Below the pieces are notes generated by a model. That model was not told where the DNA came from. It saw only the letters and a list, made by a program, of their open reading frames with translations, and made no database searches. Shown here piece by piece: positions 1 through 36,531 of a stretch of DNA of 36,531 nt. Source of the DNA: Micavibrio sp. (lineage in GTDB: Bacteria; Pseudomonadota; Alphaproteobacteria; Micavibrionales; Micavibrionaceae); the NCBI GenBank assembly GCA_027075555.1, contig JALTAZ010000112.1:1-36531 (forward strand), written 5' to 3'. The position numbers were made by a program, and so were the translations under genes. The first letter of the stretch is position 1. Every line of letters begins with the position of its first letter.

Positions 1-186
1 TATGGAAACCGCACAGGAATCCCTTTAGCACGCAAACATCTTTCTTGGTATTGCACAGAATTTGAAGGATCTGCTGCCCTTCGTGCGGATATAAACACCA
101 TTAAAGACCCCGACCAAGTGAAAGAAAAGCTCATAAATTTTTTCACATCGTACCATAGGCACAGATTTAGGCGCAAAGCAGCCTAG
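1..186 (+). CDS. dusB: tRNA-dihydrouridine synthase DusB, C-terminal end (partial)
   Basis: The first 61 codons read openly in frame 1 to a TAG at 184-186; the gene begins outside the window. The residues (ARKHLSWYCTEFEGSAALRA, then a VKEKLINFF tail) match the C-terminal helical RNA-binding part of DusB/NifR3 proteins, where an RKH-x-x-WY segment is followed by a G-A-A-x-LR-x-x-IN pattern. DusB reduces specific uridines in the tRNA D-arm using FMN and NADPH. The catalytic barrel is not visible, so the assignment rests on this tail only. It converges with slyX, whose end lies 12 bases downstream. Confidence 0.7.
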   Translation, partial: YGNRTGIPLARKHLSWYCTEFEGSAALRADINTIKDPDQVKEKLINFFTSYHRHRFRRKAA

Positions 187-198
187 AGTAAAAAAACA

Positions 199-444
199 TC
201 AGTAATGTGGGGGGCGATTGCAAGTTGCTTGCTCTAAGGTGCTTACCCCCCCTTTTCCATCACTTGAATCATGGTATAGCTGCTCTATCTTATCAACCGC
301 ATACGATAATTGACGCTTTAGAGCTTCAATCTCTTTCCACTGTTCGGTTATAACCTCATTCATTTGCTCCACCTGCTGTTCATGATATGCAAGCGTGGTT
401 TCAATATCTATCAATAAATCATTACAAACTTTTGGAACTTTCAT
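199..444 (-). CDS. slyX: SlyX family protein
   Basis: This 81-residue protein is almost entirely a short coiled coil. It has the SlyX layout: an early IDIETTLAYHEQQVEQMNEV segment, an EQWKEIEALKRQL heptad region around residues 34-47, and the characteristic C-terminal PPHY. SlyX proteins are small cytoplasmic proteins of unknown molecular function; the name comes from a lysis-suppression screen in E. coli, not from a known reaction. Family length is about 70-80 residues, so it is complete. It stands alone between dusB and the thioredoxin gene, transcribed opposite to both. Confidence 0.85.
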   Translation of the reverse strand: MKVPKVCNDLLIDIETTLAYHEQQVEQMNEVITEQWKEIEALKRQLSYAVDKIEQLYHDSSDGKGGVSTLEQATCNRPPHY

Positions 445-539
445 AAAGACGCTAATATCACAAAAACCTTATTATATGCTAGAGATTTTTAATAATCAGC
501 GTACAATCAGATCCATAATATAAATGGTAGGGCAAGAAC

Positions 540-1097
540 ATGCACAAACTTATTATTGTTATATTCTCACTTATAGTTGGGCTAGTCATTGCCTTTTGGG
601 ACATTATTGCCCCACCGGTAGGAACGCCCATATCTACCGAAGAAGTAACAGCCCAAAATACAAAAAAGCTAGCCCCCGATTTTACTTTCGCCGATTTAGA
701 CGGTATAGAGCATAAATTAAGCGATTATCGCGGCAAGACTATTTTGCTAAATATTTGGGCAACATGGTGTCCGCCTTGCATATTTGAAATTCCACAAATG
801 TTAGAGTTAGCGCGGCGCGATCCTGAAGGTCTTGTATTTATAGGATTATCGGTTGATGAGCAAGCAGAGCAAATAAGCAAATTCCTAAACAGCCTACCAA
901 AGGACGTGCGCGCTAATATAGAACTTTCCAATGTGTTATTCTCTCATGATAAGGATAAAGCTATCTCAAAAGACCTGCTTGGAGTAACTAAATATCCTGA
1001 AACCCTTATCATTGATAAAGATGGTTATATAAAAAGCGAAATTGAAGGCGTTGTTGACTGGCTTGGACTAGAAATTGGTGAATTACTTAAGGAATGA
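540..1097 (+). CDS. TlpA/ResA-like membrane-anchored thiol-disulfide oxidoreductase
   Basis: The protein has 185 residues. Residues 1-24 form an uncleaved N-terminal anchor (LIIVIFSLIVGLVIAFW). A thioredoxin-fold domain of the AhpC-TSA/redoxin type follows from about residue 44 (APDFTFADLDG). The active site is WCPPC with cysteines 77 and 80, and the cis-proline is in KYPET at residue 153. This is the TlpA/ResA/CcmG pattern: a periplasmic thioredoxin facing outward, usually reducing apocytochrome c or copper-site cysteines. No cytochrome-biogenesis or haem genes are nearby, so the partner is unknown. A weak GGTAGGG lies 10 bases before the ATG. An ATG at 524 is in another frame and is not the start. 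Confidence 0.85.
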   Translation: MHKLIIVIFSLIVGLVIAFWDIIAPPVGTPISTEEVTAQNTKKLAPDFTFADLDGIEHKLSDYRGKTILLNIWATWCPPCIFEIPQMLELARRDPEGLVFIGLSVDEQAEQISKFLNSLPKDVRANIELSNVLFSHDKDKAISKDLLGVTKYPETLIIDKDGYIKSEIEGVVDWLGLEIGELLKE

Positions 1098-1171
1098 CCA
1101 TAGGTTGAGAAGTGACTATTTTCCCTCTTGCTGTCTGCGCCATAGGCTATAATCGCCCCCGTAGGCACAAT

Positions 1172-1200
1172 AAAAGCCGAATTTGCAAAAGCCGAATTTG
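1172..1200. repeat. Two-copy 15-base tandem repeat
   Basis: The unit AAAAGCCGAATTTGC occurs at 1172-1186 and again, one base short, at 1187-1200. It lies in non-coding DNA after the thioredoxin gene. Only two copies are present, so it may be a chance slippage product. Confidence 0.6.
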
Positions 1201-1528
1201 TAGCCCTATGTGCATTTTCCATAAATATTTGACCCAACAGTCATAAGATATATAATCTGTTTATAGATCATTGGCATATATACATTAGTTACTTTTGATA
1301 AAATTAAAAATAAAAATGCAATCACCACTCGCAGATGCACCTAGCTATCATCTCTTGGCCAAATATAAGGAAGCAACATCTTTAAAGTACGCACATGTGA
1401 CTGTTTATTATTAAAAAGTGGAGCTTTATTATGTTCTACTCTCATTCATCAGTTGATAGCACATAAAAAAAACAGCATAGTGAAGTGCCATTTATCCCGA
1501 AGATATATTCAAAAACCAACGGTAAATC

Positions 1529-1560
1529 TTGACCCTTTACATATAAATTATGTATGTAAA
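1529..1560 (+). promoter_or_regulatory. Possible promoter and inverted repeat before the podJ-like gene
   Basis: TTGACC at 1529-1534 and TATGTA at 1553-1558 resemble sigma-70 -35 and -10 boxes with an 18-base spacer. A perfect 8-base inverted repeat overlaps them: TTTACATA at 1536-1543 and TATGTAAA at 1553-1560, separated by 9 bases. A repressor or activator site overlapping the promoter would look like this, but in AT-rich DNA such palindromes also arise by chance. Confidence 0.35.
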
Positions 1561-1615
1561 TAGCCATAGCAGGTTTTAATCACTAGAGTAACTATACCCG
1601 AAAGGATCGTTAATT

Positions 1616-3985
1616 ATGGGTTTTAAAAAAACATCCGAAGGGCGCGTATTTTTTAAAAGTCCAGATAATGACGATACGCCTAATACAATAGTAGCTCCCG
1701 AAGTTAAAACTGCGGAAAAACCTATAAAATCCACGGCAAAAAAACCTACAATTAAGCAAGATAATATGCAAATGCAAATATTGCTATTGCTTAAATCCCT
1801 TAACTCAAAACTTAAAGATACAAAAGAAGACCAAACCTCAATAAAAAAAGAGCTAGATGAATATAAGGAAACGATCAAATCCCTAGAAGAAAAGACAGAA
1901 AAACAACAAAGCGATTATATTGACCTTGAACAAAAAGTTGCCAGTAAGCAAAATGAAGTTAGCAAGAAATCAACGCGCGTTGAAAATAGTGTAAAAACAA
2001 CATTAAAGCAGCTTGAAGAAGCTAAATCCCTAGTAAAACAGCTTGAAGAAAAATCTGAGGATTACGATAAAACTTTAGAAAAAATAAAAAATGATGTTAA
2101 AACCCAAACTCAAAAACAAAATAAAAATGTAGAAAAACTTAAAGAAACAATAGACAAAAAAAATCAAATAATTGAAAAAAAACAAAAAGCCCTTGAAGAC
2201 ACTCAAAAAATTCAAGGTGAGAAAATGGTTAATAGTGTTGCAACATATGTCGCCTTAACAAAGCGTGTAAGCGATGCAGAAACACGCCAAGAAGCACTTG
2301 ATAATAAAATAGAAGATGCGACCTCTGAATATCTTAAGCTTGATCGTAAAATTGATAAGGTCATTGAGGATCGCAATCGGATCTTACGCAAAGTTGAACG
2401 TATAGAACAAGCGGTACTTGAAACTAGAGATGCTCTTAACGCTAAGGCCATGGTATTACTTACCGATCAGGGAATCGCCGGTGTTAGTATGCCAAAAATA
2501 AGTGACCAGACGCTGCAAACTGACCCAATGATATTGCAACGTCGCCTTCAAGAAGAAGCCATGATGCCATGGTGGCGAAAGCCTATAAGGTTACAAGCAA
2601 CCAGCCTTGCCCTGTTGATATTAGCCGTATTATTATTAGGCTGGGTGCTGAGCGCAGCAAACCGCCCCGATCCAGTTATAACAACACGAGAACCCATTGT
2701 TCAACCACCACCAAAGGTAATATTAAATACACCCAAAAGTGAAGATAAACAAACGCTAAATATTCCGCTGAAAGAGGAAGAAGAAAGTAATATAAAAATA
2801 GCTCACTCTATAGATTCTAAACCAAATTTTCAGCTTGAACATGATTATAATAATAAGGTACCCGCGCAAAACTCTATAAAGGCAATACAAGAAAATAATA
2901 AGCATGATAACCAAGACATTATAAGAAGCAAAGATCTTGATATAAGCAATGATAAGCAAATGCTTGCTGCTATGGAGGAAAACCCTGAAATGGTTGCAGA
3001 GCGCCTAAATCAAATAGAACCACAAAATATTGCTGCGCCTTATAATAAACACTATAATAAACATAAAAAACAAGAAAATAAGGATATAAACGCCAAACAA
3101 ATTGCCTCTGACGCGACATCACCTGCTCAAATTATTGATAATGCTTATATAACAGAGCTTAAAAAACGTATAAAGCCAGATCCTAACCTAAGCAATATTG
3201 CGAAAAAGATAGAAGAAAAAGCCTTTGAAGGTGTTCCTGAAGCTCAACATGATATGGGCGCAATATATGTTTCAGGTAATGGCAAAGTTAAGCAAGACTT
3301 AAAACGTGCCGTCTTATGGTTTCAAGAAGCAGCAAATAACGGTGTTGCTAATGCGAAATATAATTTAGGAGTTTTATATCACCAAGGTATGGGAGTAGAA
3401 AAAAATCTTGATAAGGCATTAAAACTATATACACAGGCAGCAAAATTAGGACACCCTGAGGCTCAATATAATCTGGGAATAGCAAATATTGAGGGTATAG
3501 GCGTTCCTTACAATCCACAAAAAGCAGCCTCTTACTTCAAAGCGGCGGCAAAGCATGGGATTATAGAGGCTGCGTATAATCTTGGTCTTATATATGAAAA
3601 TGGTCTTTTAGGTAAATCCCAACCCGATATTGCCCTTACATGGTATAAACATGCAGCCAATGGCGGAAGCCCTGAGGCAAAATCCGCCATGCAACAATTA
3701 GCAATATCATTGGGTATAAGCCAAGAAGATATAGATAGAATTGTTAAAAATGTAGAAAAGAACAACTCAAGCCTTTCTAATATCAAGGATCAAAAACAAC
3801 TGATATCAAAAACTCAAAATGAGCTTATGCGCCGAGGCTTATATCCTGGCCCTGTCGATGGCGTGATGGGACCGATGACGGAAAATGCTATAAAATCGTT
3901 TCAAAAAGCAGCAAATATAGACGTAACTGGTGAGGTATCTGAAGATTTGCTGAAATATCTTAGAGCATCATCAAGTTACCCTTAA
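1616..3985 (+). CDS. PodJ-like polarity protein: coiled coil, TM, Sel1 repeats, peptidoglycan-binding domain
   Basis: The 789-residue protein has four parts. Residues about 55-270 are lysine/glutamate-rich coiled coil. Residues about 325-347 are a single membrane helix (LALLILAVLLLGWVL). Residues about 521-698 hold four Sel1/TPR-like repeats (for example AVLWFQEAANNG, NAKYNLGVLYHQGMGVEKN). Residues about 724-786 form a PG_binding_1 domain (QNELMRRGLYPGPVDGVMGP). This order matches alphaproteobacterial PodJ-type localization factors, whose cytoplasmic coiled coil organises the new cell pole and whose periplasmic part contacts peptidoglycan. The Asn/Lys-rich linker at about 350-520 is low complexity. 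The start has AAAGGA about 10 bases upstream. PodJ of Caulobacter is longer (around 970 residues, from memory), so orthology is inferred from architecture only. Confidence 0.75.
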   Translation: MGFKKTSEGRVFFKSPDNDDTPNTIVAPEVKTAEKPIKSTAKKPTIKQDNMQMQILLLLKSLNSKLKDTKEDQTSIKKELDEYKETIKSLEEKTEKQQSDYIDLEQKVASKQNEVSKKSTRVENSVKTTLKQLEEAKSLVKQLEEKSEDYDKTLEKIKNDVKTQTQKQNKNVEKLKETIDKKNQIIEKKQKALEDTQKIQGEKMVNSVATYVALTKRVSDAETRQEALDNKIEDATSEYLKLDRKIDKVIEDRNRILRKVERIEQAVLETRDALNAKAMVLLTDQGIAGVSMPKISDQTLQTDPMILQRRLQEEAMMPWWRKPIRLQATSLALLILAVLLLGWVLSAANRPDPVITTREPIVQPPPKVILNTPKSEDKQTLNIPLKEEEESNIKIAHSIDSKPNFQLEHDYNNKVPAQNSIKAIQENNKHDNQDIIRSKDLDISNDKQMLAAMEENPEMVAERLNQIEPQNIAAPYNKHYNKHKKQENKDINAKQIASDATSPAQIIDNAYITELKKRIKPDPNLSNIAKKIEEKAFEGVPEAQHDMGAIYVSGNGKVKQDLKRAVLWFQEAANNGVANAKYNLGVLYHQGMGVEKNLDKALKLYTQAAKLGHPEAQYNLGIANIEGIGVPYNPQKAASYFKAAAKHGIIEAAYNLGLIYENGLLGKSQPDIALTWYKHAANGGSPEAKSAMQQLAISLGISQEDIDRIVKNVEKNNSSLSNIKDQKQLISKTQNELMRRGLYPGPVDGVMGPMTENAIKSFQKAANIDVTGEVSEDLLKYLRASSSYP

Positions 3986-3998
3986 AAAATTATATAGT

Positions 3999-4020
3999 GA
4001 TTTGGCTTTATTTTAAGGCA
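3999..4020. repeat. Intergenic repeat copy 1 (similar to 6328-6349)
   Basis: GATTTGGCTTTATTTTAAGG followed by CA closely resembles the segment at 6328-6349, differing by a few small changes. Both copies are in intergenic DNA: this one after the podJ-like gene, the other before the efflux operon. Function unknown. Confidence 0.4.
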
Positions 4021-4102
4021 AGGCAGCCTAGCAACTTTACATGATAAACGCAGCAACAAAGTCATAAAATAAGTGCACGTTACTATAAAAAATATCAAGT
4101 TA

Positions 4103-4864
4103 TTACTTATTATCTTTGCTATCAGTAACCGGGGCAGCCTTTGCTGTTTCTTGTATTTTTGGCTTTGCCACCAATAGTAATTGTTTTTCAATAACTTGAC
4201 ACTGGGGCTGGCGTATTATACAAAAACTAGATCCCATAGCTAATTGTCGCAGATCTCTGTCTGGATAGACTTCTGTCTTTTCTGAAACATAATTTATGAC
4301 ATTCAAGCATTTCTTTAGATTGTCGCTCATAGAAAGTGGAATTGCCTCATCTTTTGATTTCATAATAACTCCACTACAATTTTCTTTAAGTATCTCTTGA
4401 AAAGGAACTTTTAAATCGTCTGGAGCAACCTTTGAATAATAGAGCCTTTTCATATAATCTTTGGTTAGCTCAACGGTCATAGAAGATATATATCTTAGGC
4501 ATTTTTGTTTTGCCCATTGTCCATTGCAATATTTAGCAATATCTTTCACATGGGGAATAGCCTTCTTGCTATATTCTTTGGATAAAGCTGAATTATCCAT
4601 AGGAACTGCAACTTTAGAAAAATCCAAGCGCCTGTTAACACTACTTCCATAACCATACCATAGTGATTTTGGATCACCAATATCGACATAGTCCTCTGGG
4701 TGAAACATTCCCACAGGCCCTTTGCCTCTTTTTGGTCCACCATCTATTTTTTTCTCAGGTAATTTATATTTTTCCCCTTTATCATCTGCTGAATAAGCCT
4801 TATTTGGAATAGAAAAAACTAAAGACATTGATAAAAGAAATAAAAATGCAGAAAATATTTTCAT
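4103..4864 (-). CDS. Secreted protein of unknown function with six cysteines
   Basis: I do not recognise this 253-residue protein. Residues 1-25 are a clear Sec signal peptide (KIFSAFLFLLSMSLVFS, then AYS before ADD), so the mature protein is periplasmic or exported. The mature part is lysine-rich and has six cysteines, two of them as C-x-x-x-x-x-x-x-C in KYCNGQWAKQKC and two as FCIIRQPQC. This even number suggests disulfides, possibly helped by the TlpA-like protein nearby, though that link is only inferred. There is no TM helix beyond the signal. The C-terminus is a low-complexity Ala/Lys/Asp tail. It converges on the podJ-like gene and is transcribed alone. Confidence 0.7.
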   Translation of the reverse strand: MKIFSAFLFLLSMSLVFSIPNKAYSADDKGEKYKLPEKKIDGGPKRGKGPVGMFHPEDYVDIGDPKSLWYGYGSSVNRRLDFSKVAVPMDNSALSKEYSKKAIPHVKDIAKYCNGQWAKQKCLRYISSMTVELTKDYMKRLYYSKVAPDDLKVPFQEILKENCSGVIMKSKDEAIPLSMSDNLKKCLNVINYVSEKTEVYPDRDLRQLAMGSSFCIIRQPQCQVIEKQLLLVAKPKIQETAKAAPVTDSKDNK

Positions 4865-4964
4865 GCTGACCTCTTATGAAGGTAATATAATTCCACTTAA
4901 ATATTACCATTTTTGAATATTACTATATTGACTTTATAGAACAATAGTATCATGTAAATATGCT

Positions 4965-5120
4965 ATGGTAGAAGAAAAAACATCAAAATCGGTATTTAAA
5001 CGGTTTAAAAAGCCCAGCAAAAACCTTTTTTGGGCATGGATAGCCTATCAAAGCATAAAAGGTACATTAACTCTAAGCTTTATATGGATACCGCTTATTT
5101 ATTTCTGGTTCACCCACTAA
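4965..5120 (+). CDS. Small single-pass membrane protein (51 aa), unknown
   Basis: A 52-codon frame runs from ATG 4965 to TAA 5118-5120. The protein begins with a basic stretch (KSVFKRFKKPSKN) followed by one or two short hydrophobic segments (LFWAWIAYQSIKGTLTLSFI, then WIPLIYFWF), typical of a small inner-membrane protein with its N-terminus inside. Tryptophans and tyrosines sit at the predicted membrane edges. No strong ribosome-binding site is visible. It lies in the gap between two minus-strand genes and is not explained by either. The composition looks like real protein; no family is recognised. Confidence 0.5.
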   Translation: MVEEKTSKSVFKRFKKPSKNLFWAWIAYQSIKGTLTLSFIWIPLIYFWFTH

Positions 5121-5131
5121 CCTTAAGGCAA

Positions 5132-6199
5132 TTAATACAAGCTAAGAGCATCAAATAAGTCTATTAGCGTTTTTGTCTTTTCATAACTTGCTCGTAAAAC
5201 TGCTAACTTAGCCTTGTAAACATCTTTATCATTAGCCTTATCAACCGCTATAGATAGAAGTTTTTCCTGTTCTATTAACGTTGAATAAGCAACTAATATT
5301 CTTTCTATACCCGTTACATAAGAAAGCACCTTGCTTTGGTATTCTTCAATCTCTGGCTTGTAACGGTTATAATCATATAATGATGTAAAATTAAGTTCAC
5401 TTACAGCATTTCCAGCAGTTACTTGCCAAACTACATCACTTTTTGCAAAAACCTGATCTGAAATACCAAGGAATTTATTTAAAGGAACAAAAGGAAATAT
5501 TTTCATCAAATCTTTCTTTGATATAGCCCTACCTACCCTATGAATAAATAATGACTGAGCCGCTTTTATCTTCGCGCTATTATTAAAAAGGTAATATGTG
5601 TTTTCTAATAATAAAGGCGTAATATCATAACTTGGGATAGGGCTATTATCTTTAAGGAGCTCCGAAACATATTCAGGTAACAACTTGGTTAATGACGCAA
5701 TTTCAGCCGTAAATTTTTCAAGGCGCATATTAAATTCAGCTCTGCGATCATTCAGAGCCTTAAGCTCCATTTCTATGGTTTTTGCCTGCTTTTTATCTGC
5801 TCTTTTTAAATTATATTCCTGCTCATCAATATATCGTTCAAGCAGCAACTTTTGATTTTGGATATAGCGATACTCAACGTAATCAAGCACAACATTTTTA
5901 ACTAGAACTACCCTTTGATCCACATAATAATCATATAGTGATCTGATATTTAAATTATCATTATCTGGAAGGGCTTTTTTGTTATCTAACAAAGGATTAA
6001 GCCCCAAAGCAGATGTAACTAGCCTATCTAACGCAGAATCAACAAAAAAACTCCACCATGATTCAAAAACCTTATTAAATTTACTTGCCTTAACAAATTC
6101 CTCGCCGCTAGAAACGCTACCAAGCGTGCTCTTATACTTCAAAGTTTGACAAGAAGTAACTAGAAAAATACTTAATATAACTATTGGCAACTTAACCAT
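5132..6199 (-). CDS. Degenerate TolC/NodT-like outer-membrane lipoprotein
   Basis: The 355-residue protein starts with a lipoprotein signal (LSIFLVTSCQ, lipidated Cys 17). Near residues 48-72 it has WWSFFVDSALDRLVTSALGL, the same motif as the W-W-x-x-x-x-D-x-x-L-x-x-L-(I/V)-x-x-A-L signature of NodT-type outer-membrane efflux factors. Long helical segments with many Lys/Glu/Ala follow, as in the TolC helical barrel. It is about 110 residues shorter than the intact factor encoded just across the divergent promoter region (6489-7904) and lacks the usual second-half repeat signature (E-N-R-P-D). It is probably a diverged or decaying duplicate, or a helper lipoprotein. Whether it still forms a channel cannot be told. 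Confidence 0.6.
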   Translation of the reverse strand: MVKLPIVILSIFLVTSCQTLKYKSTLGSVSSGEEFVKASKFNKVFESWWSFFVDSALDRLVTSALGLNPLLDNKKALPDNDNLNIRSLYDYYVDQRVVLVKNVVLDYVEYRYIQNQKLLLERYIDEQEYNLKRADKKQAKTIEMELKALNDRRAEFNMRLEKFTAEIASLTKLLPEYVSELLKDNSPIPSYDITPLLLENTYYLFNNSAKIKAAQSLFIHRVGRAISKKDLMKIFPFVPLNKFLGISDQVFAKSDVVWQVTAGNAVSELNFTSLYDYNRYKPEIEEYQSKVLSYVTGIERILVAYSTLIEQEKLLSIAVDKANDKDVYKAKLAVLRASYEKTKTLIDLFDALSLY

Positions 6200-6327
6200 T
6201 TACGATTTTCCCTTTTAGAATAGAATATAAACTAAAGCTATAACCAACAAATTCAAGCAAAGCTCAAAATATATAAACTCTTTACTGTGTAAATCTATGC
6301 TGTGCAAACCTACAATAACGCTACAGC

Positions 6328-6349
6328 GATTGGCTTTATTTTAGGACAA
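6328..6349. repeat. Intergenic repeat copy 2 (similar to 3999-4020)
   Basis: GATTGGCTTTATTTTAGGAC followed by AA is an imperfect copy of the element at 3999-4020. It lies between the divergent lipoprotein gene and the efflux operon, where promoters for both are expected. Confidence 0.4.
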
Positions 6350-6488
6350 TGCAAGTTACTATATAAATTCTATATTATTAAGGAACTTAATGTTTGATAT
6401 TAGAAAAGGAAAATGTAGTCTATGTACCTATTACATAATATGGATTACAAAATACTTATGGATTATAAAATACTAATGAATGAGTTAA

Positions 6489-7904
6489 ATGCATTTTAGA
6501 ATCACTTATATTGCTATAATTTTGCTTATAGCCCCTCTTTCAGGGTGTATGGAGATGCTTTCACGTGATATGAATGCTGGCGTGGATTTGAGCCATGAAT
6601 ATGTTTCAAACGCTCAAAAACAACAAAGTAACCAACCACCCCAAATGCAAAAATGGTGGCTCGCTTATGATGATGCAGATTTAAATAATTTAATTACTCA
6701 CGCCCTTTCAAATAGCCCAAGCCTAGGCCAAATACGCGCGCGCCTAAAACAGACCCAAGCTATATCAGTACAAAGCGGCGCTAGCTTGCTTCCTGCATTA
6801 GAGACAAGCGTAACTCGCAATGGTTATGATGGCAACAACACGCCAAGTGCTAGCTTTGATCTTAGCGGAGCAGCAGGCTATGAACTTGACTTATGGGGTA
6901 AGAACAAAGCCACCATAAAATCAAATAAGCTGCAAGAACAAGCAACGCTAGAAGATCTTTACGCAGCCTCGATAACATTAAGCGCGGCAATAGTTGAAAA
7001 CTGGCTTGATATAATGTCACTAATCGAACAAGAAGAGCTTATAAAACAGCAAATAAAAGTAAATCTATACCTATTGGAGCTACAGCAATCACGCTATGAA
7101 AATGGAGCAGCAAGTGCCTTGGCCGTATTACAGCAAGAAGAAAATCTTGCACGTATAAAATCACTCCTTCCTGATATTTTATCAGCGCAGCAAATAGCGA
7201 CCAACAATATATCACTTTTAATAGGAAATACCCCATCTAATACATTGAAAATAAAAACAAGAATGCTTCCAAAGCCCCTAAACATACCAGATCGTGGACT
7301 GCCCTCTCAATTATTGGAAAACCGCCCCGATATTACTGCGGCATGGCTTAGGGTATTGAGCGCAGATTGGGCAGAAAAAGCCGCATTTAACAACCGCCTT
7401 CCCCGCTTTGATATATCTGTAATATATTCAACAAGCGCAAGCAAAATTAGCTCTTTATTTGATACTTGGTTGCTTAATATGGTCGCTGGTATAGCCTCAC
7501 CCATATTTGATGGAAACAAGAGAAAAGCCGAACAAATAAGACAAAAAGCCATAGCCGATGAGCGTTTTCAAGCATATCGTGCCATAGTATTATCAGCCGT
7601 AAATGAAGTTGAAAACGCCCTTACCAGAAATAACTTTCAGGATAAAAAACTTAAAGCATTGGAAGAACAACTTTTGGCATCTAAAAAAACTTTGGAACAA
7701 GCAAGATTCAGCTATGCTAATGGCAATACAAGCTATATCAATATTCTAACTAGCATAAATAACGTACAAACATTAGAACAGCAAATCGCCAGAGAGAAGC
7801 TTTTGCAAGCAAAAGAAAGAGTGCGCCTTTGCCGCGCGTTAGGCGGGCGAAGTTGGGCAAAGAAAATAAATAACAATATAACCCGACAAAAGGGTAGGAA
7901 ATGA
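6489..7904 (+). CDS. RND efflux outer-membrane factor, NodT family lipoprotein
   Basis: This 471-residue protein begins with a lipoprotein signal peptide (ILLIAPLSGC, Cys 20). It carries both conserved halves of the outer-membrane factor family: KWWLAYDDADLNNLITHAL near residue 55, the GYELDLWGKN motif near residue 137, LLENRPDITAAW in the middle, and the second repeat ending with QARFSYANGNTSYINIL. Family members form trimeric outer-membrane barrels with periplasmic helical tunnels and dock to an adaptor-pump pair. It is the first gene of the operon, and its stop overlaps the start of the adaptor gene by four bases (ATGA), so the two are translationally coupled. Length is normal for the family. 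Confidence 0.9.
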   Translation: MHFRITYIAIILLIAPLSGCMEMLSRDMNAGVDLSHEYVSNAQKQQSNQPPQMQKWWLAYDDADLNNLITHALSNSPSLGQIRARLKQTQAISVQSGASLLPALETSVTRNGYDGNNTPSASFDLSGAAGYELDLWGKNKATIKSNKLQEQATLEDLYAASITLSAAIVENWLDIMSLIEQEELIKQQIKVNLYLLELQQSRYENGAASALAVLQQEENLARIKSLLPDILSAQQIATNNISLLIGNTPSNTLKIKTRMLPKPLNIPDRGLPSQLLENRPDITAAWLRVLSADWAEKAAFNNRLPRFDISVIYSTSASKISSLFDTWLLNMVAGIASPIFDGNKRKAEQIRQKAIADERFQAYRAIVLSAVNEVENALTRNNFQDKKLKALEEQLLASKKTLEQARFSYANGNTSYINILTSINNVQTLEQQIAREKLLQAKERVRLCRALGGRSWAKKINNNITRQKGRK

Positions 7905-9142
7905 GCAAGAATAACACGCAAAATATAAATGGTTCGGAATCTATACCTATAATTATAATGGCACTTATTACTGTTGCAATTTTAATTGCTGCGGTCGTAT
8001 TATCTTATATACTAATCAGCAATCCCGCACATAGCGAGAAAAAAGAAGAATTACAAAAAGCCAGTGGCATTGTAGAAATTGAAAAAGCTGTAATTGGTGA
8101 TTACCCCGTTAAAATTGAGGTAATGGGACAAGTTATCCCCGCCCATGAAACATTGCTAAAATCCCGCGTTCCTGGTGAAATTATAGAAGTATCACCCAAT
8201 TTTGTTCCTGGAGGATTATTCAAAAAAGGCGAGTTTATCCTTAAAATTGACCCTGCGGATTATGAGCTAGACATTAAAGTAAAAACTGCGGCCCTTAATC
8301 AGGCTATGGCAGCTTATAATCTAGAGCTAGGGCAACAGCAAATCGCAAAAGATGAAATGAAAATGCTAGAACGCAGAACTGGTAGAAAACTCAAAAACAC
8401 GTCGCTTGCCCTTAGAAAGCCGCAATTAGAACAAGCAAAAGCAAATTTAGAATCCGCAAAAGCCGCCCTTGAAATTGCTAAACTCAATCTTAAGCGCACA
8501 AATGTAAAAGCTCCATATAACGCCCTTGTAAAAGAGCGCTTAGGAGATATAGGAAATATTTTTTCCTCCTTAGACAAGCTAGCTATGCTGGTAAATACTG
8601 ACAAATATTGGATAGATATAGAAGTTCCAATCAAAGATATTATATGGCTGAAAATACCAAGCTCTGACGATGAATATAAGAAAGGCTCAAAAGCTATCAT
8701 AAAACTTGGTAAAATACGAGGAGAGCGTGAAGGACACTTATTTAAACAAATTGGTAGCGTTAACCCAAAAAGTCGCCTTGCAAGCATGCTGATAAATATT
8801 AATGATCCCCTGCTATTAAATTCGGATACAACAGATAAATCAAGTAAACCACCTATAATTCTTGGTGATTTTGTTTCTGTAACTTTAATAGGAAAAACCT
8901 TAAAAAATGCCTTTCGCATTCCGTTAAGTTATATAAGGTATGGCTCTAATATATGGCTTGAAAAAAATGGAAAACTAATAATACAGCCCGTTACTATCGC
9001 CTATAAAGACAGGAAATATGCCTATATTACAGCAGGATTAGAACATAATGACCATATAGTTACCTCTGACATAATAACACCTGTAAATGGCATGAAAATT
9101 ATGGTGAAGGGCAAACATGAAATTATGGCTGGTGAGGAATAA
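7901..9142 (+). CDS. RND efflux periplasmic adaptor (HlyD/MFP family)
   Basis: The 413-residue protein has an N-terminal membrane anchor at about residues 14-40 (IPIIIMALITVAILIAAVVL). The biotinyl-lipoyl-like part begins near residue 70 (VMGQVIPAHETLLKSRVPGE) and closes after the coiled-coil hairpin (NVKAPYNALVKERLGDIGN). The alpha-helical hairpin lies around residues 130-200 and the beta-barrel and membrane-proximal domains follow. It bridges the inner-membrane pump and the outer-membrane factor. A GGGTAGGA lies just before the ATG inside the end of the upstream gene. The pump gene starts nine bases after its stop. Confidence 0.9.
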   Translation: MSKNNTQNINGSESIPIIIMALITVAILIAAVVLSYILISNPAHSEKKEELQKASGIVEIEKAVIGDYPVKIEVMGQVIPAHETLLKSRVPGEIIEVSPNFVPGGLFKKGEFILKIDPADYELDIKVKTAALNQAMAAYNLELGQQQIAKDEMKMLERRTGRKLKNTSLALRKPQLEQAKANLESAKAALEIAKLNLKRTNVKAPYNALVKERLGDIGNIFSSLDKLAMLVNTDKYWIDIEVPIKDIIWLKIPSSDDEYKKGSKAIIKLGKIRGEREGHLFKQIGSVNPKSRLASMLININDPLLLNSDTTDKSSKPPIILGDFVSVTLIGKTLKNAFRIPLSYIRYGSNIWLEKNGKLIIQPVTIAYKDRKYAYITAGLEHNDHIVTSDIITPVNGMKIMVKGKHEIMAGEE

Positions 9143-9151
9143 ATACTAGCC

Positions 9152-12100
9152 ATGGCTCATTTTGATGAAAAAGATCTAAAAAATGTAAAACCAGGACCAA
9201 TTGCCTTTATGGCCTCTCACCCTGTGGCCGCTAATTTAGCGATGATATTTTTAATATTTGGAGGCATACTTATCTTGATTAACAGCAAACAAGAAGTATT
9301 TCCCGAATTCAACCTTGATATAGTAGCTGTTAGCATGATCTATCCCGGAGCAAGCCCCGAAGAAGTCGAACAAGGCATATTGCTATCCATTGAAGATGTC
9401 GTAAAAGATATCGATGGTATTGGCGAAGTAACTTCAAAAGCATCAGAAGGATTTGGACGCGTAATCATAGAAATAGATGATGAGAGTGAATCTTTACGCA
9501 TTGTTCAGGATATAAAAACTGCTATTGATCAAATAACCACATTTCCTGTTGATGCAGAGAACCTTACAGTTAAGCTGGTGCAAAACCAAGAACATGTAAT
9601 TGACCTTGTTATTCATGGCTCTGTTAGCGATAAAATATTAAGAAATAGCGCCGAAATTGTACGAACGAAGCTAGAGCAGCATAAAGACATCTCACTTGTT
9701 GAATTTTCAAATGTGCGACGTTATGAAATTCATATAGAAATATCGCAAAACACACTGCGCCGTTACAATATCAGTATCCCTGATATAGCCGCGATTATCG
9801 CCAAAACTTCATTAGAGCTTGGCGGTGGCGCGCTTAAGACCTCAGCAGGTGAAATATTAGTGCGTATGACAGAGCGCAGGGATTACGCCCAAGAATTTGC
9901 GGATATACCAATAATTAAAAATCCTAATGGATCAACGCTATATCTAGGTGATATTGCCAAACTATATGATAATTTTGAAGATAAAAATATTTACGCTTCT
10001 TTTAATGGAAAGCCTGCCATTGAAATGAAAATACGAAGCACCGCTGATCAAACTCCTATTGCTATATCCACCGCAGCGCGTGAAGTAATTGACAATCTGA
10101 ATGCTTCGCTGCCTGGAGATCTGGAAATAACTATAACTGATGACGAATCTATAATATTCAAGCAACGCGCCGAACTGCTTATAAAAAACGGCTTATTCGG
10201 ACTTTTTCTAGTAGTAATTTTCCTAGCCATTTTCCTTGATATTCGCCTTGCCTTTTGGGTCAGTATGGGGATTCCAATTTCCTATATGGGCGCGTTCTTA
10301 CTATTTCCTGCTGCACATTATTTTTCAATAAATATGGTATCAATGTTTGCCTTTATAGTTGCCCTTGGAATATTGGTTGATGATGCCATCGTTGTAGGAG
10401 AGAATATATATCACAAGCGCGAAAAAGGTATGAAGCCCATAGTTGCCAGCATTACAGGCGCGCGGGAGATGGCTATTCCTGTAACAATTAGCGTTCTAAC
10501 CAATATTATTGCCTTCTTACCAATGTTCTTTATGCCCGGTTTTATGGGAAAAATTTTTAGCATGATACCGGTCATTGTTATAGCTACTTTTATAATTTCC
10601 TTATTTGAGAGCCTGTTCATATTGCCCTCTCACTTGGCTTTCAAGCAATCTAAGGAAATCAAAAACCCGCTATTTGCATCTATCGTCAAAACACAAAAAG
10701 GTTTTAATCGTAAATTCGATAATTTTATTGAAAATAAATATATACCGTTTCTTAAGAAAACCATTTCAGTGCGATATATCTCATTTGCGCTGTTTTTATT
10801 CATACTCATCGGCGCGACAAGCTATGTTATCAGCGGTCGTTTGGGAATTCAAATATTCCCGCGCGTAGAATCAGACTTTGCCTATGCCAAGGCGGTGCTA
10901 AAGGTAGGATCTCCTGATAAGGAAGTAAAAAAAGTTGAAAAACTGCTTATTGATAATGCGCGGCAAATAATTGCCGAAAATGGAGCAGAGCAGCTTTCCT
11001 ATGGAGTTTATTCACAAATAAATGAGAATGAAATTACTATGCGCACATTTTTGACCGATCCTGATACAAGAACAATTAGCACTAAGAAGTTTATAGAGCT
11101 ATGGCGTAAGAAAACTGGAGATATAGCAGGTTTGGAATCACTTGTATTTGCTTCTAACTTTGGTGGTCCAGGTTCAGGCGCAGCATTAACGGTAGAACTT
11201 AGCCACGATAATACTGATATTCTTGACGAAGCCGCCATGACCTTGGCGCGCGAGCTTAAGAAATTTCCTAACACTCAAGATATTGATGATGGCACAGCGC
11301 AAGGAAAACGCCAATTTGACTTTATCGTAACCGACCTTGGCTATACCCTTGGTTTAACCCCTGCCGATATTGGCAGACAAGTACGCAGTGCATATTACGG
11401 CGCACAAGCCTTAAAGCAACAGCGTGGGCGCAATGAAGTACGAATTTTGGTTATGCTTACCAAAGAAGAGCGAGATTCATTTTATCATTTCACCAATATG
11501 ATGATAAAAACACCAAGTGGCTCTTTTGTGCGGCTTCATGATGTAGTCGAAGCAAAACAAGGGCGTGCCTTTACCACCATAGACCGAAGAAATTCACAGC
11601 GCGTAATAACAGTTAAATCAGATGTAAACCCACCTTCACAAACCAATTTAATCATCAGCTCTATTGATAACGAAATCATGCCAAAGCTACAAAAAATCTA
11701 TCCTGGATTAACCTATTCCTATGAAGGACAGCAAGCAGATATGCGAGAGAGCTTACAAAGTCTATTCGTTGGCATGACGGGAATTTTATTAGTAATGTAC
11801 GCGATACTGGCTGTGCTGTTCTCTAGCTATTCTCAACCATTGATGATTATGATTGCCATACCTTTTAGCATGGTCGGCGCAATTATTGGCCATTTCATTA
11901 TGGGATTTCCTATGAGCATTGTTAGCATGTTCGGCATTATTGCCCTTGCTGGGGTAGTTATAAATGACTCACTTATATTGATTGATCTGACCAATAAAAA
12001 AAGGAAAGAAGGGGGGCTTAACGGATATGATGCGGTAGTCTTAGCCGCGCGCCAGCGTTTTCGCCCTATTGTTCTTACCACCCTTACAACATTTGTTGGA

Positions 12101-12292
12101 CTTGCTCCAATGATGTTTGAAACCTCTCGCCAAGCGCGGTTTCTAATTCCTATGGCAATCTCACTAGGCTATGGAATAGTGTTTGCTACATTCCTAACCC
12201 TAATACTTATCCCCTCCCTTTATATGATAAATGAGGATTTAAAACGAATTGTTAAAAATGTTAATAAGCAAATATTTACTAGAAATATTTAA
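9152..12292 (+). CDS. RND efflux pump permease (HAE1-type)
   Basis: The protein has 1046 residues, normal for an AcrB-type permease with 12 membrane helices and two large periplasmic loops. The N-terminal NSKQEVFPEF and YPGASPEEVEQGILLSIED signatures are present. TM4 has the paired proton-relay aspartates in LVDDAIVVGEN (D410, D411). TM10 reads GVVINDSLILIDL, so Asn938 sits where AcrB has Lys940; this substitution occurs in a subset of RND pumps, as far as I recall. It would export hydrophobic compounds or metabolites using proton-motive force; the substrate cannot be read from sequence. It is last in the operon, and its stop overlaps the tamB stop from the other strand, leaving no room for a separate terminator. 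Confidence 0.9.
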   Translation: MAHFDEKDLKNVKPGPIAFMASHPVAANLAMIFLIFGGILILINSKQEVFPEFNLDIVAVSMIYPGASPEEVEQGILLSIEDVVKDIDGIGEVTSKASEGFGRVIIEIDDESESLRIVQDIKTAIDQITTFPVDAENLTVKLVQNQEHVIDLVIHGSVSDKILRNSAEIVRTKLEQHKDISLVEFSNVRRYEIHIEISQNTLRRYNISIPDIAAIIAKTSLELGGGALKTSAGEILVRMTERRDYAQEFADIPIIKNPNGSTLYLGDIAKLYDNFEDKNIYASFNGKPAIEMKIRSTADQTPIAISTAAREVIDNLNASLPGDLEITITDDESIIFKQRAELLIKNGLFGLFLVVIFLAIFLDIRLAFWVSMGIPISYMGAFLLFPAAHYFSINMVSMFAFIVALGILVDDAIVVGENIYHKREKGMKPIVASITGAREMAIPVTISVLTNIIAFLPMFFMPGFMGKIFSMIPVIVIATFIISLFESLFILPSHLAFKQSKEIKNPLFASIVKTQKGFNRKFDNFIENKYIPFLKKTISVRYISFALFLFILIGATSYVISGRLGIQIFPRVESDFAYAKAVLKVGSPDKEVKKVEKLLIDNARQIIAENGAEQLSYGVYSQINENEITMRTFLTDPDTRTISTKKFIELWRKKTGDIAGLESLVFASNFGGPGSGAALTVELSHDNTDILDEAAMTLARELKKFPNTQDIDDGTAQGKRQFDFIVTDLGYTLGLTPADIGRQVRSAYYGAQALKQQRGRNEVRILVMLTKEERDSFYHFTNMMIKTPSGSFVRLHDVVEAKQGRAFTTIDRRNSQRVITVKSDVNPPSQTNLIISSIDNEIMPKLQKIYPGLTYSYEGQQADMRESLQSLFVGMTGILLVMYAILAVLFSSYSQPLMIMIAIPFSMVGAIIGHFIMGFPMSIVSMFGIIALAGVVINDSLILIDLTNKKRKEGGLNGYDAVVLAARQRFRPIVLTTLTTFVGLAPMMFETSRQARFLIPMAISLGYGIVFATFLTLILIPSLYMINEDLKRIVKNVNKQIFTRNI

Positions 12293-14574
12293 TAGTCGCG
12301 TTTCCAAAATATCCCTGCTCCACCGCGAGCATCTTGACCAATTTCACTCTCAATTGTGATATTAGGTGTTATTTCAACTTGTATATTGGCATTACCGCTA
12401 CCCTCTTCCGATCCCGCTTCAAACTCAAGATAAACTTTCTCACTTAAATATTTTCCTGCTCCGATAACTGCTCTACCACTAGCATCTGTTTCAATACGCA
12501 AATCATCAAGACCTGTTACTGATTTAACTAAACCAATAGGATCAAAAGAACTTCCCATATCTGCTCCGTTGCCTATTCCACTAAAACGCTGCATAGTCCT
12601 AGCAAGTTTTACAGCCTGAAATGGTGATAAATTCTTCATATTCTTACCAAATAAAATCTTGGATATAACCTCATCTTGGGGCATAATGGGATCAGATGAG
12701 AAAGTTATTTTTGGCTTTAAGAGCGAACCACCTATAAGAACTTTGGCAATTATATCATCAACTTTTGTTTGGGTTGTTATATCAAATGTCGGGCTTGGCG
12801 GGATTGTACCAGAGAATTTCATCTTGGCTTTTGTAATTTTGAATTTCTTTCCAAATTCAGAATAACGCCCGCGCAAAACTTTAAAATCTCCGTAAAATTC
12901 AGGCTTATATGCACTGCCCATAATTTCTATTTTACCACCAAATTCCGCGTCTAGCCCCCAGCCCCTAACTAAAATCTGCTGCGGGGCATCAACTATTAAA
13001 TCCAAGGTGATTTTTTTAGCCATATCAGGGGGGCGAGATTTTTTAACATCACCTTTCTTTTTAATATTTAGCTCTGGTATAGAAGATGAAAATTTCTCAG
13101 GTATTTTAATTTCGATTTTCTTGGGAACTATAACACCACTCAAATAATAACCATCATTATTATTGCCTTTAAGAGAAATATCAGCATTTATCGTACCATT
13201 GACAATATCGCCTTTTATCCCTTTAAAATTCTTAGCTTTTATAGATAAATTTACATTTTTATCCGCAAAGTTAATGCTCCCTTTAGATATGAATAAATCA
13301 CTTTTACTCCGCTGTAACGTTAATTTTTTTATGGTTAATAATTGCTTATCCAACTTTGCTTTTAGATTTATATTTTTAACACTCAAATTATACAATTTAT
13401 TACTATAACCATTTGATTTTGCGTTTATATTTAAGGCCTTATCACTAATAAAAATTTCAAAATCAGTAGGTTCTAACTTATGCCCTGTACCTATGAAATT
13501 CTGATAAGCATTTAAACCTTCCAAACGCCCTGATAGCCTGCCGCTTAATGATGATATGGTGCTATCATAACTCACATTACCTAAAACGTTCATCTCAGGT
13601 GCAATTAGCTTAATATTACCTAGGGAATATTTGCCTTTTGAAAAAGATATATTACTATTTAAGGATATTTTCTTTTCAAAATATGCACCTGATAATACAA
13701 TATTTGTAAAAAAATCACTCCTGTTTACTGTAGATAACCTTAACTTTATCGGGGTTATATTATCTGTATTTTTAACCCTTATAATAGTATCAACCTTAAA
13801 CTTACGATTTTTTCTAAAAACCGCGCTCATATTGGCATTTATGGCATATATATCAGCATCTAGCGCAAAGTTCTCAATTTCAAGAGCCGCGCGCCTTGTA
13901 TTAAATCTGCCATTTATGTTAACTTTACGGGGTAAGAAATTTGGTATTTGTTTGCCCCTATCCTTATAAGTTAAGTCAATTTTTATATACTGTTTATTTT
14001 CCAGTAAAATATTACCATATATATGCGGGAAAATAGTTATATCGTTTTTACCCCTTCCCCTAATTATGAATTTATGAGCATATATATTAGCAATTTTAAC
14101 GTGGGTAAAATATATATCAGGAAGGTCAAATCGCTTAATAATCACAGGGAAAATATTAGTATATTCAATAGATTTATCAGATAATTTCTTATCTTTTTGT
14201 GCATATAAAATAAATTCTTCTACATTTAAATAAATACTTAATTTTTTGCGGTTTATCGGAAATATGTCTAAATTCAAACTTATTGATTTTGCCGATAATA
14301 TAAGCTCATCATCCTTATATAATTCAATCAAGCCAACCCGTGACAATGTTGGAAATATATAAGAAAAGCCACCTATTTTTATGTTATAAGAGCTGCCCTT
14401 TAACTGTTCTCCTAGCGAAGTTTCAATAAAGCTCTGACCCGAGTTTGAATTAACCCAAGCAATTATCCCCCAAAAAGCAATTTGTATAAATACCAGCAAA
14501 GCCATAGCAACTGCCACACTAGCAATAGCAAGGCGCATAAACTTTTTTATAATATTTTTCTTGTGCTTTGCCAT
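12289..14574 (-). CDS. tamB: Translocation and assembly module inner-membrane subunit TamB (DUF490)
   Basis: The 761-residue protein has an N-terminal membrane anchor (about residues 10-35) and then a long run of beta-strand segments expected to form the periplasm-spanning hydrophobic groove. The C-terminal 250 residues are the DUF490/TamB domain: FKVLRGRYSEFGKKFKITKA, PPSPTFDITTQTKVDDI, DEVISKILFGKNMKNLSPFQ, GLDDLRIETDASG and a terminal GAGIFWKRDY. With TamA it moves lipids and helps insert some outer-membrane proteins. It is clearly shorter than E. coli TamB (about 1260 residues), mainly in the middle groove. It starts 20 bases after the tamA stop and is co-transcribed with it. Confidence 0.88.
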   Translation of the reverse strand: MAKHKKNIIKKFMRLAIASVAVAMALLVFIQIAFWGIIAWVNSNSGQSFIETSLGEQLKGSSYNIKIGGFSYIFPTLSRVGLIELYKDDELILSAKSISLNLDIFPINRKKLSIYLNVEEFILYAQKDKKLSDKSIEYTNIFPVIIKRFDLPDIYFTHVKIANIYAHKFIIRGRGKNDITIFPHIYGNILLENKQYIKIDLTYKDRGKQIPNFLPRKVNINGRFNTRRAALEIENFALDADIYAINANMSAVFRKNRKFKVDTIIRVKNTDNITPIKLRLSTVNRSDFFTNIVLSGAYFEKKISLNSNISFSKGKYSLGNIKLIAPEMNVLGNVSYDSTISSLSGRLSGRLEGLNAYQNFIGTGHKLEPTDFEIFISDKALNINAKSNGYSNKLYNLSVKNINLKAKLDKQLLTIKKLTLQRSKSDLFISKGSINFADKNVNLSIKAKNFKGIKGDIVNGTINADISLKGNNNDGYYLSGVIVPKKIEIKIPEKFSSSIPELNIKKKGDVKKSRPPDMAKKITLDLIVDAPQQILVRGWGLDAEFGGKIEIMGSAYKPEFYGDFKVLRGRYSEFGKKFKITKAKMKFSGTIPPSPTFDITTQTKVDDIIAKVLIGGSLLKPKITFSSDPIMPQDEVISKILFGKNMKNLSPFQAVKLARTMQRFSGIGNGADMGSSFDPIGLVKSVTGLDDLRIETDASGRAVIGAGKYLSEKVYLEFEAGSEEGSGNANIQVEITPNITIESEIGQDARGGAGIFWKRDY

Positions 14575-14594
14575 TTATTATATATCCTGAAATT

Positions 14595-16349
14595 TTAGAA
14601 TGACTGCCCAATACTGATATAAATTTGAAAATTTGCATCACTATTGTCATCTCCCTGCAAGGGAACACCAATATCAAAACGTAAAGGACCAAAATCGGTA
14701 TAATAACGCGCGCCTATACCTGCGCCTATGGATAAATTCTTAAAGGATGGAATAATTTCGTCATATACTTGCCCAATATCGATAAAAGCAACCCCGCCTA
14801 TGGTTTTATTCGCCTTAAAGCGCATTTCAAACGAGCTTTCAAATAATGAGCGCCCACCTACAGGATTACCTTTTTCATAAGGGCCTACCTCCTGATAGCC
14901 AAAACCACGAATAGACCCTCCCCCCCCTGCATAAAAGCGCTGTGATGCTGGTAAGTTTTGTGCTCCTGATCCTGTGATAGAGCCAATATTAACGCGCCCT
15001 GCTAAAACTAGTTTATCGCTTATTTTATTATAAGATTGTGCCCCTAATTTATTCTTGATAAAAGGATCACTCTTACCCAATGCATCAATAAATGGCTTGG
15101 ACGATACCTTAAATAAATACCCTCTAATGGGATCTAGTTTATCATTGCGACTATCATAAACGGCGCTAATCATCGGGCTGAATAAACCAAAATTATCGCT
15201 TGGTTTATTACCTTCATCTATGCGAGTAATCTCAATATCTGCTCCAATATCAGCAGATAAATATTTGCTAAATTTACGCTTAATACCAAATCCTACACCC
15301 GTAGAAAGGCTTTCAAATGCATCAGTATCTTTGCGCCTGATAAAGCTATGCACTGATAAATTCTGATCACTACGCAAGAAATAAGGCTTAGTCAAATTTG
15401 CCTTAAGCGATTGTTCTAAGGTTGATAATGTTAAGTCAGCTTTGAGTCTTTCTCCAGAGCCAAGAAAATTGCGATGTTCCCAGTCAAAAACTGCACCAAC
15501 GCCCTTATCTGTATAATAGCTTAGCCCTGCGCGCAAGGTACGAGGTGCACGCTCTTTTAGTTCAATAATAACTGGAATATTTTCCAAATCCTTGGCATCA
15601 TCTGGCAATATTATATCGACACGAGAAAATAAACCACTGCCTAGCAATTTATCACGCACATATGAAAGTTTACTACGCTTGAAACATGAGCCTTCCTCCC
15701 AAGGGGTTAGTTTATCTAGATAATTGCGTTTAATATTATTTGCACCCCTAAATTCTAATGCTCCAAATTTTATATTTTTTCCCTGCTCAACATCAAACTC
15801 TATCTCCGCTTTATAAATATGTGGATCAAGAATAATACTATGACTTACATCAAGATCAAAAGCGCAGCTTTGCTTTTGCATTTTACTATATAAAGACTTT
15901 TGTGCGGCTATAACCTGCTCGGCTTCTAAAGGATCACCAATATTTAATGAAACCCCATCTATAAGATTATTATATTCCCTTGGCATTACAGCGATTGAGG
16001 AAATTGTAACAATTTCACCCAAAGATATATCATAGCGCCCACCACTACTACTGCTATTGTCAATATATTTAACCTTGGAATTATAATAACCTTTGGCGCG
16101 CAAAGCTTTTAGAATATCAAGGCGCACCTTTTCACGAAGATATGTTATATCATCTTTATTCTCTATCTCTTGGGAAAAACCTTCTTTTATTATCCTATTT
16201 ATATAATCTGAAGTCTTATAATCGTTTTCAACTCCGCTGATATTATAATTTCTATTATCATATTTATCCCAGAATTTTAGGTGATCTGCCTTACAGGAAG
16301 ATAAGGAAATAAAGGCTATAACAACCAAAAAATAGCTAAACTTACTCAT
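14595..16349 (-). CDS. tamA: Translocation and assembly module outer-membrane subunit TamA (Omp85 family)
   Basis: The 584-residue protein has POTRA-type repeats in residues about 35-270 (for example LDILKALRAKGYYNSKV and EFRGANNIKRNYLDKL) and a C-terminal Omp85 beta-barrel. The barrel contains the family's RGF motif (FYAGGGGSIRGFGYQEVGP), the FGPLRFDIGVPL strand and a terminal phenylalanine. The N-terminus is FLVVIAFISLSSCKAD, which has a lipobox-like L-S-S-C, unusual for a TamA. It acts in the outer membrane with TamB, encoded directly downstream. The start ATG at 16349 has no strong ribosome-binding site, but no better in-frame start exists before the signal sequence. Confidence 0.88.
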   Translation of the reverse strand: MSKFSYFLVVIAFISLSSCKADHLKFWDKYDNRNYNISGVENDYKTSDYINRIIKEGFSQEIENKDDITYLREKVRLDILKALRAKGYYNSKVKYIDNSSSSGGRYDISLGEIVTISSIAVMPREYNNLIDGVSLNIGDPLEAEQVIAAQKSLYSKMQKQSCAFDLDVSHSIILDPHIYKAEIEFDVEQGKNIKFGALEFRGANNIKRNYLDKLTPWEEGSCFKRSKLSYVRDKLLGSGLFSRVDIILPDDAKDLENIPVIIELKERAPRTLRAGLSYYTDKGVGAVFDWEHRNFLGSGERLKADLTLSTLEQSLKANLTKPYFLRSDQNLSVHSFIRRKDTDAFESLSTGVGFGIKRKFSKYLSADIGADIEITRIDEGNKPSDNFGLFSPMISAVYDSRNDKLDPIRGYLFKVSSKPFIDALGKSDPFIKNKLGAQSYNKISDKLVLAGRVNIGSITGSGAQNLPASQRFYAGGGGSIRGFGYQEVGPYEKGNPVGGRSLFESSFEMRFKANKTIGGVAFIDIGQVYDEIIPSFKNLSIGAGIGARYYTDFGPLRFDIGVPLQGDDNSDANFQIYISIGQSF

Positions 16350-16430
16350 AATAAAAGCAGCTTACTAATTAGATACAAAAAAGCAAAGATATAAAAGATA
16401 TAAAGGCATATAGAGATTAAAATAATTAAA

Positions 16431-16468
16431 AGTGCCTTATTATAAAATCTTATGTCATAAGAGGCACT
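16431..16468. repeat. Nested inverted repeat upstream of tamA
   Basis: AGTGCCT (16431-16437) pairs with AGGCACT (16462-16468). Inside it, directly against the right arm, is CTTATG-T-CATAAG (16449-16461), a near-perfect palindrome with one central base. It lies about 80-120 bases upstream of the tamA start. An operator or a structured leader are both possible. Confidence 0.45.
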
Positions 16469-16733
16469 ATAAAGATAAAAAAATACTATAAAAAAAATGA
16501 CAAAATGAGCATATATTTGTTTGATATATAAAAACCCTTACATTACACTTAAGGTTGTGCTTCTAGCTTGTTACTTTATAATAATCTGAACTCTTTATTT
16601 TTAATAATATTTTACTATCCTATAATAATTATTTTGCTAATTTTAAATAATAACCCTCCTTTCTATATGATTTTATTAGTATTTTTAAATATATAATTTT
16701 CTTAAATTATGTTATGTTTGTGTTCTGAATTTG

Positions 16734-16761
16734 TTGACGGCTTAATATTAGCTAGTATATA
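16734..16761 (+). promoter_or_regulatory. Candidate promoter of the LuxR-type regulator
   Basis: TTGACG (16734-16739) is followed after 16-18 bases by an alternating TATATA run (16756-16763), giving a plausible sigma-70 promoter about 45 bases upstream of ATG 16808. Confidence 0.4.
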
Positions 16762-16807
16762 TATATCGGTGTTAGAGTAAGTTCTTACTAAGGTTAGGTT
16801 GTGTATA

Positions 16808-16862
16808 ATGCAAGATATTAGTGTTCTACTAATAGAAAAAAAATTCCTTTTTAAAAGAAGGA
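16808..16862 (+). other. Out-of-frame 5' end of the LuxR regulator, with an eight-A run
   Basis: ATG 16808 opens MQDISVLLIEKKFLFKRR, a receiver-domain start, but runs into a stop soon after. Removing one A from the run of eight at 16836-16843 gives MQDISVLLIEKNSFLKEGMK, which joins exactly onto the frame starting at 16863 and matches the usual receiver opening (VLLIE-x-x-x-x-x-x-EG-x-x-x-LLE). So this stretch is the true N-terminus, separated by a one-base shift. A sequencing error, a mutation, phase variation or transcriptional slippage on the A run could each explain it. Confidence 0.75.
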
Positions 16863-17528
16863 ATGAAGAGTTTGTTAGAAAAATATGGCTATACTGTTGA
16901 TGATGAAGTAGTAGATTTAAACGATATAGCTATGATATCAAGTGATAAAAAATATGACCTAATTATTTATGGAGCTCATAATGAAGATGATAGAGCTTCT
17001 TTTATCAAGTCATTGAAGGTTAAATTTTATAGTTCTAAAATTGTAGTTCTTGCCGAAGATCTAAATTCAAGGCTTATGAAAGAGAGTTTTTGTTCTGGTG
17101 CTGATGGTTTTTTGCTACAAGACATATCTTCAAGGGCTTTTATAGGGTCTTTAGACCTTATTATGATGGGTGAGAAAGTCTTTCCTACATCCATGGCGTC
17201 TATAATTAGTGATGGTTGGGGGGGCTGGTGTGACAAATATAAAATTGATGTGCTTGATGAATATGATATATCCGCAAGGGAATTGGATATAATCCGGTGC
17301 TTAGCTAATGGTTTTTCAAATAAATCCATCGCCAGAGAGCTAAATATTACTGAGGCCACAGTCAAGGTTCACTTAAAAGCTGTGCTTCGCAAGCTAGGGC
17401 TTGAGAACCGCACCCAAATTGCTATATGGGCAGTGAGCCAAGGCATAGTTCCATGTCCTGAAATTATTGTACATAAATTAGATCACAGAAAGGGAAAGGC
17501 TGCCTCCTTAGTAGGGAGTGTGCACTAA
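16863..17528 (+). CDS. LuxR-type regulator with degenerate receiver (CsgD-like architecture), main frame
   Basis: This 221-residue frame lacks only the first 18 residues of a receiver domain, which lie upstream in another frame. The receiver is degenerate: the phosphoacceptor position is Gly37 (YDLIIYGAH instead of DLxxLD), the switch Thr/Ser position is Ala64 (VVLAED) and the conserved Lys is Gln86 (FLLQDIS). The acidic pair is also replaced by E-K. Residues about 136-195 form an intact LuxR/NarL helix-turn-helix (SARELDIIRCLANGFSNKSI, then TVKVHLKAVLRKLG). It should therefore bind DNA without phosphorylation, as CsgD-type regulators of curli do. Its end overlaps tail to tail with the secreted-protein gene of the CsgG cluster, suggesting it controls that cluster. 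ATG 16863 has no properly spaced ribosome-binding site, so this is not the natural start. Confidence 0.8.
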   Translation: MKSLLEKYGYTVDDEVVDLNDIAMISSDKKYDLIIYGAHNEDDRASFIKSLKVKFYSSKIVVLAEDLNSRLMKESFCSGADGFLLQDISSRAFIGSLDLIMMGEKVFPTSMASIISDGWGGWCDKYKIDVLDEYDISARELDIIRCLANGFSNKSIARELNITEATVKVHLKAVLRKLGLENRTQIAIWAVSQGIVPCPEIIVHKLDHRKGKAASLVGSVH

Positions 17529-18020
17529 AGCCGTCCAATCATCTACTGAGTTATTTGGAGTAAAAGATACCGGGGCACCGCTAACTACTCTTGATGTCCA
17601 TGTGCTTATCATAGTTCCTGAAGTTATACTTGCTAGTGCTGCCCTAGAGTTACCCCCCTTTCTTGGTGAAAAATAAGAGTTAAACACCCCAGCAGTCATA
17701 TCCAGATTGTCATCTTTATAACTTCTACCCTTATATTTAGGTAAATAACCACTATTTCCCTCATTACTTACAATAGCAGAACGCCCAGGACCTATCGTAA
17801 CATCGAGCAAGATACCAGAATCACTTCTAACTAGATTTTTAGGCCTAAACCCTAAAATCTTATCATTTATTATAGCCTGTTGAGCGCCTATGCTCATTCC
17901 TACACCACCATCTGGAGTTCCTCTGAATGAAAAAGGCCTATTGTCCATCTGTGCCATTGCTGAATGCCCGATAATAGTAAAACCTATTGCCATGCTAATA
18001 GTTAAAAATCCATTTCTCAT
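17508..18020 (-). CDS. Secreted protein of the CsgG cluster, unknown (HfaA/CsgF-like role possible)
   Basis: The 170-residue protein has a Sec signal (residues 1-23, ending AMA) and a mature part rich in Gly, Ser and Asn with no cysteine. The mature N-terminus is QMDNRPFSFRGTPDGGVGMS, then GAQQAIINDKILG. Its position beside the CsgG-family lipoprotein, its size and its Gly/Ser/Asn-rich composition fit a small secreted surface or nucleator protein such as HfaA or CsgF, but I see no alignment good enough to claim either. Its N-terminus shares the pattern Q-x-x-N-x-P-aromatic-x-F with the protein at 20416-20847. It is divergent from the csgG operon across a 360-base shared upstream region. Confidence 0.65.
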   Translation of the reverse strand: MRNGFLTISMAIGFTIIGHSAMAQMDNRPFSFRGTPDGGVGMSIGAQQAIINDKILGFRPKNLVRSDSGILLDVTIGPGRSAIVSNEGNSGYLPKYKGRSYKDDNLDMTAGVFNSYFSPRKGGNSRAALASITSGTMISTWTSRVVSGAPVSFTPNNSVDDWTALVHTPY

Positions 18021-18185
18021 TTCAAAAGCTCCTGCCCTATGCCTATGTATGTGTGATGATAGTTTACATCTATTTTCTTTAATTAAAAATATATTTGTAC
18101 AAATACCCCTATATATCCTTGTATAGATAATTTATCCTACTAATTATTAATACTTTCTTTATAGAGGTTTAAAACCCAATGGCTA

Positions 18186-18197
18186 AAAAGGGGTAAT
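18186..18197 (+). promoter_or_regulatory. CsgD-box-like site 1
   Basis: AAAAGGGGTAAT fits the E. coli CsgD consensus AAAAGNGNNAWW as I remember it. By rough base-frequency arithmetic a match is expected a few times by chance in the whole window, but rarely within this 360-base region. Confidence 0.3.
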
Positions 18198-18260
18198 ACC
18201 GAATAGGTGTATACTAATACTTATTGTCTTAATTGGGATATATATGGAAAAATATATATA

Positions 18261-18276
18261 AAAAGTGTTACCTTTT
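18261..18276 (+). promoter_or_regulatory. CsgD-box-like site 2 with short inverted repeat
   Basis: AAAAGTGTTACC matches the same remembered consensus except for its last two bases, and AAAAG (18261-18265) pairs with CTTTT (18272-18276) around six bases. It is about 75 bases after site 1 in the same orientation. Confidence 0.25.
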
Positions 18277-18369
18277 AATATCCTGCTCATCCCCTATATT
18301 TCACTGTACTTAACGTAACATAGGAATATGCTAGCTCAAATCAACAAAGTTATTTGCATAAGTTTTTAT

Positions 18370-18375
18370 GAGGGG
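18370..18375 (+). promoter_or_regulatory. Ribosome-binding site fixing the csgG-like start
   Basis: GAGGGG lies seven bases before ATG 18383 and overlaps the other in-frame ATG at 18368, so 18383 is the better start. Confidence 0.6.
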
Positions 18376-18382
18376 TTTCAAG

Positions 18383-19255
18383 ATGCTTTTTAGACGTTTA
18401 TTGACTGCGGTTGTTAGTGCCTCTTTTTTAACTGGATGTGGCTCTTCTATTTTGGGAGTAACAACAAATGAAGCCGGAGTGAAGCCTGCTTTTAGTTATC
18501 ACGTCACCAATAATGATACCCCATATACTCAGTGTTTAGCCGCTTTGCAGAAAATACCAGCAAAAAATCTTCCTGTATTTGCAGTTGGGGAAATTGCTGA
18601 TAAGACAGGTCAAGTTAGTATTGATTCAGGTAATGCCCTAACCCAAGGAACATCTGAGATGGTTATTAGCGCCCTTGCTAAGACGGGTAAGGCGCATATG
18701 GTAGAGCGCTTAGATCTTAGAATACCGCTTGCAGAAGTTAAATTAGCAGAGCAGAAAAAACTTAATCGTACCGCGGCTGATTACGGCAGACTACCGGCAA
18801 GTGATTTTATATTAGTCGGTGCTTTGACAGAACTAAACTACAACATAATAAGTGGTGGTACTCAGCTATTTGTACGCGGCATGGGGGGTGGTGTTAGAAC
18901 TGTTGTTGTTAATGTAGCCCTTGATCTTCGTGTAATCGATTCACGAAATTTTGCCATACGCTATGTTGCCTCTTTGCAAAAGCAAATTTTAGGCTATGAA
19001 GTAGAGGCAAATGTATTTCGTTTCTTCGGAGATACTTTAATAGAGTTTGACGGTGGTTCAATTCGTAATGAACCTATGCAACTTGGTGTGCGCTCTGTTG
19101 CGGAAATGGCAGTTTACCAGATTATGACAGATTTCTTAAAGCTTCCTGGGGTTCCCGGCTGTGACCTCGTGGAGAACGACCACATGGCGTCGTATCTTAA
19201 ACAGCCAGAAAAAACTAAAACTCAAGAAGGAGTAAGTAACGATGAAACTATCTAA
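18383..19255 (+). CDS. csgG: CsgG/HfaB-family outer-membrane secretion lipoprotein
   Basis: From ATG 18383 the protein has 290 residues; an in-frame ATG at 18368 would add five. The signal ends in a lipobox (SFLTGC, Cys 19). The body has CsgG-family features: NLPVFAVGEIADKTGQ, TQGTSEMVISALAKTG, VERLDLRIPLAEVKLAEQKK, SDFILVGALTELNYN and ALDLRVIDSRNFAIRY. CsgG forms a nonameric outer-membrane pore that exports curli subunits; HfaB is the Caulobacter relative that secretes the holdfast anchors HfaA and HfaD. The NDTPYTQCL segment after the lipid anchor and the LAEQKKLNR segment seem closer to HfaB-type proteins, from memory. It overlaps the next gene by 14 bases, so their expression is coupled. 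Confidence 0.85.
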   Translation: MLFRRLLTAVVSASFLTGCGSSILGVTTNEAGVKPAFSYHVTNNDTPYTQCLAALQKIPAKNLPVFAVGEIADKTGQVSIDSGNALTQGTSEMVISALAKTGKAHMVERLDLRIPLAEVKLAEQKKLNRTAADYGRLPASDFILVGALTELNYNIISGGTQLFVRGMGGGVRTVVVNVALDLRVIDSRNFAIRYVASLQKQILGYEVEANVFRFFGDTLIEFDGGSIRNEPMQLGVRSVAEMAVYQIMTDFLKLPGVPGCDLVENDHMASYLKQPEKTKTQEGVSNDETI

Positions 19256-20306
19256 AAAACTCTTCTTAGCCTCAGCATCAGTAATGGTGCTTGGTCTAGG
19301 AGCACCATCAACAGCTAACGCTTTTGAAAGTGTGGAATGGAACTGGAACAATGATGTTAACAGCACTGTTTATATCAATGTTGATGTTGATAATCAGCTA
19401 GATGTATCTGGTCTAGTTCAAATCGAAAAAATCCAGATGAACATTGGTGATGTTACTGCAACATCTGTTGTAAATGGTGTTAGCAACAACCCGCCAGGTG
19501 CGCTTGACGGCACTGCTACAGGTACATTTACAGCGCCAATTGATCTGACTGCTGATGTCGACAGTAACGCTCCGAACAATCCGATTACTGCTGTTAATAT
19601 CAATGGTGGAGATCTTACTGCATCAAATGGTCAAGGTAATGTTGATGAAAATGCAAATCAAGTTAACATGCAATTTGACCTAAGTGGTACAGTTGAAGTT
19701 GATCTTTCAGAAGTTGAGTTTGATGGCATTAACGATGCTGTTGATCTTCCATCTGTTGAGAGCACAGCAACTGCTGTTGGTAATAACCAGTCAATCTCAA
19801 GCACTGTTGCACTTAACCTGCATGAAGGTCAATACAATATGGGCGATATTGGTTTTGGTTATGATAGAGACCTTCCTCCAATTCGTTCATTACCTGTTGA
19901 AGCATCAGCTCCTGCTACTGAAGTTGGTGGAAACACTATGACTGATATTTTAGCTCTTGCTACTATTGGTGCTGCTTTTGGTATCATTCAGCAAGGTGAT
20001 GTTACTGCTACATCAAGCGTAAGTGATATCTTGAATGCATCTGTTGATAGTTCAGCAACTGCTGTTGGTAACAACCTAAGTGTGGATCTTCAAGCTAACA
20101 CACCTGGTGATGCACTATTAGTTGCTGATCTTACTCAGTTCAACTATGCAAATGTTTCTGCTAACTCAGCAGTATCTGGCGTTAGTGTTAACAACTATGC
20201 CAACCTAGGTGTTCTTGATGGACCATTGGTTAACTCTGTTGCAACTGCTGTTGGTAACAACGTAAGCATCACAGTGGCTTCTCCGGTTGCTGTTGCTGTT
20301 GAATAA
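19242..20306 (+). CDS. Secreted repeat protein, candidate fibre or anchor subunit (HfaD-like?)
   Basis: The 354-residue protein has a Sec signal (residues 1-27, ending ANA) and a mature part made of Asn/Ser/Thr/Val/Ala/Gly-rich beta repeats. No cysteine and almost no Lys/Arg are seen in it. GDVTATS occurs at 69-75 and 252-258, with weaker forms GGDLTAS (122-128) and ANVSANS (303-309). ATAVGNN occurs at 176-182, 272-278 and 334-340, each followed by alternating polar/hydrophobic strands. A hydrophobic stretch near 233-249 separates the halves. It is acidic and likely a beta-solenoid or amyloid-like surface protein. Codons are noticeably less AT-biased than the neighbours, as in highly expressed genes. 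AAGGAG lies about eight bases before the start. Its position behind the CsgG-like pore makes it the likely cargo. Confidence 0.75.
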   Translation: MKLSKKLFLASASVMVLGLGAPSTANAFESVEWNWNNDVNSTVYINVDVDNQLDVSGLVQIEKIQMNIGDVTATSVVNGVSNNPPGALDGTATGTFTAPIDLTADVDSNAPNNPITAVNINGGDLTASNGQGNVDENANQVNMQFDLSGTVEVDLSEVEFDGINDAVDLPSVESTATAVGNNQSISSTVALNLHEGQYNMGDIGFGYDRDLPPIRSLPVEASAPATEVGGNTMTDILALATIGAAFGIIQQGDVTATSSVSDILNASVDSSATAVGNNLSVDLQANTPGDALLVADLTQFNYANVSANSAVSGVSVNNYANLGVLDGPLVNSVATAVGNNVSITVASPVAVAVE

Positions 20307-20364
20307 TTGGATAGAAAGCTTTCATTACAAAGCTAGATGTTCATTTTGATATTTAAAATTTAAG

Positions 20365-20393
20365 AGAGAGGAGCAAATTATTGCTCCCTCTCT
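20365..20393 (+). other. Strong intercistronic RNA hairpin
   Basis: GAGCAA with its flanking G (20370-20376) pairs with TTGCTCC (20381-20387) around an ATTA loop. After one bulged C the stem continues with AGAGA/TCTCT (20365-20369 with 20389-20393). There is no T-run behind it, so it looks less like a terminator than a stabilising or attenuating hairpin between the repeat protein and the next gene. Confidence 0.6.
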
Positions 20394-20415
20394 ATAGCTA
20401 GGAAGGAATAGTGTT

Positions 20416-20847
20416 ATGAAAGAATCGGAAAAAAAAGTTAAATTTTTGAGTGGTTCACTTTATATAGCCGCGTTTGCTATTATGATGATTCCGTCTTTGT
20501 CTAATGCTCAGGTAGGTAATAATCCATGGGGGTTTTCTACACAAAATAGAGCTTCTATTGCTGCTTTAATGAAGCAGGTAGAAGACAAGAAAAAAACTAG
20601 TAATGTTGTTGCTAGTGGCGGGGGAGATATAGTAAATTTGGTTTGTGGTGCTGACGCTGCATCATCGGCTACTGGTAATAGCTCTTGTGTTATACTTAAT
20701 AACTCTGATGCCGCAGTGAATATTGGGCAGGATTCACAAGGTGATCAAAATTCATCAAGTGAAGAAGTTACAAATGTTGATGAAACTATCAATGCAAATG
20801 TTGAAGCCATAGATGATGTTCTTCAAACTTTAAGTGGTAATCCATAA
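20416..20847 (+). CDS. Small secreted protein of the CsgG operon, possible minor subunit or pore partner
   Basis: The protein has 143 residues, with a signal peptide (residues 1-31, ending SNA) and mature start QVGNNPWGFSTQNRASIAAL. The middle (SSATGNSSCVILNNSDAAVN, then IGQDSQGDQNSS) has G-x-x-N-x-S spacing reminiscent of curlin repeats, plus two cysteines in LVCGADAASSATGNSSC. The end is acidic (EEVTNVDETINANVEAIDDV). AGGAAGGA sits about nine bases before the ATG. It is the last gene of the operon and follows the intercistronic hairpin. A role as a minor subunit, nucleator or CsgF-like plug is inferred from context; no family is firmly recognised. Confidence 0.65.
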   Translation: MKESEKKVKFLSGSLYIAAFAIMMIPSLSNAQVGNNPWGFSTQNRASIAALMKQVEDKKKTSNVVASGGGDIVNLVCGADAASSATGNSSCVILNNSDAAVNIGQDSQGDQNSSSEEVTNVDETINANVEAIDDVLQTLSGNP

Positions 20848-21048
20848 TATTGTATAGATATTATAATGGGATATTTGCCATTATTTATTGAGTAAAGTAA
20901 GGGGCGTGTTTTCGCCCGCGTTGGGGTGTGCGTTAGAATGTGTTGGCTATAGTATATTCATGTAAAAAACTAAAGGAAAAGCTGCGTAGTAGTAGTTAGT
21001 AAGTGTTACTCATGATTTGCGTTGGTAGCACACTGTTATATTAGCAAG

Positions 21049-21079
21049 CGCCATGACATGACGTTGGCGACAATTTTTT
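21049..21079 (+). terminator. Possible weak terminator of the csgG operon
   Basis: CGCCA (21049-21053) pairs with TGGCG (21065-21069) and is followed by ACAA and six Ts (21074-21079). The stem is only five base pairs with an 11-base loop, and it lies 200 bases after the last gene, so confidence is low. Confidence 0.3.
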
Positions 21080-21114
21080 AGATATAATATTTATAGGCAA
21101 TATGTTGAATATCA

Positions 21115-22326
21115 TTAGTCTATATCCTTAAAATCGTTATCTATCCATTTTTGCTCTAATCTATTTAATTCATATCCAAGTTCTCTTCCTTGTGGAATGC
21201 CTTTTGCTATTAAATTCTCTCCAGTAATTGGAAAATCTGGAATATTCCAATTTTGAATAATATTAAGCGCTTTTGGTACATATCCGTTAATAACACGATC
21301 TTGAACCAACTCTATTATTAAAGACTGCGCTGTTATACTCCTGCCAAACCTATATACGCTAACGCGCACAGCATGATCGCATGAAAGATCAGGAAGTTTA
21401 AGCGCCCTGTTAATAGCCTTCATATCCTTTAAAAAAACTTTGGGAAATAATATGAACTCCTCCATAGATTTTATATTCTCAAAATTAAGAGCGGCAAAAA
21501 CAAATAAACGTGATGATAAAGCGTTAAGTCTATATTTAGATTGAAATTTACAAAAATATTTGAAAAACTCTGGATTATAATCACAAAATTTAAAAAAATT
21601 TAAAATTTTATGCCTAAACATCACTTCTAAAACATCATAAGGTCTATCTGATGCTATAATTTTAAAAAACTCTTGAGTTATTCTCTCTTTTGAGAGTTTT
21701 TTTATTTTATCTGCTGCTTTCTCACATGCTTTTAGACCTTCTAAATCAAAATTATTGGCATAAATTGCAGAAAAACGGAAAAACCGTAAAATACGCAAAT
21801 GATCTTCTTCTATCCGCTTTTTGGGATTACCAACAAAAACTACTCTGCGCTGAGCTATATCATCAATCCCTGTTCCTAATGGGTCATAGACATTACCCTT
21901 ACAATCCATCAGCAATGTATTTATTGTAAAATCTCGCCTTTTGGCATCTTCAGCCCACGAATCGGTAAAAGCTACTTCTGCATGTCTGCCATCGGTTTTT
22001 AAATCATGGCGCAATGTTGTTATTTCATAGCTGTTGCCATCAATAATTGCTGTCACAGTTCCATGCTTTAATCCTGTTGGAATAACTTTTATATTCTCAC
22101 GTTTTAAAATTTCAATAACATGCTCTGGTGACAATTTAGTAGCAATGTCAATATCTTCAACCTCTACATCCATTATAGCATTTCGCACACAACCGCCTAC
22201 AAACAAGGCTTGGGGCTCACTATCTGGAATGCCACCTTGAAGGGCTGCAAATAAGCGTTTGGTATTTTTACAGTTAATCCATTTTCTAGGAATAATTTTT
22301 TGCTTAATTTCTAAGATCATTTTCAA
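21115..22326 (-). CDS. cca: CCA-adding enzyme / poly(A) polymerase-family tRNA nucleotidyltransferase
   Basis: The 403-residue class II nucleotidyltransferase carries the G-G-x-V-R motif (LFVGGCVRNAI), the metal-binding D-x-D in VEDIDIA, the KHGTVTAIIDG and TTLRHD segments, AKRRDFTINTLLMD and the neck motif HLRILRFFRFSAIYA. The remainder is the helical tail. Alphaproteobacteria use such proteins to add or repair the CCA end of tRNAs, while related proteins polyadenylate RNA; sequence alone leaves some doubt. It is divergent from the MoxR operon with 72 bases between starts. This cca/MoxR neighbourhood is common in alphaproteobacteria. Confidence 0.9.
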   Translation of the reverse strand: MKMILEIKQKIIPRKWINCKNTKRLFAALQGGIPDSEPQALFVGGCVRNAIMDVEVEDIDIATKLSPEHVIEILKRENIKVIPTGLKHGTVTAIIDGNSYEITTLRHDLKTDGRHAEVAFTDSWAEDAKRRDFTINTLLMDCKGNVYDPLGTGIDDIAQRRVVFVGNPKKRIEEDHLRILRFFRFSAIYANNFDLEGLKACEKAADKIKKLSKERITQEFFKIIASDRPYDVLEVMFRHKILNFFKFCDYNPEFFKYFCKFQSKYRLNALSSRLFVFAALNFENIKSMEEFILFPKVFLKDMKAINRALKLPDLSCDHAVRVSVYRFGRSITAQSLIIELVQDRVINGYVPKALNIIQNWNIPDFPITGENLIAKGIPQGRELGYELNRLEQKWIDNDFKDID

Positions 22327-22398
22327 TTTTAAACATGCATTTCTATTTATTTTGCGTATTATACGAGTCTAGATTTTTTAAGGAAGGATTATGTTACC

Positions 22399-23391
22399 AT
22401 GAATATGGCAAAGACAAACATTGAAATGCCGGAATTTTTTGATCAAGCCGTTAAGCAAGTAAATAATGCAAAAAAAGAGATTAATAAGGTTATTATTGGG
22501 CAAGATGAAGTCATTGACCAAACCCTTATCACTATGATTTCCGGAGGTCATGTCTTGCTTATTGGGGTTCCTGGACTAGCAAAAACGTTGCTTGTTGAAA
22601 CTCTTGCCCATGTCATGGGGCTTAACTCTAATCGTGTGCAATGTACTCCTGACCTTATGCCCGCCGATATTATCGGTTCTGAAGTTCTGGAAGAAAGCGC
22701 AAAGGGGAAACGTTCTTTCCGCTTTATAGAAGGGCCAATATTTACCCAATTTTTTATGGCTGATGAGATTAACCGCGCATCTCCACGCACACAATCAGCC
22801 TTATTACAAGCCATGCAAGAAAAGGAGGTATCAGTTTCAGGCGTTCCTAAAAAACTACCTTCTCCGTTTCATGTTTTAGCAACACAAAATCCACTTGAGC
22901 AAGAAGGAACATATCCTCTGCCCGAAGCTCAACTTGATAGGTTTTTAATGCAAATTGATGTCAAATATCCAACTTATGATGCAGAGCGTGATATTGTAAT
23001 AAGCACAACAACAAACCAAAATACTAAGGCTCAAACAGTTATGGGTCCTGATGATCTTATATCAATTCAGAATATCGTCCGCGACATGCCCGTTGGTAAT
23101 ATTATTGTTGATATGATTGTAAATCTAGTTAGAGCCTTGCGCCCTGATGAAGATGCCAATGAGATAGTGAATGAATATGTTGCTTGGGCTCCAGGGCCAA
23201 GAGGCTCACAAAGTCTTATGCTTGCTGTACGTGCGAGAGCTTTGCTACAAGGGCGCAGTGCACCATTAGAAGATGATGTTATTGCTCTGGCGGCTCCTGT
23301 TTTACGCCATCGCATGGCGCTTAACTTTAAGGCTCGTTCTCACGGATTAACTCTTGAAAATCTAATAACAGAAATAATAAGCAGCTTATAA
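22399..23391 (+). CDS. MoxR-family AAA+ ATPase
   Basis: The 330-residue protein has the AAA_3 core: Walker A GVPGLAKT near residue 57, Walker B FFMADEINRASP, then RTQSALLQAMQEKEVSVSG, the sensor 1 region VLATQNPLEQEGTYPLPEAQ and the arginine-containing LDRFLMQ. The C-terminal lid domain includes GPRGSQSLMLAVRARALLQG. MoxR ATPases act as chaperones that mature or activate VWA-domain partners. It is the first gene of a four-gene operon encoding DUF58, BatA-like and amidotransferase-like membrane proteins. AAGGAAGG lies about 12 bases before ATG 22399; the ATG at 22391 leads to an immediate stop. Confidence 0.92.
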   Translation: MNMAKTNIEMPEFFDQAVKQVNNAKKEINKVIIGQDEVIDQTLITMISGGHVLLIGVPGLAKTLLVETLAHVMGLNSNRVQCTPDLMPADIIGSEVLEESAKGKRSFRFIEGPIFTQFFMADEINRASPRTQSALLQAMQEKEVSVSGVPKKLPSPFHVLATQNPLEQEGTYPLPEAQLDRFLMQIDVKYPTYDAERDIVISTTTNQNTKAQTVMGPDDLISIQNIVRDMPVGNIIVDMIVNLVRALRPDEDANEIVNEYVAWAPGPRGSQSLMLAVRARALLQGRSAPLEDDVIALAAPVLRHRMALNFKARSHGLTLENLITEIISSL

Positions 23392-23404
23392 GTATAAAGT
23401 CATA

Positions 23405-24298
23405 ATGAACATATTATCAAAAATAGATAAACTTCGTGAACAAGCAGAGAATTCAACTCTTAGCTTGCCTGCTCTTATGATAAAGTCAGAAAATATCGCA
23501 GATAATGTTATCCATGGAGAACACGTAAAACGCAAATCAGGTTCAGGAGAAAAATTCTGGCAATTTCGTGAATATGATCAATCAGACAGGCCCCAAGATA
23601 TAGATTGGCGTCAATCCGCAAAAAGCGACCAAATATTTATAAAGCAAAAAGAATGGCAAATAACTAGAAAAGTTTTTTTATGGTGCGCTAGTGGAAAAAC
23701 AATGGATTTTAGATCTATACATACTAACTTTAGTAAACAAGAAACCGCACAAATTACAGCTCTATCTATTGTTTTGCTATTAAAAAAGGCCAAGGAACAA
23801 ATTGGTATTTTTGGTGAAACTCAAACAGGGCGAAGTGAAGAAACAATAAATAAGATAGCAAGATATTTATATAATAAATCTAAAAGTGATGATTTTTTAC
23901 CAAGTGAGCATAATCTAACATTACCAAAACATGCATATTTTATAGGGGTTGGAGATTTTTTATCACCCATTACAGATATTGAAAAATGTTTTAAGACGAT
24001 AAGCAACCAAACGCAAAATGCTTTTATTATTCAAACCCTTGATCCAGAAGAAATTAATTTAAACTTTAAGGGACGGATACGCTTTAAGGGATTAAATGAT
24101 GCAGAAGAAATTATAGATAATGTATCTTCTATTAGAGATAATTATAGCCAAAGAATGTCTAATCATATAGATGCGATAAAATCACTTTGCCATTTATATG
24201 GCTGGAATTATGTTTTGCACATAAGTGATAACGACATAGAAAACACATTAAGATATATTTGGGAAATGATATCTGAAGGGAAATACCAAAGAATATGA
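23405..24298 (+). CDS. DUF58 domain protein, partner of MoxR
   Basis: The 297-residue soluble protein shows the DUF58 signature FREYDQSDRPQDIDWRQSAK, then SDQIFIKQKEWQ near residue 70. A VWA-like fold with a partly lost metal site follows (VFLWCASGKTMDF). DUF58 proteins are the usual second gene of MoxR operons and probably transmit the ATPase's action to the membrane components. It starts 13 bases after the MoxR stop and its own stop overlaps the next start by four bases (ATGA). Unlike some family members it has no membrane helices. Confidence 0.88.
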   Translation: MNILSKIDKLREQAENSTLSLPALMIKSENIADNVIHGEHVKRKSGSGEKFWQFREYDQSDRPQDIDWRQSAKSDQIFIKQKEWQITRKVFLWCASGKTMDFRSIHTNFSKQETAQITALSIVLLLKKAKEQIGIFGETQTGRSEETINKIARYLYNKSKSDDFLPSEHNLTLPKHAYFIGVGDFLSPITDIEKCFKTISNQTQNAFIIQTLDPEEINLNFKGRIRFKGLNDAEEIIDNVSSIRDNYSQRMSNHIDAIKSLCHLYGWNYVLHISDNDIENTLRYIWEMISEGKYQRI

Positions 24299-27078
24299 TC
24301 GGGTTTTTATCACAAATAGTTTTCGTGCAGCCCGTAATATTATCGGCTTTACTGGCATTGCCTGTGATCTGGTATATATTACGTATTACGCCTCCTGCTC
24401 CAAAAACTATATTCTTCCCTGCTACTATTTTTTTAAAAGGGCTTGTATCTGAAGAACAAACAGCAAGCAAGTCCCCATGGTGGATATTATTATTACGACT
24501 TATTATTGCCGCATTGATAATAATAGGATTAGCAAATCCTGTATTAAACCCCGCCAAAGAAATACCTGGATATGGTCCTGTTCGCATAATAATGGATAAT
24601 AGTTGGGCAAGTGCACAAACTTGGCAAATGCAAACTAAAACAGCAGAAGAAATAATTAAAAAATCTGCTCGTGATAATAGGGAAATTTATATAATAACTA
24701 CAACCCCTGCTCTGGGAGAAAAAAATATTAAACAAGTTGGACCACTAAGTGAGGGGGCTGCTCTTTCTATAATCAGGGGAATGAAACCAAATCCATGGCC
24801 TGCCGATTATGAAGCATTTATCAAAGAACTTAAAAATCAAAAAATCAAAAAATCAATTCACAATGTTTGGCTATCACATGGTCTTGATGAGGGGAATATC
24901 AGAAAAGCGGTCAAAATAGCGCAAAGAACTGGGGGGTTATCTTTCTTTACTGTAAATAACGAAAAACTACCATTATTACTTCGCTCTAACAAAAAAGTTA
25001 TAAGTAAGAAAGATCAGAAAGATGGCTCTAAAAATACATATATTGATGTTGATGCCCCAAGAAATGTGGAAGCAAATATTCCTGTTATAGTACGCGCAAT
25101 GGCAAGTAAAAATGTAATATTGGACATTGCATCTGCAAATGTATCAACTTCTAAAGCCCCTATATCTGTAGCTTTTGATATAACAGATGATCAAGTCGCC
25201 AAAGTTACAACTTTTCAAATAAGCGGACGTAAAGGCGCTGGCGGGGTATTTTTACTTGATGATAGATTTAAGAAAAAAAATGTTGGCATAGCCGATAACG
25301 CAGGATCTGAAAGTGCTGCCCCACTTATAGAAGCTAGTTATTATATAAAACGTGCCTTAGAGCCATATTCAAATATTACAATAGATAATATTGATAAACT
25401 TATTGAAAAGAATATGTCAGTTATAATATTACCAGATATAGGAGCAATGCCAACAGAAACTCTTAACGCTTTGGAAACATGGGTTAAAAAAGGCGGCCTA
25501 TTACTTAGATTTAGTGGAGTTAATCTTGCAAATTCTGTAAATAAACAGTTTTTACTTCCTGTTACTCTGCGATCTGGAGAGCGCTCTTTATCTGGATCTT
25601 TATCATGGGATAAGCCGCAAAAAATTATTCCCTTTGAAAAAAACAGCCCATTTTATGGCTTAGACATACCTGATGATGTAAGTATAAGACAACAAGTTTT
25701 AGCCGATCCCGAGCAAGATCTTGAGGGCAAAATATGGGCAAAACTATCTGATGGAACACCTTTTATAACAGCTAATGGTAAAGGAAAAGGACTTATAGTC
25801 CTTATTCATACCACTGCAAATACTGACTGGTCTGATTTTGCCCTTTCAGGACTATATGTTTCGGTTTTAAAAAGAATTATACAGCTTGCCGGTAAAAGCA
25901 CATCTAAGGCAAATTATGATTTTGCATCTCTTGCTCCATTGTTAATTATGGATGGATATGGAAAACTATATCCGCCCCCTGCCGCTGTTTCACCCTTGAA
26001 AGCAAAAAATTTGGATTTATTTATACCAACATCACTAACCCCCCCTGGAATTTATGGCACAGGGCAAACGCAATATGCTCTTAATCTTGGAACAAATCTC
26101 CCTGCGCTATTGATCCCGCAATCCCTTCCTAAAAGCATAATAAAAAGTCATTATAAGCAAGATTATGAGCGCAGTGTAATGCCATATATCTTATATTTGG
26201 CTCTGGCTTTATATTGCTTGGATTGGTTGATTATGATTCTTATAGCAGGAAAGCGTCCTTTGTTTTTCACTAAAAAGGCTAGGTTATCCTTGTTTAACTT
26301 GATATTACCTTTTGGACTGATGGTATCTATATTACCTACAAAATCTTATGCAAATGAAAATTTTGATATAAAATATGCAAGTGCGTTTTACCTTGCTTAT
26401 ATTAAAACTGGTGATACAGAATTAGATAGTTTAACGCGCCAAGGACTGGAATCGTTATCAAATACCTTAACTCAAAGAACATCTGTTGAGCCTAGGGGCG
26501 TGGTTGGTCTAAATCCTGAAAAGGATAATTTGAATTTTTTTCCCCTTATATATTGGTCTATCAGCAAAAATCAAAAAATCTATTCTGATAAGGCGATGAA
26601 AAATATTCAATTTTATCTAGATCATGGCGGAACTATAATATTTGACACGCGCGATCAAAATCGCTCAACAAGCAGCATGACAAACACAGCCAACGCCAAA
26701 GCTTTAAGGCGGATTACCTCCTCACTTAATATACCGCCAATAATTCCTATTCCTAGCGATCATGTTTTAGGGCGTTCTTTTTACCTGCTTAAAGATTTTC
26801 CTGGCCGCTATAACTCAGCGACCCTTTGGGTAGAACGCTATAGCGCAAGTGGAAGGGATAATGTCTCTTCTGTAATAATAGGTAGCAATGATTGGGTGGG
26901 ATCATGGTATGACTCTCTAGGACAGAGAAGTTTTAACCGCTTTAATCGCTCTGGTAATGCACGCCAAAGGGAAATGGCACTTCGTTTTGGTGTAAATCTT
27001 GTAATGTATGCTTTAACTGGCAATTATAAAGCCGATCAAGTTCATATTCCTTACATATTGGAAAGATTGGGGAAATAA
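24295..27078 (+). CDS. BatA N-terminal / DUF4159 membrane protein
   Basis: The 927-residue protein begins with a BatA-type membrane module (two helices within residues 1-85: VILSALLALPVIWYIL and LLLRLIIAALIIIGL). A VWA-like domain and a further extracytoplasmic region follow. Two more helices lie near 627-650 and 662-683. A C-terminal DUF4159 domain starts after SYANENFD (FFPLIYWSISKNQKIYSDKA, then FYLDHGGTIIFDTRDQN). The whole arrangement is common in alphaproteobacterial MoxR operons; the biochemical role is unknown, perhaps envelope stress or complex assembly. It overlaps the preceding gene by four bases and the next by one (TAATG). Confidence 0.85.
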   Translation: MIGFLSQIVFVQPVILSALLALPVIWYILRITPPAPKTIFFPATIFLKGLVSEEQTASKSPWWILLLRLIIAALIIIGLANPVLNPAKEIPGYGPVRIIMDNSWASAQTWQMQTKTAEEIIKKSARDNREIYIITTTPALGEKNIKQVGPLSEGAALSIIRGMKPNPWPADYEAFIKELKNQKIKKSIHNVWLSHGLDEGNIRKAVKIAQRTGGLSFFTVNNEKLPLLLRSNKKVISKKDQKDGSKNTYIDVDAPRNVEANIPVIVRAMASKNVILDIASANVSTSKAPISVAFDITDDQVAKVTTFQISGRKGAGGVFLLDDRFKKKNVGIADNAGSESAAPLIEASYYIKRALEPYSNITIDNIDKLIEKNMSVIILPDIGAMPTETLNALETWVKKGGLLLRFSGVNLANSVNKQFLLPVTLRSGERSLSGSLSWDKPQKIIPFEKNSPFYGLDIPDDVSIRQQVLADPEQDLEGKIWAKLSDGTPFITANGKGKGLIVLIHTTANTDWSDFALSGLYVSVLKRIIQLAGKSTSKANYDFASLAPLLIMDGYGKLYPPPAAVSPLKAKNLDLFIPTSLTPPGIYGTGQTQYALNLGTNLPALLIPQSLPKSIIKSHYKQDYERSVMPYILYLALALYCLDWLIMILIAGKRPLFFTKKARLSLFNLILPFGLMVSILPTKSYANENFDIKYASAFYLAYIKTGDTELDSLTRQGLESLSNTLTQRTSVEPRGVVGLNPEKDNLNFFPLIYWSISKNQKIYSDKAMKNIQFYLDHGGTIIFDTRDQNRSTSSMTNTANAKALRRITSSLNIPPIIPIPSDHVLGRSFYLLKDFPGRYNSATLWVERYSASGRDNVSSVIIGSNDWVGSWYDSLGQRSFNRFNRSGNARQREMALRFGVNLVMYALTGNYKADQVHIPYILERLGK

Positions 27079-29186
27079 TGGACGCTAAAACACAGCTTGC
27101 AACAACATTCCACTTTTCACCAACCCTTGATTGGTCGTGGATAGTTGTAGCATGCATTATCGGAATTATTTTATTTATAATCTCTTTTTTCAAATATCGC
27201 CGCGCTCTTGCCATGCGTAGTTTGATGTTTATTGCGTTTATTATAGCGCTTTTAGAGCCATCTCTTACAAAAGAAGATAGAAGTTATGTCAAAGATGTGG
27301 TGGCAATTATTGTTGATAAAAGCCCAAGCCAAAATTTTGAAAAACGCAGTGAAAGAACTTTAAACGCTCTTTCATATCTTCAAAATGAAATAGAAAAAAG
27401 TGGTAAATTTGAACTTAGAGTTATTAACGCTCCAAATAATAATGAAGAAATAACTAGTCGCACCGATTTATTTTCCGCGCTAGATCAAGCGTTGAGTGAT
27501 GTTCCACCTAAACGGCGTGCCGGCGTGATTTTCCTTTCAGATGGTCAAATACACGATATTCCTAATGCCATAGTTGCAGGTAAGAATTACGGCCCTGTTC
27601 ACCTTTTACTAAGTGGCAAAAAAAGTGAAAAAGACAGACAAATTGTTATAAACCATGCATCTGCATATGGGCTTGTGGGAAAAGATATAACCGTGAAGTA
27701 CCGTGTTGAAGACACTGAAAATATTGGTAAAAATAACGCCAAAGTTACCCTGACCCTACATAATGGTGAAAAACGTGTAACAAATGTTCCAATAAATGAG
27801 GAACAAAGTCTAAGCATTCCAATAGAACATGCAGGGCAAAATATATTTACCCTAGAAGTTGAAGGTGTAGAAGATGAAATTACCCTAAGCAATAACAAAA
27901 CCGCAATTTTAGTTAATGGTGTTCGTGATCGCTTAAAGGTTTTACTTGTTTCTGGAAAGCCCCACACCGGAGAGCGAACATGGCGTAATCTTTTAACCTC
28001 TGATCCTGGGGTGGATCTGATACATTTTACAATATTAAGAGAACCACAAAAATTTGACTATACTCCTAAGCGTGAATTATCGCTTATTGCCTTTCCATTT
28101 AGAGAGTTATTCGAAGTTAAATTATATGATTTTGACTTAATAATTTTTGATCGTTTCCGTGTTAATAATATTTTACCAGAAAAATATTTTCGTAATATTG
28201 TTAGATATATTCGCGAAGGAGGAGCATTCTTAGAAGCTAGCGGTCCTGCTTTTGCGACAAAAAGATCTATATATGATACCCCGCTTGGCGATATATTACC
28301 TGCAACACCCACAGGAAAAATAATAGAACGCAAATATATCCCTAAAATTACTGAGCTTGGTTATCAACACCCTGTTACTAAGAATATTATATGGAATAAT
28401 AAAGTTATAAATAAAAATGAAAAAGAAAATTGGGGCTCATGGTTGCGCTATATTGATATAAAACGCAGACGCGGTGATATATTGATGAGTAATGATGAAG
28501 GATCTCCACTACTGATATTAGATAGGGTTGGCAAAGGAAGAGTAGCACAAATATCAAGCGATCATATGTGGCTTTGGTCACGTGGTTATGAGGGCGGCGG
28601 ACCACATGCCGAATTATTGCGACGTATTGTTCACTGGCTTATGAAAGAACCCGAACTTGACGAACGTGCACTAGATATCAAGGTTAACAATAATATAATC
28701 ACTATTGAAAAACAAGGATATGGTAAAGAAGAAGAATCGGTTGCTATGACCTTACCTAATGGTGAAAATCTGGTAATAGATTTAAAAATAGATAAAAACT
28801 CGGGCAAACTCATATATAAATATGAGGCAAAAGATCTAGGGATTTATAGTTTTGAAGACATAAATTCCATGAGAAAATTTGCTATAATAGGAGAGTTAAC
28901 GCCAATAGAACTAAGAAGTGTTATAACAACCGATAAAAAACTTCGCCCCTTAATAAATAGCTCTGGTGGAACAGCAATATGGCTTGATAAAGTGGCAAGA
29001 CCAACTGTAACTGTTGCAAAAAGTACCAAAAGATATGGTGGATCAAATTGGCTGGCTTTAAAACAAAATAATGATTTCACTGTAACAGGAGTTAGAGATA
29101 TTTCATTGTTTCCTAAATGGGTTACTCTGTTGATATTGTTATCCATAATGATGGTATTATGGGTAAGAGAGGGCAAAACTAAGTAA
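27078..29186 (+). CDS. Membrane protein with VWA-like and glutamine-amidotransferase-like domains
   Basis: The 702-residue protein has two N-terminal helices (SWIVVACIIGIILFIISFF and a second ending IIALLEPS), a VWA-like domain (VVAIIVDKSPSQ near residue 76; AGVIFLSDGQIHDI near 150), an immunoglobulin-like stretch and a class-I glutamine-amidotransferase-like fold (KVLLVSGKPHTGERTWRNLL, FDLIIFDRF, IREGGAFLEASGPA). A final helix lies at about 680-697 (WVTLLILLSIMMVLWV). I see no Cys nucleophile where a working amidotransferase would have one, so this domain is probably non-catalytic. It is the last gene of the MoxR operon; its start overlaps the previous stop by one base. Confidence 0.82.
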   Translation: MDAKTQLATTFHFSPTLDWSWIVVACIIGIILFIISFFKYRRALAMRSLMFIAFIIALLEPSLTKEDRSYVKDVVAIIVDKSPSQNFEKRSERTLNALSYLQNEIEKSGKFELRVINAPNNNEEITSRTDLFSALDQALSDVPPKRRAGVIFLSDGQIHDIPNAIVAGKNYGPVHLLLSGKKSEKDRQIVINHASAYGLVGKDITVKYRVEDTENIGKNNAKVTLTLHNGEKRVTNVPINEEQSLSIPIEHAGQNIFTLEVEGVEDEITLSNNKTAILVNGVRDRLKVLLVSGKPHTGERTWRNLLTSDPGVDLIHFTILREPQKFDYTPKRELSLIAFPFRELFEVKLYDFDLIIFDRFRVNNILPEKYFRNIVRYIREGGAFLEASGPAFATKRSIYDTPLGDILPATPTGKIIERKYIPKITELGYQHPVTKNIIWNNKVINKNEKENWGSWLRYIDIKRRRGDILMSNDEGSPLLILDRVGKGRVAQISSDHMWLWSRGYEGGGPHAELLRRIVHWLMKEPELDERALDIKVNNNIITIEKQGYGKEEESVAMTLPNGENLVIDLKIDKNSGKLIYKYEAKDLGIYSFEDINSMRKFAIIGELTPIELRSVITTDKKLRPLINSSGGTAIWLDKVARPTVTVAKSTKRYGGSNWLALKQNNDFTVTGVRDISLFPKWVTLLILLSIMMVLWVREGKTK

Positions 29187-29232
29187 ACTTTCATGAGAGT
29201 AAACCCCCATGGTATCACTTAAAAATAAAAAC

Positions 29233-31176
29233 TTAAGCAGGTAATTGCTCTTTATGCAAAGCACCCTCTATAGCGTCTAACAACATATTTTTATTTACCG
29301 GCTTACGCAAAACCGCAGTAATTGCAGGATGGTTATCTATTATCTCTCTCATTTTTTCCTCGCTATATCCAGATAAGATAACAAATCTAAGACCTGGTAA
29401 ATCTTCATATATTTGATTTACCATTTCTAAACCAGTCATTATAGGCATATTATAATCAGTTATAATAAGATCAAATTCAGTTGGATTTTCACGAATTAAA
29501 TCAAGACCATCAAGCCCCGATACGGCATAAGAAGTTTTATATCCTAGGCGCTCTAACATCTTAAGAGTCATATTGCGCACATTTTCTTGATCTTCAATCA
29601 ATAGGATATGCCCATCTTTCTTAGAATTAGTATCATCATTTATCTTATTTGTATTTTTAACTGCACTTTGCTCCATATTACCAACTACAGGAAAATACAG
29701 CTCAAAAGTTGTTCCTTTTCCAAGAATACTGTCTATAACCAAAAACCCTTTATGACTAACAAGTACACCATGTACAGTGGCAAGACCAAGCCCTGTACCT
29801 TTATCAACAGGCTTAGTTGTAAAAAATGGCTCAAAAATATGCTCCATTATTACCCTGCTCATACCAGTTCCTGTATCAGAAATACTAAGTTTCACATAGC
29901 TGTTGTTTTTACATAAATGGCTTAATATTAAACGAGAGCGCCCAGCATCAATATCATCAATACGCAAATAAGGCGTCTCACTAGCATCTGGCAGCTCGCT
30001 TCTTACAACATTTTGAATATTTATATCATCAGGGCAAAACATATCCATTCTTACATCTATAACGCCATGATTATCCTCAATTGCATCTTGGGCATTTACG
30101 CATAAATTCATAACTACCTGTGAAATTTGAGTTTGGTTGCCATTTATAATAACAGAATCTACATTTATGGCGCTTTGCAACTCTATTGTTTTTGGAATAG
30201 TAACCGCAACCATAGACAATGCTTCATTAACAGATTTAACCAAATCAAGCGTATCTTTTCCGCTATTACTACGCCTTGAAAAAGCTAGCATCTGATCGAC
30301 TAGCTCTCTGGCTTGCATACCTGCCTGAAGTATATTTTCTGCAAATTTGCGTTGCTCTCCATCTTCATCAAGATCTTCTAACAAAAACTCTGCATAGCCA
30401 TTCATAGCAGCCAAAATATTATTAAAATCATGCGCTATTCCACCTGCAAGACGCCCTATAGCCTCCATCTTTTGGGCTTGATAGAATTGATCTTCTAAAT
30501 CCTTCTTTTCCTGCTCTGTCTTTTTCCTATAGCTAATATCTTGAACAGTGCCTATTAGGCCGCCATCTGGAATTCGTGTTATTGATATTTCTGTATAGAT
30601 TGAAGAATTATCTTCTCTATATATTTGAAAATCTCCATTCCAAAAGCCATTTTCATATAGTTCAGGCAGTATATCCTCTTCTATTATTTCAAAATCAGAA
30701 GGCAAAAATATATCCTCCCAGCTTTTTCCATTTAAGCTCTCTCTCCTACTATCATCAATTCCGATAATTTCACAAAAAGACTTATTTATGTATGAAATAT
30801 TGTCATTTTTATCCATTATAAAGATTCCGTCACGTGCCGCGTCTAATGCTGCTAAACGATTTTGTAAAAGACTAAGAGTTTTTATCCTTTCACAATTTAA
30901 ATTTTCTAGTCTCTTAAGTTTATCCGAGTTGAGAATAATTAGAACAAAACCACATATACCAACAGCATATATAGACCAATAAACCCACATTTCTTGACGT
31001 TCAAACTTGCTCCATAACATGCTCATGTCATGAGATGGAACAACATTTTGATAAGATTGACTTAAATCCTTTCGCATAACTATCAATTTAGATGCCGAAT
31101 ATATGGCAATCATTGAAAAAACAAGAATAATAATGGCGGGTAGGAAAAGTAAAAACCTACATTTTTTATCTTTCAT
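29233..31176 (-). CDS. Hybrid sensor histidine kinase, CckA-like architecture
   Basis: The 647-residue protein has two membrane helices (about residues 8-28 and 66-83) enclosing a short periplasmic loop, and a PAS domain (about 105-218). HisKA carries phospho-His249 in GGIAHDFNN. HATPase has an N box (VVMNLCVNAQDAIED), G1 (SDTGTGM) and G2 (KGTGLGLATVHG). The C-terminal receiver has phosphoacceptor Asp574 (LIITDYNMP) and Lys625. TM-TM-PAS-HK-REC is the layout of CckA, the kinase that feeds phosphate to ChpT and CtrA, and the HDFNN form of the H box is shared. It lies 70 bases downstream of a NarL-type response regulator on the same strand, so a separate two-component role is equally possible. 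Confidence 0.85.
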   Translation of the reverse strand: MKDKKCRFLLFLPAIIILVFSMIAIYSASKLIVMRKDLSQSYQNVVPSHDMSMLWSKFERQEMWVYWSIYAVGICGFVLIILNSDKLKRLENLNCERIKTLSLLQNRLAALDAARDGIFIMDKNDNISYINKSFCEIIGIDDSRRESLNGKSWEDIFLPSDFEIIEEDILPELYENGFWNGDFQIYREDNSSIYTEISITRIPDGGLIGTVQDISYRKKTEQEKKDLEDQFYQAQKMEAIGRLAGGIAHDFNNILAAMNGYAEFLLEDLDEDGEQRKFAENILQAGMQARELVDQMLAFSRRSNSGKDTLDLVKSVNEALSMVAVTIPKTIELQSAINVDSVIINGNQTQISQVVMNLCVNAQDAIEDNHGVIDVRMDMFCPDDINIQNVVRSELPDASETPYLRIDDIDAGRSRLILSHLCKNNSYVKLSISDTGTGMSRVIMEHIFEPFFTTKPVDKGTGLGLATVHGVLVSHKGFLVIDSILGKGTTFELYFPVVGNMEQSAVKNTNKINDDTNSKKDGHILLIEDQENVRNMTLKMLERLGYKTSYAVSGLDGLDLIRENPTEFDLIITDYNMPIMTGLEMVNQIYEDLPGLRFVILSGYSEEKMREIIDNHPAITAVLRKPVNKNMLLDAIEGALHKEQLPA

Positions 31177-31246
31177 GATTATAGTTTCACCTAATTACTT
31201 ATTTAGTTTAGTTAAAAATAATAGCTGCATTCTTAACCTCTCTTAC

Positions 31247-31927
31247 CTATGTGTCAGAAGCTGGGATAATTCCCATTTCCTTTGCCATAAGCGCAGCCTG
31301 AGTTCTATTATTTGCATTAAGTTTACGACAAACTCCACGAATATGAAGCTTTACAGTTACTACCTGCAAATCCAACGCTCTTGCAATTTCTTTATTAGAT
31401 GCGCCTTTAACAAGATATGAAAGAACTTCTCTTTCACGAGGGGTAAAAGTAACGCTATTATTAGTTTTTACAGCATTATCATCACACTTTTTATCATCAG
31501 AAGTAGAATCCGCATAATAAGATGGCATAAATTGTGCTTTTTCCCCTTTGGGAATAAATATTTCACCGTTAATTACATTTTGTATTGCTATAAGCAGTGC
31601 CTTACCAGAAAGTGTCTTAGGAAAATACCCTACAGCCCCCATATTCAAGGCTTTTTCTATATCTTCACTTTCTGCTACGCCAGACATAAGGGCTACTCGG
31701 TTATTAGGAAATTTATCCCTTACAACCTCAAACCCTCCAAGACCGTTCATTCCAGGCATCTTTAGATCCAGTATAACTAAGTCCTGATGAGGATCATTTT
31801 CCAATTTTGATAACGCCTCATAAAAATCTTTGGCAAGAGTAACATATGAAGACGGATTAGAACGCTCAATATATTGTACTAATGCATCCCTGAATAAAGT
31901 ATGATCATCTGCAATAAGCAGCTTCAT
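31247..31927 (-). CDS. NarL/FixJ-type response regulator
   Basis: From ATG 31927 the protein has 226 residues. An upstream ATG at 31951 is less likely because GGAGG (31935-31939) sits seven bases before 31927. The receiver is canonical: acidic D7-D8, phosphoacceptor Asp54 (VILDLKMPG), Ser82 (LMSGV) and Lys104 (YFPKTLSG). A LuxR helix-turn-helix follows a charged linker (TPREREVLSYLVKGASNKEI, then VTVKLHIRGVCRKLNANNRT). It precedes the hybrid kinase gene and probably forms an operon with it, though hybrid kinases often act through phosphotransfer proteins. Contrast with the regulator at 16863-17528, whose receiver has lost every key residue. Confidence 0.88.
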   Translation of the reverse strand: MKLLIADDHTLFRDALVQYIERSNPSSYVTLAKDFYEALSKLENDPHQDLVILDLKMPGMNGLGGFEVVRDKFPNNRVALMSGVAESEDIEKALNMGAVGYFPKTLSGKALLIAIQNVINGEIFIPKGEKAQFMPSYYADSTSDDKKCDDNAVKTNNSVTFTPREREVLSYLVKGASNKEIARALDLQVVTVKLHIRGVCRKLNANNRTQAALMAKEMGIIPASDT

Positions 31928-31934
31928 AAAAAAA

Positions 31935-31939
31935 CCTCC
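31935..31939 (-). promoter_or_regulatory. Ribosome-binding site deciding the response-regulator start
   Basis: GGAGG on the minus strand lies seven bases before ATG 31927, supporting that start over ATG 31951. Confidence 0.7.
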
Positions 31940-32045
31940 ACACACTACCACATCGTATAAAACGATGACTCCACTTCCTTAGTATAGCATAAATAAATTA
32001 GAAAAAACTTAAAAAAGATTGCTATCGTAACACATCTATAGATTG

Positions 32046-34139
32046 CTATTTTTTATTATGAATTGCAACATGAAGCTGTGTTGTTGGTTGCATCTGTATG
32101 TGTTTTAGCCTTAAACGATATATATAAACCCCTTCCATGACCCTTTGCACATAGTTACGGGTTTCATATATGGGGATTAATTCAATCCAATCAATAAGGT
32201 CAATCTCTCCTGTTCTAGGGTCTCCAAAATCTCTTAGCCAACTATCTACTCTGCTAGGACCTGCGTTATAAGCAGCAATTGCCAATGGATAGCTTCCATC
32301 ATAGCGCTCAATCAACTTGGAAATATAATAAGAACCTAATATCATATTGTATTTAGGATTATCAGTTAACCACGATTTTTTATATGGCAAACTTAGCTTT
32401 TTTGCCATACTGCGCGCCGTAGCAGGCATAAGTTGCATAAGCCCAAGTGCACCTGCACTGCTTTTTGCACTGTAATCAAACATGCTTTCTTGGCGAATAA
32501 TTGCATGAACCAATGCCCATTCAGCATAATTTATCTGTGCGAGCTGTTTTGTTATAGTTGGATATGATTGTTTTGTAAGAAACAATCCCTTTTTAGTAGC
32601 CTTCTTAGCAATTTTCACAGCCAATTTTTTATTTCCACGTTTAGCAACCATTTCTGCGGCAAATCTATATGCTTTAGGGGTTTCATCTGACCGCAAAAAA
32701 GCATTCAAAAAATCTTCTGATATATCTTTCTTTCCAGCAATTCTAAATAACTCATAAGCCTGAACAAGCTCTGATTTCCAATAAGATTTACGTTGAGAAT
32801 TTGAAATATATGGAAGTTTAGTATTAGGAAGTTTATCCCTGATAGAAAGAGCTGAGCTTGCTAATTGCCCATAAAAAGTTGTTTGATATTCCGAAGATAT
32901 CTTATACCAGTCTTTGGCCATGGTTAATTGCCCAATATCCTCGGCAGAGCGCCCAACCCAATAAGCAGCTCTAGCCTTACTAACTGGCATTTTAACCTTT
33001 GTATAAAGAGCGGTAAATCTCTCATAGGCTTCTGTCGGGCGATGAATAAAACGCAAAGCCATCCAACCTGCTAACCACTGCGCCTGAGCATAAGAAAAAC
33101 CATCATGTTGAATATGACGAGATGATAGCTCATATGCCTTTTTATACTCACCCTTTTGTAAAAGCCTGCGAATAATTATATGGCGCTCTTTCCACCAATC
33201 CTTGGGGTTATTTACTTTGGCATTTTCTGGCAAGGTATATAAAATCTCTACTGCGCCATCATCAAGATCACGTTTTCTTCGCCAACGCAGCCTTTCATAT
33301 AATAGCCCTGTATCATTTTTAAGATTATCCGGAACTTTATCAATTAACGCGGCAAGACCGCTATTTTTATTCTTAGCTAAAGCAATTCGAGCTCTTGCCA
33401 AATGATAATAACCATTACCAAGAAATGATGCCATGCCTAGACCATTATCATATTCTTTACGCAATAATAAAATATCAAAACGGCTTTTGTGGGACTTTAA
33501 TGTTAGAAAACGTCCATAATCCTTTAATATCTTCTTTTGTTGTGCCCGACTTAACTTAGCACTTTCCCACCAATTAGACAAAAACTCCTTGGCCTGTTTA
33601 TCCTTACCATTTATAATAAGCGCGTCCATGTAACGCCCCATGCCATAAGGCGTTTTAGGCTCATATTTGCTATACCATGCTATTACCTCGTCATTAGATA
33701 AAGTTTCAGGCATCACGCCCTCGGCTCTAAGTTTTAATTTATTTATATTAGGCCATTCTGGGTTATGTTCTATAAATCTTGAAAGACTAAGAAATAGTTG
33801 ATTATTCCAGTCTTTTTTGTTGGTGTTGCTAAGTAACAGCCAGTGATAAATCTTTGCCGCTAATGGATCTTTGCTCTGTGCTATTTTATCTCTGGCTTTA
33901 TCCCATTTTCCTAAATCAATAAGCTTTATAGCCTCTATTGTAAGAAGGCGCGCTTGCGTATTTTGCAGGCGATTTACAGGACTATCCTTAGCTATGACTG
34001 GAAGAGGAACAAATAAAAGCCTGCAGAAAATAACAAAAATAAAGATATTAGCGGCTGCGTTATTGCAAAATACTTTGCTACAAGATAGATTTAGAGCCGT
34101 TTTAATGAATACTAACAAAAGAGAAAAGCAATGTTTCAT
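32046..34139 (-). CDS. slt: Soluble lytic murein transglycosylase
   Basis: From ATG 34139 the protein has 697 residues. An upstream in-frame ATG at 34295 would extend 150 bases further into dapA and encodes nothing signal-like. The N-terminus has two hydrophobic stretches, the second ending VPLPVIAKDS as an export signal. A long helical superhelix (about 70-520) precedes the SLT catalytic domain: catalytic Glu551 in HAIIRQESMFD, GALGLMQLMPATA and LAIAAYNAGPSRVDSWL. The enzyme cleaves the MurNAc-GlcNAc bond to give 1,6-anhydro ends. Its start overlaps the dapA start by nine bases head to head, so the two promoters lie within each other's coding sequence. Confidence 0.88.
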   Translation of the reverse strand: MKHCFSLLLVFIKTALNLSCSKVFCNNAAANIFIFVIFCRLLFVPLPVIAKDSPVNRLQNTQARLLTIEAIKLIDLGKWDKARDKIAQSKDPLAAKIYHWLLLSNTNKKDWNNQLFLSLSRFIEHNPEWPNINKLKLRAEGVMPETLSNDEVIAWYSKYEPKTPYGMGRYMDALIINGKDKQAKEFLSNWWESAKLSRAQQKKILKDYGRFLTLKSHKSRFDILLLRKEYDNGLGMASFLGNGYYHLARARIALAKNKNSGLAALIDKVPDNLKNDTGLLYERLRWRRKRDLDDGAVEILYTLPENAKVNNPKDWWKERHIIIRRLLQKGEYKKAYELSSRHIQHDGFSYAQAQWLAGWMALRFIHRPTEAYERFTALYTKVKMPVSKARAAYWVGRSAEDIGQLTMAKDWYKISSEYQTTFYGQLASSALSIRDKLPNTKLPYISNSQRKSYWKSELVQAYELFRIAGKKDISEDFLNAFLRSDETPKAYRFAAEMVAKRGNKKLAVKIAKKATKKGLFLTKQSYPTITKQLAQINYAEWALVHAIIRQESMFDYSAKSSAGALGLMQLMPATARSMAKKLSLPYKKSWLTDNPKYNMILGSYYISKLIERYDGSYPLAIAAYNAGPSRVDSWLRDFGDPRTGEIDLIDWIELIPIYETRNYVQRVMEGVYIYRLRLKHIQMQPTTQLHVAIHNKK

Positions 34140-35009
34140 GGCTCTATTACTGCCCTGATAACCCCATTTAAAAATGGAGAGATCGACTGGAAGTCTTTTG
34201 AAAATCTGATTGAATGGCAAATCGAAAAAGGCACTCACGCTTTGGTTCCCTGTGGTACTACGGGGGAATCCCCGACCTTGTCTCATGATGAACATAGATC
34301 CATTGTTAAGCGTTGTATCGATGTGGTCAAGGGAAGAATTCCAGTAATTGCAGGAAGTGGATCAAATTCTACAAAAGAAGCTATAGAGTTAACTCAAAAT
34401 GCGCAAAATGATGGCGCGGATGCGGCTCTTGTAATTACGCCTTATTATAACAAACCTACACAATCTGGTATGTATGCACATTTCCATGCTGTGCATGAAG
34501 CAAGTAATATTCCAATTATTATATATAACATTCCAGGGCGCTGCATTGTGGATATGGATTTAAGCACAATGGCAAAGCTTGCAAAGCTCCCCAATATCAT
34601 TGGAGTAAAGGACGCAACAGGAGATTTATACCGCCCTCTTATAACTCGCCATATAATTGGTAAAGATTTTTGCCAGCTTTCAGGTGATGATTGCACCGCA
34701 GGAGCCTTTTTAGCACAAGGCGGAGTTGGCTGCATTTCTGTAATTTCAAATGTTGTTCCCGATAAATGCGCACAAATGCAAAATGCTTGGACGAATGGCG
34801 ATATTAAAACCTATGAGAAGCTTCGTGATTCTCTGGCGTTATTGGCAAATGATGTGTTTTGTGAAAGCAGCCCCGCCCCAATAAAATATGCTGCAAAAAA
34901 ACTAGGTCTTTGCAGTGATGAAGTTAGGCTCCCAATATTACCGGCGACCGATCAAGCAAGAAAAAAAGTTGATACAGCATTGAAATTTGCAAATATGGAG
35001 GATATTTAG
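34131..35009 (+). CDS. dapA: 4-hydroxy-tetrahydrodipicolinate synthase DapA
   Basis: The 292-residue protein starts with the typical FHGSITALITPF. It has the GTTGESPTL motif with the active-site threonines near residue 44, the YNKPTQSGMYAHF segment carrying the catalytic tyrosine, IIYNIPGR, and the Schiff-base Lys160 in GVKDATGD. The enzyme condenses pyruvate and aspartate semialdehyde in lysine and diaminopimelate synthesis, supplying peptidoglycan precursors, a natural neighbour for the peptidoglycan hydrolase slt. smpB follows after 39 bases on the same strand. Confidence 0.95.
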   Translation: MFHGSITALITPFKNGEIDWKSFENLIEWQIEKGTHALVPCGTTGESPTLSHDEHRSIVKRCIDVVKGRIPVIAGSGSNSTKEAIELTQNAQNDGADAALVITPYYNKPTQSGMYAHFHAVHEASNIPIIIYNIPGRCIVDMDLSTMAKLAKLPNIIGVKDATGDLYRPLITRHIIGKDFCQLSGDDCTAGAFLAQGGVGCISVISNVVPDKCAQMQNAWTNGDIKTYEKLRDSLALLANDVFCESSPAPIKYAAKKLGLCSDEVRLPILPATDQARKKVDTALKFANMEDI

Positions 35010-35048
35010 CCACCAAAATTTTAAAGATGGATAAATAGCAAATATTTT

Positions 35049-35543
35049 ATGTCTAAAAAGAAAAACAAAAAAATTGGTATGATTTCAACCAACCAGATCG
35101 TAGCCGACAATAAGAAAGTACGCTTTGATTATGAGCTTCAAGATACTTTCGAGGCTGGAATAATGCTTAAAGGAACAGAAGTTAAGTCTTTGCGCCTTGG
35201 TCAATGCAGTATAAAAGAATCTTATGTTGGCCCTAAAGACGGTGAAATATGGCTGTTTAATGCCAATATAGCCGAATATCAACAAGCAGGATCAAAAATG
35301 CAGCATGAGCCAACCCGCCCACGTAAATTACTTTTGCATAAGCGTGAAATTAACAAACTTATGGGTGCTGTTGCAAAAAATGGTATGAGCATAGTTGCAA
35401 CAAAAATATATTTTGATTCACGCGGGCGAGCAAAGGTTGAAATTGCCCTTGCTAGGGGTAAAAAGCTCTATGATAAACGCGAAACAGATAAAAAACGAGA
35501 TTGGAATAAACAAAAACAAAGATTACTAAAAAGCAAACGGTAA
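35049..35543 (+). CDS. smpB: SsrA-binding protein SmpB
   Basis: The 164-residue protein has the SmpB beta-barrel motifs ([20 protein letters not shown], then [46 protein letters not shown]) and the basic C-terminal tail ([20 protein letters not shown]) that enters the ribosome decoding centre. SmpB delivers tmRNA to stalled ribosomes. The tmRNA gene itself was not found in this window. Gene order dapA-smpB is common in alphaproteobacteria. Confidence 0.95.
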
Positions 35544-35582
35544 AAATGAGGTAGTATATTTACCATTTATACGCCGGTAGTG

Positions 35583-36296
35583 TTATAAATCTGGAACGTC
35601 AAAATCAGTACCAACATTTTTTTCTGTGCTGTAATTAGAAAAGCTGATTTTTACTCCTGTTTCACTATCCTTATTGTAGTCAGAGATATATACCCCCCTA
35701 TTACTATATATGGACGCACCATCTAGGGCTTTGCCAAGAACAGTAACTGCAGCGTAGTTGTTATCAGAATATTTATATCCACCAAATACGTCTTTATTCT
35801 TCGTACAAGGATAAGCTCTTATACCAGAACCCACATTAACACCCGCCCCGCCAGAACTATAACACATGGACATATAGCTCTCACTATGCCAGATTTCGGG
35901 TAGCTTAGCACTAACTTCTGATCCATCATGAATATCACCATTGACAACAATCAATCCATCATGAACCGTTACACTTGTACCTTTAGGAACATCACCTTCA
36001 ATCACTACAGAACCACCTGAAAAACTATAATCCACTCCCTCTTCCAAAGAGTAAGGAGAAACCCTGCAAAGTGAATGTTTCTCAACGCTCTGATCATTAT
36101 TCAACTTATTTGTCTTAAATACCGAAGTTTCGCTAATATATCCAACAGACTGTTTACTATCATCACCATCTATATCACATAGCTCAACGCGTGATGGATA
36201 CAAAACTACCGCCGCGGCAAAGGCGGCTGCCACAGCACCACCAACGCCTACAAACACGAGCTGCTGCTTATCACTTGAGTTATCAAACACACTCAC
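35583..36296 (-). CDS. Anchored exported protein with possible beta-helix, unknown
   Basis: I chose GTG 36296 as start (237 residues) because AAGGAG lies six bases upstream of it; ATG 36350 would add 18 residues with no ribosome-binding site. Residues about 12-32 form one Ala/Val/Gly-rich membrane helix (FVGVGGAVAAAFAAAVVLYP), so the rest is outside. Residues about 85-130 (GGSVVIEGDVPKGTSVTVHD, then GLIVVNGDIHDGSEVSA) repeat a short glycine-turn strand pattern like the right-handed beta-helix of DUF342/FapA and polymer-binding bactofilin-type folds. The C-terminus is rich in Tyr, Ser and Asn and has a few cysteines. No family is firmly identified. It converges with smpB and starts next to an insertion sequence end. 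Confidence 0.65.
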   Translation of the reverse strand: MSVFDNSSDKQQLVFVGVGGAVAAAFAAAVVLYPSRVELCDIDGDDSKQSVGYISETSVFKTNKLNNDQSVEKHSLCRVSPYSLEEGVDYSFSGGSVVIEGDVPKGTSVTVHDGLIVVNGDIHDGSEVSAKLPEIWHSESYMSMCYSSGGAGVNVGSGIRAYPCTKNKDVFGGYKYSDNNYAAVTVLGKALDGASIYSNRGVYISDYNKDSETGVKISFSNYSTEKNVGTDFDVPDL

Positions 36297-36302
36297 AACA
36301 AA

Positions 36303-36308
36303 CTCCTT
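36303..36308 (-). promoter_or_regulatory. Ribosome-binding site supporting a GTG start
   Basis: AAGGAG on the minus strand is six bases from GTG 36296 and decides the start of the anchored exported protein. Confidence 0.65.
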
Positions 36309-36420
36309 TATATGATTAACGGATACGATATCATAAAAGTGTAATGGCATATAATTAATTTTGTCAATAGCTATATCACCTTACGTCTTTGGCGGGAATA
36401 ATCTATGGGTGCATTACCTA

Positions 36421-36531
36421 GGCTCAGGACCTATTAAATTGTGTACATAAAGTTTCACGGGATTCACAAAGTATGCTCGATATGATTCAATTTCTTATAA
36501 ATGAGATTGAATTATGCGTGAATTATTTTGG
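36421..36531 (+). mobile_element. Left end of a probable IS5-family insertion sequence (partial)
   Basis: The last 111 bases look like an IS left end. GGCTCAGGACCTATT at 36421-36435, preceded by CTA(G), resembles terminal repeats of IS5-type elements. About 90 bases later an open frame begins MRELFW, as many IS5-type transposases do (M-x-(D/E)-LFW). A 10-base-pair stem (36485-36494 with 36503-36512, one G-T pair) precedes the start codon, possibly limiting transposase translation. The element continues outside the window, so this is based on little sequence. Confidence 0.45.
36514..36531 (+). CDS. Possible transposase N-terminus (first six codons)
   Basis: ATG 36514 opens MRELFW and runs off the edge. 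The match to the start of IS5-type transposases is suggestive only; six residues cannot prove it. Confidence 0.35.

Follow-up and report, generated by a model that had tools for sequence, protein, structure and literature searches.

In Caulobacter, delivery of HfaA and HfaD to the outer membrane depends on HfaB, and HfaD is required for HfaA to form multimers (PMC6707917). Within the open-access literature we know HfaABD only from holdfast-anchor papers, and among the matches listed for PMC none dealt with a locus such as the one described below outside the holdfast, which is no proof of absence in print. The main text of Dueholm 2012 on curli (PMC3521004) describes many Alphaproteobacteria in which only curlin subunits are recognisable, and that main text holds no word beginning with Hfa.

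We compared these systems with a locus in a 36,531-nucleotide stretch of DNA from Micavibrio sp., here called the window (Table 1). The locus resembles HfaABD (HfaD model NF037936, HfaA model NF037934, HfaB model NF037935) in encoding an HfaB-family pore with a repeat protein directly downstream, in an HfaA-related small protein, and in a repeat unit, Q..V.A followed by A.AVGN, that recurs in 7 of 11 HfaD rows. It differs in that its HfaB scores below the model cut-off and lies on a separate branch, and in that the HfaD and HfaA models find no match; moreover, the small gene follows the repeat gene, whereas holdfast hfaA precedes hfaB (for example at L048), and there is also an additional, divergently oriented HfaA-like gene, together with LuxR-type regulators. 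With curli it shares a CsgG-family exporter (Pfam CsgG, PF03783, E 2.8e-26) and a nearby, somewhat CsgD-like, LuxR-type regulator, but its secreted proteins lack similarity to E. coli CsgA, CsgB and CsgF, and no curlin repeat (Pfam Curlin_rpt) occurs in the members scanned. The cassette hfaB-repeat-small is most likely an uncatalogued relative, in scattered Alphaproteobacteria, of the Caulobacter holdfast-anchoring system, and the repeat gene most likely encodes a secreted surface protein, exported via the curli/holdfast-anchor type pore encoded just upstream.

The repeat protein and its neighbours

Table 1. Features of the repeat protein gene and its neighbours, in window coordinates
Feature	Coordinates	Strand	Remarks
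LuxR-type regulator (NarL/CsgD-like)	16863..17528	+	tail-to-tail overlap with the HfaA-like gene
Secreted HfaA-like protein	17508..18020	-	mature N-terminal motif AQ-x-N-x-P-[FW]-x-F, common with the small protein
HfaB-type CsgG-family secretion lipoprotein, 14-nt overlap with the repeat gene	18368..19255	+	NF037935; lipobox LTGC by eye
Repeat protein, HfaD-like and in HfaD position	19242..20306	+	354 residues with a Sec signal; family not catalogued
Signal peptide, residues 1-27 (ends ANA, before F)	19242..19322	+	by eye; A-x-A before F here in many homologues
Unit 1 first half, residues 63-86, Q..IGDVTATS.V	19428..19499	+	conservation block
Variable segment 1, residues 87-163	19500..19730	+	conservation mean 0.31
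Unit 1 second half, residues 164-201, LP.V.S.ATAVGNN...LHEGQ	19731..19844	+	conservation block
Variable segment 2, residues 202-240	19845..19961	+	conservation mean 0.31
Unit 2, residues 248-286, QQGDVTATSSV...VDSSATAVGNN	19983..20099	+	unit HMM, conservation
Unit 3, residues 287-348, TQFNYANVSANSAV...VNSVATAVGNNVSI	20100..20285	+	unit HMM, conservation
Small secreted protein, C-terminal part HfaA-related	20416..20847	+	profile comparison, CAI

We collected 24 repeat protein rows (the window, 21 loci without the duplicate L055, and L112 and L114) and aligned 20 of them as alignment A2, omitting L039, L070, L112 and L114. The window protein shared 32-58% identity with the 19 other rows, and mean conservation was 0.58-0.65 in its blocks versus 0.31 in both variable segments. 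The original prediction, made from the sequence alone, had described alternating GDVTATS-like and ATAVGNN motifs; these were present as ATAVGNN at residues 176, 272 and 334, GDVTATS at 69 and 252, and ANVSANS at 303, while the motif placed at 122 was weak (GGDLTAS). One 6-mer occurred three times in identical form in the mature protein, an outcome given by 0 of 5000 shuffles. The mature part, as predicted, was devoid of cysteine and almost devoid of basic residues (Cys 0, Lys 1, Arg 2, His 1), with 27 Asp and 12 Glu. One homologous form (L039 5913-7706, G084) was a 598-codon frame with a long Ser/Thr/Ala-rich insert between units.

The lack of a named family with exactly this repeat also held, with no match in Pfam, NCBIfam or PDB: the 20 members gave no useful NCBIfam or Pfam family, and the 20-row profile had no PDB sequence match. 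A PDB sequence match at E 0.94 and the best Pfam match, one member's hit on an allergen-like model (E 0.003), were taken as chance, and neither YadA heads nor other repeat families gave a Pfam match at E of at most 1 worth following in the 20 members. Stacked beta strands had been proposed as the fold. The conserved blocks did show strand-like periodicity (z 2.9 and p 0.003 for the beta moment, against z -0.1 for the helix moment), which falls short of demonstrating a beta-solenoid fold, and AlphaFold was uninformative, both for the whole protein with one homologue (pLDDT 31.8) and for residues 232-354 with one homologue (pLDDT 33.6, a helical model).

An abundant product had been argued from codons less AT-biased than those of the neighbours, an argument that was wrong as stated, since the GC3 of the repeat gene (0.234) was the third lowest among the 25 window ORFs examined. 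Codon adaptation, measured against 21 ribosomal protein cluster genes of the same genome (L072, recognised by eye around S17; mean CAI 0.709), mildly favored abundance: CAI was 0.640 versus 0.570 expected from the amino acids, a ratio of 1.12 that ranked joint second of 25, but the raw CAI ranked only eighth. The small gene had the highest CAI of the 25 ORFs, at 0.710, equal to the ribosomal mean.

The other secreted proteins were equally without catalogue entries, with no useful NCBIfam or Pfam family for the small protein (window and three relatives) or for the divergent HfaA-like protein (window and one relative). The HfaA-like N-terminus looked CsgF-like by eye, a candidate we rejected at a score of 12.4, below the reversed control of 17.0. 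The regulator matched CsgD at 63 bits (cut-off 250) and scored higher with NarL. Rfam had no match in window positions 16500-21500, and promoter and terminator scans gave no excess over shuffles.

Elsewhere in the window, a forward-strand gene at 1616-3985 encodes a protein in which Pfam finds four Sel1 repeats and, at the C-terminus, a peptidoglycan-binding domain, while a coiled coil and a single membrane-spanning segment were recognised by eye; the architecture recalls PodJ, a polar organiser. Two reverse-strand genes encode a protein outside any Pfam family that begins with a signal-like stretch and contains several cysteines (4103-4864) and an orphan with weak Pfam matches only, some of them beta-solenoid-like (MinC_C, FapA; 35583-36350). 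A hybrid histidine kinase with a PAS domain lies beside a LuxR-type response regulator at 29233-31951 on the reverse strand, about 9 kb downstream of the small gene; this pair is a possible controller of the locus.

Comparison with the Hfa proteins

The window HfaB matched NF037935 at E 3.4e-51 and 174 bits, below the cut-off of 300, and the CsgG model at 54 bits; its Pfam CsgG match scored 92.6 bits, above the gathering score of 20.8. A tree that included E. coli CsgG and four remote rows was unreliable, as long branches broke both groups, and it was therefore rebuilt without them. In the resulting tree of 47 HfaB rows, 21 of the window kind split from the 26 others (22 above the NF037935 cut-off and four intermediate) on a 100/99 branch. 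The four intermediate HfaB proteins, from G094, G215, G377 and G130 (L030-L033; about 219-234 bits), form a third Hfa-type group, whose partners were seen in G094 only. The likeness lies in a secreted protein, encoded upstream, that bears N-x-P-W-x-F and AIGN motifs (L051 4378-5169), and the difference in a repeat frame on the downstream side (L051 7956-11501), which spans at least 1182 codons, is truncated where the L051 stretch ends and is not matched by the repeat HMM. G094 also carries an hfaB-repeat-small cassette beside this cluster.

Profile comparisons weakly suggest a link of the repeat protein to HfaD and of the small protein to HfaA. With hhalign, a repeat profile of 21 of the 24 rows (L070, L112 and L114 omitted) matched the HfaD profile with a probability of 59.9% and a score of 41.6 versus 13.7 reversed; a single-alignment rerun gave 33.8% and a score of 36.8 versus at most 17.2 in 150 column shuffles. 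The repeat profile also matched HfaA, at 40.6% (0 of 150 shuffles as high). For the small protein, the holdfast HfaA profile gave 79.5% and a score of 37.4 versus 11.1 reversed (0 of 150 column shuffles), and holdfast HfaA rows were the first matches of its HMM outside its own family (best E 3.5e-6). The HfaA-like protein matched the HfaA profile at 23% (0 of 150 shuffles) and the small protein at 65.7%, the latter match lying partly in the signal-peptide region. No link was found between the repeat and small protein profiles (0.7%; 4 of 150 shuffles scored higher, and one shuffle had an odd score).

The unit Q..V.A followed by A.AVGN, a pattern written after the sequences had been looked at, occurred 12 times in the 11 HfaD rows versus 0.26 expected; four of these rows lacked it, and it was present in 4 of 3387 other frames. 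The A.AVGN pattern was absent from all 22 small-protein rows. HMM searches from the repeat side did not find HfaD: the repeat HMM had none among its matches at E of at most 10, and a unit HMM found HfaA-bearing frames first outside the family (E 0.035 at best), with no HfaD among the best 40 matches. In the other direction, NF037936 (cut-off 100 bits) matched 0 of 20 repeat members at E of at most 10, compared with 366, 339 and 49 bits on three holdfast controls, and neither the HfaA nor the HfaD model matched the cassette proteins. The original prediction had named HfaD-type anchors as possible relatives. Gene position, the unit in most HfaD rows and the profile-profile match fit this, but formal membership and the family's own HMM do not support it, and the suggestion thus stands as resemblance and shared position rather than membership. 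Its broader idea, an anchor or fibre subunit, fits the neighbours, with an HfaB-type pore immediately upstream and an HfaA-related gene downstream.

Distribution and tandem cassettes

The locus is patchy. We found the repeat protein in 3 of 58 near genomes, that of the window included, and within the genus 10 of 12 genomes had no match, though some of these are incomplete. HfaB of the window kind was present in 8 of 142 genomes of the order, one of them by a weak 70-residue match that was left out of the carrier count (G518, E 4.6e-5). A class-wide search of 386 genomes with NF037935 gave matches in 46: 22 above the cut-off, four intermediate, and the rest lower or weak, including 10 genomes in a lower band of about 140-180 bits. 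With iterative HMMs, the repeat protein turned up at every fetched lower-band and order locus but at none of eight loci of the holdfast or intermediate kind, and the repeat HMM had no match in 26 HfaB loci examined with about 1.5 kb on each side (L008-L033, eight of which overlap the earlier loci). No HfaB above the NF037935 cut-off was present in any of the 10 lower-band genomes.

Searching 387 class genomes directly for the repeat protein gave 13 matches, of which 12 were credible; G524 (E 4e-4, four stops) was not counted. All 12 credible carriers had hfaB, repeat and small genes, the hfaB of G408 being truncated by a contig end. In a phylum sample the repeat protein was found in 4 of 397 genomes, all four from Alphaproteobacteria (the share of the sample outside this class is not given). 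The order hfaB-repeat-small was seen in 23 of 23 cassettes at 20 loci (the window plus 19 others, with L070, which a contig end truncates, excluded), one cassette having only an hfaB remnant and one an hfaB cut by a contig end. As most of these loci were found via HfaB, the 23 of 23 says little about repeat genes without hfaB. An HfaA-like gene lay nearby in 15 of the 20 loci and a LuxR-type regulator in 19, a count that may include unrelated regulators because the model is generic. At three loci (L037 2488-3453, L042 2406-3380 and L044 2368-3483), the gene beside the small one encodes a protein with Sel1 repeats and a signal-like start, perhaps an extra part of the system.

One genome, G071, carries four tandem hfaB-repeat-small cassettes (L045 2920-14102) and two more elsewhere. 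The second L045 cassette retains only a 71-residue hfaB remnant, with its repeat and small genes open. Mean identity within G071 was 88% (81-93) for the five full HfaB copies, 60% (43-91) for the six repeat proteins and 57% (48-84) for five of the six small proteins, one being omitted from the identity table. Between the window and six relatives in the order, mean identity was 71% for HfaB, 52% for the repeat protein and 44% for the small protein; the HfaA-like protein (47%, five rows) and the regulator (45%) were equally diverged, so fast change is not peculiar to the exported pair at this range.

A proposed scaffold and its alternatives

We put a probability of roughly 0.6 on the repeat protein being an HfaD-like, probably beta-rich surface subunit that would be exported by the HfaB-type route and serve as scaffold for an HfaA-related fibre or anchor assembly. 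The protein would cross the inner membrane by its Sec signal and then the outer membrane through the HfaB-type CsgG-family pore, the product of the overlapping upstream gene. It may stay at the cell surface, its three repeat units forming the scaffold and the two variable segments between units the exposed part. The small HfaA-related protein, and perhaps also the HfaA-like protein encoded divergently, would assemble on or beside this scaffold into an attachment fibre or anchor. HfaB export and a scaffold role are proposed for the repeat protein because of the analogy with Caulobacter HfaA, HfaB and HfaD; the end product could be a fibre, a polysaccharide anchor or an adhesin patch. In favour of this reading are the overlap with hfaB, the constant cassette and the co-occurrence of its genes, the profile matches and the shared repeat unit, the CAI above its expected value and the beta moment; the HMM searches that do not join the two families, the HfaD rows without the unit and the uninformative AlphaFold models count against it.

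An alternative is that the repeat protein is itself a polymerising major fibre subunit, a curli-like amyloid, with the small protein as nucleator or secretion helper. Codon adaptation above expectation, three similar units free of cysteine and nearly free of basic residues, and a CsgG-family pore encoded alongside all suit such a subunit. We nonetheless judge it unlikely, as Curlin_rpt matched 0 of 20 members, profile comparison showed no similarity to curlins (probability 0.1% each against E. coli CsgA and CsgB), two long variable segments interrupt the units, and the higher CAI belongs to the small protein.

It is more doubtful still that the complex is a true holdfast-type anchor that, like HfaABD, fastens a polysaccharide to the outer membrane after its export. 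The HfaB kinship is compatible with this, as are two Wza/Wzc-type export clusters in the genome (by eye, around two Poly_export matches) and a Poly_export gene in 9 of 11 carriers searched. However, Poly_export is not specific to holdfast and was rejected as a marker of holdfast synthesis, and two of the 11 carriers showed none (G464, 81% complete; G335, 99%). The window HfaB, below its cut-off, sits on the other side of the 100/99 branch, 0 of 10 lower-band carriers have an HfaB above that cut-off, and the HfaA and HfaD models are unmatched. Export of the repeat protein is predicted, and an ordinary periplasmic or outer-membrane protein could merely adjoin an HfaB-type gene; the fixed cassette, the co-occurrence of its genes and the four tandem cassettes of G071 make such a coincidence very improbable.

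We read the repeat protein as an HfaD-like component of a second Hfa-type system at the cell surface, one apparently separate from the holdfast. More tentatively, and with rather less than even confidence, we suggest that this is a protein-only system, independent of both holdfast and curli, in scattered Alphaproteobacteria and built on a movable hfaB-repeat-small cassette. Six repeat genes in one genome, in four tandem cassettes (one with an hfaB remnant only) and two further copies, with the pores alike and the two exported proteins diverging, are as expected for a diversifying adhesin, and comparing the tandem copies would be a natural way to learn which part diversifies. If this is true, three protein families that had no catalogue match in the members scanned would gain a testable role, and a sister HfaB branch with its own exported partners would make Hfa-type export a wider alphaproteobacterial route of surface assembly.
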